Part shown: piece after piece, positions 1 to 64,000 of the stretch
How positions within the stretch are numbered: position 1 is the first letter of the stretch
Layout of the letters: each line of letters opens with the position of its first letter
NCBI GenBank assembly: GCA_002899765.1
Contig: PPDH01000039.1
Coordinates: 1 to 64,000 of the forward strand
From: Sulfurimonas sp.
Lineage (GTDB): Bacteria > Campylobacterota > Campylobacteria > Campylobacterales > Sulfurimonadaceae
Direction of reading: 5' to 3'
Length of the DNA: 64,000 bases
The notes under the pieces: model-generated
Told to the model about the DNA's origin: nothing
Seen by the model: the letters and a program-made list of their open reading frames with translations, nothing else
Database searches by the model: none
Translations under genes and position numbers: made by a program

Positions 1-138
1 TAAAAAATTATAACATTTACATGATTTCAAAAGGCTTTTTAAAATTTAAATTAGCTTAAATTATTGGTTGTTTGCGGGAATCTGCAAGTGGCTCTATTGA
101 TAAAATTATACACTTAATTTTAAGCACGGAGCCTTATT

Positions 139-537
139 TTGAAAAAAGTTTTTTTATCTCTTTTGTTTGTATCCATATCTATTTTTGCTTCCATAAAAAA
201 TGAAGAAGCATCACAGGAGCTACTTCTCTCAAATATACCTATAGTCGACATCAGAACACCAGGAGAATGGAAAGAAACCGGACTTTTAAAAGGTTCTATA
301 CCGATTATGCTTTTTGATGAAAAAGGAAAGTATGACCTTGAAGATTTTTTAAAAAAACTCAACAGTGCAGTTGATACGAAAAAGCCTTTTGCTCTTATCT
401 GCAGAACCGGAAGCAGAACGAAAATTTTAGCGCAGTTCTTATCGCAAAAAATGGGCTATGACGTAATAAACATTAAAAGCGGTATTTTATATGCTAAATT
501 TATGAAATTACCTATTTTGCCTTACCAATCTAACTAG
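139..537 (+). CDS. Rhodanese-like domain protein, probably exported
   Basis: TTG start, N-terminal signal-like MKKVFLSLLFVSISIFA, rhodanese-like 'VDIRTPGEWKETG' and active-site-like 'ICRTGSRT'. Confidence 0.8.
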   Translation: MKKVFLSLLFVSISIFASIKNEEASQELLLSNIPIVDIRTPGEWKETGLLKGSIPIMLFDEKGKYDLEDFLKKLNSAVDTKKPFALICRTGSRTKILAQFLSQKMGYDVINIKSGILYAKFMKLPILPYQSN

Positions 538-617
538 CTTTGCAATTTTTAAAATTTCTTTTTTACTTTTTTACAAGAGTTGCGCTCATATTTGCACTTA
601 TTGCATTCATAGCTTTT

Positions 618-3600
618 CTACTTTGGGCTCTGCTCTACGCTCTTTTTCTCTAAAACATCAGGTGCTTCTATCTTGTTAACCATGGCATAAAGAGTCGGTA
701 GATATATAAGATTTAAGAATGTTCCCCAAAGTAGTCCAAAGCCTAAAGATATAGCTATCGGCTGCAGTATAACCGCTTGCCCGCTTGCATAAAATATAAG
801 GGTTAAGAGTCCCAAAAATGTTGTTACGGATGTTATCACAATCGGACGGAGCCTTAATTTTGCACGATGTAAAAACTCCTCTACTTTATGCGTTCCATGT
901 AAAAAATCAAGCATTATTATCCCGTCATTTATTACAACACCCGCAAGTCCTAAGATTCCTATAATAGAAGGCATAGTGAGATTTATTCCAAGCAGTTTAT
1001 GCCCAAGAAGTGCACCTAAAGCGGAAAGCGGGATAACGCTCATAACCATGAGAACATACTTTACTTTTGAAAAAATAAGCAGCAAAGTAAGAAAAATCAA
1101 AAATATTGCAAAAAATATTGCTCTTTTCATGTCACTTTTAAGCTGTTCATTCTTCTCTTTTTCCCCTAGAAGCTCGACATTTACCCCCATCTTTTCTATC
1201 TCTTCAAGCGTAGGTTTTAACTTCTCTAGAACCTCTTCTGAAGTTATACTTCTTTTATCTATATTTGCAAAAACAGTTTTTATGATGTTTCCGTTTAGCT
1301 TGTTAATCTTTTCATAATCTCTAATTTCAGCAATATCTGCAATATCGGAGAGTTTTACATATCTGCCGTCTCCAAGAGCTATATTAAAGTCTAAGAAAGT
1401 CTCAATGCTGTCTTTTACACTATCTTCCGTTCTTATCTCCATTATGCCTAAATCATTAAAGGTAGTTCCCTGTTTTTGCTCTAAGAAATATGCGCTTAAT
1501 GTTTTTGCAACGCCCGCTTCACTAAGCCCCAAACTCTCTCCGTAAGAGTTAACTTTAACCTTGTACTCCATTTTTCCATATTTTATATTGTCGCTATAAT
1601 CTCTTATATATTTCATTTGAGCAAATTTGTCTTCTAATAGTTTTATCCCTTCTTGAAGTATGTCATCATTGCTTCCGGATAGATTAATCTGTATGTCACT
1701 TTTTATAAGACCTGGTTTATCTTCCATAACACCGAGATCTTCCATCTTGTACTTATCTTTATATACACTTATGATTTCTTTGGCTCTAGGCGAGAGTTCA
1801 AACGTCTGTTTTTGCCTAATCTTTTCAGGGTTGTCAAACTCAAAACTAAAATTTAAAACAGGATTTATATACTTGTCAATCCAGTTTGTATCTACCCTGT
1901 CATATAACTCCATTGTAATCATAAAAACGCTGTTGTTTCTTTGCGTCTCTCCAGAGAGACTTCTTCTGTAGCCTACAACGGAAGATATTCCCTTAAGAGA
2001 GAACTCCTCTGCATGTTCCATGAGTTTTGCCTCAATCTCTTTTGAAATTGCATAAGTGTCTTCTAGTGGAGTGTTAATATCTAATTTTGCAGATATATAG
2101 AGATAGTTCCCGTCAAAATTCGGAAAAAATTGAAATTTCATAGATTTTGCAGTATAAAAAGTTGCCAACGGGATTAAAATTATAAAAAGTAAAAGTGACA
2201 ATTTTTTATGGTGTAAAAAACGCAAAATCACTCTCTGATAAAGATTTTGAAACGGTACCCAACTAATAAAATTGTTGCTTTTTTTCAAAAACTCCTGTGC
2301 ATGAAGCGGTAAAAAAAAGAAACTCTCAATCAAAGAACCTATCAAAATTATAACTACGGTAATTGGAATAAGCAAAATAAAAAGAGCTATCTCTCCTTGC
2401 ATCATAAATATCGGTAAAAACGCTACTACCGTAGTAACCGTTGCAAGAGTTACGGGAAGAACCATCTCCTTTACTCCGGCTATTGCAGCATCGTAATTGT
2501 TCATTCCTTCATCTATATAACGCTGTATATTTTCGCTCACGACAATCGCATCATCGACAACAATACCTATAACGATAAGTCCTCCAAGCAAAGAGACGAT
2601 ATTGATAGAATATCCCATGTAGTAGATGCTTAAGAGTCCAATTATGAAAGAGAAAGGGATTCCAAGAGCTACAATGATTGCAATTCTTAGATTTATCAAG
2701 ATATACATTGAAAAAAAGACCAATATCAAACCAAACATCAAATTTGAAATAATAGTGTCAAGTCTCTCTTTTACGGGTTTTGAGCTATCTTGATAAAAAT
2801 CAAAATGAGCTCCCTCATAATTTTTTTCTATGCCCTTGACGTACTCTCTTAGCTCCTTAGACAGAACAAGCGAATCGCCGCTTACTCCCTTTGAGATAAC
2901 CAGTGAGATTGTTTTTTTATTGTTGTATGTTGCGAGAGTATCCGTCTGCGGGTACTCGATACTTACCTCAGCTATGTCGCCTAATTTTACAAATCTGCCA
3001 TCTATATCTAAAATGCTCTCTTTATACTCATCCGCATCTGCTTTTCCGTTTGCCGTAGATACATACGCGAAACTTCCTCTTTGTTCTATATTTCCTACGG
3101 GAAAGATGTATGAGAGATTTGCTATCGCTTTTTGTACACCTGCATGTGAGAGTTCATAAGCTAAAATAGCCTCTGAATTTAATTTAATAATTACCTCTTC
3201 ATTAGAGTCTCCGCGGATTAAAACCTCGCTGATATTTTTTAATTTTGCTATTTTGGATTTTATATCTTGTGCGATTACGGTAAGCTCGCCTATGGAGAGT
3301 CTGTCTGAAGAGATAGCAAGCCTTATGAGTGACCTTGTTTTATCAAGAAGTCTTGCAACCGGCTCATTCATATCCGATGGCAGATACTGCCTGCTAAGTG
3401 CGATAGCATCCTTTACGCGTCCGAGGGTTATCTCCTTGTTTGCACTATCGCTAAGTGTCAGAAGTATGGCAAAGGCTCCCGGCGTTATGGTAGTCTCCGT
3501 CTTGTCAATGCCGCTTATGTTGCTCAGTTCATCCTCTATATCACGAACTGCCATTTTGTCCATGACATTGGCACTTGTTCCCTTATAAGAACCGAGTACG

Positions 3601-3740
3601 CTGATTTTATCGAGCTCAACATCCGGAAAAATCTCTTTTGGAATATTTTTATAGGCATGTACTCCCATAAAAATCAAAAAAAACAAAAGCGCGTAGTTTA
3701 ATCTTGAGTTTTTTATAAAATATTCAATAAACTTAATCAA
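618..3740 (-). CDS. RND family (AcrB/HAE1-like) efflux transporter permease
   Basis: 1040 aa, 'IPKEIFPDVELDKISV' N-terminus, repeated TM blocks, 'GIVVDDAIVVSENI' and 'GVVINDGIIMLDFLH' motifs. Confidence 0.92.
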   Translation of the reverse strand: MIKFIEYFIKNSRLNYALLFFLIFMGVHAYKNIPKEIFPDVELDKISVLGSYKGTSANVMDKMAVRDIEDELSNISGIDKTETTITPGAFAILLTLSDSANKEITLGRVKDAIALSRQYLPSDMNEPVARLLDKTRSLIRLAISSDRLSIGELTVIAQDIKSKIAKLKNISEVLIRGDSNEEVIIKLNSEAILAYELSHAGVQKAIANLSYIFPVGNIEQRGSFAYVSTANGKADADEYKESILDIDGRFVKLGDIAEVSIEYPQTDTLATYNNKKTISLVISKGVSGDSLVLSKELREYVKGIEKNYEGAHFDFYQDSSKPVKERLDTIISNLMFGLILVFFSMYILINLRIAIIVALGIPFSFIIGLLSIYYMGYSINIVSLLGGLIVIGIVVDDAIVVSENIQRYIDEGMNNYDAAIAGVKEMVLPVTLATVTTVVAFLPIFMMQGEIALFILLIPITVVIILIGSLIESFFFLPLHAQEFLKKSNNFISWVPFQNLYQRVILRFLHHKKLSLLLFIILIPLATFYTAKSMKFQFFPNFDGNYLYISAKLDINTPLEDTYAISKEIEAKLMEHAEEFSLKGISSVVGYRRSLSGETQRNNSVFMITMELYDRVDTNWIDKYINPVLNFSFEFDNPEKIRQKQTFELSPRAKEIISVYKDKYKMEDLGVMEDKPGLIKSDIQINLSGSNDDILQEGIKLLEDKFAQMKYIRDYSDNIKYGKMEYKVKVNSYGESLGLSEAGVAKTLSAYFLEQKQGTTFNDLGIMEIRTEDSVKDSIETFLDFNIALGDGRYVKLSDIADIAEIRDYEKINKLNGNIIKTVFANIDKRSITSEEVLEKLKPTLEEIEKMGVNVELLGEKEKNEQLKSDMKRAIFFAIFLIFLTLLLIFSKVKYVLMVMSVIPLSALGALLGHKLLGINLTMPSIIGILGLAGVVINDGIIMLDFLHGTHKVEEFLHRAKLRLRPIVITSVTTFLGLLTLIFYASGQAVILQPIAISLGFGLLWGTFLNLIYLPTLYAMVNKIEAPDVLEKKSVEQSPK

Positions 3741-3750
3741 TGATTTACTC

Positions 3751-4224
3751 TTAAAGAAGCGATTTAATTACATTGCTTACACCTTGGTGCAGATTGTAAT
3801 TTGAGATAGGAAAATCAAGAGATTCATTTTCAAGGTTTACGGTATATCTTGCCAGATAATCGGCCAAAACTTCCAAATCAATAGATTCATATTTTTTACA
3901 TGTAGCCTCATCAAGCTTTGTCCTAAGCAAAACTCCAGCCTCATTTGATTTTTGAATCGTAAAAGCCAATGTTTTTAAACTTAGAAAATCACTCCATCTT
4001 AAAAAAAGCTCAGGAGTAAGTTCACTTTGAGGCACTCCTTCAGGAGAAAAAAGCATATTTGCATCTCTTAGCGGAATCAAAACACTCAGTATCGCGGCGC
4101 TAAATGGAACGACTTTATCCCTCCAAAAAGGAGATTCGTTTCTATTTTTCAACTCTGTTTCTAATGTTTGTAAAATTGTTTGTATATCTGCGCTTTTAAA
4201 AAGTTCATAACTCTCTAGTTTCAT
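3751..4224 (-). CDS. Hypothetical protein adjacent to RND gene
   Basis: 157 aa ORF, 10 nt upstream of the RND gene on the same strand. Confidence 0.6.
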   Translation of the reverse strand: MKLESYELFKSADIQTILQTLETELKNRNESPFWRDKVVPFSAAILSVLIPLRDANMLFSPEGVPQSELTPELFLRWSDFLSLKTLAFTIQKSNEAGVLLRTKLDEATCKKYESIDLEVLADYLARYTVNLENESLDFPISNYNLHQGVSNVIKSLL

Positions 4225-4313
4225 AGTTTTTTGCCACCGTATATTATAAATTTTATTGCTCTGGATTCTAGTATAATTTTGCTTTTAAGATACTTTTTTA
4301 TAGGTGTCAAACT

Positions 4314-5024
4314 TTGAAACTAAACAAAGGCTTTATCACAAATCTACTCGCTTCAACTCTTGTTGCTATATCTCTTCTTGTTGATGAAAATATAAGCGGC
4401 GTGTTTTTATACACCGGACTTTTTGCTCTCTCTGGAGCTCTCACAAACCAGCTTGCTATTCACATGTTGTTTGAAAAAGTGCCCCTTCTCTACGGTTCAG
4501 GGGTTATTCCTGCACGCTTTGAAGCTTTTAAGGAGTCTATTAAAAACCTGATGATGAGTCAGTTCTTTACAAAAGAGCAGCTCGATTACTTCTTTAAAAA
4601 TGAAGAAAAGAAGATAGATTTGGCACCTATCATAGAAAGTACCGACTTCTCTCCTGCTTTTGATGCACTTACAAAAACCGTCATGGAGTCCTCTTTTGGA
4701 GGGATGCTTGGCATGTTTGGAGGAGAGAGCGTGCTAGAAAATCTTCGCGAACCATTCTCTCTAAAGATGAAAAATGCCGTCGTAAAGATAGTAGAGAGTG
4801 AAACTTTTAACTATACTCTGCAAAACCATTTGAAGAACTCATCTCTAAGCGAAGATATGATTAAATCGATTGAAGATATTATAGAGATAAGACTAAACGA
4901 GTTGACGCCGTACATGGTTAAAGATATAGTACAACAACTCATAAAAGAACACCTATCATGGCTTGTCGTCTGGGGTGGAGTTTTTGGCGGACTTATAGGT
5001 CTTGTCAGTTCATTTGTATTATAA
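4314..5024 (+). CDS. DUF445-like membrane protein
   Basis: N- and C-terminal TM segments; 'ALTNQLAIHMLFEKVPLLYGSGVIPARFEAFKESI' is DUF445-like. Confidence 0.75.
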   Translation: MKLNKGFITNLLASTLVAISLLVDENISGVFLYTGLFALSGALTNQLAIHMLFEKVPLLYGSGVIPARFEAFKESIKNLMMSQFFTKEQLDYFFKNEEKKIDLAPIIESTDFSPAFDALTKTVMESSFGGMLGMFGGESVLENLREPFSLKMKNAVVKIVESETFNYTLQNHLKNSSLSEDMIKSIEDIIEIRLNELTPYMVKDIVQQLIKEHLSWLVVWGGVFGGLIGLVSSFVL

Positions 5025-5053
5025 TGCTAGGTGGAATTTTTCTCCTCTTAGCA

Positions 5054-5257
5054 CTATAAAACTTCTATCGTAACTTCAGCAACTTCTATAACATCCCCGC
5101 GAATAATTTTAGCTCTTTTTCTAAGCTCAACATCACCGTTTCTTCTTACATGTCCATCGGCTATAACCATTTTAGCTTCTGCTCCGCTATCAACTAAATC
5201 CAAAACTTTTAGAAGTTTATAAAGCTCTATGTACTCATCTTTTAAAATATATTTCAT
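5054..5257 (-). CDS. S4-like RNA-binding domain protein (YbcJ/YaaA type)
   Basis: 67 aa; 'LLKVLDLVDSGAEAKMVIADGHVRRNGDVELRKRAKIIRGDVIEV'. Confidence 0.8.
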   Translation of the reverse strand: MKYILKDEYIELYKLLKVLDLVDSGAEAKMVIADGHVRRNGDVELRKRAKIIRGDVIEVAEVTIEVL

Positions 5258-5263
5258 GTTTTA

Positions 5264-5812
5264 TCAAACTTCCTTGTCGATTATGTAAAAGCCCAAATCA
5301 TACATTGCTTTGTCTACCATTTCTATAGCTTTTTCCATGGTTCTTTGTGATATTTCAGGAAGTTCCCCTCCCCACATTGCTTCTGCTTCTTTAAATCCTT
5401 GAATCATTCCTTCACGCCCTGCACGTAGTTTGTCTTCATCTGTTCCTGCTCCGTTTATTACAAACTCGGCAATTCTCTGCGACGTCTTTTCTATACCGAA
5501 AAAACCATCTTCGCTTACAAGCTCAGCTGCTTCATCTTTTGAGAGCTCGGCTATAGGTTTTCCGTCATATCCGATATCTTTGAGAAAACTCTTAAACTCT
5601 TCATGCTGCTGCTTAAAACTGTCGTCCGCATTTGAAACACCGTCTTGAATAACGGCAGAGTTAAATGCCATGGCATTCGCATTTTGCCTAATCTGCTCTC
5701 TTATCTCTAGAGCTTCATCTTTTGATAATTTTTCGCTAAAAAGCGGCTTTATAACCGAACTCTTTGCTGCAGGTTCAAAAACCTGAGTACTTGAAGATAC
5801 TTGCATATTCAA
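5264..5812 (-). CDS. Hypothetical protein
   Basis: 182 aa ORF, same strand as and close to the S4 gene. Confidence 0.6.
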   Translation of the reverse strand: MNMQVSSSTQVFEPAAKSSVIKPLFSEKLSKDEALEIREQIRQNANAMAFNSAVIQDGVSNADDSFKQQHEEFKSFLKDIGYDGKPIAELSKDEAAELVSEDGFFGIEKTSQRIAEFVINGAGTDEDKLRAGREGMIQGFKEAEAMWGGELPEISQRTMEKAIEMVDKAMYDLGFYIIDKEV

Positions 5813-6030
5813 CTCCTTCTTTTTTATAATTACTTATATATCGGTTTAAAGTTAACTTATATAAAATTTTACTCTTTATACACAAATAGTAAAACTTTTG
5901 TTATAATGTTTTTGATGAAAGATTTGTGTGTGTGAGCTCATCTATTAGTATATTCTGCTAGACAAACGACTCCCCTATATTTTGACTCCACTTCCAAAGA
6001 AGTGAATTTTTACCAAAGAGGTAATACGAC

Positions 6031-6249
6031 ATGGCAGAATTGCTAGACGGAACTGTTAAATGGTTCAATGAAGAAAAAGGTTATGGTTTTATTCAACAAG
6101 AAAATGGCGGTAAGGATGTATTTGTACACTTTCGTCAAGTAAACAGAACGGGCCCGGGTCGCGTTTCTTTAGCTGAAGGTCAAAGAGTAACTTTTGAACT
6201 AGGCGAAGGACAAAAAGGTCCTCAAGCTGAGAACGTAACACCTTTATAG
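6031..6249 (+). CDS. Cold-shock domain protein (CspA family)
   Basis: '[28 protein letters not shown]'; RBS AAAGAGG upstream. Confidence 0.95.
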
Positions 6250-6257
6250 GTTTTACT

Positions 6258-6278
6258 TTGCAGGCTTTTTGCCTGCAA
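6258..6278 (+). terminator. Hairpin after the cold-shock gene
   Basis: TTGCAGGC-TTTTT-GCCTGCAA, perfect 8-bp stem 9 nt after the stop codon. Confidence 0.65.
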
Positions 6279-6300
6279 CGTTTTATTACGCACTAAAGCT

Positions 6301-6325
6301 ACAAAACGAAGTTTCTTTAGAAAAA
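6301..6325 (+). repeat. 25-bp interspersed repeat, copy 1
   Basis: ACAAAACGAAGTTTCTTTAGAAAAA; exact reverse complement at 23770-23794. Confidence 0.8.
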
Positions 6326-6370
6326 ACTTGTTTTTCGAGATTCATAGAATATCTCATCTTTCAACTTAAC

Positions 6371-6787
6371 TCAAACACTCTTTAAAAAAACAAAACTCTT
6401 TTTAGCAAAACCGTTCTTTTCATAAAATTTATGAGCTTCTTCTCGTTGAAAACCTGATGACAACACTATATTTTTACACATTCCCATTTTTGCATAATCA
6501 TGTAAATATTCAAGCATCATTTTGCCGTAACCGCTGCCTCTATACTTCTCATCGGTAACTAAATCAAAAACAAAAAGATGTCTTTTGTGATAGAGATTTG
6601 TCTGCACGGCAACACCCGCATAACATATAAGAGCCTCCCCATCCATAATCCCAATCATTTTATACTCCATGCTTCTCATCTCATAGATTAGGTCTTCAAA
6701 CTCATCGTAGTCAAGTTCTGTGCGAAGCTGTGAGAGAACATCAAAAACCGTTACTAACTCTTTTAAGTCTAATTCTCTAATTTGCAT
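6371..6787 (-). CDS. GNAT family N-acetyltransferase
   Basis: 'VFDLVTDEKYRGSGYGKMMLEYLHDYAK...FYEKNGF'. Confidence 0.85.
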   Translation of the reverse strand: MQIRELDLKELVTVFDVLSQLRTELDYDEFEDLIYEMRSMEYKMIGIMDGEALICYAGVAVQTNLYHKRHLFVFDLVTDEKYRGSGYGKMMLEYLHDYAKMGMCKNIVLSSGFQREEAHKFYEKNGFAKKSFVFLKSV

Positions 6788-6871
6788 ATCTATACCAACT
6801 AAAATTAAATTAGAAAATATTACAAAAAATTCGCTACAATACAGCTAAATACGAGACGGAGATAAGTAGAA

Positions 6872-8275
6872 ATGGGTGTTAAAAATTTTGAAGTTATTAT
6901 CGTAGGAGCCGGCATATCAGGAACGGCATTGGCGTATGAACTGGCAAGATACACCGATATTAAATCTATCGGCATTATAGAAAAATATGAAGATATTGCC
7001 ACACTTAACTCATGTGCCTCAAGCAACTCCCAAACTATACATGTAGGAGATATTGAGACGAACTATACGCTTCAAAAGGCTGCAATTACAAAACGTACCG
7101 CAAAAATGGTAGAAAAGTACTGTTTAAGACATCATTATCAAAATGAGATAATATTTTCACACCAAAAAATGACTTTAGGTGTCGGTACAAAAGAGGTTGA
7201 ATTTTTACTCCACCGTTATGAAGAATTTTCAGAACTTTTTCCATATCTTGAGGTTTGGAACAAAGAAAAACTAAAAGAGCTTGAACCACGTGTTGTATTT
7301 GATGAAGAGGGCAATGAACGAAAAGAAGAGATAGTTGCAATAGGTGCTAAAAATCAATGGACAACCGTTGATTATCAAAAACTCTCAATCTCGTTTATAC
7401 AAAATGCAAAAAAAGAGAATGTAGAACTAGAGCTTTTTTTAAATACCAAAGTAGAAAGTATTGAGAAGAGCAAAAAACGCGGTTATGTAGTTAAAACAAA
7501 AAATAATACTTTTTATGCCGACTTTGTAGTTGTAGATGCCGGGGCACACTCACTTTTTTTGGCTCATAAAATGGGGTTTGGTTTAAATCTCGGTTGTCTG
7601 CCTATAGCCGGAAGTTTTTATATGACAAATGAGAAGATACTTAATGGCAAAGTTTACATGATTCAGAACCCGAAACTTCCCTTTGCTGCCCTTCACGGCG
7701 ACCCCGATGTTCTAGCGGGCGGCAATACTCGCTTCGGTCCTACTGCACTTATGCTTCCAAAACTTGAGCGCTATAAGAAGGGAACCTTTCTTGATTTTTT
7801 CAAAACACTTAGGTTTGACAAAAATATTGCCATGGCTCTTTGGAAACTTTTAAAAGAGCGTGATATTCGCGGATATATCTTTAAAAACTTTCTTTTTGAA
7901 CTACCTTTTTTTAATAAATATTTCTTTTTGAAAGATGCAAGAAAAATTGTTCCATCGCTTAAACTAGACGAGTTTAGGTATGCCAAGGGATTTGGCGGTG
8001 TTCGTCCTCAGGTGCTGAATAAAGATGAGCAGAGGCTTCTTCTGGGCGAGGCTTCCGTCTATACCGGGGAAGGTCTGATTTTCAACATGACGCCATCGCC
8101 GGGTGCGACTTCTTGTCTTGGAAATGCAGAGAGGGACTTAAAGTATATAGTCAAATATCTTGGAAAAAGTTTTGATGAAACCAAATTTAAAGATGAGCTA
8201 ACAGACGGTGATTACTGTGTTCTTCCTGAGCCGATAGCGTCGCAAAAAGCTATCGTAAATCTTATCAGAGCATAG
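6872..8275 (+). CDS. mqo: FAD-dependent malate:quinone oxidoreductase-like protein
   Basis: 'FEVIIVGAGISGTALAYELARY' Rossmann motif, 'SCASSNSQTIHVGDIETNYT', 'GEGLIFNMTPSPGATSCLGNAERD'. Confidence 0.8.
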   Translation: MGVKNFEVIIVGAGISGTALAYELARYTDIKSIGIIEKYEDIATLNSCASSNSQTIHVGDIETNYTLQKAAITKRTAKMVEKYCLRHHYQNEIIFSHQKMTLGVGTKEVEFLLHRYEEFSELFPYLEVWNKEKLKELEPRVVFDEEGNERKEEIVAIGAKNQWTTVDYQKLSISFIQNAKKENVELELFLNTKVESIEKSKKRGYVVKTKNNTFYADFVVVDAGAHSLFLAHKMGFGLNLGCLPIAGSFYMTNEKILNGKVYMIQNPKLPFAALHGDPDVLAGGNTRFGPTALMLPKLERYKKGTFLDFFKTLRFDKNIAMALWKLLKERDIRGYIFKNFLFELPFFNKYFFLKDARKIVPSLKLDEFRYAKGFGGVRPQVLNKDEQRLLLGEASVYTGEGLIFNMTPSPGATSCLGNAERDLKYIVKYLGKSFDETKFKDELTDGDYCVLPEPIASQKAIVNLIRA

Positions 8276-8451
8276 ATTCAAAGAACGGAAGAGAAGTATT
8301 TAAAAAGTGTGCATCAAGGCAAACCTGATGCTGATTTTTGGGATAAACCACACAGTAAAATATAAGGTTAAATCAGGCTTTAAACAACAATCGGCTATAA
8401 TCGCGAAAAAATAATAGGCAGATTAGATTTTGCCTAAGCGAGAGATAAACC

Positions 8452-10056
8452 ATGGTAACTGTACAAAATTTAATAATGCGTTATGGAAATAGAGTTATAT
8501 TTCAAGACATAAATCTTAAACTAGACCGTCATAAAAGATATGGTCTAATCGGTGCTAACGGTGCCGGAAAAACAACTTTCTTAAAGATACTCAGCGGTCA
8601 AATTAATGAGTATGAAGGCGAAGTTATAATCCCAAAAACAAATAAAGTCGGGATTTTAGAGCAAAATCAATATGCTTATGAAGATTTTACTATTGCCGAT
8701 GCAGTACTTTACGGAAACAAAAGATTATATAATGCAATCAAAGAAAAAGAGGTCATATATGCAACAGGTGACTTTGAAGATGACGCCGTAAACAACCGTC
8801 TTGCCGAGCTTGAGACTATCTGTGTAGAAGAAGACCCGACCTATGAGTACGATGTAAATATTGCAAAAATCTTAGAAAATGTCGGCATCCCTGCAAGCCA
8901 TCACAATGAACTTATGAGTACGCTTGACAGTGCAGATAAATTCAAAGTTCTTCTAGCGCAAGTTTTATATCCTAAACCTGATGTTCTATTTCTTGATGAG
9001 CCTACAAACAACCTTGACATTCAAACAATCAGCTGGCTAGAGCATGAACTTCAACGCCATGAGGGAACAATGGTAGTTATCTCTCATGACAGACACTTTT
9101 TAAATGCAGTCGTTACAAATATTCTTGATGTCGATTATCAAAAAATCCGTGAGTTTACAGGCAATTACGATGATTGGTATATTGCCGCAAACGTAATGGC
9201 AAAACAGCAAGAGCTTAACAATGCCAAAAAAGAGAAAGAGAAAGAACAGCTTGAAGCATTTGTGCGCCGTTTAAGCGCAAATGCTTCAAAAGCAAAACAG
9301 GCAACTTCAAGACAAAAACAGCTTGATAAACTGGTAATTGACGATATTAAACCATCTTCACGCCGTGACCCGAGTATTGTTTTTAAAGCAAAAAGAGTTA
9401 TGGGTGATGAAGCTCTTCAAATTACGGGAGTAAATCACTCTTACGGCGACAACGAGGTTTTAAAAGATATAACTTTAAAATTTGAACCTGACGAAAAAGT
9501 TGCTCTTATCGGTTCTAACGGTGTCGGTAAAACAACTCTTTTAAAGATTATTATGGAAGAGATGAAGCCTACAAGCGGAGAGATTCATTGGGGTGCTACT
9601 ATTGAGAACAGCTACTTTCCTCAAGATACGGCAGATATCATAAAAGGCGACGGAACGCTTTATGACTGGTTAAGAGGATTTGACCCAAAACGTGATATTG
9701 CAGAAATTAGAAACTGTTTGGGAAGAATGCTTTTTTCGGGCGAACAGCAGGAAAAATCTGTTGTAAGTATCTCAGGCGGTGAAAAACATAGAATGATGCT
9801 TTCTAAAATGATGTTAGAAGGCGGAAACTTTTTAGTTCTCGATGAACCTTCAAACCACCTTGACCTTGAAGCAATCGTAGCTCTCGGAGAAGCACTTTAC
9901 AACTTCAAAGGAAATGTTATCTGTGTATCACATGACCGTGAGCTTCTTGACGCATTTGCAAACCGCATTATAGAGCTTAGAGAAGACGGCAGTTACGTAG
10001 ATTTTAAAGGAAGTTATGAAGAGTTTGCAGAGGCAAAAGAGAAGGGTCTTATTTAG
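8452..10056 (+). CDS. ABC-F family ATPase
   Basis: Two Walker A (GANGAGKTT, GSNGVGKTT) and two signature/Walker B regions, no TM segments. Confidence 0.92.
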   Translation: MVTVQNLIMRYGNRVIFQDINLKLDRHKRYGLIGANGAGKTTFLKILSGQINEYEGEVIIPKTNKVGILEQNQYAYEDFTIADAVLYGNKRLYNAIKEKEVIYATGDFEDDAVNNRLAELETICVEEDPTYEYDVNIAKILENVGIPASHHNELMSTLDSADKFKVLLAQVLYPKPDVLFLDEPTNNLDIQTISWLEHELQRHEGTMVVISHDRHFLNAVVTNILDVDYQKIREFTGNYDDWYIAANVMAKQQELNNAKKEKEKEQLEAFVRRLSANASKAKQATSRQKQLDKLVIDDIKPSSRRDPSIVFKAKRVMGDEALQITGVNHSYGDNEVLKDITLKFEPDEKVALIGSNGVGKTTLLKIIMEEMKPTSGEIHWGATIENSYFPQDTADIIKGDGTLYDWLRGFDPKRDIAEIRNCLGRMLFSGEQQEKSVVSISGGEKHRMMLSKMMLEGGNFLVLDEPSNHLDLEAIVALGEALYNFKGNVICVSHDRELLDAFANRIIELREDGSYVDFKGSYEEFAEAKEKGLI

Positions 10057-10082
10057 CCGCTCTCACCTAAAACTTTTAGTGA

Positions 10083-10943
10083 GTGACTTTAAAAGGAAGC
10101 AAAATGCACAAATATAGAGATTATCTTGGTCTGGGAATTGCGGGCAACTTTGCTCTGCACCTTGCCCAAGCAGGCGAAGAGGAAGATTTTAAAGATATCA
10201 TTACAGCCGATGAAGCAGCTCCCAAGGGAATGTTCCCTTTTTATCTTCCTTTACATGTAGATAATGCAAAAGAGATTTTAAATACCTATCCCCTCTCAAG
10301 CTCTACAATCAAACTGCCAAACAAAGAGCTTAATATTCAAGCCGAACCTGAAGTTGCTCTTATCTGCAAACTTGAATATATAAATAACAAACTCTCTAAA
10401 ATCATCCCTACTCACTTTGGAGCTTATAATGACTGTTCTATCCGGGTTGCAGGTGCCTCCAAAATAAGTGATAAAAAAAACTGGGGCGAAAACTCAAAAG
10501 GACTCAGTGAAAACTTAATTAAAATAGATAAGTTCAGTGAGTGTGGAGTTATGGACGGTTACTCCATCTGCAGCTTTTTAAAAAGAGATGGTGAGCTCAA
10601 CGCCTACGGCGAAGATGTGGAACTTAAGGGTTATAGCTACTTCTATGAAAAACTCCAAGAGTGGATGATAGAGCAGATAAATACCCAGAGAGATTTTGGT
10701 CCGCTAGAGCCTTTAAGCGAATACATCGCGACATGTGAAAATCCATCAAATGCCATAATAAGCATCGGCGCTACAAGATACACTCCTTACGGTGAGAGCA
10801 CATTTTTAAAAGAGGGTGACGAAGTTTGTGTTGTGCTTTACGATCACACAAAGCTCTCTTTGGATGATGTGATCAAAAGCATTAAAGATGATAGCTTTCA
10901 AAGCCCGCATATGAATATATTAAGGCAAAAAGTCGTCTCATGA
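10083..10943 (+). CDS. DUF5718-like conserved protein
   Basis: 286 aa ORF in tight array with ABC-F and SUI1 genes. Confidence 0.6.
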   Translation: MTLKGSKMHKYRDYLGLGIAGNFALHLAQAGEEEDFKDIITADEAAPKGMFPFYLPLHVDNAKEILNTYPLSSSTIKLPNKELNIQAEPEVALICKLEYINNKLSKIIPTHFGAYNDCSIRVAGASKISDKKNWGENSKGLSENLIKIDKFSECGVMDGYSICSFLKRDGELNAYGEDVELKGYSYFYEKLQEWMIEQINTQRDFGPLEPLSEYIATCENPSNAIISIGATRYTPYGESTFLKEGDEVCVVLYDHTKLSLDDVIKSIKDDSFQSPHMNILRQKVVS

Positions 10944-11284
10944 GCAGAGGAAAGAAGCTCAATCTCTTTATCGGAGCCGATATAGAGGATGGCTGGGCAA
11001 AAGTAGAGACTCCTAGAAAAAGTGTCATCTCAGATGAGATATTAGAACCCTCAAAACACTTTTTGTTTTTTAAAAAAGAGAAGAGACTCGGCAAAACAGT
11101 AACTCTTGTAGGCAAATTTCACACACCACCAAACGACTCAGAAACACTGTTAAAAACTTTAAAGAAAAAGCTCGGATGCGGCGGCACTTTTAAAGACGGC
11201 TGGATGGAGTTTCAAGGCGAACTAAGAGATAAGCTTCGAGAGCTTCTTATAAGTGAGAGTTTCAGATTTAAAAATGGTCATTAA
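10940..11284 (+). CDS. SUI1/YciH-like translation initiation factor
   Basis: 'GKTVTLVGKFHTPPNDSETLLKTLKKKLGCGGTFKDGWMEFQGELRDKLRELL'. Confidence 0.8.
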   Translation: MSRGKKLNLFIGADIEDGWAKVETPRKSVISDEILEPSKHFLFFKKEKRLGKTVTLVGKFHTPPNDSETLLKTLKKKLGCGGTFKDGWMEFQGELRDKLRELLISESFRFKNGH

Positions 11285-11460
11285 AGACCGTATCCTAACA
11301 GTATCTTCATTCACTACTCATCAATACTTCAAAAAATCTTTTATTAAAAATAGAACAATATATATTAAAGGAAAAAAATTATCCTTTAAGTCTACACATA
11401 ATATAATTAATTTGCTTAGATGCGTTAGATACTCTTTATGGTATCTTTAGATTAAATTAA

Positions 11461-13659
<2,199 letters not shown>

Positions 13660-13719
13660 TAATCCTAATACGGTTATCAAACACGATTAGACAAAAGGCT
13701 CTTTTATAGAAGATGGCAT

Positions 13720-16700
13720 TTAACCATCTTCTTTTAAACCTCTTACGCCAAGATTCCCATATCTGTGATATGAGTTCGTAACACTCTGTTCTATAAAGTA
13801 GTGAAGCAGCTCAATTCTGCCGTGTGGAACAAAAGGCTCGCTTGTTATATGTTTTGTCTCATCTTTTAGGGCATCATAGATATTTTTTGTTACATGTTTT
13901 GGATTTAAGAATCTGATTCTTTGAGCTTTTTTCATCGACTCTATAAGCTCATCGTCACTTTGAAGCTCCAAAACATCCTCTTTTGCCAAAATATTTCTTG
14001 AGTTATTTATAAGCCATACAAGCTCATCACTTTGTATCTTTTTTGGAAGCGAAATAAGAAGCGAAGCACCTGCAATCTTTGCAGCCGTAATGGATGAGAG
14101 TATTTCATGAAGCTTATCGCCGCTTTGACATCTCAAAAGAACACTTTTTACACCCAAATATCTTATGACATTGCTCTCGCCTCTTACATTTGCATAGTCA
14201 TGTTCTTTGCTAAACTCTTCCCTGTGCCACTTCACAAAATCCTTTGCAATCTCAGAAGTCTTTGCAACCTCGTCTGCAAAGACTCCGTGGGATGAAAATT
14301 CATGCGTTTTTTGAAATATAAACTTATCCGCACTTATATTCATGAACTGCGTAACATAGTTAAATCCGCCCGCTTTTTTACCGCTTCCTATCGCGGATTT
14401 ACCCATTCCGCCGAAGGGCTGTCTTATGACAATCGCACCGGTAGTGCTGCGGTTAATATAAAGATTTCCGGCTTTTAGTTTCTCACTCCAAATCTTCTGC
14501 TCCCTCTCATCAAGACTCTCTACCCCCGAGGTAAGACCGTACCCTGTAGAGTTTACGGCATCTATGGCATCTTTTAAATCATCCGCTCTCATAACGCTTA
14601 GAACAGGACCAAAAAGCTCATTCATGTGACAAAAATCACCCTCTTTTGTTCCCCATCTAATCGAAGGCTTTAACATGTAAGGATTACCTCCATGTGCATA
14701 AGACGGCGGAACCAGCCACTCTTCACCCTCATCCAAATAACTCAAAGCTTTTTGAAGATTGCCTGAGGGTTTAGATGAGAGTGTTCCGATTCGATTTTTA
14801 AAATCCCAAACGGAACCTACATGTAGAGATTCTGTTGCATCAACCAACATTCTTTTAAAATTCTCATCGTTATAAAGCTCATCTTCTAACACAAGCAGAG
14901 ATGTTGCCGAGCACTTCTGCCCAGAGTTGTTAAACGCGGAAGCGACAACATTTTTAACTGCCTGGTCACGATCGCTCATGGAGGTGACAATTGTGGCGTC
15001 TTTACCGCCCGTCTCAGCACTTAGATGAATGTCGCTTCGTTGTTTTATCATACCATAAGCAGTCTGCTCGCCGCCCGTAAATATAGTAAAATCTATATCT
15101 CTGTTAGTTATAAGTTCTTCTCCCGCCAAAGTTCCGCTTGATGGAAGAAACTGTAATGTATTTTTACTAACACCCGCCCTCCAAAAACATTCACAAACCA
15201 TCTGCGCGCAAAGAACGGAGTCCGATGCTGGTTTAAGTATAACCGTATTTCCTGCTGCGAGTGCTGCAGCAATACCTCCTGTCGGGATGGCTACAGGAAA
15301 GTTCCATGGACTAACCACCAGCCCTACCCCTTTTGGAGCTACATGTAAACCCTCTAACTCCTCTATTTTTCTCACACTGTAGGGATAGAAGTTTAAAAAA
15401 TCGATTGCTTCGGAGACCTCGACATCCGTTTCACTAAAGACTTTGCCGACTTCCGCCGCGGCAACTCCTATGAGGTCTGCTCTTCTTTTTCTAAACTCAT
15501 GTGCCGCGTCCATAAGTATTTTTTGACGCTCTTTTGTGGTGAGTTTTCTCCAGCAGTCAATATCCTCTTTTGCTACTTTTACGGCTTCTTTCATATCATC
15601 TGCGGCAGCTTTTACATAAGAGCCTACAACAATACCATCATGATATTGGGACTTATCTATCACTTTTACAATATCATCACGCTCAATCTCTTTTGATCCG
15701 ACAACAGGTTTTGCATGATAACCGCCGCTTTTTGCGATATTTTTCCACTTATCGGCAATCTCTGCCGCCCATTTTTTGTTCTGCTCCAAAACAAAATCCG
15801 TATCTGCTTCGCTCTCGTATACGTAGTTATCCAAATCAATCTCAGGCTTTATCGGCTCTTTATTTCTGTCTTGAACTCTGTATGGAGTGAGCTTCAAATC
15901 TTCTATCTCACTCAAAGCGTCATCATAACTCTTCACAAGCGTCTTCCATGCCTCAGAGTCTACTTTTAGCCCAAAGCTGTGACGTAAAAAATTCTGCTCT
16001 GCCGTGTTCTCATCAAATCTTCTTACAAGATACGCTATAGCATTTGTAAATGTCTCTTTCGTGGCAGTCGGAGCATAAAGTATGACATCCAAACCCTCTT
16101 TCTTAAGAACCTTGTAAGCGGTCTCGCTCATGCCTTCTAGCATCTCGGCGCTGTAAAACTTCTCAACTCCCCTCTGGCGTGAGAGAAGCATTCCAAGAGC
16201 ATGATCAAAAAGATTGTGCGAAGCAACTCCTAGATGTGCATAAGGTGCCACATCCGAATCTAAAAGGTAGTCCATGATAACTTTGAAATTAGCGTCGCTT
16301 TGAGATTTTTTTCTATATGTAACGCACTCCCATCCTCTCAGACTTGCTTCCGTTAGCTCCATTTCTTGATTTGCACCTTTTACAAGGCGAATCTTGATAG
16401 GCGCTCCGCCGCTATTAACTCTCTGTTTTGCCCATGTGCTCAACTCTTTAGCCAGCTCCAAAGTATCCGGAAGATACGTTTGAAGAACAATTCCGGCATA
16501 AAGATGTTTAAACTTCTCTACCGATAGAGTCTTTTTAAAAACATCTACCGTAAGACGGACATCTTTATACTCCTCCATGTCAAGATTTACAAACTTATCG
16601 CTCTCTTTGCCATCCACATTTATAAATCTGTTCTGCATTGCGGCGGCATAAATCTTCTCTAATTTATTTGATATTTGCCCTACACTCCACTCATGAGCCA

Positions 16701-17271
16701 AAGGATTTATCTGTTAAAAAATGGTAGATATCTTAATGGAGATGTAGTCTATATGCGGGTTTTGAAGCGTTTTTATATATTTATCAACTCTCTCATCTGC
16801 CTCCATCTCTCCTAAAACTATCTCGCCGATTATATTTATATTTACCCTTGTTCCCTCTGCTTTTCTCTTTTTAATATGCTCTACAAGAGCCTTCTCTTCT
16901 CCGGGAATAACGACATTTTTTATGTCGTCTCTAAGATATTTTATAAAAATCGGTACAGAGATATTGGTCATGTAGATGCCGACTTTACGAAAGGAGAGGA
17001 TAAGCAGCTCTTCAAAAGCGCTAAAGAAACTAGTACCTTTGTATTTGCTAAATATATACTCTATCTGATCTGCAACTCTGTGCGGGTTTTTAGAACGGAA
17101 ACTCTGATCTAGAAGTTCAATTAAAAAAATCTTGTTCATTGGGTCTTTGAGCATTCTGAGCATCGTATCATGAAACTTCTCTTCTACGCTCTCCCTATGC
17201 TCCTGTATATAGAGCTGCCACTCTCTGGCTACTTCTTTCGCCTCTTCAAATCTCTCTTTTGATATATTCAT
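13720..17271 (-). pseudogene. putA: Bifunctional proline dehydrogenase / P5C dehydrogenase interrupted by an in-frame TAA (16714-16716)
   Basis: Both ORFs share one frame ('SIKISTIF*QINPLAHEWS'); aldehyde dehydrogenase motifs 'SPWNFPVAIPTGG', 'NNSGQKCSA', 'RQPFGGMGKS'. Confidence 0.92.
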
Positions 17272-17471
17272 AATTATAAAACTCCCTCAATTTTATGACG
17301 CCAACTGTACGTATTTCTACATAGACTATCAAAAAAAGGTATATATGTCAATTTAAAAATGATGAAAAATCAAGCATTTTTTAAAAAATTTATTAATTTT
17401 AGACTTTATTATAGAAAATTTAATTTTTTTTACAGTATCATCCTCGCCTATTTAAAAAAAAGGAAAGATAA

Positions 17472-20077
<2,606 letters not shown>

Positions 20078-20270
20078 TAAATTATCTCCAAAAACGTTCT
20101 TTAACTACAGCAAACATCATTCCAAATATAAAAAAAGCTTTTATTGCTCTACGATAGTGTAATGTTGTAACAATATTATCACTATTGTGACATTTTTATT
20201 ATATAATTAAAAAAACTTATGCTTTATTTTTACTATAATAATATAAACATAATAGCTAAATGGATAAAAG

Positions 20271-21032
20271 ATGCAAAAAAACACTATTATTATCGTTGAA
20301 GATGATGAAATAACTGCCTTAAACCTTAAACTCTCTCTTGAGAAGCATGGCTATGATATTATTGCAATGTACAACAACGCAGAGGAAGCAAAAGAGAAAA
20401 TAGATGCATACAAACCTGATGTTATCATCATAGATATCTCTCTGCAAGAGAGCAATGACGGGATTGAACTAGCCAAAACAATAAGACAAAATTATCCTAT
20501 CGCATTTATTTATCTTACCTCTTATAGTGACGACAACATCATATCAGAAGCAGCAAAAACAGAGCCATACGGTTATATCGTAAAACCATTTGACCCCTCT
20601 TCTCTTCATGCTACAATACAAATGGCAATTTTTAAATTTGAGATGGAAAATAAAAGAGGTGAAGAGTTTGGCAGTGCCAGAATAGACCAAAATACCATTG
20701 ATAAATTACTTTATGCAAAAAGAGAGTCTGATAAGCCTATTGTAACCTTTTGCAATGGATATCACATGGATATTTCTCAAGATGAAGTTTACTACAATAA
20801 TGAAAAAATCAATCTCACAAAAAAAGAGAGAGCAATTATAAGACTTCTTATCGCAAAACTAGGACACACTATCAGCTTCAAACAAGCAGTAGATTATGTT
20901 TGGAGGGAGAGTGGAGCAACGGAGAATAGCATAAGAACCCTAGTTTGGAGACTCCGAAACAAACTCCCTACGGATATTATAAAAAATGCCTCCGGAGTCG
21001 GCTACTTTATAGAAGATGAAGACTCTATTTAA
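20271..21032 (+). CDS. Response regulator with C-terminal winged-helix domain
   Basis: Receiver 'VEDDEITALNLKLSLEKHGYDI', D in 'DVIIIDIS', C-terminal OmpR-like segment. Confidence 0.9.
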   Translation: MQKNTIIIVEDDEITALNLKLSLEKHGYDIIAMYNNAEEAKEKIDAYKPDVIIIDISLQESNDGIELAKTIRQNYPIAFIYLTSYSDDNIISEAAKTEPYGYIVKPFDPSSLHATIQMAIFKFEMENKRGEEFGSARIDQNTIDKLLYAKRESDKPIVTFCNGYHMDISQDEVYYNNEKINLTKKERAIIRLLIAKLGHTISFKQAVDYVWRESGATENSIRTLVWRLRNKLPTDIIKNASGVGYFIEDEDSI

Positions 21033-21060
21033 AATCTTATTTGGCAATTGTTTTTATAAT

Positions 21061-23715
21061 TCAAATAATCTTTATCTGCGCAACGCTGTTTTTTATCTTC
21101 TCGAAAGCACCCTTAAAATCAAACTGGTTGTTTTCTTCTTTTGCCATTTTTTCAATCATTTGACTCTCTTCTTGAACCGTCTCAAGCCTAAAATTTGCAC
21201 TTGAGCCTTTAATACTGTGAGCTATAAGTGCTATTTTTTTGTACTCTTTTGTTTTTATGGCATCTTCTAGTTCCGGAATCTGTATAGACATTTTTTTCAA
21301 AAAAAGCTCTAAAAGCATTGTTAATTCATAACTGTTTAACATAAGCTCTCCAACAAGCTTTTCGCAGTCAAGCCCCTCAATTTTATTGGCAAATTCAACA
21401 GATTCTACATTTTTCAGACTATCTTTTGATCCTTTTAGATAGTTAAAAAAGACTCTCTCCAGCTCTTTTACAATAATAGGTTTTCCTAAAAAAGAGTCAA
21501 ACCCGCTCTGTAATCCTCTCTCTCTTGCTCCCTTTATAACATTTGCAGTCAAGGCAGATATCGGCGTATGCCTGAGCTTATTTTTTTTCTCATATTTTAA
21601 AATATTTTCAACAGCTTCATTTCCATCCATAACAGGCATCTGCTCATCCATCAAAATAAGGTCATATTTTTTTGTTTTATACAGATTAAGAGCTTCTAAA
21701 CCATTTGTTGCCAAATCGTAAGTAAGACCGTATTTTGTAAGTAAAATCTTAATAAGTTCTTGATTTGCTTCATTATCCTCTGCTATTAAAACATGTCCTT
21801 GAAATTTCATGCCTTCTTTATGCTTATGAACTAAAAACAGCTCCGGATGCAGAAGTTCATCAAAAGTTGTTTTAATCTTTGAACAATAAAGAGGAAAGCA
21901 GACAGATGAAACATGTCTGTACTTTTCATATTTGTCACTTGGACAGCTTGTAATTACTATGCATTTTTTATCGCTATTTAAAATCTTCTCTTTGAATTCG
22001 TCCTCAAGCTCCTCATCTAAAAAAAGTGCGATGTCATAATCCATATCAAGAGTATTTACCATCTCTATATTTATGTCAAATATATCGGAATATTTTAAGA
22101 AAGAATCTATTTTATACCCGCGTGTCATATTTTTTGAGTAAAAAATTATTTTCAATCTCTTAAACTCATCTAAATTATTAAGAACCTGACGCTCTTTGTT
22201 GTGGATTTCAATCGGAATCTCAACCCAAAAAGTGCTTCCTTTGCCTATTTTTGAGAGAGCTTGTACACTACCGCCCATGTGCTCTGCCAGCTGATGGCAA
22301 ATTGAGAGTCCAAGACCTGTACCTTCGAGTTTTTCTCTCTCACTTCCTCCTAGTTGGGTAAAAGCGGTAAATATATTCTGTAAATCCTCTTGTGCCACAC
22401 CTTTGCCGTTATCGCGAACACTGATTTTTAGTACTTTATTTTTACATACAACCTCTACATGTATATGTCCACCCTCTTTTGTAAACTTTATAGCATTGCT
22501 TAAAAAATTAGAGAGTATATGCTTGATTCTTAATATATCTGCAAAGAGCTCTTTTGGCATATTTGGATCTATAAAAGATGTAATTGTTATATTTTTTAAA
22601 TTTGCAGATGCTACAAAAAGCTCTAGTGAATGGCTGATCTCACTATGTATGGAGAAAATTTTGGGCTCAATTGTAAACTCACCGCTTCTAAGCTTTGAAA
22701 AATCCAAAATATCATTTATGATACTTAAGAGATTTTCTCCACTGTTTAAGATAATCTCCAAATATTTTCTATGCTGCTTTGAAAGGTCTTGGTCTATCAA
22801 AAGATTTACAAATCCCAAAATAGCATTAAGAGGCGTTCTTATCTCATGTGACATATTGGATAAAAAATACTCTTTTGCTTGAGAAGCCTTCTGCGCCTCA
22901 AGCCTTGCATCAATTAGCGTGGTCACATCATTGCCGATTGATATATACTCGACAGAATTATCATAAGGATCTATAATCTTGGCAATTGTAGCATCTATGT
23001 AAAAATAATCTCCGTTTTTCTTGTTGCTTTTGATTGTTCCCTTAAAAATACCCGCATTATTGAGCTGAAACCATAAATCTTCATAATTCTCCTGCGGCAT
23101 ATCTTTATGTATTATCATGCTGTGATTGCTTCCTACAAGCTCATCCTCACTATACCCACTGAGTCTTATATACTTGTCATTCACGTAGGTAATTTTGCCA
23201 TCCATATCTATTTTAGAGATAATAGAGCTCTCATCAAGTGCTTTTTGATACTCGCTGAGGAGCTTAACATGTCTGTTAATCTCTTGCTCTTTTTCAAAAA
23301 TCGTATCTGTATAATATCTCAAAATACCCTGAAAATTTTTATCAAAAATATAGGATATCTCATCATAGATTTTTTTTGAACTAAAGTTTGAATCATGTGC
23401 AAAATCAATCATAGACCTTCTAAAGTGACTGCAGATCTCAAAAAGCTCATCAGCTCTAATATCCTTATCTTTAAGATACAAAAGAAAATTTTGCATAATC
23501 GGACAGTTTCCTATTGCCACTTTTGCAGCTATAACATCCATGAAATAGTCAAAAACACCGCTTGCATACTCATTTAAAAAAACACTTTTATCAATACTAT
23601 GAAGTTTAAAAAGCTCCTGAAGCGACTCATAAGAGACCCACTTTAAAAGCATGGACTCTTTTGCCGCCATCAAAATCGCATGATTTTTTACAAGGTTTGG
23701 TACTACTCTTTGCAT
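21061..23715 (-). CDS. Hybrid sensor histidine kinase (PAS-HK-REC-Hpt)
   Basis: PAS, 'FLSNMSHEIRTPLNAILGF', 'FTQLGGSEREKLEGTGLGLSIC', 'DLILMDEQMPVMDG', C-terminal 'IAHSIKGSSANF'. Confidence 0.95.
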   Translation of the reverse strand: MQRVVPNLVKNHAILMAAKESMLLKWVSYESLQELFKLHSIDKSVFLNEYASGVFDYFMDVIAAKVAIGNCPIMQNFLLYLKDKDIRADELFEICSHFRRSMIDFAHDSNFSSKKIYDEISYIFDKNFQGILRYYTDTIFEKEQEINRHVKLLSEYQKALDESSIISKIDMDGKITYVNDKYIRLSGYSEDELVGSNHSMIIHKDMPQENYEDLWFQLNNAGIFKGTIKSNKKNGDYFYIDATIAKIIDPYDNSVEYISIGNDVTTLIDARLEAQKASQAKEYFLSNMSHEIRTPLNAILGFVNLLIDQDLSKQHRKYLEIILNSGENLLSIINDILDFSKLRSGEFTIEPKIFSIHSEISHSLELFVASANLKNITITSFIDPNMPKELFADILRIKHILSNFLSNAIKFTKEGGHIHVEVVCKNKVLKISVRDNGKGVAQEDLQNIFTAFTQLGGSEREKLEGTGLGLSICHQLAEHMGGSVQALSKIGKGSTFWVEIPIEIHNKERQVLNNLDEFKRLKIIFYSKNMTRGYKIDSFLKYSDIFDINIEMVNTLDMDYDIALFLDEELEDEFKEKILNSDKKCIVITSCPSDKYEKYRHVSSVCFPLYCSKIKTTFDELLHPELFLVHKHKEGMKFQGHVLIAEDNEANQELIKILLTKYGLTYDLATNGLEALNLYKTKKYDLILMDEQMPVMDGNEAVENILKYEKKNKLRHTPISALTANVIKGARERGLQSGFDSFLGKPIIVKELERVFFNYLKGSKDSLKNVESVEFANKIEGLDCEKLVGELMLNSYELTMLLELFLKKMSIQIPELEDAIKTKEYKKIALIAHSIKGSSANFRLETVQEESQMIEKMAKEENNQFDFKGAFEKIKNSVAQIKII

Positions 23716-23769
23716 TTTGCCTATCTTTTTGCTATATTCTGATGTTTCACACTAAAACGAACTCGTCCG

Positions 23770-23794
23770 TTTTTCTAAAGAAACTTCGTTTTGT
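23770..23794 (-). repeat. 25-bp interspersed repeat, copy 2 (inverted)
   Basis: TTTTTCTAAAGAAACTTCGTTTTGT; exact reverse complement of 6301-6325. Confidence 0.8.
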
Positions 23795-23900
23795 GGCAGG
23801 GACAAATGTCCCTACAACCCCCTAAAGCTACGAAAAAGTATCTTTTTCGAGAATTACAAGGTTATTTTACGAACTTTTTTACAAAAGTGCATAAAGTCAA

Positions 23901-24707
23901 TTATATTATAAAATATGAAAGTAACATAATGACAAATAGTTTTAAGAGAAGTATTACGGATGTTCCGATTATATTTCCGATTTGACAGCTAGTGCATGAG
24001 GTAAATCGTTTGCCCTCATACTGAGCATAAAAAAAGTAGATAATGTTTAACCCAAGAGAGGTAAGAAAAAGATATGTCTGATATTCCCAAAGTTGCCCAG
24101 AACTGCTATCATCTACAAATAATGAACCTATTAGTAAAATTATCATGACAATCATCAGTCCATTAATAACTTTAATAATATAATCTCTTTTAAAAACAGT
24201 AGGGCAACTCTGCGAGATTGCAATATCACTTCCAAATTCTAGTTTTTTTTGAAACAGTTTCTTCTCTTCTTTATTTAGCTTATTTAAAAAACTTGATCCA
24301 AATGTATAATCTATCTTTCTTTGAAGCAAAATGCTCAAATCCCCATCTGCCTTTAGCGAATGCTGTTTACCTTCTCTATCTTGATAAACTAAGCTTATCG
24401 TCTCATATCTTGTGACTTCAGCGCTAAGTCCCGGAAAATAAGCCGTTTTCTCAGTTGTAGTAACTCTGCCGCTCTGATTTATTATTCTTGGATTTATCAA
24501 CTCCAAAAAAGAGCCGTCTTCTTTTTTTACAACTACTATATTGTAATAACTCCCTATTTGAAATGCAGCAAGTGCCTCTAAAGAGTTTGCTTCTATAGTA
24601 TCTTTTATATCCTCAATCAGAGAGAATATCTCTTCATTAAAAACCCTTACATCCGTTGCATACTTTACACTAGGAGGGGTAGGATATGTAATTATCTCTT
24701 TTAGCAT
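23901..24707 (-). CDS. Peptide deformylase-like N-terminal segment with C-terminal membrane domain; function unknown
   Basis: 'IITYPTPPSVKYATDVRVFNEEIFSLIEDIKDTIEAN...AFQIG' resembles peptide deformylase, but the catalytic EGCLS/HEIDH motifs are not intact; TM segments and CTSC motif at the C-terminus. Confidence 0.55.
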   Translation of the reverse strand: MLKEIITYPTPPSVKYATDVRVFNEEIFSLIEDIKDTIEANSLEALAAFQIGSYYNIVVVKKEDGSFLELINPRIINQSGRVTTTEKTAYFPGLSAEVTRYETISLVYQDREGKQHSLKADGDLSILLQRKIDYTFGSSFLNKLNKEEKKLFQKKLEFGSDIAISQSCPTVFKRDYIIKVINGLMIVMIILLIGSLFVDDSSSGQLWEYQTYLFLTSLGLNIIYFFYAQYEGKRFTSCTSCQIGNIIGTSVILLLKLFVIMLLSYFII

Positions 24708-24729
24708 CTATAAATTGCCCTTGTTGAGA

Positions 24730-24757
24730 AAAGACTTTAAAAGATAAAGTCTTTTTT
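24730..24757 (-). terminator. Hairpin terminator downstream of the SQR-like/small-ORF pair
   Basis: AAAGACTTT-AAAAGAT-AAAGTCTTT stem flanked by T/A runs. Confidence 0.6.
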
Positions 24758-24766
24758 CAAATAAAA

Positions 24767-24931
24767 CTAGTGACTTTTTCTCACTACTATTAACATCTTT
24801 ATGTTAATTATAATAAATCTAATCAACTGCCAAATTTTACATGTTCTCAACTTAAGAGCAAACGGACCGGGTGTCATCGTTGTAAAATTACTGCCGTATG
24901 CTTTAATGTTATGTTCTGCTTTTTTTTCCAT
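24767..24931 (-). CDS. Small ORF, 54 aa, downstream of SQR-like gene
   Basis: ATG preceded by AAAGGA; MEKKAEHNIKAYGSNFTTMTPGPFALKLRTCKIWQLIRFIIINIKMLIVVRKSH; followed by a hairpin terminator. Confidence 0.5.
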   Translation of the reverse strand: MEKKAEHNIKAYGSNFTTMTPGPFALKLRTCKIWQLIRFIIINIKMLIVVRKSH

Positions 24932-24985
24932 TTTTTTTCCTTTAGTTTTATTTTAATCTGACTAGTATTGCCTTAAGACAAAATA

Positions 24986-26455
24986 CTATTCAGGAATCAT
25001 CGTCCATCCGGTTTTTAACTTAGCTTTCCAGATAAAAAGATGGTGAAGAATATGCTTTATCCAGTGTCCTGCAAGACCTATTTCGCCAAAAGTATAGTCA
25101 ACATCACGGCCGGTTCCCGGATATTTCTCAAAGTCGGGAACAACAGGATAAATTGTCATGGCAGCGGCTGTTCCATCAAAAATACCTTTACCTGCCGATG
25201 CAACGCATGCCGCACCCATATGAGCCATAGAAATTTCATGTAAAGGTGCATCTTCACCTTTTAAAATTCTATCGCAAATACTATGCGCAACTGCTTTACC
25301 GATAATACCTGAAGGCATACCCGTTCTTGGCGGAGTCGGTCCTATCGGAGTTCCGTTTGGAGAGCTCATAGGTTTAGAGATTGGATGCGGAGGTGCAAAC
25401 GCTATCCCGCAAGCAAACATATTGCCGTATGTAGGATTTTGGTATGTTTTTGGCCAGTCACTTGCCTTCCAATTTTCATAAGCACCCGCGGCATAATTAG
25501 CATCGACTTTCATAAAACCGTTTGGAGCAAAAACCGTACTTGTAATATCTGAACCATCTTTAGCATATGCTTTAAGACCAACACCTGCAAACGGCGGGAT
25601 TAACATTGAGAAGTCAAACTCCTCTTCTCCCATTGAGCCATCAAGCAGTTCATAATGTACCACTCCTTTTTCAACTTTGTTTACATGAGCACCGATAATC
25701 CAGTCAACATTTCTCTCTGTAAAGAGTGATTCTGCAAAGATTTTTGAACTTACGGCAAAACCCATACTCTTCATGTGAAGTCCGCCGACACCGAAGTCAC
25801 CTAAAAAAGATTCGTTTGAAATCCATTTCAAATCAGCCATGTCACGAACACCAGCTTTGTTTAGCTCATGTTCAATGTTGAAAATATACTCAAACGCAGC
25901 ACCTTGACATGTACATAGACCATGCCCTGTACCTATTAAAAACTTTTGACGCTCACCGTTTTTCATCTTTTGGATAGTTTTTTGGAACTCCTCATTTGCA
26001 TGAGCGGCATGATCTGCCGTACAAACCGAAACCGTAAACTCACCCAAACCCTTAGCATCCCCAAGACCCGGAGTTGCTCCAAAATTAAGTTTAGGCCCCG
26101 TAGCGTTGATAAGATAATCATACTCTACATTTTCACTCTCGCCTTCACGACCTGCAAGCGTATACTCTATACTCACGAAAGGCTTCTGGCTTAACTCTGA
26201 TCCCTCAGGATTGATAGAAACAGCTTTAGCCTGCTTATATGTAATACCTGCTTTTGCATAAACCGGAGCCAAATCAAACGTTACATCTTCTTTACTCATT
26301 CCACCGACTCCAACCCAAATATTTGAGGGAATCCAATTCCATTTTGAATTTGGAGTCACGACAACCACCTCATGAGATGAACCTAACCACTTCGCCGCAA
26401 AAGTTGCAGCAGTATGACCTGATACACCTCCTCCTAAAACAACTAATCTTGCCAT
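24986..26455 (-). CDS. Sulfide:quinone oxidoreductase-like FAD/NAD(P) oxidoreductase
   Basis: 'MARLVVLGGGVSGHTAATFAAKWLG', 'INATGPKLNFGATPGL', conserved Cys residues, amphipathic C-terminus. Confidence 0.8.
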   Translation of the reverse strand: MARLVVLGGGVSGHTAATFAAKWLGSSHEVVVVTPNSKWNWIPSNIWVGVGGMSKEDVTFDLAPVYAKAGITYKQAKAVSINPEGSELSQKPFVSIEYTLAGREGESENVEYDYLINATGPKLNFGATPGLGDAKGLGEFTVSVCTADHAAHANEEFQKTIQKMKNGERQKFLIGTGHGLCTCQGAAFEYIFNIEHELNKAGVRDMADLKWISNESFLGDFGVGGLHMKSMGFAVSSKIFAESLFTERNVDWIIGAHVNKVEKGVVHYELLDGSMGEEEFDFSMLIPPFAGVGLKAYAKDGSDITSTVFAPNGFMKVDANYAAGAYENWKASDWPKTYQNPTYGNMFACGIAFAPPHPISKPMSSPNGTPIGPTPPRTGMPSGIIGKAVAHSICDRILKGEDAPLHEISMAHMGAACVASAGKGIFDGTAAAMTIYPVVPDFEKYPGTGRDVDYTFGEIGLAGHWIKHILHHLFIWKAKLKTGWTMIPE

Positions 26456-26610
26456 AAAAATATCCTTTTTATTAAAAGTATAAAAACTTCACTTTCATTC
26501 TATCTTAAAAAGTGAAAAAATGACAATGTAAAATAAGAAATAATTATTATACGTTAAAATTATAGTAGCAAAAAAACACCAATAATTTGGACTATTTTTA
26601 TTGATAAATC

Positions 26611-29169
26611 TTATAACTTAATTATCTTGCTAACTATCTCATAAACATTTTTTGAAAGCGAGTGTGTAGAAATTACACGTTCTAACTCTTTCTTCATTGC
26701 CGTTTTGTTTTTAGCATTGAGTTTTTCATATATCTTAAAAGCGCCTGCCAGCCCTGATGCCATCTGCGGGTTTATCTTGTCAATATCTATGATTTTATCC
26801 GCTACAAACTTATATCCCCCTGCATCTTTTGCATGAAAATGCTTATAATTCCTCGCGAATACTCCAATGAGAGAACGTACCAGATTTGGCACAAGTTCAT
26901 TGTATGCGTCATCATTTTGAAGTGCTATAACACGCTCTAACGTGCCGTCTCTGCGTGATGCAGCCAAAATAGAGAAATACTTGTTCATAACAAGCGTGTT
27001 GTTTTTATACCTTTTGTAAAAATGCTCCATTGCAATTGCGGAGGATTCAGCAGAGATATTTTCCAGTATATCAAGTGCAACAATCCGGTCGGTCATGGTT
27101 ATAGAGTTGTTGTATTGCTCATTTGCGAGCGAAATTATCTGATCACTCCCTAATGCAGAGAGCAGTTTTAAAGAGCTGTTTTTAATAGCCCTTTTACCGA
27201 TGTTATTTGCATAAAGCTCTTTAGAAAATGGGTCATGATTTTGCGTATAAATCTCTAGAAGTTTATCTTTAAAAACTAAAGCCAAATGTTTTTGCAACTT
27301 CTCTTTTGCATCACATATAACCTCAAAATCAATCTCGTTTTGTCTCTGCATAATCGCAGATACACTTGGAAGCTCCATCAAAAGTGCTTTATAAGATAAA
27401 TCAAGCTCGCACTCTAAAATATACACAAAAGCTTTTACAAACTCCTCATCAACAGCTTCACCTTGCATCACTTTTTCTATGCTGCACAGACCAAAAGATT
27501 GAGCAGATTCGTACCTTACATAACTATTTATGTCATGTTTCATTAAAAAAGCGTAATCGTTACTACTCTGCTCAATAATAATCGGTGCAGAAAAATCTCT
27601 GTTTATAGATAACACGGGCTTTTTTTGAGTCTTAAAGGCAAAAGTTTCTCTCTCTTTTGATACAATAAGCGTCTTTTGCAAAATCTCTTCGCCACTCTCA
27701 TCTAAAAGTGCCATCTTTAGCGGAAAATAGTAAGGTTTTTGCTCACTCCCATCCACAGCATTGGGAACCTTTTGTGTCAAAGTAAGCGTATAACTGCCCT
27801 CTTGAAAATTCTCATCTACATGTAACTTTGGCGTGCCTGATTGATGGTACCACAACTTAAACTGCTCCAAGTCAACTCCGCCTGCTTTGCTCATGGCCCA
27901 CAAAAAGTCATCCGTTCGCACCGCTTGAGCATCAAATGTCTCAAAATACAAATCCATTGCCGCCCTATACTTTTTCTCACCCAAAATAGTATAAATCATA
28001 CGTATAACCTCAGCACCTTTTTCATAAACAGTTGCCGTATAAAAATTGTTTATAGCAATATAAGAATCAGGCTGAATCGGATGTGCAGTCGGCGAGGCAT
28101 CCTCCACAAACTGTCTCTCTCTTAGAGCATTCACATCCTCGATACGCTGCACCTCTTTTGAGTTGAGATCAGCTGAAAAGCATTGATCGCGAAAGACCGT
28201 CAAACCCTCTTTGAGAGTCAACTCAAACCAATCCCTACATGTAATCCTGTTTCCTGTCCAGTTGTGAAAGTACTCATTAGCTATAACGCTTTGAATCCCC
28301 ATAAAATTAGCATCTGTTGCCGTATCTTCATCTGCTAAGACATACGCAGAATTAAAGATGTTTAGCCCCTTATTTTCCATCGCTCCCATGTTAAAACTAT
28401 CAACCGCGACTATATTATAAATCTCCAAATCATACTCACGCCCATAAACCTCTTCATCCCATTTCATCGCATCTTTTAATGATTTCATGGCATGTTTGCA
28501 TTTTGATTCATTGCCTCTGTCAGTATATATATAAAGCCTTACATATTGTCCGCTTTTTGTAACAAACTTATCCTGTGTTACTCACAAATCCCCTGCAACA
28601 AGCGCAAAAAGATAGGATGGTTTTGGATGCGGATCAAACCATGTAGCACCATGTCTTCCATCATCAAGTTTAAAATTAGACTCTCTGTTCCCGTTGCTGA
28701 GTAAAATCGGGTAACGCTTTTTATCTGCGACAAGCGTTGTTTTAAACACAGCCATAACATCGGGACGGTCTATATATGGAGTAATTCTTCTAAAACCCTC
28801 AGGCTCGTTTTGCGTACAAAATATAGTGCCGGATTTATAAAGTCCCTCAAGTTCGCTGTTTAACTGCGGGTAAATTTTATTGATGATTATAAGCTTAAAA
28901 GTATCTCTCACATCCAAGATTTTAAGCGTCTCTTCCTCTATAACATATCTACTCTCATCAAGCCTTTCATCATCAAGATAAATCTCCACAAGTTCCAAAT
29001 CAACGCTGTTTAACACCAAATCCTTAACTGTTTTATCTACTTTTATTATGCTCATCAAGTTTGTGACCTGTGTATGCTCTTCAAAAAGTTCAAAAACCAA
29101 ATCACATGTTTTTATACTAAATTCCGGTGCCTTATAATCTTTTAGATAAATAGTTTCTGCTTTGCTCAT
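26611..29169 (-). pseudogene. pepN: Aminopeptidase N (M1) interrupted by an in-frame TGA (28582-28584)
   Basis: 'LFALVAGDL*VTQDKFVTKSGQYVRLYIYTDRGNESKCKHAMKSLKDAMKWDEE' in one frame; 'VAVDSFNMGAMENKGLN' and 'VIANEYFHNWTGNR'. Confidence 0.94.
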
Positions 29170-29275
29170 AACTTCTCTTTGTTTTTTTTAAAATAATAGC
29201 ATACTCAAAGCATAACCGTTGAATTTGCTATATTAAAGATTACCCTAGAGCTTTTCTCCGGCTATGGCATTTATA

Positions 29276-29713
29276 TTATTTTCTATCTAATATGTCTTCC
29301 ATTTCAATTCGTGCATAGGAATGTTTGCGTGTCTCAGAAAGAATCTGTTTGAGCCTATTAAAAACATTTTGGGGTGTTTTTGCAACATCAAAGGCATCCA
29401 GTGCAATACAAGAATTAGTACTGTTTAAATGGTTGTCTAATTTGTGAACAATGTTTTGTGATGCTTTATATGCATTTTCTGCTGAAGTAAATGCGAAAAT
29501 AATGAAGTAGTGATTTTCATCAAGCTCTATAAGCTGATCAGAAACTCTAATAAATTCAGACAATTCTACAACACTCAACGGTTTTTCATGATAAAGCATG
29601 GCAAAAGTTGCTTGAACGTTAAATCTTTTGTATATATAATATGTCTTCTTTATAAGAACATCCACTCTATTCATTATGTTTTCCTCGTCTTTTTTCAATA
29701 AAGCTATCTGCAA
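29276..29713 (-). CDS. Hypothetical protein (GGDEF-like remnant possible)
   Basis: 145 aa ORF. Confidence 0.55.
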   Translation of the reverse strand: MQIALLKKDEENIMNRVDVLIKKTYYIYKRFNVQATFAMLYHEKPLSVVELSEFIRVSDQLIELDENHYFIIFAFTSAENAYKASQNIVHKLDNHLNSTNSCIALDAFDVAKTPQNVFNRLKQILSETRKHSYARIEMEDILDRK

Positions 29714-30007
29714 TCTTCAAAAGTTTATCTTTGCGTGTATAAAAAGCGTATTAAAAAACTCAAATCTTTCTTCTAAATAGCTACTGCTATAAAATGATAC
29801 TGTATAAAGATAAAGCACCGAGCATGTAATATCAGGTCATTAGTTCATTTTGTGGTACAATTACCTCAATAAAAAATGAGGTATATTCCTCTTCACAGCT
29901 ATTTCGTAACGATTTTTGTCAAATTCTCAATCAAAATTTATTTACGACAAAATGCTCTGTTTGGCAACAGACTAAAAATTATTTTTAAAGAGGCAAAACA
30001 CTATATT

Positions 30008-30667
30008 ATGGACGAAAAGTTAAATTTTATAAAAAAACTGTCCTTTTTTGACTCTCTTAATGATGAAGAGTTAAACACAATCAGCAATATTTCAAAAATA
30101 ATAACTTATCCTAAAAACTCTATACTTTACTATGAAAATGACATCAATGATAAAATCTTTTTTTTGGTATCTGGTCTTTTAAAAGTCTATAAAATAGATA
30201 AATTTGAGAATGAAATATTTCTTTATCATATACACAAAAACTCACTCATTTCTGAACCAACAACTCTCCTTGACGACTCTATACACTGTTTTTCAAATGC
30301 CGAGTTTATAGAAGAGAGTGTTGTTTTAGAAGTTGATTTTTCAGAGTTTAAAAAAGAGTTTTTATCTAAATTTACACTTGTTAACGAATTTATACATGAG
30401 ATACTTCTAAAAACACAACAGCTTCACTGTGTAGTAAACAGAGAACTTGTATTTGACGCGACTGCAAAAGTTGCTTACACTTTGCAAAATGATTTAGAGA
30501 TGTTCAATACTCTTAAAAGACATGAAATCTCTTTTATGCTGCATATTCAACCAGAAACACTCTCAAGAGTGTTGAAAAAATTAAAAAGAAACAATATTAT
30601 AGATAGCGAAAATACAGATATTGTTATTTTAGACAAAGAAAAACTAAATAGTATAATCAGAGGATAA
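30008..30667 (+). CDS. Crp/Fnr family transcriptional regulator
   Basis: cNMP-binding-like fold and HTH with 'QPETLSRVLKKLKRNNII'; internal ATG at 30008 preferred over the 29876 ORF start. Confidence 0.88.
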   Translation: MDEKLNFIKKLSFFDSLNDEELNTISNISKIITYPKNSILYYENDINDKIFFLVSGLLKVYKIDKFENEIFLYHIHKNSLISEPTTLLDDSIHCFSNAEFIEESVVLEVDFSEFKKEFLSKFTLVNEFIHEILLKTQQLHCVVNRELVFDATAKVAYTLQNDLEMFNTLKRHEISFMLHIQPETLSRVLKKLKRNNIIDSENTDIVILDKEKLNSIIRG

Positions 30668-30675
30668 CCACTGCA

Positions 30676-31686
30676 ATGATAAGAAAATTTAACAAAATCA
30701 GCACAAAGATAAAAGTCATAGGTGCTCTACTGATATTTTTAATAGGCGGTGTCATTGGTACAACAGCTTATTTAACACAGCAAAACACCAAAGATGCTTT
30801 GCTGATAAATATTGCCGGCAAGCAAAGAATGTTGACACAGGAGATATCTAAAACTATTTTTTATGCTCAATATAGCAAGATTTTTGATTTTAGCGAAATG
30901 GACAAGGCCAGCCATGAATTTATAGAAGGCTTGGATACTTTAAAAAACGGCAACAAAACTCAAGGAATATTTATAGTCTCTACAGAAGAAATTTCCAACC
31001 AATTGGACAAAATTGATTATCTTTGGGGAAATTTTTATAAAAATATTAAAGACTACAAGCAAATGGCAGCTTCTAGTATTGAAAATGAAGAAGAGATGAA
31101 AAAAATTGTTGATTTTATCTATGCCAATAATACTATTTTGCTTGAAAATGTCGATGAATTGGTAACAATGTTCACAAATCACAGTGAAGGCAAAATCAAT
31201 TTTATAAAAACTTTTCAAATTTTTGCAGGAATATTACTTTTTATGATATTCATATACTCTTTTTCTCAATTAAAATCTATCGAGTCTCATGTAGATTCAT
31301 TTATGCAGTATTCAAAAATGCTGGCTGATAATGAAGATATTTCAAATCTTGCACCTATACAACTAGAAGCCGAAAGCGAGAGTGAAATTTTAGAGGTAAG
31401 CGATACTATCAACTGTTTTATAAATAAGATAAATGCTGCAGTCGGTCACTCAAACGAAGCACTTCTGCAATCACAAAAAGCCTCTTCTAAATTAGAAGAA
31501 CTTACCGATGAGTTTGATACCATACTAGATGAATTAAAGGATAGGTCATTAGCAAGCAAACATCTAAACAACAGTGAAGATATTGTTATAGCATCTACAG
31601 AAGAACTAATTAATTCTACAAAAAAACTTACAAACATAAAAAAAGAGTTAGATAAGCTTATTAAAAACTGTCAAGAACTTAAATAG
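30676..31686 (+). CDS. PilJ/NarX-like type IV pili MCP N-terminal domain sensor protein
   Basis: TM, 'NIAGKQRMLTQEISKTIFYAQ' P-box-like motif, second TM, coiled coil; no kinase or MCP output domain visible. Confidence 0.75.
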   Translation: MIRKFNKISTKIKVIGALLIFLIGGVIGTTAYLTQQNTKDALLINIAGKQRMLTQEISKTIFYAQYSKIFDFSEMDKASHEFIEGLDTLKNGNKTQGIFIVSTEEISNQLDKIDYLWGNFYKNIKDYKQMAASSIENEEEMKKIVDFIYANNTILLENVDELVTMFTNHSEGKINFIKTFQIFAGILLFMIFIYSFSQLKSIESHVDSFMQYSKMLADNEDISNLAPIQLEAESESEILEVSDTINCFINKINAAVGHSNEALLQSQKASSKLEELTDEFDTILDELKDRSLASKHLNNSEDIVIASTEELINSTKKLTNIKKELDKLIKNCQELK

Positions 31687-31778
31687 CTAAAAGAGTTAAT
31701 AAAGGCTTATTAACCTTGTAAATGTAACTTATGTTTCTTTTTCGTCACATTAATCTTTACTTAAGCTTAAAAACTATG

Positions 31779-31798
31779 TCTTTGACTTAAGTCAAAGA
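31779..31798. promoter_or_regulatory. FNR/CRP-type operator upstream of napA
   Basis: Perfect 20-bp palindrome TCTTTGACTTAAGTCAAAGA containing TTGAC-N4-GTCAA. Confidence 0.75.
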
Positions 31799-31818
31799 TT
31801 TTAAATAGTTCAAAATGC

Positions 31819-31824
31819 TAATAT
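31819..31824 (+). promoter_or_regulatory. Putative -10 element of nap promoter
   Basis: TAATAT; an implied start near 31830 places the palindrome centre near -41.5. Confidence 0.5.
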
Positions 31825-31910
31825 AACCCCGTTAATGGACACCTTAACAAAAAAGTTTAGACGATGTAGCTCGTGCTACAGTGTTGCAAAATTATTAAAC
31901 AGGAGAAAAT

Positions 31911-34733
31911 ATGTCACTTTCAAGAAGATAATTTCTTAAAAGTTCAGCAGCGGCATCAGCGGCAGCAGCTATAGGTATGAGTGTACCAGCAGAGCTACAA
32001 GCAGCGGCAGTTCAAGCTGAAGGCGACTGGAGATGGGACAAGGCAGCTTGTCGTTTCTGTGGTACAGGTTGTGGGATTATGATGGCAACAAAAAACGGTA
32101 AAATTGTTGCTGTTAAAGGGGATCCTGCCGCACCGGTAAATCGTGGTCTTAACTGTATTAAAGGATACTTTAATGCTAAAATCATGTATGGTGCAGACAG
32201 ACTAACTCAACCTTTACTTAGAGTTGATGCAAATGGAAACTTTAGCAAAAAGGGTAAATTTGTTCCGGTATCTTGGGAGAGAGCTTTTGATGAGATGGAA
32301 GTTCACATCAAAAAAGCACTTAAAGCTAGCGGTCCTGAAGGGGTAGGCGTATTTGCTTCAGGGCAATATACAATCATGGAAGGTTATACTGCTCTTAAGA
32401 TGATGAAGGGTGGTTTCCGTTCAAATGCGATTGACCCAAATGCACGTCACTGTATGGCATCTGCGGTTGTTGGTTTTTACCAAACATTTGGTGTAGATGA
32501 GCCTTCCGGCTGTTACGATGATATTGAGCTAACAGATACAATCGTATCTTGGGGTTCGAATATGGCTGAGATGCACCCGATCCTCTGGTCTCGTGTAACT
32601 GATAGAAAATTATCAGATCCTGATCGCGTAAAAGTTATATCTATCCAAACTTATACACACAGAACTTCTGACTTGGCAGATATCGAAATCATCTTCTCGC
32701 CAAACACAGACTTGGCTCTTTGGAACTATGTTGCAAGAGAGATTGTATATAGAGATGATGCAGAAAAAATCATTGACTGGGATTTCGTAAAAAAACATAT
32801 GATTTTCACGGCTGGACCGGTTAATATCGGTTATGGTATGAGAAGAGAGGGTGAAAAGTCACTTAAAGACGGCAAATATACTGCTGCAGAAATGGAAATT
32901 ATCTCAAAAGAGATGAAAACAACTGTTTCAGAAAAAGAGGGTCCTGCGTTAGAGCCATATGGTTACAAAGCTGGCGATACAATGAAACACCAAGCCGGAA
33001 CTCTTGGTCACTGGGAAATCTCTTTTGAAGATTATAAAAAATCTTTAGAACCTTATACACTTGACTATACTGCAAAAATTGTTAAAGGTGATCCTGATGA
33101 GAGCATTGAAGATTTCAAAAAGAAACTTCAAGCATTAGCAGACCTTTACATCGAAAAAGGCAGAAAGGTAGTATCTTTCTGGACGATGGGTATGAACCAA
33201 CATACTCGTGGAACTTGGGTAAATACACTTTCATACAATGTTCACTTCTTACTAAACAAACAAGCAAATCCGGGTGAGGGAGCTTTCTCTTTAACAGGTC
33301 AACCTTCAGCATGTGGTACTGCTCGTGAAGTTGGTACATTCTGTCATAGACTTCCTGCAGATATGATGGTAGCAAATCCTAAGCATAGAAAAATCACAGA
33401 AAACAAGTGGATGGTACCTGAGGGAACAATTAACCCCGTAGGTGTACAACATATCATGAAAATTCACCGTGACATTGAAGATGGTCTTATCAAATTTGCA
33501 TGGGTAAATGTTTGTAACCCATACCAAGATACAGCATCTGCTGAACATTGGTTAAAAGCCGCAAGAGAGATGGACAACTTCATTGTAACTTCTGACGGAT
33601 ATACTGGTATCTCTGCAAAAGTTTCTGACCTTGTTTTACCATCTGCGATGATTTATGAGAAGTGGGGCGGATATGGAAATGCTGAGCGTCGTACACAACT
33701 ATGGAGACAACAAGTTCTTCCTGTGGGAGATGCTATGAGTGATACATGGCAGTGGGTTGAGCTTTCAAAAAGATTTACAGTTAAGGATGTTTGGGGCGGG
33801 TATGCACCATCAGGTCCTAGAAAAGATGCTCTTCCTAGTATGATCGAAAAAGCAAAAGCAATGGGTTACAATGAGAACACTACAATGTTTGAAATCCTTT
33901 TTGCTAATGACATCGCAAAATCATACAAGCTTGACCAAAATGATCCCATTCAAAAAGGGTATGACAATACTGAAGGTTATGGAGACAGCAGAAAAGTTGT
34001 CGGAAGTGACGGCAAGGTATTTGAAGGTTATGGTTTCTTTATCCAAAAATATCTCTTTGAAGAGTATGCTGCATTTACTCGTGGACATGGACATGACCTT
34101 GCACCGTTTGATATGTACCATAAAGTTCGTGGTCTTAAGTGGCCTGTTGTTGACGGAAAAGAGACACAGTGGATATTTAATGCTAAATATGACCCATATG
34201 CAGCGAAAGCTACAAAAGAGACAGGCAATTCACATGCGTTCTATGGGACACTTGCCAAAGCACTTAAATCAGGTAGCTTAACAGGAATGGACAAAAGCAC
34301 TCAACAAAAATCATTGGCTAACAAAGCAAAAATATTTGCTCGCCCTTACATGGATCCACCGGAGATGCCAGATGCAAACTACGATACTTGGTTGTGTACA
34401 GGTCGTGTTTTAGAGCACTGGCACTCAGGAACTATGACTATGCGTGTACCTGAACTTTATCGTGCGATTCCAGAAGCTCTATGTTATATGCATCCAAAAG
34501 ACGCTGAAGCAAAAGATCTCAAACAAGGTGGTCTATGCTGGGTTGAATCTCGCCGTGGAAAAGTAAAAGCAAGAGTTGAGACACGTGGTAGAAATAGACC
34601 TCCTCGCGGATTGGTATTCGTTCCATGGTTTGATGAAAAAGTATTTATCAATAAAGTTTGTCTTGATGCAACATGTCCAATGTCAAAACAGACAGACTTT
34701 AAAAAATGTGCTGTAAAAGTCTACAAAGCATAA
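31911..34733 (+). pseudogene. napA: Periplasmic nitrate reductase catalytic subunit with a TAA (31929-31931) inside the Tat motif
   Basis: AGGAG RBS then [25 protein letters not shown]..., followed by '[41 protein letters not shown]'. Confidence 0.95.
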
Positions 34734-34753
34734 TATAAACTATAAAAGGAGAG

Positions 34754-35581
34754 ATGGCTTCATATCCAAATGAAGACCATCTGTATGAAATGAAAAACAA
34801 GACACAAAGCGATAGAAGAAAGTTTATTTTAAATATGGCTCGCGGTGTAGGAATAACTGCGCTAGGTGGATTTATATGGAGTGCTTATGTTGATGAAGTT
34901 ACAGCTTCACAATTAACGCTTCGTCCACCTGGAGCTATTAATGAAGTAGATTTTCTAAAAACATGTATCAAATGCGGACTTTGCGTTGAAGCGTGTCCAT
35001 ATGATACTCTATTGCTTGCAAAACCAGGTGACAACAAGCCTTTGGGTACGCCATACTTTATACCTAGAGACATTCCTTGTTATATGTGTCCAGATATCCC
35101 ATGTGTACCTGTATGCCCTACAGGCGCACTTGATGAGCAGAGCGTTACGACGGATGGAAAACTTGATATAAACATTGCGGACATGGGACTTGCTGTTATA
35201 GACAGAGAGACTTGTATAGCTTTTTGGGGCATCCAGTGCGATGCATGCTATAGAGCATGCCCGATACTAGGTCATGCAATAACCGTTGAGTACAACAAAA
35301 ATGAGAGAACAGGTAAGCATGCATATCTCACTCCCCTTGTTCATGCTGATGCATGTACGGGATGCGGTCTGTGCGAAAAGGCTTGTGTTACCGAAAAAGC
35401 ATCTATTTTTGTACTTCCAAGAGAAGTGGCAATGGGAGAAGCTGGCAGCTACTATATCAAGGGCTGGGATAAGGCTGATGAAAAACGCCTAGAAGATGCC
35501 TCAGAGATAAAAACAACTACAGAAATTAGCAAAGAGACTGCAATGGACTCTTTAAATAGCGATTCGGAGGATTTATACTAA
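34754..35581 (+). CDS. napG: NapG ferredoxin-type quinol dehydrogenase component
   Basis: Tat-like 'DRRKFILNMARG' and several 4Fe-4S Cys motifs. Confidence 0.93.
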   Translation: MASYPNEDHLYEMKNKTQSDRRKFILNMARGVGITALGGFIWSAYVDEVTASQLTLRPPGAINEVDFLKTCIKCGLCVEACPYDTLLLAKPGDNKPLGTPYFIPRDIPCYMCPDIPCVPVCPTGALDEQSVTTDGKLDINIADMGLAVIDRETCIAFWGIQCDACYRACPILGHAITVEYNKNERTGKHAYLTPLVHADACTGCGLCEKACVTEKASIFVLPREVAMGEAGSYYIKGWDKADEKRLEDASEIKTTTEISKETAMDSLNSDSEDLY

Positions 35582-36426
35582 TGAATACGATTTGGAATAA
35601 ATACCGATATCTTCTATTTAGAAGGACTACGCAAATTGGTTTGCTCTTTTTATATTTTGGCGCTAATGCGTGGGGATGGACTATTTTAATGGGAAATCTC
35701 AGCTCATCTGTTTTATTTAATATTGTTCCATTGAGCGATCCGTATGCCGTATTACAGATGATAATAGCAGGAGCGGCTCTGGCTACAGATGTACTTATCG
35801 GCGCCCTTATTATCACTATGTTTTATCTCGTAGTCGGTGGTCGCGCTTTTTGTAGCTGGGTTTGTCCGATAAACTTAGTAACAGATGCGGCGGCTATGCT
35901 TAGAAGAAAAATTGGCGTTGACAATTTTGCTAAAAGACAACCGGCTTCAAGAAATATAAGGTATTGGGTACTGGGTTTAAGCTTGCTTATCTCATTTGCT
36001 ATGGGTGTAGCAGCTTTTGAATTTATTTCGCCAATCTCTATGGTTCATAGGGGTGTAATATTTGGTTTTGGTTTTGGATGGGCAGCAATGTTCATCATTT
36101 TTCTTTTCGACCTTTTGGTTTTGAAGAATGGTTGGTGTGGACATGTTTGTCCGCTAGGTGGATTTTATTCATTAGTAGGCAAAAACAGCTTAGTAAGAGT
36201 GCATCACAGTGAAGAAAATTGTACTTTATGTATGAAATGCAAAGTTGTTTGTCCTGAGCAGCAGGTTTTATATATGATAGGTAAAGAGAGCATTCCCGTA
36301 CTTTCAGCAGAGTGCACAAATTGCGCAAGATGTATAGAAGTATGCGATGATGATGCTCTTGGTTTTTCAATAAGAAAACTAGTAAATGATAAAAAAAGGG
36401 AGAGTAATAATGAAAACAATGATTAA
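35581..36426 (+). CDS. napH: NapH quinol dehydrogenase membrane component
   Basis: TM segments, 'CSWVCPINLVTD', 'CGHVCPLGGFYS', C-terminal ferredoxin motifs. Confidence 0.93.
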   Translation: MNTIWNKYRYLLFRRTTQIGLLFLYFGANAWGWTILMGNLSSSVLFNIVPLSDPYAVLQMIIAGAALATDVLIGALIITMFYLVVGGRAFCSWVCPINLVTDAAAMLRRKIGVDNFAKRQPASRNIRYWVLGLSLLISFAMGVAAFEFISPISMVHRGVIFGFGFGWAAMFIIFLFDLLVLKNGWCGHVCPLGGFYSLVGKNSLVRVHHSEENCTLCMKCKVVCPEQQVLYMIGKESIPVLSAECTNCARCIEVCDDDALGFSIRKLVNDKKRESNNENND

Positions 36427-37120
36427 AATATCGGTTGGTTTAGTTACTGCAACACTGCTTTTAACGGGTTGTGGAAGCGATGGTGCTAAATCTTCATCAA
36501 GTCCGGCAGTTGCACAGCAAATAAGTGAGGAGTCTTTAGGTTTAAGAAAAACAGACCTCTACACGGAAGAAGGCACTGTAGCTGAAAAGACTGAGTACAG
36601 AACTGCGCAAGCATCAACAAGTACTAGAATTAAAAGAGCTTTTCAAGATGCTCCGCCAATGATTCCACATGATACTAATGGGATGTTGCCTATTAAGGTT
36701 GGAGACAACCAATGTGTTACATGTCATATGCCGGAAATGGCTCCTGCTATGGGTGCAACTCCGATTCCAGTATCTCACTTTACTGATTTTAGACCAAGAG
36801 GTAAAATAGTTAACGGAATGTTTGTAGAAGCAGTAGACAACTACAAAAATGAAGTTGCAATTAAAGAGCACACTAGTCTTCAAGGTGCAAGATTTAACTG
36901 TTCTGCTTGTCATGCTCCACAATCTGAGGGTAACCCACTTGTAGAAAATACTTTTGAACCTGTATTTACAAGTAAAGATGGTGCAGAAAAATCAAGCTGG
37001 AGTGGTAGCAAACTCACTGAAGCGCTTGACACAGTTATTGGCGGTCCTAGCTATGTAACAAAAGATGATTTAGCAAATAAAGATTCTAAAGCAGGCACTC
37101 TAGAGGGCGCAGCTCACTAA
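36410..37120 (+). CDS. napB: NapB diheme cytochrome c subunit
   Basis: Two CxxCH motifs (CVTCH, CSACH); lipoprotein-like 'LLLTGCGSD'; 5' end overlaps napH. Confidence 0.92.
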   Translation: MKTMIKISVGLVTATLLLTGCGSDGAKSSSSPAVAQQISEESLGLRKTDLYTEEGTVAEKTEYRTAQASTSTRIKRAFQDAPPMIPHDTNGMLPIKVGDNQCVTCHMPEMAPAMGATPIPVSHFTDFRPRGKIVNGMFVEAVDNYKNEVAIKEHTSLQGARFNCSACHAPQSEGNPLVENTFEPVFTSKDGAEKSSWSGSKLTEALDTVIGGPSYVTKDDLANKDSKAGTLEGAAH

Positions 37121-37605
37121 TGCAAAGAAGAGAGCTTTTCAGCTCTCTTGCTTCTTCTATTATAAAAGACAAAAAAAAGCAAGAGAAGCCTTTAAGACCG
37201 CCTTACTTTAATGACGAATCTCTTTTTCACAATGAGTGTAGCAAGTGTGATGCAAAGTGCGCCGCTGTTTGTGAAGAAGATATAATCAAAATTGCTGAGG
37301 ATAAAACTCCTTATCTAATCTTCTCACAGAGCGGTTGTACCTATTGTGATAAATGCGCCTTGTCCTGTGAATTTGGTGTTTTAAATATTGAAGATAAAAA
37401 ATTTATCGGCGCAGTGGTTGCCATAGATAAAAAAAGCTGTTTAAGTTGGAATGATATAATGTGTTTTTCATGTAAAGATCCCTGCTTGGACAAAGCTATA
37501 GATTTTCAGGCTATGTTTAAGCCAACAATAAATGACAAATGTACGGCATGCGGATTTTGCATTGGAAGATGCCCAACAAATGCGATTCAAATAAAGGTTT
37601 TATAG
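37120..37605 (+). CDS. napF: NapF ferredoxin-type protein
   Basis: Multiple CxxCxxC clusters, position in operon. Confidence 0.88.
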   Translation: MQRRELFSSLASSIIKDKKKQEKPLRPPYFNDESLFHNECSKCDAKCAAVCEEDIIKIAEDKTPYLIFSQSGCTYCDKCALSCEFGVLNIEDKKFIGAVVAIDKKSCLSWNDIMCFSCKDPCLDKAIDFQAMFKPTINDKCTACGFCIGRCPTNAIQIKVL

Positions 37606-38553
37606 ATGAAAGCAATTTCTATTTTTTTAGTTTTATTTTCAGTTTTACTCTCAGACAATCTCAAGATGCCGATTGCCAAACTTGAGGGAAGCGGTTCTGT
37701 TGTAGATATAGTTTATAGTAATGGCAAAGTTTACTCGGCTACAGCTTTAAGTAGTGTTAATATCTTTGATTATAGCAGCAGAAAGCTGATTGAAAAAATA
37801 GAAGTTGAGAAGATTATAGATTTCATGGGTGATTTAGTAGACTCAAAAGTTTATTCTGTTGATATAATCGAAAACAAGATTCTAATCTTGTCTCAAGACA
37901 AACAAGGGTTTAGAAGAATTCATATCTATGAAAATGATAAGATGGTGCCTCTTTTTGACTACTCTGCAGGATTAACAGTTGCCAAAGCTAAATTTTTAGA
38001 CAAAAATACGATACTGCTTGGGCTTTTAAGCAATGAGCTAATCTCTTACAATATTGCTAAAAAAGCAAATAATTGGCTTATTCAAGTATCTGGAGCCAAA
38101 TTTTCAGACTTTGCTCTAAATGAAGCAAAATCTGAAGTTGTAGTGGCAGATGAAAGTGGTAACCTTAAGGTCCATAGCACAAAAGACGGAAAATTTATAA
38201 AGCTTCTTGCTGGTGAAAACTTGGATAATGTTTTTCAGGTTGACTATAAAAACGGCATTATAGCAACAGCCGGGCAAGACAGACGTACGGTTATTTATGA
38301 CACAAAAAACTCAGCGTATCATCTAAAAACAGACTTTCTCATCTACAGCGTAGGACTCTCACCCAGTGGCAAAAGGGTTGCTTATGCATGTGATGAGAAT
38401 AACAATGTAGCACTCGTTGACACAACAACAAAATCAGAGATGGGAAAATTTGGCGGCAACAGTATGACGCTTACTAAAATCGTTTTTATTGACGAAAATG
38501 AGTTTTTGGTCGGCAGTGACGGTAAAGATATCAATATTTATAGTGTAAAATAA
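37606..38553 (+). CDS. napL: NapL WD40-like accessory protein
   Basis: Signal peptide, beta-propeller-like repeats, position in operon. Confidence 0.85.
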   Translation: MKAISIFLVLFSVLLSDNLKMPIAKLEGSGSVVDIVYSNGKVYSATALSSVNIFDYSSRKLIEKIEVEKIIDFMGDLVDSKVYSVDIIENKILILSQDKQGFRRIHIYENDKMVPLFDYSAGLTVAKAKFLDKNTILLGLLSNELISYNIAKKANNWLIQVSGAKFSDFALNEAKSEVVVADESGNLKVHSTKDGKFIKLLAGENLDNVFQVDYKNGIIATAGQDRRTVIYDTKNSAYHLKTDFLIYSVGLSPSGKRVAYACDENNNVALVDTTTKSEMGKFGGNSMTLTKIVFIDENEFLVGSDGKDINIYSVK

Positions 38554-38592
38554 CTATGCTTACCTATATTTATAATTCTAAAGGGAATCAAA

Positions 38593-39036
38593 ATGCAATA
38601 TAATGAGAGTGAATTTTTAATAGAAACGGAAGTACCGCATGATGAAGTGATTACATCCCGAACTGATTTAGAGGGCAATATCACATATGCAAATGAAACA
38701 TTTTGTGAAATTAGCGGCTATACCCTTGGCGAACTCTTAGGTAAGCCGCATAATATCGTAAGACATCCCGACATGCCAAAGAGTGTTTATAAAGAACTTT
38801 GGGAAACCATAAAAAATGGAAATCAATGGATAGGAGTTATTAAAAATCTCCGTAAAGACAAGGGTTTTTACTGGGTGAGAGCTATTGTATCAGGTGTCTA
38901 TAAAGAGGGAAAACTTGTCGAATATAAATCACTTAGATCTCCTATTGAGTATCATGAAAAATTGGAGCATCAAAAACTATATGATACAATACGCAGCAAA
39001 AACGGTGAAAAAGTTAGGAAAATAATCTATGAATAG
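38593..39036 (+). CDS. PAS-domain protein (Aer-like sensor module)
   Basis: 'TDLEGNITYANETFCEISGYTLGELLGKPHNIVRHPDMPKSVYKELWETIKNGNQWIGVIKNLRKDKGFYWV'. Confidence 0.92.
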   Translation: MQYNESEFLIETEVPHDEVITSRTDLEGNITYANETFCEISGYTLGELLGKPHNIVRHPDMPKSVYKELWETIKNGNQWIGVIKNLRKDKGFYWVRAIVSGVYKEGKLVEYKSLRSPIEYHEKLEHQKLYDTIRSKNGEKVRKIIYE

Positions 39037-39082
39037 AATTTAAAAAAAAGTATATTTATACAAAAAAATAAAGGAAAAATAA

Positions 39083-39472
39083 ATGAATATTTCAAGTATC
39101 GTAGTTCAAACAGTACCAAAACACCTTAATGAGGTTGTACAAAGCTTAAAGGATTGTGAAGCATGTGATTATCACTTTCATGATGAAAAAGGCAGAATAA
39201 TTGTCACTATCGAAGGAGAAGGTGTTGCGCAGGAGCTTGAAAAATTAAGAGTTATTGAAGAGATACCACATGTTGTGGCTGCAGATATGCAGATGGCATA
39301 CAGTGAAGATGAACTTGATGCGCATATGAAAGTTATTTAAAATGGAGATGCTGTTCCAAAAATGTTAAATGACGACAATGTTAATATTGCTAATATTCAG
39401 TATAACGGTGATTTAAAAAAGAAAGACAATTTAACTCAATTTGCTAAAAATTTTGATGAGACTAAGAGGTAA
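39083..39472 (+). pseudogene. napD: NapD chaperone with an in-frame TAA (39338-39340)
   Basis: NapD-like N-part; the same frame continues 'NGDAVPKMLNDDNVNIANIQYNGDLKKKDNLTQFAKNFDETKR' to 39472, 3 nt before the next gene. Confidence 0.75.
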
Positions 39473-39475
39473 ATT

Positions 39476-39775
39476 TTGTCGGCAGTATTTGAATCAACTA
39501 TAAAAATGGTAGAAAATAGTCGTGAGGATTGGTTTATAGAGCTAAAAGACACTCAAAGCGGAGATATTGTTATCTGTAAAGATTTGCAAGAGTATTCTGT
39601 GCAAATAGAGGAACTTGGTAAAAAATATGGCGGCATGATTGATGAAGTAAAGTGGAGCAAAGATGTAAACGTTCATCCCGTCATTATTGACACCGTAAGA
39701 TTTGAGATGTCTAAACTCCAAAGAGAATTAGAAGATGAGATGGGTAAAGCGCTTATTGGTGAGGAAGCAAGATAA
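39476..39775 (+). CDS. Conserved hypothetical protein of the nap cluster
   Basis: TTG start, tight spacing with flanking ORFs. Confidence 0.65.
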   Translation: MSAVFESTIKMVENSREDWFIELKDTQSGDIVICKDLQEYSVQIEELGKKYGGMIDEVKWSKDVNVHPVIIDTVRFEMSKLQRELEDEMGKALIGEEAR

Positions 39776-40207
39776 TTGAAGCCAGAGGCAATAAAAACAT
39801 TAAGATATTTAAGTGTCGATGAAATTCAAAAGCACTTAGAAAATTTTGAATATATCATCATGGCAACTCCCGCTCCGGATTGTTTTAAAGATGCACCGAT
39901 TCATTTTACTCTCTTTTTAAATACTTCCGATAATTTACCAAAAGATATCCAAAAAGCTATTTTTGATAAATTTTTAGATGAAAACAGTATAAGAAACCCC
40001 ATAGAGGTAATGAGCCAAATTATGCCCGTCGGATTTAGCGAAGGTTCTCATGAGACTTTTATGCCTTTGCTTTTGGTTAAAGAAGAAGATATAAAAAACA
40101 TACCGAGCACGCCGATGCTTGTTATGGATTTTTTGGCAGATTCTGATAATTTTAGCGAAGCAAAAGAAAAAAGCTTAACAGGCTGGAGCTATAGCTACAA
40201 CAGTTAA
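39776..40207 (+). CDS. Conserved hypothetical protein of the nap cluster
   Basis: Abuts the previous ORF; convergent with pepP-like gene. Confidence 0.65.
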   Translation: MKPEAIKTLRYLSVDEIQKHLENFEYIIMATPAPDCFKDAPIHFTLFLNTSDNLPKDIQKAIFDKFLDENSIRNPIEVMSQIMPVGFSEGSHETFMPLLLVKEEDIKNIPSTPMLVMDFLADSDNFSEAKEKSLTGWSYSYNS

Positions 40208-41493
40208 AACTTAAAAGATAGTGCTTCTATCTCCTCTACTGTTTTTGCAATAGAGCGGGATAAATTTTCACATCCATCTTTTGTGATTAGTATGTCGTCC
40301 TCGATTCTTATACCTATGCCTCGATATTTTTTCGGTACGCTTTTATCATTTTTATCTATATATAAACCAGGTTCGATTGTTAATACCATCCCCTTTTGAA
40401 GTGCTATCTCTCTTTGCTTTGCATCTTTATAAGGTGCCGGGTCATGAACATCTATGCCCATCCAATGACCTATTCCATGGGGATAATATTTTTTATGCTT
40501 CTGCTCTTTAATCAGCTTCTTGCAATCTCCCTTTAAGATACCGAGTTCAATCATCCCTTTTGTAAGTAATTTTTCAGCACTCTTTTGTAGATGACTTCTT
40601 TTAACAAACGGTTTTATCATGCCGATAATGCTAAGCTGTGTATTTAAAACTAAATTATAGAGCTCTTTTTGTGGCTCTGAGTACTTACCATTTACAGGGA
40701 TTGTTCTTGTAATATCGCTTGCATAATAGTTATGCTCGCACCCTGCATCTATAAGTATAAGTTCACCCTTAACAAGCGGTTTGTCATTTTTTATGTAGTG
40801 AAGCGTATTTGCATTATTTGCACATGCAACTATGGATGTATATGCATCGCTGTATGCGGCATTTACTTTAAATTCATGCTCTATTTCGGCTTGCAGCTGG
40901 TACTCGTATTTGCCTTTTTTATCTATCTTCATCGCTCTATGGTGCGCTTTTGCAGTTATCTCAATCGACTCTTTTATCAGCTCAATCTCTGCTGCTGATT
41001 TGATAAGCCTCATCTTTTGCACAAGCGGCACAATATCATGTTTGATTTTAAAATTTTTTGCCATTTTTAAAACTTTTTTAGCGGCACTTTTTTTTGATTC
41101 AAACTCATAGTAGATATTTTTTTTATCTTTTAAAAATTCTTTGAACTTCTTATCAAAATCATCACTCAAATAAATTTCATCAACCAAAAATCTCTTTTTA
41201 GCCTCTTTTGTCCCCAGTCTCTCACCCGTCCACAACTCTAGAGTTTTATCCTTTTTTTGAACAAATAGAACTGTTTTTATCTCCTCTTTGCTCTTTAGAA
41301 AAACTAAAGCGGCATTATCCTCTTTAAAACCGCTTAAATAGTAAAAGTTACTGTCTTGCCTAAAGGGATGATGGGTGTCATGAGAGCGCGTTACATGTTG
41401 AGAACTGAATATAACTCCAATCGAATTATTTGAGAATTTTTTTGCTAAAAGCTCTCTTCTTTTTTTATACTCTCTCTCTGTTATCATCTGCAA
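40204..41493 (-). CDS. pepP: Xaa-Pro aminopeptidase (M24)
   Basis: 'LILIDAGCEHNYYASDITRTIPVNGK', 'HGIGHWMGIDVHD', 'GMVLTIEPGLY'. Confidence 0.92.
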   Translation of the reverse strand: MQMITEREYKKRRELLAKKFSNNSIGVIFSSQHVTRSHDTHHPFRQDSNFYYLSGFKEDNAALVFLKSKEEIKTVLFVQKKDKTLELWTGERLGTKEAKKRFLVDEIYLSDDFDKKFKEFLKDKKNIYYEFESKKSAAKKVLKMAKNFKIKHDIVPLVQKMRLIKSAAEIELIKESIEITAKAHHRAMKIDKKGKYEYQLQAEIEHEFKVNAAYSDAYTSIVACANNANTLHYIKNDKPLVKGELILIDAGCEHNYYASDITRTIPVNGKYSEPQKELYNLVLNTQLSIIGMIKPFVKRSHLQKSAEKLLTKGMIELGILKGDCKKLIKEQKHKKYYPHGIGHWMGIDVHDPAPYKDAKQREIALQKGMVLTIEPGLYIDKNDKSVPKKYRGIGIRIEDDILITKDGCENLSRSIAKTVEEIEALSFKF

Positions 41494-42077
41494 ACCCCGC
41501 TTAAGTATTCAAGGTTTTTAGTAAGTATCTCAGATAGTGCCTCTCTAAAAGACTCTACACCGCCCTGCGCATCGGGAGTTCTTGCATCAACCTGCGAACT
41601 AAAACTTTTATCAGAAACGACTTGGTTTGTTTTTGTGTCTATAAGCGAGAAATTTATTGTAACCTTTACATGCGATGCTTTTAAATCTTTGCTAAAAAAC
41701 TGCATAAACTCCTCTATACTCGTCTCTAAAATCAAGCTGCTTTTTACTCTTGATTTTGATGAATGAACACTGCTGAAGAGCTCTGATTCTCTCATGGTTT
41801 TTAAAAGTATAGATGCCACCATGCTATTTGGCGACTCTTGCCATTGCGATTGCGAGTAGGAGTAAACCTTGTTCTCTGCTTGCATATACTCCATTTTTGA
41901 AGAGAGCAATGAACTAGAGCTAAATACATTTGCAATCTTAAGTGATTTATCTCTGCAGCCTAGTACATCATTTTTGACTTTTATATCTTTTGCAGTAAGA
42001 TAATACTCCGCTATAGTGGGTTTAATTGTCGTACAGCCGCTAAAGAGTAGTGTCAAAATAATTAAAAGTATCTTCAT
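41484..42077 (-). CDS. ABC transport auxiliary lipoprotein (Mla/Pqi-associated)
   Basis: Lipobox 'LLFSGC' after the internal ATG at 42077; operon context. Confidence 0.75.
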   Translation of the reverse strand: MKILLIILTLLFSGCTTIKPTIAEYYLTAKDIKVKNDVLGCRDKSLKIANVFSSSSLLSSKMEYMQAENKVYSYSQSQWQESPNSMVASILLKTMRESELFSSVHSSKSRVKSSLILETSIEEFMQFFSKDLKASHVKVTINFSLIDTKTNQVVSDKSFSSQVDARTPDAQGGVESFREALSEILTKNLEYLSGVCR

Positions 42078-42078
42078 G

Positions 42079-43044
42079 TTATTTCTCTCCGGGTCCTTTT
42101 TTAATCTCTTCTTGCATAAAGAGTAAATCTGCAGGACTTCTCTCATATGTTTTTAGCAGCTCTTGTATCTTTATCATAAGATTTTGCATATCCAAAAAAG
42201 TGCTGTTCATAGTCGGCAAAATATCGCTGCTCATCTCTTTTAGATTAAATTCCCCGCCCTGCAGCGCCTTGTTAAACGTATTCATAGAATCCTGTACGCC
42301 GAGATAACTGTTTTTTATAGAATCAAATGCGGATAAAATATCATGCTCCCACTCAATGCTATTGTCTATAAGCCCTTCGACCCTAGGCATTAATTTGTCA
42401 AGTTTTTCAGATGAAGCATTTAGATTTTTGATAGTTTGTTTTAGATTTTCAATTGTATTTTCATCCAGTATTTGATTTATTTTAGACACTAAGAGAGTGC
42501 TGTTTTTAAGAAGCAAAGAGAACTCTTGCTGATTTTTGTTATTAAGCAGTTCGCTGGTTTTTTGCAGCGTATCTGCCAAATTTTCAGATATATCTATAAA
42601 TCTGTTTTCAATCTTTATTAAAAGAGACGGCACGGATTTTATAACCGGATACTCCTTCTTGCCTTTTGCAACAAGAGGCAAAGCCTCTTTATCGTCGTTA
42701 ATTGTTAGATTTATATAGCTAAGACCAGTGATGCCCTGTGATGTAAGTTGCGCCTCTGTTGATGTTTTAATCGGAGTATCTTTTAATATCTCAACTAAAA
42801 CCTCAACCTGTTCTGTATTGCTTTCGCTAATGCCGAGTTCTACAACTTTTCCGACACTAATTCCTTTATATTTAACAGGGGCATCTAGATTTAAGCCCAA
42901 GACAGATTCATTAAAATATATGGCATATCTCTGCATTTGAGACTCTTGAGTAGGCTTTAAAAGCCAAAAGCCAAACATTGCCATGGCCGCAATTCCTATG
43001 AGTACCAAAATTCCAATCACAGCATAATTTACTCTATTGTTCAT
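42079..43044 (-). CDS. mlaD: MlaD-domain substrate-binding protein
   Basis: N-terminal TM, 'FNESVLGLNLDAPVKYKGISVGKV'. Confidence 0.9.
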   Translation of the reverse strand: MNNRVNYAVIGILVLIGIAAMAMFGFWLLKPTQESQMQRYAIYFNESVLGLNLDAPVKYKGISVGKVVELGISESNTEQVEVLVEILKDTPIKTSTEAQLTSQGITGLSYINLTINDDKEALPLVAKGKKEYPVIKSVPSLLIKIENRFIDISENLADTLQKTSELLNNKNQQEFSLLLKNSTLLVSKINQILDENTIENLKQTIKNLNASSEKLDKLMPRVEGLIDNSIEWEHDILSAFDSIKNSYLGVQDSMNTFNKALQGGEFNLKEMSSDILPTMNSTFLDMQNLMIKIQELLKTYERSPADLLFMQEEIKKGPGEK

Positions 43045-43799
43045 AAAATCAGACCTTCTTTATTATCTATCTTAAAAAAAGATTCTACAAAATCACTCTT
43101 TGCATTGGATATATTTTTCAAACTTCCCTCATACACTATTTTTTTATTATCAATTATAGCAAGAGAGTCGATTGTATCATAAACGGACTGTAAGTCATGT
43201 GATACCATAACAACGCTAAGGTTTAGATTGTCGCGAAGCTTTACTATAAGAGCATCAAACTCTCTAACCGAAATAGGATCCAAGCCGCTTGTAGGCTCAT
43301 CTAAAAAAAGAAGCTCAGGATCCATGACAAGGGAGCTAGCAAGTCCTGCTTTTTTCTTCATTCCTCCGCTTAACTGGGATGGATAAAGAGCTCCGTCACT
43401 CTGTTTTAGTCCGACAATACTTATTTTAAACTCTACTATCTCATCAATCATAGCTTTTGAGAGATCAGTATACTCAACAAGAGGAAGAGCAATATTATCC
43501 CTTAGGCTCAGTGATGAAAAAAGCGCACCGGATTGAAATAAAACACCCCATTGTTGTATTAGTTTTTGGGCATCTTCATATTTTATATTTTTAAGATTGT
43601 ATCCTAGTACATTAATTGTTCCGCTCTGAGGCTCTTGAAGCATTACCATCTCCCTAAGAAGAGTTGTTTTTCCTGCACCGCTTGAGCCTAATATACCGTA
43701 AATTTCACCTTTTTTAATATTTAGATTTAACCCGTCATGCACGATTCTGTCTTCAAAAACTGTTCTTAGGTCTCTTACTTCTATTATGTTACTCATCAT
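43041..43799 (-). CDS. mlaF: ABC transporter ATPase (MlaF-like)
   Basis: Walker A GSSGAGKTT, 'SQLSGGMKKKAGLASSLVMDPELLFLDEPTSGLDP'. Confidence 0.92.
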   Translation of the reverse strand: MMSNIIEVRDLRTVFEDRIVHDGLNLNIKKGEIYGILGSSGAGKTTLLREMVMLQEPQSGTINVLGYNLKNIKYEDAQKLIQQWGVLFQSGALFSSLSLRDNIALPLVEYTDLSKAMIDEIVEFKISIVGLKQSDGALYPSQLSGGMKKKAGLASSLVMDPELLFLDEPTSGLDPISVREFDALIVKLRDNLNLSVVMVSHDLQSVYDTIDSLAIIDNKKIVYEGSLKNISNAKSDFVESFFKIDNKEGLIL

Positions 43800-44917
43800 A
43801 TTCCTAATTTTGTAAGAATGATTGAAAAGAACGCATCACATACAATTACGGCAAATATAGCCTCTACAACACTCTTTGTCGTATTGGCTCCCAAACTTTG
43901 AGTATTATCCTCGACACTTAAACCCCTGTGAATAGCTATAGAAGCTATCAAAAAGCCAAAAAACGGTCCTTTTGCTATGCCGACAAAAAAGTGTTTTGCC
44001 GCAATAACATCGCCAAATCTGTCTAAAAAGAGAGTTGAGCTGATACCCAAATCGATACTCGCGATTATCATCCCGCCTATAATTCCCATTATGTCAGCTA
44101 CAAAAATCAATATCGGCACAACTATCATTAGGGCAAAAATTCTTGGAAGAACTAAAAATTTGTATGGATTAAAACCCATAGTTTTCATCGCATCAAGCTC
44201 TTGGGTTATTTTCATAGTGCCTATCTGAGCAGTATATGCAGAAGCGCTTCTTCCTGCTATTACGATGGCTGTTATGAGTGGAGCGAGTTCTCTAAGTATT
44301 GATATTCCCAACATATCAACTATAAATACATTTGCACCATATATTTTCAACTGATATGCCGACTGATACGACACGACAATGCCTATCAAAAAATTCGTTA
44401 TTGACACAATACTCAGAGCCTTTACGCCGCTCTCGTTTATCTCAAAAAAAATCTCTTTATATCTTATATGTTTCAACGATGAAATATAGTGTAACCAATT
44501 TGCAAAAAGCTCCCCAATAAATGCCATAAAAAACACAAATAAAGAGTATTTATAATAAATTACTCTTCCAAATTTCTCTAAAACACCTATTTTTTGAGGT
44601 TCTGCTTTTTTAGAGTATCTGCTTTTTTGTGATTTAACCAAAGCCATCATATTTAAAATATCTCTCTTGTCACATACTGTTTCTGTCTCAATTTCATTGG
44701 AAGCAAATTTTTTTTCAAGATTGGCAACAAATATCGCTACCGCGCTGTCAAGATGCGTTGCATTTGTAAAATCTAAAACTGCAGTTTTGTATTTTGCAAA
44801 ATCAATAGAGTCTGTCTTTTTTTGAAATTTTGAGATGTCGTAGAGGGTTAACTCTCCCTTGAAGATTAGGGAGAGCTTATTGTCTGCATAAATAATATCT
44901 AAAGATGAATTATGCAT
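43796..44917 (-). CDS. mlaE: MlaE-like permease with N-terminal STAS-like segment
   Basis: 'ELAPLITAIVIAGRSASAYTAQIGTMKITQELDAMKTMG'. Confidence 0.92.
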   Translation of the reverse strand: MHNSSLDIIYADNKLSLIFKGELTLYDISKFQKKTDSIDFAKYKTAVLDFTNATHLDSAVAIFVANLEKKFASNEIETETVCDKRDILNMMALVKSQKSRYSKKAEPQKIGVLEKFGRVIYYKYSLFVFFMAFIGELFANWLHYISSLKHIRYKEIFFEINESGVKALSIVSITNFLIGIVVSYQSAYQLKIYGANVFIVDMLGISILRELAPLITAIVIAGRSASAYTAQIGTMKITQELDAMKTMGFNPYKFLVLPRIFALMIVVPILIFVADIMGIIGGMIIASIDLGISSTLFLDRFGDVIAAKHFFVGIAKGPFFGFLIASIAIHRGLSVEDNTQSLGANTTKSVVEAIFAVIVCDAFFSIILTKLGI

Positions 44918-44926
44918 AGTAAAATA

Positions 44927-45418
44927 TTAGAAATCTCTCTCTAAAAGTTTATTTACTTTGAGTATTGTTATGATTCTGTCTTCTTGCTTGCCGACACCGT
45001 CAATTACCGTATCATCACCGTTAGCAGTCTCGGGAGCAGGCCCTATTCTTGATTTTTTGATTCTGATTGCCATCGTAAGCCTGTCAATTACAAATCCCGC
45101 TATATCATCTCCATGCCTCATAACGATAAATCTAGTATCTTCGTTATGTTTTTTAGGACTAAGCCCAAATTTAAGACGTAAATCAATTAGCGGTATAACG
45201 GCACCGCGAATGTTAAAAACGCCTACAATATACTTTGGAACCTGAGGAACTCTTGTCCAAGGAAACGGCTTGATAATTTCCTGAATCGCTAAAATAGGAA
45301 CTGCAAACTCCTCATCTCCGATTATAAATCCAACTAACTGAACTATATCTTCAGAGTGATTTATACTCTCATCTGTTTTATGCTGTTTGCTGATTATCTG
45401 CTTTAATTTTTCGCTCAT
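44927..45418 (-). CDS. cheW: Chemotaxis coupling protein CheW
   Basis: 'VGFIIGDEEFAVPILAIQEIIKPFPWTRVPQVPKYIVGVFNIRGAVIPLIDLR'. Confidence 0.95.
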   Translation of the reverse strand: MSEKLKQIISKQHKTDESINHSEDIVQLVGFIIGDEEFAVPILAIQEIIKPFPWTRVPQVPKYIVGVFNIRGAVIPLIDLRLKFGLSPKKHNEDTRFIVMRHGDDIAGFVIDRLTMAIRIKKSRIGPAPETANGDDTVIDGVGKQEDRIITILKVNKLLERDF

Positions 45419-47793
45419 TATAAAAACTCCGATCTAAAATTAATATTTCTTTGAACTACGCTAGAGAGGTAGTCTGCTGAATATGGCTTTGTTATATACT
45501 CAATCATTCCCGATTCTACTCCACGCATACGATCAGATTTGCCCGTACGTGATGTCACTGCAATAAGAGGCAGATTTTTATATCGATTATATTTTTTGAT
45601 TTCGGTAGCCAGCGTATATCCATCCATTCTAGGCATTTCTATATCTATAAGCATCGCATCAAAATTATACTCACCCTGCTTTAGTATACCAAGCGCTTCC
45701 TGTCCATCACCTGCTTCAACCAAAGTAACACCAAGAGGCTCTAGCGCTTTTCTCATAATCATTCTATCTGTTTTAGAATCATCAACTATCATAACGGTGT
45801 AGTCACTAGCTTTTGTTTTTTCGCGCGTTAGCATTGCAGAGTCTGAATTAGAATCCGCTACTGCTGATTTTTTTACATGTTTTGCCATATCCATAATAGC
45901 AACAACATCAACAATCAGAGTAACACCTCCATCACCGCGGATAGTAGCTCCTGCGATTCCCTCTATGCCCTTTAGGAATTCACCTAAAGATTTGATAACT
46001 ATCTCTTCTTGACCGACAAGTGTATCTACGATAAGACCAAGCTTGCTGGTACCAAGCCCAAGAACAACCACATAAGCGTATTCGCTTGAGTCAAGAATGC
46101 GTTCTACTTCAAAAATATCTCCAATGTGGACTAACGGAAGAACATCTTCGCGAAGTCTCATGACTGAGCGACCCTCTACAGTATAAACTTCATCCGTAGA
46201 TATTCTTACCGTCTCTAAAACAGATGCAAGAGGAATAGCATAATGTTCTTCTTGAACACCAACTAAAAGCGCTTGAATAATTGCAAGAGTCAATGGAATT
46301 TTGAGCTTCATTGATGTTCCAACACCAAGCTCACTGTCTATGTCTATAATCCCGTTTAGTTTCTCAATATTTGTTTTTACAACATCCATGCCGACACCGC
46401 GTCCGGATACGTTTGTAACCTTTGCAGCCATTGAAAAACCAGGTTTGAAGATAAGAGCGAACGCCTCTTTATCACTCATATTTTCAGCTTCTTTTTGAGT
46501 GATTATCCCTTTTTCAAGCGATTTTTTCTTAAGCAGTTCTACGTCAAGACCTTTTCCGTCGTCATCTATTTGAATAACGATTTGATTACCCTCATTGTAT
46601 GCTTTAAGCTTAATCGTTCCTGTCTCGTTTTTGCCCTGTCCTGCTCGTATTTGAGGAGTTTCTATTCCATGATCGCATGAGTTTCTTATGATGTGAACCA
46701 GCGGATCACCTACCTCTTCAACGATTGATTTGTCAAGCTCCGTATCTTCACCAAATATTTCAAGCTCTATTTTCTTGTTTAACTCACGGCTCAAATCACG
46801 AATCATTCTTGGAAACTTGTTAAACACTTTGCCTATCGGAAGCATTCTTGTCTTCATAACCGCTATTTGAAGGTCGGTAGTAACAAGAGAGACAATTGAG
46901 ACGACCTGATTTAACTCCTCTAAAAAACCTTCTCCTTCATAGCGCTCTTCAACATCGTCATTTATCTTGATAAGTCTGTTTTTTGCAAGAACCAACTCCC
47001 CTATAAGATTCATAAGATGGTCAAGTCTCTTAACGTCAACACGTATAGTTTGCTCAACCGTAGAGGCTTTTTTTGCAGGTGCTGCAGCTTTTGCGTCATC
47101 AGAAGAGTCAGAATCATACTCTATTGGAGCAGGTTTTGGCGTCGGAGTTACCGCTACAGGAGTTTTTGAGGCAGGCTTTATAGGTTCATCGGCAAAATCT
47201 TCTTCTGGATTAGTATCATCAGAAGAAGATTTTGCCGCTCTTTTTGCTCTGTCTTCTGCTTGTCTTTGCTGTAAGAGTCTCTCTATTTCCGCCTCTAACT
47301 CATCGGCATCCATGTTCTCATAATCAATCTCATCATCCTCCGATTCTTCGACCTCTGTTTTTTCAGCAGAAGGAACCTCCTGAACAATCGGAGACTCAAC
47401 CTCTCCGCTTCCTCCCGTACACTTATCAAGCCTAGAAACACAAGCCGAAACGTCTATGCCTCCATCAGAACTGCTGTCTCTGATGATTACCAAAAGAGCT
47501 TTCATTAAATCTATAGACTCTAAGATAACATCCATGATATCGGCATCAATGACTAAATCCCCATGTCTGGCCTTGTTTAAAACATCTTCCATATGATGAG
47601 TCAAATGCGTCAAAACATCAAAATTTAAAAATGATGATGCACCTTTTATAGTGTGCGCAACACGAAATATTCTATTTAAAAGCTCTAAATCCTGAGGGTT
47701 GCTCTCCAGCTCTACCAAATCTTGATCCAACTGCTCTATCAGCTCAAAGGACTCTACTAAAAAATCTTGTAGTATCTCTTGAAATTCATCCAT
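45418..47793 (-). CDS. cheA: CheA histidine kinase with C-terminal receiver domain
   Basis: Hpt 'VAHTIKGASSFLNF', H-ATPase, CheW-like region and REC 'DAMLIDIEMPRMDG'. Confidence 0.96.
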   Translation of the reverse strand: MDEFQEILQDFLVESFELIEQLDQDLVELESNPQDLELLNRIFRVAHTIKGASSFLNFDVLTHLTHHMEDVLNKARHGDLVIDADIMDVILESIDLMKALLVIIRDSSSDGGIDVSACVSRLDKCTGGSGEVESPIVQEVPSAEKTEVEESEDDEIDYENMDADELEAEIERLLQQRQAEDRAKRAAKSSSDDTNPEEDFADEPIKPASKTPVAVTPTPKPAPIEYDSDSSDDAKAAAPAKKASTVEQTIRVDVKRLDHLMNLIGELVLAKNRLIKINDDVEERYEGEGFLEELNQVVSIVSLVTTDLQIAVMKTRMLPIGKVFNKFPRMIRDLSRELNKKIELEIFGEDTELDKSIVEEVGDPLVHIIRNSCDHGIETPQIRAGQGKNETGTIKLKAYNEGNQIVIQIDDDGKGLDVELLKKKSLEKGIITQKEAENMSDKEAFALIFKPGFSMAAKVTNVSGRGVGMDVVKTNIEKLNGIIDIDSELGVGTSMKLKIPLTLAIIQALLVGVQEEHYAIPLASVLETVRISTDEVYTVEGRSVMRLREDVLPLVHIGDIFEVERILDSSEYAYVVVLGLGTSKLGLIVDTLVGQEEIVIKSLGEFLKGIEGIAGATIRGDGGVTLIVDVVAIMDMAKHVKKSAVADSNSDSAMLTREKTKASDYTVMIVDDSKTDRMIMRKALEPLGVTLVEAGDGQEALGILKQGEYNFDAMLIDIEMPRMDGYTLATEIKKYNRYKNLPLIAVTSRTGKSDRMRGVESGMIEYITKPYSADYLSSVVQRNINFRSEFL

Positions 47794-47803
47794 ATCTTCA
47801 CTC

Positions 47804-48745
47804 CTACTTCATATGAGCACGAACTATTCGTGCTACTTCATTATAAAATGAACTCGCTTTAAACTTAACCAAATAAGCTTCACCGCCTGCTTCAACACCT
47901 CTGTTTTCACTAAAGTGATCACTTATAGAAGAGTTAAACACGATAGGAATACTCTTAAATCTTGGATCCTCTTTCGCATTTGCAGCAAAATGAAATCCAT
48001 CCATTCTAGGCATCTCAACATCAGAAATAATTATTTTAAGCGTATCAGAAATCTTGTCTCCATATAGCTCATAAAGCTCATTAAGCCTTTCTAGCCCCTC
48101 TTCTCCGTCCATTGCTTCAAGGACATCAAATCCCATTTTTATGAGTGCTTCTTTAACAATTTTTCTTGCCGTGGAACTATCATCCAAAATAAGCGCCATG
48201 CCTGAGAAAGTTTCACTTTCAATACTTTCAAATTGCGTATCGGGTTCATAAAGACCTAAGTCTTGTACAACACTCTCCAAATCCAGTATAAGAAGAACAT
48301 TGTCCCCTTCTATTTTAGTAACACCCGTTATCTTACTTCCATCAAGTGTAGCACCGTCACTCATAAAAGATGCAGGTTCTATATCTGCCCAACTTATTCT
48401 TCTTATTCTTTTTGCTTCATGGACTATAAAACCTATAAGAACATTGTTAAACTCGGTAATTATTACTCTATAATCTTTTTGTGAATCCGCAGGTTCTTCA
48501 ATTTTCATCCACTTTGCTAAATTCACTACCGGAATAACAACGTTTCTTAAATCAAAAATTCCTTCTATAAACTCAGGAGTTCCTGGAAGTTCGGTTAATT
48601 TCGGTAATTTTATTATCTCTCGAACTTTTGAGACATTTACTCCGTAAATGCCCTCGTAAACCCTGTCATCCTCTTGCTTAAAGATGCGAAAGTCCACAAG
48701 TTCCATCTCATTTGAGCCGACTTTTAGTGAATCTTCTATATTCAT
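47804..48745 (-). CDS. cheV: CheV (CheW-REC)
   Basis: CheW-like N-terminus and C-terminal receiver 'IIISDVEMPRMDGFHFA'. Confidence 0.93.
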   Translation of the reverse strand: MNIEDSLKVGSNEMELVDFRIFKQEDDRVYEGIYGVNVSKVREIIKLPKLTELPGTPEFIEGIFDLRNVVIPVVNLAKWMKIEEPADSQKDYRVIITEFNNVLIGFIVHEAKRIRRISWADIEPASFMSDGATLDGSKITGVTKIEGDNVLLILDLESVVQDLGLYEPDTQFESIESETFSGMALILDDSSTARKIVKEALIKMGFDVLEAMDGEEGLERLNELYELYGDKISDTLKIIISDVEMPRMDGFHFAANAKEDPRFKSIPIVFNSSISDHFSENRGVEAGGEAYLVKFKASSFYNEVARIVRAHMK

Positions 48746-48748
48746 ATC

Positions 48749-49486
48749 TTAGTTCCCTTTTGAGAAAATTTTTTCTTGTAAAAATTGTATATCGCTGTTT
48801 GATTTTACAATATAATATCTTTGATTGCACGCAAAAGCACCCAAATTTACATAAATAAAATCCTTTAATTTGATAGTTTTGTTTTGATGAAAATGCCCCT
48901 CGATAAAATAGTCACAACTAAATTTATCATCCAGTCTCTTTGACATAAAACTCTCTAACCCGACAAACTCTTTACAATCATTTTTTTTGCCCAAATAGAG
49001 GTCTAGGCGTTTTAAAACAGCGTGTTTGCTTAAAGAATCAATCATTTTTAATATATATAAAACAAAAGGATTTCTAATAAATAACGCATATATTTTATAC
49101 CATGTGCTACCCTCAATATCACCGTGACAAAGCAGAATTTTTTTATCATGTATATTACATGTAATAGGTTGAGCGGAAATTGGAAATACTTTTACATGTG
49201 GAAAAATCTTAGCAAGATTAAAGTCATGATTTCCTTCAAGATAGATTACTTCAACCTCTAAAGAGATTTCATTTATAAGCTTTATGGCTTCTTGATTGAG
49301 TATCTGTGTGTGCGGGATTTGACCAAAAAGCGCATCAAATATATCGCCCATTAGAATGAGCTGGGAAGAGAGCATTTTTTTTGAATGAATATCTTTTAAA
49401 AACTCTAAAAACTGAGGGCGTTTATGCGAGTAGTGTGCATCCGCTACGACAATCGCACCCTCTTTTATCTCTAAATTACGGAACAT
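48749..49486 (-). CDS. Metallophosphoesterase (UDP-2,3-diacylglucosamine hydrolase-like)
   Basis: 'VVADAHYSHKRPQF', 'LMGDIFDALFG', 'YLEGNHDFNL', 'LCHGDIE', 'IEGHFHQNK'. Confidence 0.85.
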   Translation of the reverse strand: MFRNLEIKEGAIVVADAHYSHKRPQFLEFLKDIHSKKMLSSQLILMGDIFDALFGQIPHTQILNQEAIKLINEISLEVEVIYLEGNHDFNLAKIFPHVKVFPISAQPITCNIHDKKILLCHGDIEGSTWYKIYALFIRNPFVLYILKMIDSLSKHAVLKRLDLYLGKKNDCKEFVGLESFMSKRLDDKFSCDYFIEGHFHQNKTIKLKDFIYVNLGAFACNQRYYIVKSNSDIQFLQEKIFSKGN

Positions 49487-50480
49487 AAGCTATATTTGGT
49501 ATTCCTAAATCTTCATCAAGCCCCATTATCAGATTTGCATTGACAACCGCAGCTGAAGACGCACCTCTCATTAGGTTATCAATCGCACTACAGATAAAAA
49601 GAAGATTGCCTTTTCTTTTTACATAAATGTCGCAAAAGTTTGTTCCTGCTACATTTTTCATATCAACGGGATTTTTGCTCACTCTTACATGTTTAGCATC
49701 TTTATAGTACGCTTCAAGGAGTTCATGCGCATCAAAATCTCCCTCTACATGTATATATATAGAACTTAGCATTCCTCGCGTAATAGGAACCAGATGCGGA
49801 ACAAAATGAACCTCGTCAAAAGAAACGCCTAGTTTTTGAGCGATTTCTGGCGCATGTCTGTGCATAAGCGGGTTGTATGCAAAAAGATTGTCGTTTACGT
49901 TTACAAAGTGCGTTGTCTCACTCAGTTTTTTGCCCGCTCCGCTCACACCTGTTTTTGCATCTATGATGATTGGCGTGTGCTTTACTCTTTTGCCAATAAA
50001 CGGCAAAATGCCCAAAATTGCGGAGGTTGGAAAACACCCCGGATTTGCAACCAAAGAAGCTGATTTCAACTCTTCGCGAAAAAGTTCAGGAAGCCCATAA
50101 ACCGCATGTTCTAAGTTTTGCGTATCGGTATGCGGGCAGTAAAACGCTTCATAAATATCTTGAGGCAATCTATAATCAGCCGAGAGGTCGACTACTTTTA
50201 AACCTTTTTCTATTAAATGCTTTACATAAGCCATAGCCGTTTGATGTGGAAGTGCCAAAAAAACAAGCTCACAACTAGCAGCACATTCGTCAAAATCAGC
50301 TTTTTGAACATCTAAATCAGATACTTTCGCAAGCGACGGATGAAGAGATGAGAGTGTCGTTCCACCTTCAGTATTTGCAACATAAGAGAGGTTAAACTTC
50401 GGATGGTGAATAAGGATTTTTAAAAGCTCAAGTCCTGTATAGCCGCTAGCGCCTATAACTCCGACATTAATTGCACTCAA
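49476..50480 (-). CDS. argC: N-acetyl-gamma-glutamyl-phosphate reductase
   Basis: 'VGVIGASGYTGLELLKIL', 'VANPGCFPTSAILGILPF'. Confidence 0.96.
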   Translation of the reverse strand: MSAINVGVIGASGYTGLELLKILIHHPKFNLSYVANTEGGTTLSSLHPSLAKVSDLDVQKADFDECAASCELVFLALPHQTAMAYVKHLIEKGLKVVDLSADYRLPQDIYEAFYCPHTDTQNLEHAVYGLPELFREELKSASLVANPGCFPTSAILGILPFIGKRVKHTPIIIDAKTGVSGAGKKLSETTHFVNVNDNLFAYNPLMHRHAPEIAQKLGVSFDEVHFVPHLVPITRGMLSSIYIHVEGDFDAHELLEAYYKDAKHVRVSKNPVDMKNVAGTNFCDIYVKRKGNLLFICSAIDNLMRGASSAAVVNANLIMGLDEDLGIPNIAYVP

Positions 50481-50964
50481 AAACTATCTCCTGATATCTT
50501 ACTTCGACTATCTCAAACTCTTTTGTTCCGTTTGGAAGCTGAACTTTAACGTCATCACCCTCTTCACGTCCTAGAAGCTGCTTTGCCAAAGGCGAGTTAA
50601 AAGAGATTAGCCCCATATCGGGATTACTTTCGCATCCGCCGACTATTGTATATGTAAACTCTTCATCCGTATTTACATCCGATACAAGAACCGTTGAGCC
50701 AAAACTAACTTTTGAGTGTTCAAGATCGCTCGGATCGACAATCTTTGCACTTCCGATTATCTCTGAGAGTTCTTGCAGACGGTTATCAATCTGTTTTTGC
50801 TGCTCTTTTGCTGCATGATACTCTGCATTTTCTTTTAAATCCCCATGCTCTAACGCCTCTTCTATCGCCTTAACCACAGCCGGTCTTTTCACATTTTTTA
50901 AATTTTTAACTTCTGCTTGGAGCTTGTTGTATCCAAACAGTGTCATCGGCTCAATTTTTTCCAT
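50467..50964 (-). CDS. greA: Transcription elongation factor GreA
   Basis: 'EPMTLFGYNKLQAEVKNLK...LKENAEYHAAKEQQ'. Confidence 0.96.
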   Translation of the reverse strand: MEKIEPMTLFGYNKLQAEVKNLKNVKRPAVVKAIEEALEHGDLKENAEYHAAKEQQKQIDNRLQELSEIIGSAKIVDPSDLEHSKVSFGSTVLVSDVNTDEEFTYTIVGGCESNPDMGLISFNSPLAKQLLGREEGDDVKVQLPNGTKEFEIVEVRYQEIVFECN

Positions 50965-51109
50965 AAACTATTCTCTTTAATGTTAATCTTTTTGTCATTA
51001 TATCAAATTAAATTGTCTGAGTACAAAGTAGTTTAAAAATATTTAAGCAAAAAATATATTATGCTCAGTTTAATAAAATATGTGCAATTATTGAAACCGA
51101 ATTCTTTTT

Positions 51110-51643
51110 TTGGAGGATATCATGCAAGCTATAAACTCTTTAATTTTTAAACTCTCTGCCGCCTCTTTGTTCTCTGCTGTGCTTTTGTTGCCGATTATGT
51201 CGTTTGCACATGGAGACAGTAGTCCAGATGCCGTAAAAAAAGAGGTACATGTTGATAAAAACCTGCCCTTATATGAAGCAATCAACAGCTCATATTTGGC
51301 AAATATCAAGCCTATTTTAGAAAAAAAATGTTTTGACTGTCATAGCGATTCGACCAGATTTCCTTTGTACTATAAAATACCGGGATTTAAACAGATGATT
51401 GATTATGATATCAAAAAGGCTAAAAGACATATAAATATGAGCAAAGATTTTCCCTTCATCTCTCATAACACTCCGCTAAAAGATTTAGAAAGCTTAAGAG
51501 AGGTCGTTATAGAAAACGATATGCCTCCGCTTCGCTACGTCATCGCACATTGGGACTCTAGGTTGACCAAAAGCGAAAGAGAAGCCATCATTAAATGGAG
51601 CGAAGAGTCAATATCTAAGCTAAGAGAGTTTCGTTATCAGTGA
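51110..51643 (+). CDS. Heme-binding domain protein (single CxxCH)
   Basis: 'KPILEKKCFDCHSDSTRFPLYYKIPG', 'SREAIIKWSEESISKLR'-type C-terminus. Confidence 0.82.
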   Translation: MEDIMQAINSLIFKLSAASLFSAVLLLPIMSFAHGDSSPDAVKKEVHVDKNLPLYEAINSSYLANIKPILEKKCFDCHSDSTRFPLYYKIPGFKQMIDYDIKKAKRHINMSKDFPFISHNTPLKDLESLREVVIENDMPPLRYVIAHWDSRLTKSEREAIIKWSEESISKLREFRYQ

Positions 51644-51674
51644 AATAACAGACTTCTTTTATAACCTCTTTTGG

Positions 51675-51771
51675 ATTGCTTCACTTGTCATTGCGAGGCT
51701 TTAGCCGCGGCAATCTCAATAACAGAGTGATTTTCGATGACGGTCATTGCGAGGAAGAATGACGAAGCAAT
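51675..51771. repeat. REP-like palindromic repeat pair
   Basis: GTCATTGCGAGG at 51687-51698 and 51743-51754; outer inverted ATTGCTTC/GAAGCAAT. Confidence 0.8.
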
Positions 51772-51993
51772 CTAAGTTATACAAGAAGTCTAACATGTCA
51801 ACCTCACAGCTCTCCTCTAAAGGCACTGTCCAAGATGGAAGCTTTCGGGGCTTTGATACTAGCAATTTTCTCTTTTTGCAATGTGTAAATTACTTAGTTT
51901 TTTTAACATAGATTTCAAACTATTGGTAAATTTATCTATTTTTTACTCATAGGTTATGCCGAAATTATTGAACTTTTTCAACATGTCAAAAAA

Positions 51994-52026
51994 ATATACC
52001 GAAATTTTTTGATTTTTTCGGTATAT
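51994..52026 (-). terminator. Rho-independent terminator of the fic/zeta operon
   Basis: 11-bp perfect stem ATATACCGAAA/TTTCGGTATAT followed by a T7 run on the minus strand. Confidence 0.8.
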
Positions 52027-52029
52027 CAT

Positions 52030-52536
52030 CTAAATATATTGAATTCTTTTAATAAATAAATTTGTCAAAAGCTCTTGAATAGTCTCATAATCTTGTGGCG
52101 GAGTATAAATCACTTCACCCGTCCCAGCATTTTTGAGATTTGTTCCTGCTTGTTTTCGTACCCCTGCATTATTTTGTTCTAAAACACCTTGTATCTCTAC
52201 AATGTGTTTTTTAAGAAGTAGTTTTGTATCTTTGACAAGTGCAAAACCTCCAAGAAGTGCTTCTTTATAGTTTTGCACCTCTTTTGCTTCGTTTGTCACA
52301 CTCTCTATATCAAGATTTGCACGATAAAGCTCATCGTGAGTTGTGATGATATTCTCTATCTCACTACTGTCTTTTGCTTCTTGAAGAACTAAAGAGTTTA
52401 TAAGTATCGCACTATTTGGGATGATACGAGCCACACCGTTTAGGTTTGCCAAAGCACGGTTTGCTGATATGGCTTTTTTTAGGACTTTTTGGGTTTCAAT
52501 TTGATGAGATAAAGGTAGATTATTTAGCTCTATCAT
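52030..52536 (-). pseudogene. Fic N-terminal fragment lacking the catalytic core
   Basis: Fic N-domain 'SSEIENIITTHDELYRANLD' and 'GVRKQAGTNLKNAGTGEVIYTPP'; no HPFxDGNGR before the stop/terminator. Confidence 0.8.
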
Positions 52537-53375
52537 TTTATTCTTTCCAAAATTTCTTCCGCAGGAGAATCTTGAATTTCTTTATGAAATTGTCTAATAT
52601 TTGAATTGAAAATATCAGATTTATTTCGGAGAAATTCTTTAAAACTCTCAAGAGCAGTTTTTACATGATTATTTTTTTGAGCAATAGCTTGTAGTTTATT
52701 TACATCAACACCATCATTTAAAAAAGCAAGATAAATATCAAATGAGTCCCGTTCTCTTTTTTGTTTTTGGCAGCTCTCCATCTTTGTAAGAAACATACCA
52801 GTAAAGTCAACAAGATTAAATTCAAAACTGTCTAATGTGTATTTATCAAATAAACTATCATCAAATAATAAAGCAGAATTAGGTAACACAATTGACGTCA
52901 TTTTTACTGTTTCTTCCCCTTTTAAAGGTACATCTAAATCCAAATGGTCAACAAACAGTCCCCTATTTTCATCATACTCAGTCATTTTTGGATGAAGTAA
53001 ATCAATATTACAAATAAAATCTTTATCTTGTATCTTTTGCTCTTTTAGTAATTGAAACTTGTGTTTTGCAGATGGTATGAATCCAGCTTCAATAAAAGCT
53101 TTTATAATGTCTTTGAGAGCCGTTGATTGATATCCTTCCCTAAACAGAATATCTACATCCAAAGTTCCAGGATGAACAATATCTTTTTCATTTCTTAAAA
53201 ATGGGCACCAACCACCTATAATAATATATTCCAATCCTTCAAATTTAGATAATTCACTAACAGTTTCTTTCAATAAATTTTTTGCACCATCATTTATAGA
53301 TTGTAGTTCTACTAAATTCACTTTATAATCTCCCTCTGCAACTTTCCGAACACTTCCAAACCAGCTCAAAATCAA
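52533..53375 (-). CDS. AbiEii-like nucleotidyltransferase
   Basis: 'YIIIGGWCPFLRNEKDIVHPGTLDVDILF'; TTG start next to the zeta-like stop. Confidence 0.65.
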   Translation of the reverse strand: MILSWFGSVRKVAEGDYKVNLVELQSINDGAKNLLKETVSELSKFEGLEYIIIGGWCPFLRNEKDIVHPGTLDVDILFREGYQSTALKDIIKAFIEAGFIPSAKHKFQLLKEQKIQDKDFICNIDLLHPKMTEYDENRGLFVDHLDLDVPLKGEETVKMTSIVLPNSALLFDDSLFDKYTLDSFEFNLVDFTGMFLTKMESCQKQKRERDSFDIYLAFLNDGVDVNKLQAIAQKNNHVKTALESFKEFLRNKSDIFNSNIRQFHKEIQDSPAEEILERIK

Positions 53376-54110
53376 CTAGCATATCTGTTTTGTTTTGAGT
53401 AAGTATTTATCAACCCATTGCGGGATAGTTTCACTTTTAAACTCAAACTCTTTAGCATTGTTTATCTGAGCTATCCATGATTTTTCTTGACTTGAATTGT
53501 CAAATATATATGCTCTCGTAGAATATTTTACAGCTTCAGATAATAGTTCTAGTGAACGATAATAACGACTAATTATTTTATCTTCAGGAACGCTATGACC
53601 GCCTAGTTTTACTCTGTTGTTTACACGAGATATATTTACTATTGGGTCTTGTGTTGCTATGAAATAGAGGTAAGTTCTGTATCCTGCTTCTTGTGCTTTT
53701 TTTAAAAAGTCAACCTTGTCTCTTGAAGACATAACTGTTTCAAATGTAAAAGATATTTTTGATTTTAAAAGTTGGTGACGAATAAAGTCTGCACAAATAG
53801 AAGCATAATATGAGTTAATAGACATATTTGAAAAATCAATTTTATTATCAAGAAATCTCAACAAAGAGAGTTCATTAGCTAAGTCAGCTTTCTCAAGAAG
53901 TGGATGATTCTCAAAAAAGGAGATAACCTCCTCTTCATTTGTTTCAACTCTATAATTTAGCATATCTAAAAAACTAAATTTGTTTATCTCTTTTTCTATC
54001 TCATCAGGATTGATATACACACCAAGCAACTCTTTAGAGATGATGCTATTGAGTGTACTTTTTCCACTTCCGTTTGGACCTGCAAACATCCGTAATCGTG
54101 GAGTATTCAT
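53376..54110 (-). CDS. Zeta-toxin-like P-loop kinase
   Basis: 'RLRMFAGPNGSGKSTLNSIISKELLGVYINPDEIEKEI', 'SFTFETVMSSRDKVDFLKKAQEAGYRTYLYFIAT', 'RVKLGGHSVPEDKIISRYYRSLELL'. Confidence 0.85.
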   Translation of the reverse strand: MNTPRLRMFAGPNGSGKSTLNSIISKELLGVYINPDEIEKEINKFSFLDMLNYRVETNEEEVISFFENHPLLEKADLANELSLLRFLDNKIDFSNMSINSYYASICADFIRHQLLKSKISFTFETVMSSRDKVDFLKKAQEAGYRTYLYFIATQDPIVNISRVNNRVKLGGHSVPEDKIISRYYRSLELLSEAVKYSTRAYIFDNSSQEKSWIAQINNAKEFEFKSETIPQWVDKYLLKTKQIC

Positions 54111-54328
54111 TCTAAAATAATCTTTTTATTTATATCTACTTTGATATATGGAGCAACATCTTTAATCTTTTTTTTACTTCCATCTGCAAAAACTTCGTAT
54201 ATTGCACCGTCTATAACTTCTAACACACTATTTCCTGCTGATAAAGTATCAATATAGGCTTTGTGCATAGCACCATTTGCAAGTGAGGGAATTAACTTTT
54301 CCAAATTGTCAAGTTCTGCATCTTTCAT
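54107..54328 (-). CDS. Small protein preceding zeta-like kinase (antitoxin candidate)
   Basis: 73 aa, overlaps the zeta start by 4 nt. Confidence 0.6.
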   Translation of the reverse strand: MKDAELDNLEKLIPSLANGAMHKAYIDTLSAGNSVLEVIDGAIYEVFADGSKKKIKDVAPYIKVDINKKIILE

Positions 54329-54493
54329 AATAAAGCTCCTTTTGTTGTTCTAGTTTTATCGTTTTTTTGCGCCTCTACAACTCAAAAGAGCGCTATTTTC
54401 TTAAAACACCAAAATTAATATATTTGATTTATTATAGCTACTATTTCAGCATAAAAGATAAAAATTTATACCATCTATTAAAAAAATGTCTAT

Positions 54494-54742
54494 CTATTGT
54501 ACAGTTCTACCCATAGAAGACAAGTCAAACTTTACAAGGTTTTTTTCACACTCTATAGTAATTATGCACCCTTTTTTAGTGACTTTTTTTGCATCTTTAA
54601 TATCTGCTAAAAGGTTTATAACCTCTTTGCTTTGCGGGTCGTAAGCTTTGAGTGTCTCATCTTCTATAAAAAACAATCTTCCGCCGCCGCAGCCGTCGCC
54701 TATGATTCCCTCGCACACGAGCGGATTATCTAAATCAAACAA
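54494..54742 (-). CDS. Hypothetical protein
   Basis: 82 aa ORF. Confidence 0.5.
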   Translation of the reverse strand: MFDLDNPLVCEGIIGDGCGGGRLFFIEDETLKAYDPQSKEVINLLADIKDAKKVTKKGCIITIECEKNLVKFDLSSMGRTVQ

Positions 54743-54757
54743 AAAATTCCCCTATTT

Positions 54758-55405
54758 TTATATTATCGTCTTAATTGCTTCGCTGCACATGACAAGCCCG
54801 AAAGTACCCGTAACACCGACAAAACTGCCCTTCTCTTTTACCTTTGCATGTTCGGTACTAAAAATGACTCTGTACTTTTTTTTAAAACCGCGTTTTTTAA
54901 GTTCATAGCGGATTTTTGAGCCGAATCTGTCGCCGTGGCTTTTGGAGATATCGTCTACATGTACCTTTGTAGGGTCAAGGCGTTTTGCCGAGCCGAATGA
55001 TGAGATAAGTTTTTTGTAGCACTTTTGCGCAAGAGCGAGTTTTGCTTTTGTGTCGTCTATGGCATCAAGGACTATGTCATAAGGCTCAAAGTCAAAATCC
55101 CAAACCCACTGTTCGTCTATCTTTGCGTTTATAATCTCTACATGTGGATAGTGTTTTTTAAGCGCTTCTACTTTGACCTCTCCCTTATGCAGCTCCGACC
55201 ACATCTGGCGGTTTTGGTTACTCTCATCATAAGTGTCAAAATCTACGATTGTTATATGCTCCACACCGCTTCTGCTGAGACAGTCAAGGCAGTGCCCGCC
55301 GACTCCGCCTACACCGAGCAGTAAAATCTTCGCATTTTGAAGTTTTGAGAAATCATCTCCAAAGAGACTCTTTGTACGCTCATGTCTCAATTTTGCTCTA
55401 TCCAC
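54758..55405 (-). CDS. tcdA: ThiF/TcdA-like E1-type adenylyltransferase
   Basis: 'AKILLLGVGGVGGHCLDCLSRSGVEHITIVDFD', 'NQNRQ', 'VLDAIDDTKAK'. Confidence 0.88.
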   Translation of the reverse strand: MDRAKLRHERTKSLFGDDFSKLQNAKILLLGVGGVGGHCLDCLSRSGVEHITIVDFDTYDESNQNRQMWSELHKGEVKVEALKKHYPHVEIINAKIDEQWVWDFDFEPYDIVLDAIDDTKAKLALAQKCYKKLISSFGSAKRLDPTKVHVDDISKSHGDRFGSKIRYELKKRGFKKKYRVIFSTEHAKVKEKGSFVGVTGTFGLVMCSEAIKTII

Positions 55406-56184
55406 TCTTTAAGTGCATTTATACTTTTGTATGCGCTCATGTCAAGTTGAATCGGCGTTATGGATATATTTCCCGATTTTATCGCTTCATAATCGCTCAT
55501 GCCCTCTTTTCCCTCGCGTGCAGAGAAATTCAGCGGATGCGTTCCCAGCCAGTAATACTCCTCGCCTCTTGGGTTTCTGTGAAGATGCGAATCGTTTGCG
55601 TAGAGTCTGTACCCCGCATAAGTGATAAGCATTTTGGGGTCTTCTATATCAATATTAGGAGGAATGTTTACATTTAAAAACTCCCTCTCTGGCAGAGGAA
55701 AAGAGCCATCTTTTATCTTTGTCACAAGCTTTTTAATTGCCTCTTGCGCCAAAGAAAAATCACAGCCGGGATCGGTAAAATCCATCACTTGAGAAATAGC
55801 AATGGATGGAATGCCATGTAAAACTCCCTCCATCGCTCCTGCCGCAGTTCCTGAGTAGGTAATATCTTCGCCCATGTTTGAACCGCGGTTTATTCCGCTG
55901 ATAAGCAAGTCAGGCTTTGCATCCACAAATATCGTGCTAAGGGCAAGATAGACACAATCACTTGGAGTTCCGTCATCCAGTTTAAAAAAGTTATCCGCAA
56001 CGCCCACAAAACGAAGAGGACGGATAATGGTAAGAGAGTGTCCGCAGGCAGACTTCTCGCTTGCAGGTGCGACTACCGTAACCTCAACGTCTTGTATCTC
56101 TCTAAGAGCTTCTACTAAACTCAAAAGCCCTTTTGCCTCATATCCGTCATCGTTTGTTACTAAAATTCTGTATCTTTTTTTCAT
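55387..56184 (-). CDS. surE: 5'-nucleotidase SurE
   Basis: 'ILVTNDDGYEAKGLLSLVEAL', 'SGINRGSNMGEDITYSGTAAGAMEG'. Confidence 0.96.
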   Translation of the reverse strand: MKKRYRILVTNDDGYEAKGLLSLVEALREIQDVEVTVVAPASEKSACGHSLTIIRPLRFVGVADNFFKLDDGTPSDCVYLALSTIFVDAKPDLLISGINRGSNMGEDITYSGTAAGAMEGVLHGIPSIAISQVMDFTDPGCDFSLAQEAIKKLVTKIKDGSFPLPEREFLNVNIPPNIDIEDPKMLITYAGYRLYANDSHLHRNPRGEEYYWLGTHPLNFSAREGKEGMSDYEAIKSGNISITPIQLDMSAYKSINALKEWIEQN

Positions 56185-56222
56185 GACGTAATTCTATCAT
56201 TAAAGCTTGAATGTTTGCTTTT

Positions 56223-56594
56223 TTATGACTCTTTATTGCAGAGTTTGCAGATGCCTTTATAAATCGTATCGACAATGGTGTATCCGCTTAATTTTTTAGG
56301 ACGGGCTTCATCCAAACACTCTATGTTGTTGCATACATTACATATAAAGTGAGAGTGCGTGGAGCCTTGGATTTCATAATATCTTTTTTTATCATTGGAC
56401 TCAAAACCTCTTACTATGGACTCCTTCTCGAACATTAAGACGTTCCTGTAAAATGTAGCCTTATCCATCTTGATTTTATCTTTTATATCTTCAAAAGAGA
56501 GTGGTTTTTTCTCAAGATTAAATATCTCTAAAAGCTCTTTTCTTGCAGCCGTCAATTTGAGATTTTTTTCTTCAATAATATTTTTTATTTGCAT
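56223..56594 (-). CDS. Fur-family metalloregulator, Zur candidate by context
   Basis: 'TAARKELLEIF', 'KATFYRNVLMFEKESIV', CxxC pairs; divergent from znuACB. Confidence 0.85.
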   Translation of the reverse strand: MQIKNIIEEKNLKLTAARKELLEIFNLEKKPLSFEDIKDKIKMDKATFYRNVLMFEKESIVRGFESNDKKRYYEIQGSTHSHFICNVCNNIECLDEARPKKLSGYTIVDTIYKGICKLCNKES

Positions 56595-56697
56595 GGCGCA
56601 ATAGTAACATTATCTCTCTTTATAAAATCTTAGATTTATGCGACTAAGTTGCAATTAAGTGCTCTAAAAGTAAAATACCGTTTTTAAAGGATTTCAT

Positions 56698-57552
56698 GTG
56701 AAAAAAAGATTATTTTTACTACTTCTGCTATTTAGTTCTGCGGCTTTTGCCAAACCTGCAGTTATAGTAAGCATCCTTCCGCAAAAAACATTTGCACAAA
56801 AGATTGCAAAAGATATGGTCGATTTGACGCTGATGGTTGAACCCGGAAACTCTCCGCACTCTTATGAACCGAAATCTTCGCAAATGATAGCAATCTCAAA
56901 AGCAGATGTATACTTTAGCATCGGTGTTGAGTTTGAGGGCGTATGGCTGCCAAAGTTTAAATCACAAAATGAGAAATTGCACTTTGTGGATATAAGTAAA
57001 AATATTGCAAAGCTTGAGACGGAAGAGGATACTCACAATCATGCAAGCGAACATGAACACAAACATGAAGGAGCAGACCCTCATATATGGACCTCTCCAA
57101 AAAATGTAGAGATTATGGCAGAGACCATCTATAAAACCCTTGCAGAACTTGACCCAGAAAACAAAACTGCCTATAAAACAAATCTGGATTTGTTTCTAAA
57201 AGAGATAAAATATACGGATGAAAAGATAAAAGAGATACTAAAAGATTTGAGTCCAAAAAGCAAATTTATGGTTTTTCACCCTTCATGGGCTTACTTTGCA
57301 AAGGAGTACAATCTCACGCAGATTGCAGTCGAAGCGGGCGGCAAAGAGCCTAAGCCAAAAGAGATGATTCACATCATCAACGAAGCAAAAGAGGAGAGAG
57401 TAAAAGTGATTTTCACACAGCCGGAATTTTCAGACAAAAGTGCTAAAATCATTGCAAAAGAGGTCGGTATAGAGGTGAAAAAAGTTTCACCGCTTAATCC
57501 TGAGTGGTCGCAAAATCTAATAGAATTGGCAAAATCCATTGCACAAAAGTAA
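56698..57552 (+). CDS. znuA: Zinc-binding periplasmic protein ZnuA
   Basis: Signal peptide, 'GNSPHSYEPKSSQM', His-rich loop 'HNHASEHEHKHEGADPHIW'. Confidence 0.92.
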   Translation: MKKRLFLLLLLFSSAAFAKPAVIVSILPQKTFAQKIAKDMVDLTLMVEPGNSPHSYEPKSSQMIAISKADVYFSIGVEFEGVWLPKFKSQNEKLHFVDISKNIAKLETEEDTHNHASEHEHKHEGADPHIWTSPKNVEIMAETIYKTLAELDPENKTAYKTNLDLFLKEIKYTDEKIKEILKDLSPKSKFMVFHPSWAYFAKEYNLTQIAVEAGGKEPKPKEMIHIINEAKEERVKVIFTQPEFSDKSAKIIAKEVGIEVKKVSPLNPEWSQNLIELAKSIAQK

Positions 57553-58291
57553 AAAAAAAGCCGTTATTGAGGTAAAAAACCTCTCTTTTGCCTACGATAA
57601 AGATTTAGTCCTAGAAGATGTAAATCTTGAAATATTTGAAAAAGATTTCATGGTTCTCATCGGTCCAAACGGAGGCGGCAAAAGTACTCTTGTAAAACTA
57701 ATACTCGGCATCAACCCTTTACAAAAAGGGAGCATAGCCATCTTAGACAAATCGATTCGCAAAAGCATCTCACAAATCGGCTATGTTCCGCAAAACACAA
57801 ACATAAATCTTAATTTTCCAATCAAAGCCATTGAGGTCGTCATGATGGGAAAAAACTCTCAAAAAAACTCTCTTTTTGGATATAAAAAAGAGGAAATACT
57901 TCATGCCATGCAGCTTTTAGAAAAAGTCGGTATGAAGGAGTTTGCAAATACCAAAATAGGCTTACTTTCAGGCGGTCAGCGCCAAAGAGTGATGATAGCA
58001 AGAGCGCTTTATGTAGACCCGAAAATCCTGCTGCTGGATGAACCGACTTCAAGTATAGATGCAGACGGGCAGAAACAGATATATGAGCTTTTAAAAGAGC
58101 TTAACAAAGAGATAACCGTGATTGTTATCAGCCATGACATCTCAATTCTTTTGGAGTATGCTTCCAAAGTCGCTCACATCAACAAAAAACTCTCGTTCCA
58201 TGACTTAAGCTCTATAAAAAATATAGAGACAAAGAGTGACCACATCTGCGAAGTTGAACTTCTTCAAATGTTAGGAAAATGCAAATGTTAG
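57539..58291 (+). CDS. znuC: Zinc ABC transporter ATPase ZnuC
   Basis: Walker A GPNGGGKST, 'LLSGGQRQRVMIARAL'. Confidence 0.92.
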   Translation: MHKSKKKAVIEVKNLSFAYDKDLVLEDVNLEIFEKDFMVLIGPNGGGKSTLVKLILGINPLQKGSIAILDKSIRKSISQIGYVPQNTNINLNFPIKAIEVVMMGKNSQKNSLFGYKKEEILHAMQLLEKVGMKEFANTKIGLLSGGQRQRVMIARALYVDPKILLLDEPTSSIDADGQKQIYELLKELNKEITVIVISHDISILLEYASKVAHINKKLSFHDLSSIKNIETKSDHICEVELLQMLGKCKC

Positions 58292-59085
58292 AAGCCCTCT
58301 CTTATGAATTTATGCAAAACGATCTTATTGCAGGCGTGCTTGTTAGTCTTGTCTCAGGAATTATAGGCTCTTTAATTGTTGCAAACAGAATGGTTTTTTT
58401 AGCAGGAGGCATTGCACATGCGGCTTACGGCGGTATAGGCATAGCCATATTTACGGGCATACCGATTTTTCTCGGCACATCTCTTTTCGCAGTTGCGGCA
58501 GCGCTTTTTATGGCATTTATCACTATCAACCAAAGAGAAAATATTGATGTTTTCATAGGTCTTACATGGGCAGTGGGAATGGCGGTAGGGATTATCCTTG
58601 TGGATTTAACGCCGGGATATAACGTCGATTTGTTAAGCTATCTCTTTGGCTCTATTTTAGCCGTAAACAGAGATGATTTATACTTTATGGGCTTGCTTTT
58701 TGTAGTTATACTTTTTGTTATTACATTTTGGTACCGCGATATTTTAGCCGTCTCTTACGATAGCGAGTATGCGGCACTCAGCGGCATAAATGTGAAGTTT
58801 TTTTATACACTGATTCTTGTTCTATCGGCTCTGACTGTTGTTATAGCCATAAAAGTGGTAGGACTTATCTTGGTAATTGCACTCTTAAGCATTCCCGTCT
58901 ATATCGCTCAAAAACTTTCATCATCGCTCTATAGCATGATGCTCATATCAGGCATTATCGCCTCTGTTTTTACACTCATAGGTCTTTTGCTCTCTTATAG
59001 CTTTAACATAACTTCAGGCGCTTCCATTATCTTGGTATCGGCGTTGTCACTTATGCTTTTTATGCTTTTTACAAAATTGAGATGA
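58279..59085 (+). CDS. znuB: Zinc ABC transporter permease ZnuB
   Basis: 'VANRMVFLAGGIAHAAYGGIGIA', TM helices, operon position. Confidence 0.92.
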   Translation: MQMLEALSYEFMQNDLIAGVLVSLVSGIIGSLIVANRMVFLAGGIAHAAYGGIGIAIFTGIPIFLGTSLFAVAAALFMAFITINQRENIDVFIGLTWAVGMAVGIILVDLTPGYNVDLLSYLFGSILAVNRDDLYFMGLLFVVILFVITFWYRDILAVSYDSEYAALSGINVKFFYTLILVLSALTVVIAIKVVGLILVIALLSIPVYIAQKLSSSLYSMMLISGIIASVFTLIGLLLSYSFNITSGASIILVSALSLMLFMLFTKLR

Positions 59086-60470
59086 AAAAACTTTTCCTTC
59101 TTCTTTTTTTTACTTCATATCTCTTTGGATGTGCTACATGTCAGCTTATGATTCCGACCGCAGAGGTGAAAATCGATATAGCCTCTGAAAATAAAAAAGT
59201 AACAAATATCCGCATGGAGTGGGGATTTTCCGATTTATACACAAGCGAAATAGTTACGCAGTACGACAAAAATAAAAATGCTCTGCTTGATAAAGATGAA
59301 CTTGAAGTGATTTTAAAGGCAAAGCTTGATTATCTCCTGCCGAAAAAAATGCTCACACAGATAAAGTACGCCAAACAAGACCAAGATGCCATTGAACTTA
59401 CTCCAAAATATCAAAACTTCACTCTAGTAATGCAAAATGAGCGTCTTGTATTTTTCTATGACGCAGCTCTAAATCTGGATATTGACGACAAAGCGATGCT
59501 CTCTTTTGTGTTTGAAGATGACGAATCCTACTTTGGTTTTGTGGTAACAAGACTAAGTGTTGCAAAAAGCGGACTTTACCACACAAAAAATCTCTATCTC
59601 TTCAGCGCTTCCGTGCTCTTTAGCCACACTCCGCTAGAAGAAGAGTCGAAGCAGCCAGAAGAGAAGCCTCTGCCAAAAGAGAAAACAGAGACTAAAGAGA
59701 CATCTTTTGAAGAAAATATACTACAAGAGAGTATCGCAAAGATAAAATCTCTCTTTACCTCCATAAAGGATGAAAAAAATCCCCTTACATATATAGCGCT
59801 GCTCTTTTTTGCCTATACTTACGGTCTTATCCATGCGCTTGGACCAGGACACGGCAAAACAATCGTAGCAAGCTACTTTTTATCAAACGACAAATCCTAC
59901 TCAAAAGCGCTCTTTATATCTTTAGCAATCGGTGTCGTTCATACATTTTCCGCTTTTTTGCTTACACTCTTCATCTACTTTATAGTGGATACTTTTTTAG
60001 CGCAGTTTATGGATAATGCCGTTTTTTACACCACAAAAATCTCAGCGCTTATCATCATTGCCATCGCTTTGTATCTTATCTCTAAAAAATTTCAAGCATA
60101 TAAACAGAGCAAAAAAGTATCCGCTTACAAATTCAGTTCTACTCCTCATGTACAGACATGTGTATGCCCTTCATGCAAAGTCGATAAAAACACGACAGAT
60201 ATGGCGCTTATCATCTCCGCAGGAATTATTCCATGTCCTGGAACCGTTACTATCTTCATCTTTTCACTCTCTTTGGGTCTCTACTATGCAGGATTTTTAT
60301 CTGCACTTGTTATGAGTCTTGGCATGAGTACTATCATCTTTTTCTCAGCTCTCTTAAGCGTAGCAATCCGAAGAAAAACAGCGCAAAGTTCTACACATCT
60401 GAAAAAATATTTGGAGTATGCAAGTCTTACACTTATACTTTTGATCGGTATCCTTCTGTTATTTGCGTAA
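59082..60470 (+). CDS. DUF1007/NicO-like metal transporter
   Basis: 'HALGPGHGKTIVASYFLSNDKS', 'IPCPGTVTIFIFSL', signal peptide and EF-hand-like DKNKNALLDKDEL. Confidence 0.82.
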   Translation: MKKLFLLLFFTSYLFGCATCQLMIPTAEVKIDIASENKKVTNIRMEWGFSDLYTSEIVTQYDKNKNALLDKDELEVILKAKLDYLLPKKMLTQIKYAKQDQDAIELTPKYQNFTLVMQNERLVFFYDAALNLDIDDKAMLSFVFEDDESYFGFVVTRLSVAKSGLYHTKNLYLFSASVLFSHTPLEEESKQPEEKPLPKEKTETKETSFEENILQESIAKIKSLFTSIKDEKNPLTYIALLFFAYTYGLIHALGPGHGKTIVASYFLSNDKSYSKALFISLAIGVVHTFSAFLLTLFIYFIVDTFLAQFMDNAVFYTTKISALIIIAIALYLISKKFQAYKQSKKVSAYKFSSTPHVQTCVCPSCKVDKNTTDMALIISAGIIPCPGTVTIFIFSLSLGLYYAGFLSALVMSLGMSTIIFFSALLSVAIRRKTAQSSTHLKKYLEYASLTLILLIGILLLFA

Positions 60471-60641
60471 ATTTTACATCAGTGCCAAATATTGTGGACT
60501 AATACGACTACTTGACATTAGAACTTCTATTAGTGTAAAATTACGAAATTAAAATTGTATGAAATCATCTTACACTTTCCCTATGCAACATACAGTTAAT
60601 ATCCACAGGACAAAATCTAAAAACATTAAGGCAGCTACCAC

Positions 60642-61982
60642 ATGAGTGAAAACACTCCACAACAACCTCGCAAAACAAACAACAAAAACAACACAAAAAC
60701 AAGAACACACAATCCGGTAAAAGGCGCTAGCGTCGAAGATTTACGTGTAAAAGGCATAGATGAACTCACGACGATGGCAGTTGAGCTAAACATCGACAAT
60801 CCAAATGAACTTAAGCGTCAAGACCTTATCTTTGAGATATTAAAAGCTCAAACGGAGCAAGGCGGCTTTATCCTCTTTAGCGGTATCTTAGAGATTATGC
60901 TCGATGGTTACGGTTTTATCCGCTCGATTGATAAAAGTTTTGATGAGAGTATCAACGATGCGTATGTGTCAAATACCCAAATCAAACGTTTCGCTCTTCG
61001 TAACGGAGATGTAGTAACAGGTCAGGTTCGGCCTCCAAAGGACCAAGAGAGATACTACGCACTTATTAAAATAGAAGCCGTTAACGGTCTTCCTCCCGAA
61101 GAGAGCAAAAAAAGACCTCTCTTTGAAAATCTCACTCCGCTATATCCAACAGATCAAATTAAATTAGAATACAGAGAAAAAGGCTTAACCGGTCGTATGA
61201 TGGATCTTTTTGTTCCTATCTGCAAAGGTCAGCGCGGACTAATCGTTGCACCTCCAAGAAGCGGTAAAACAGAACTTTTAAAAGAGATTGCCAACGGTAT
61301 AACACACAACCATCCTGAAATTGATTTAATGGTTCTGCTTGTTGATGAAAGACCTGAAGAGGTAACGGACATGGAGAGAAGTGTAAAAGGCGAGGTTTAC
61401 AGCTCTACATTTGATATGCCTGCAAAAAACCATGTAAAAGTGGCTGAAATGGTAATAGAAAAAGCAAAAAGACGTGTTGAACTAGGTCGTGATGTCGTTA
61501 TCCTTCTTGATTCTATCACTCGTCTGGCACGTGCTTACAATACAGTAACACCTTCAAGCGGCAAGGTTCTCTCAGGCGGAGTTGACGCAAATGCACTGCA
61601 CAAACCAAAAAGATTCTTCGGAGCTGCCAGAAATATAGAAAACGGCGGAAGTTTAACAATTATCGCGACTGCTCTTGTTGATACGGGAAGCAGAATGGAT
61701 GAAGTCATCTTTGAAGAGTTCAAAGGAACAGGCAACTCAGAGGTTGTACTTGATCGCAAAATCGCAGACAGAAGAATCTTCCCTGCTATGGATATTCTAA
61801 AATCCGGAACAAGAAAAGATGAGCTTCTTATCGCACCGGAAATTCTGCAAAAAGTGTTTATCCTCCGTCAAATGATTCACAAACAAGAAAATGAGATAGA
61901 GGCACTCAAATTTGTCTACTCTACCATGGGCAAAAAAGCTACAAATGAAGAGTTCCTTGAAAGTATGAATCCTAATCAATAA
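60642..61982 (+). CDS. rho: Transcription termination factor Rho
   Basis: '[23 protein letters not shown]', '[17 protein letters not shown]', '[20 protein letters not shown]'. Confidence 0.98.
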
Positions 61983-62725
61983 TGAAAGTCGGCGTATTTG
62001 ACAGCGGAATCGGCGGCTTAACTGTTGTAAAATCTCTGCTTGAGCACCATCTTTTCGCAGAGATAGTCTATTTTGGAGACACTGCGAGAGTTCCTTATGG
62101 CATAAAAGACAAAACTACTATCATTCGCTACGCTATAGAAGCCGTAGAGTTTTTTAAAAACTTTTACCTTGATCTCATAATAGTCGCATGTAACACGGTG
62201 AGCGCACATGCACTTGATGAGATGCGGGAAGTTTACTCTTGTCCTGTTATCGGCGTTGTTGAAGCTGGGATTTTAGCAACTGCAAATGCAATCAAAGATA
62301 AAAACGCAAATATACTAATCCTTTGAACAAAAGCGACAATCAACTCTAGAGCGTATGAAATAGGACTACATGTAGAAGGATTTTATAATCTTCAAGCAAA
62401 AGCGACGGGGCTCTTTGTTCCCATAGTTGAAGAGGAGATTTATGAGGGCGAAGTTTTAGAAGCAGCTTTTAGACACTATTTTGGAACCATTACGGCTCCT
62501 GATGCAATCATTTTGGGCTGTACTCATTTTCCTCTCATTTCAGAAGCTCTTCAAAATCATTTTAACAAAAAAAGCGTACTTATACACTCAGGCAATGCCA
62601 TAGTCGAGTATCTTCAAAAAGAGTTTGATTTTAGTAAAAGATATGAGAAACCACGATTGGAGTTTTTTGCTTCAGAAAATCCTGAATCACTAAAAAATAT
62701 AGCAAAAAAATGGCTTGTTTTTTAG
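61982..62725 (+). pseudogene. murI: Glutamate racemase interrupted by an in-frame TGA (62324-62326)
   Basis: '[20 protein letters not shown]...VACNTVSAHAL...NANILIL*TKATINSRAYEIGLH...LGCTHFPLI' in one frame. Confidence 0.95.
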
Positions 62726-62739
62726 TATGAGATAATTTT

Positions 62740-62760
62740 ATTCCGGACATACTCCGGAAT
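62740..62760. other. Perfect hairpin between convergent murI and the histone-like ORF
   Basis: ATTCCGGA-CATAC-TCCGGAAT. Confidence 0.6.
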
Positions 62761-62781
62761 AAAAAAAGTATAAATTAAAAT

Positions 62782-62973
62782 CTACTTTGCAATCTTTTTC
62801 GCAACTTTTTTTGCTAACTTTTTAGCATCTTTTTTAGCAGTTACACCTTTTTTTACAACCGCTTTTACTACTTTTTTAGTAGCTTTTTTGATATCTTCTT
62901 TAGCGATATCTGCTTTTTTAGTAGCTTTCTTTGCTACTTTTCTTACTACTTTTTTATCTAGTACTTTTGCCAT
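62782..62973 (-). CDS. Lysine-rich histone H1-like small protein
   Basis: 63 aa, 25 Lys, repeated AKK/TKK/VKK dyads; RBS AGGAG upstream of the ATG. Confidence 0.75.
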   Translation of the reverse strand: MAKVLDKKVVRKVAKKATKKADIAKEDIKKATKKVVKAVVKKGVTAKKDAKKLAKKVAKKIAK

Positions 62974-63110
62974 TTAGGACTCCTTTGATTTTTTTTATCA
63001 CTAAAAATAGTAATAATTTATAGGCATTATATATTTTATATATACTATTGTCAAGTGCTTATAGAGATACGCTATAATTTCATATTAATTATGAACTATA
63101 AAGAGAGTCT

Positions 63111-63401
63111 ATGACATTTATCGATTTTAAAAAATTACTCCTTGATGCGGATATAACTCTGCCGAAATTCAGCAAACTTATAAAAGTTAGTGAAAAAAAC
63201 ATCCAGGCATATAAAAAGAAAAAAGAGGTACCAAATACTATTGCCGTTATAGCTGCGTGTTTTGCATCAATGAAAAATGCCGATGTTGATTACAAAGAAG
63301 TTATAGAATCACTTCAGTTACAAGCAAAAACAAAAAAAGGAGTAGGATTTGCAAAAAAGGAGCCTGCAAAAAAAGAGAATACTGAGAATCCTCAATTATA
63401 A
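63111..63401 (+). CDS. Small HTH-like protein with Lys-rich tail
   Basis: 'LPKFSKLIKVSEKNIQAYKKKKEVPNTIAVIAACF' resembles HTH; C-terminal KKEPAKKEN. Confidence 0.6.
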   Translation: MTFIDFKKLLLDADITLPKFSKLIKVSEKNIQAYKKKKEVPNTIAVIAACFASMKNADVDYKEVIESLQLQAKTKKGVGFAKKEPAKKENTENPQL

Positions 63402-63542
63402 ATCAATGTAACATTTATGAAATAAATCAACATTAAAATTCCGGCATAACTTAGCTTGTAAAAAATGAATACTCTATGAAAAGGAGTCTATTTTCAATCT
63501 GCAAGACAAAAGTTAAATTTTTATGATGCCAAAGGTCTTTTT

Positions 63543-64000
63543 ATGTCAAAACTCTCCATTAAAAAACAAATCCTCTTTCTTATCTCAATCTCTTTGCTTT
63601 TTTTAACTCTTGTCACATCATATATATCGAGTACAAAGAGTAAAAATGCTCTTTTAGCCGATAGTTATGCAAAATTAACTGCGGCGAGAGATATAAAAAA
63701 ACATCAACTTGAGAATTTTTTTCATAGATGTGTCCAAGATATAGAAATCCTTACAAACAGCAATAACCTGCAAAATTTGGCGTGGGATCTCTTAAGTGTT
63801 TATGATGATTTAGAAGTCGAAGCGGATGCACCTTTTCCTGTCAATGACGCATCCGCAAAAGAGGAACGATTGCCGCATGAGAGCTATTTCCAAAAATATT
63901 ACAAAAGCTATGGATATAGTGACATCTATATTGTTTTAGCCAAACATGGGCATGTTGCTTATAGCGGGGCAAAAAAAGAGGATTACGGTGCAAACCTTAC
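63543..64000 (+). CDS. N-terminal part of a membrane sensor (MCP/Cache-type), truncated by window end
   Basis: Open frame from ATG 63543; TM1 'ILFLISISLLFLTLVTSYI' and extracytoplasmic region. Confidence 0.7.
   Translation, partial: MSKLSIKKQILFLISISLLFLTLVTSYISSTKSKNALLADSYAKLTAARDIKKHQLENFFHRCVQDIEILTNSNNLQNLAWDLLSVYDDLEVEADAPFPVNDASAKEERLPHESYFQKYYKSYGYSDIYIVLAKHGHVAYSGAKKEDYGANL

Follow-up and report, generated by a model that had tools for sequence, protein, structure and literature searches.

Four minus-strand open reading frames (ORFs) at positions 52030-54328 of a 64,000-nucleotide stretch of Sulfurimonas sp. DNA (contig PPDH01000039.1, hereafter the window) raise the question of whether they constitute one functional system or are separate elements that share a locus. 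The initial annotation located these ORFs accurately, and its assignment of the encoded kinase, nucleotidyltransferase (NTase) and Fic protein to toxin or defence families, and of the locus to a defence island, holds. The genes are nevertheless two unrelated small modules (a 73-aa protein/zeta-like kinase pair and a lone NTase) together with a broken SoFic gene. The island as a whole is probably a defence cassette that ends in SoFic and has decayed, located in a Sulfurimonas hotspot, with the two modules as its independent cargo. Its unusual feature is a tandem palindrome array beside the broken gene, which goes with SoFic genes across this family of bacteria and lies at the end of loci with very different phage-defence genes. 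The earlier focus on four genes missed both this array and SoFic as a recurring element whose upstream partners change. The features of the locus are as follows.

50968..54493, no strand: insertion between greA and a conserved 82-aa gene (approximate extent, from alignment to genome G264)
51110..51643, plus strand: haem-binding-domain protein
51879..51911, minus strand: palindrome unit 4
51920..51952, minus strand: palindrome unit 3
51954..51986, minus strand: palindrome unit 2
51994..52026, minus strand: palindrome unit 1 (11/11 arm match)
52030..52536, minus strand: remnant of SoFic (class II Fic), with the N-terminal domain and inhibitory helix kept and the Fic motif and C-terminal domain deleted
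52533..53321, minus strand: MNT/AbiEii-type NTase, 262 aa, GTG start; 4-nt overlap between its stop and the start of Fic
53376..54110, minus strand: zeta-like P-loop kinase, 244 aa (GPNGSGKST; invariant D36, R162, R166)
54107..54328, minus strand: small protein of 73 aa, putative kinase antitoxin; 4-nt overlap between its stop and the start of the kinase

A broken SoFic gene inserted at the greA site

SoFic is a single-gene anti-phage system (PADLOC SoFic, NCBIfam NF046030) whose product has been reported as an AMPylating abortive-infection protein (PMC12249575). The window ORF matches Fic_N (2.5e-28) and SoFic (1e-40), and its similarity covers the first ~165 residues of SoFic families only, that is, their N-terminal half. 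The class II inhibitory-helix motif SSEIEN is retained, whereas the catalytic HPFxDGNGR is absent. This motif is present in the intact 355-aa orthologue of genome G306, which carries Fic_N, Fic and SoFic-like_C domains, the last of these being deleted in the window and present in orthologues. About 190 codons have been lost through an internal deletion, and the sequence after it (TTCAATATATT...ATACCGAAA...) continues as it does behind the intact SoFic genes of L136 and L139. The previous description of a Fic N-terminal protein is thus correct for the domain that is kept, but the ORF is an internally deleted gene whose tail and array run on as in intact relatives. A search of the window's genome returned no other close fragment of SoFic. 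Judged from its sequence, the protein, having neither the catalytic motif nor the C-terminal domain, cannot AMPylate.

On alignment evidence, the island is an insertion that is absent from relatives. The alignment with genome G264 (L080) breaks off at 50967 and picks up again at 54549, with some 100 bp intervening; the greA site is also contiguous in L114, L123 and L125, and in several congeners the 82-aa gene and a ThiF-like gene come straight after greA. The haem-binding gene may belong to the insertion, since the window, G202 and G564 have it next to greA and empty sites lack it. The same site holds a DUF1016 nuclease in G360; in G202 it contains DUF1016, AAA and HNH genes together with the haem-binding gene and a full-length SoFic, and in G564 it contains DUF1016 and SoFic fragments with the haem-binding gene.

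A palindrome array next to SoFic and changing defence cargo

The array consists of four tandem 33-bp palindromes, mostly 40-41 bp apart, each with an 11-bp spacer between its arms. The strong terminator that had been recognized at 51994-52026 does correspond to a palindrome, but this is the first unit of the four. A loose palindrome scan without a model gave 91 arrays compared with 44 in shuffled sequence; because so many of these were chance arrays, a covariance model built from 66 palindrome units was used. Across the window's 2.39-Mb genome, this model returned four significant matches, all of them the units at this Fic, and the possibility that the array is a dispersed REP element was rejected on this result. 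Stem arms covary across units, with pair counts that lean towards pairing as the units were selected by arm complementarity. The arms differ in sequence between units of one array, and hybrid units with unlike arms occur. An Rfam scan of 50.4-55.5 kb yielded nothing, and comparison by eye indicated that the units, which are multiple and lie beside SoFic, differ from the difH and dif sequences given in PMC2731167. A dispersed REP-like repeat of different sequence (CATTGCGAGGCTTTAGCCGCGGCAATC) is located at 51689-51715; 28 copies within 3 mismatches are present in the genome, many of them clustered on contig C10, versus 0 for a reversed control pattern, which bears out the report of a REP-like repeat beside the locus.

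Arrays follow all 20 of the examined SoFic genes that are 72% or more identical to that of G306, and in most members of this close clade the first unit overlaps the stop codon or lies directly against it. Neighbouring units are spaced by 41 bp in 38 of 51 intervals and by 40 bp in 10 of 51. In 11 more distant SoFic genes (59-63%), one to three units are found 5' of the gene, in the promoter, and the gap from them to the start codon is roughly 20 to 65 nt. A family-wide array search returned 29 loci, 20 of which have a Fic sequence nearby; at least two further loci carry a short Fic scar, and L161, L175 and L171 are among those without Fic. The units at L171:1501-1574 (G282) are intergenic, with no Fic or obvious cargo, and possibly mark a site after complete cassette loss. 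At L147:10110-10580 (G141), a few hundred nt past the SoFic array, there is an ORF that by eye resembles a REP-associated tyrosine transposase. In Escherichia coli, the antitoxin gene AS1 is located downstream of Sofic (PMC12249575), whereas in the window this position is occupied by the palindromic array.

The genes directly upstream of array-associated SoFic genes are mostly defence genes. Directly or one gene further upstream, these neighbours include LmuB (Lamassu), RhuM with DUF1016, an OLD/Gabija-like ATPase, full-length Avs4, a PIN protein, a metallophosphoesterase-STAND protein, type III RM, a PtuA-like ATPase, MNT-HepT and HsdR. At the site between kdsB and trmN, one genome has the NTase, SoFic and the array, another has SoFic and the array alone, and further genomes contain other cargo with a SoFic scar or without SoFic. 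Two genomes likewise have different cargo before SoFic and the array between ubiE and xseA. Because cargo differs at the same chromosomal sites, it appears to turn over while SoFic and the array stay. Such exchange would probably proceed via homologous recombination through the shared SoFic-array sequences, a mechanism suggested by the sequence comparisons. No description of the association of SoFic with arrays and changing defence cargo was found in the literature searched, and as far as that literature extends, it represents an undescribed variant.

Operator, recombination site or RNA element

The palindromes are most likely SoFic operators, by analogy with CccR of Yersinia pseudotuberculosis, a class II Fic protein that has a C-terminal helix-turn-helix and represses its own expression by binding, as a dimer, to inverted repeats in its promoter (PMC9755527). 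The array would then be a cooperative operator bound by the C-terminal helix-turn-helix of SoFic, a putative function that is given about an even chance. It agrees with the helical phasing, the dyad symmetry, the lack of a clear wobble excess and the promoter position in distant orthologues. It fits less readily with the location of the array 3' of SoFic in the close clade, which is an odd place for an operator, with the mixed arm sequences within one array, and with arrays that have no Fic. The likeness to CccR is one of analogy only: CccR is a T6SS effector, and its footprint comprises two 10-bp repeats 26 bp apart, whereas the window has tandem 33-bp units with an 11-bp spacer.

Alternatively, the array could be a site-specific recombination or attachment site (integron attC-like or Xer-like) with SoFic as its frequent cargo, which is considered unlikely. 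Such a site would be in keeping with the way the array closes each cassette on its 3' side and overlaps the final stop codon, with its persistence between kdsB and trmN alongside varied cargo and without Fic, with covarying arms and hybrid units, and with the arrays at both ends of the L133 cassette. The other cassettes examined, however, have no left-end array, empty greA sites carry no array, and no recombinase was noticed among the listed ORFs; the units in the promoter of distant SoFic genes and the apparent dissimilarity to difH also argue against it.

An RNA element, in the form of tandem 3' UTR hairpins that terminate, stabilize or regulate the SoFic mRNA, is likewise improbable. Covarying stems, a constant orientation relative to Fic and a place 3' of the gene would suit such hairpins, but wobble pairs are few (22 of 122 non-Watson-Crick cells, 18% versus 15% in shuffles, a count in which unit selection itself disfavours wobble pairs) and most stems lack a following U-tract. 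In distant orthologues the units sit close upstream of the start codon, and a spacing of 40 or 41 bp, seen in 48 of 51 intervals, points instead to phased DNA sites.

If the operator reading is extended, SoFic and its phased array might tentatively be regarded as a portable module, in which cooperative binding to the array would sense or control the upstream defence genes and the shared sequence would mediate their exchange; this broader proposal is rather doubtful.

The remaining modules of the island

Since SoFic is dead in the window, any remaining activity there would have to come from the 73-aa/zeta pair or the NTase. That the Fic remnant instead works in trans as an inhibitor of incoming SoFic toxins, and is not a pseudogene, is very improbable: the open frame does keep the whole Fic_N domain and the SSEIEN helix motif, but relatives (L158, L160, L166 and L156) have differing Fic scars, as decay predicts, and a conserved short Fic form was not seen.

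The kinase matches Pfam Zeta_toxin (1.6e-11), and the best PDB matches of its structure model (pLDDT 86.7) in Foldseek are zeta and PezT (3q8x, 1gvn and 2p5t; E 3e-6 to 6e-5), in accordance with its earlier identification as a P-loop zeta-like kinase. It shares with epsilon-zeta and PezAT systems the kinase fold, the Walker A motif and a small gene immediately upstream, overlapping, which is here both adjacent and co-conserved. The window pair differs from these systems in that the kinase shows only remote similarity (14-16% identity across the structural match) and the 73-aa partner has no sequence similarity to epsilon or PezA. Profile searches gave no curated family match for this partner, and its family profile retrieved repeat-protein and unrelated matches only from the PDB. 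Among 399 genomes of the order, the partner lies immediately 5' of the kinase in all seven close homologues, being recognized by tblastn in six and by position and alignment in the seventh (L038). It also precedes the kinase on six Azotobacter/Pseudomonas plasmids, five of which have no annotated gene under the match, and accompanies the one zeta relative found in viral contigs (L048). A second copy of the pair, 96% identical, is present in G276 in the order HsdR-73aa-zeta-AbiD-Tmn-Fic scar-array-HsdM, where the scar is the 5' part of SoFic. The two genes form a probable toxin-antitoxin pair, with kinase toxicity predicted from family membership and the 73-aa protein as the putative antitoxin. 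Loss or titration of this partner, for instance during phage infection, would let the kinase poison the cell through phosphorylation of a nucleotide-sugar or another small metabolite.

The NTase probably starts at GTG 53321 and not at TTG 53375, because homologues align only from the former, which is preceded by a GAGGGAG stretch. A weak AbiEii profile match (a Pfam search gave none), a model (pLDDT 77.5) whose PDB matches are NTases, with MenT1 among the best, and the conserved GGW, DVD and N-x-D motifs (the relative L045 lacks the second Asp) together corroborate the GGW...DVDILF nucleotidyltransferase that had been proposed; structure models and their PDB matches support both the kinase and the NTase fold. 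The protein resembles AbiEii and MenT in its NTase fold, GG-W and D-x-D motifs and AbiEii-like C-terminal segment. Unlike them, it has no adjoining AbiEi/MenA antitoxin gene (no AbiEi match occurs among the four ORFs, and its neighbours are zeta and Fic), and it belongs to a separate subfamily seen only in scattered proteobacteria. In the order, it is found in 2 of 399 genomes (the window's and G306), both times directly 5' of SoFic, and in G306 it overlaps the intact gene by the same 4 nt. A single-sequence query of genome contigs returned nothing, and an alignment query returned four relatives with 50-59% identity, in Legionella, Acidithiobacillus, Pararobbsia and Methylovorus, with no Fic within the flanks examined. 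Viral contigs contained no relative with either query, and none was found in phages. An orphan NTase of this type would serve as an abortive-infection effector, a toxic or defensive role suggested by family membership.

Two further observations concern NTase relatives. In Methylovorus (L047:6840-7870), small ORFs whose peptide ends resemble one another come at intervals after the gene, a possible sign of repeated intergenic elements, for example integron attC sites. On a Leptospira interrogans plasmid (L041:2905-3489), the C-terminal part of a relative (34% identity), apparently truncated, adjoins an integrase-core transposase gene.

That kinase, NTase and Fic N-domain cooperate as one composite defence or addiction operon is scarcely credible and already largely refuted. 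The shared strand, small gaps and 4-nt overlaps, and the toxin- or defence-related nature of every family, speak for it. Overlaps of this kind are confined to two junctions, 73-aa/zeta and NTase/Fic, so the ORFs described as overlapping or abutting do so in part, the zeta stop being separated from the NTase by 54 nt if the latter begins at GTG 53321. Tight spacing and translational coupling were set aside as evidence of linkage because it is the genomic norm: in related DNA, 53% of adjacent gene pairs are no more than 25 nt apart. The quartet is also not co-conserved, which the initial annotation had named as grounds for refutation: it exists in the window alone, with no second case among 399 genomes of the order and the neighbourhoods of plasmid and contig homologues; the 73-aa/zeta pair occurs without NTase or Fic, the NTase occurs without zeta, and the Fic member is broken.

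As a composite system, then, the island is ordinary, and its 73-aa/zeta pair and orphan NTase are candidate abortive-infection modules. What matters more widely is the repeated pattern of one SoFic-array unit 3' of many unrelated anti-phage systems, including Lamassu, Avs4, OLD/Gabija-like, RhuM, type III RM, HsdR, MNT-HepT and AbiD/Tmn. The array itself offers a searchable DNA mark for locating defence genes. If SoFic binds it, these loci would provide a direct test of how a toxic AMPylase stays silent, and of how defence operons are regulated and exchanged.
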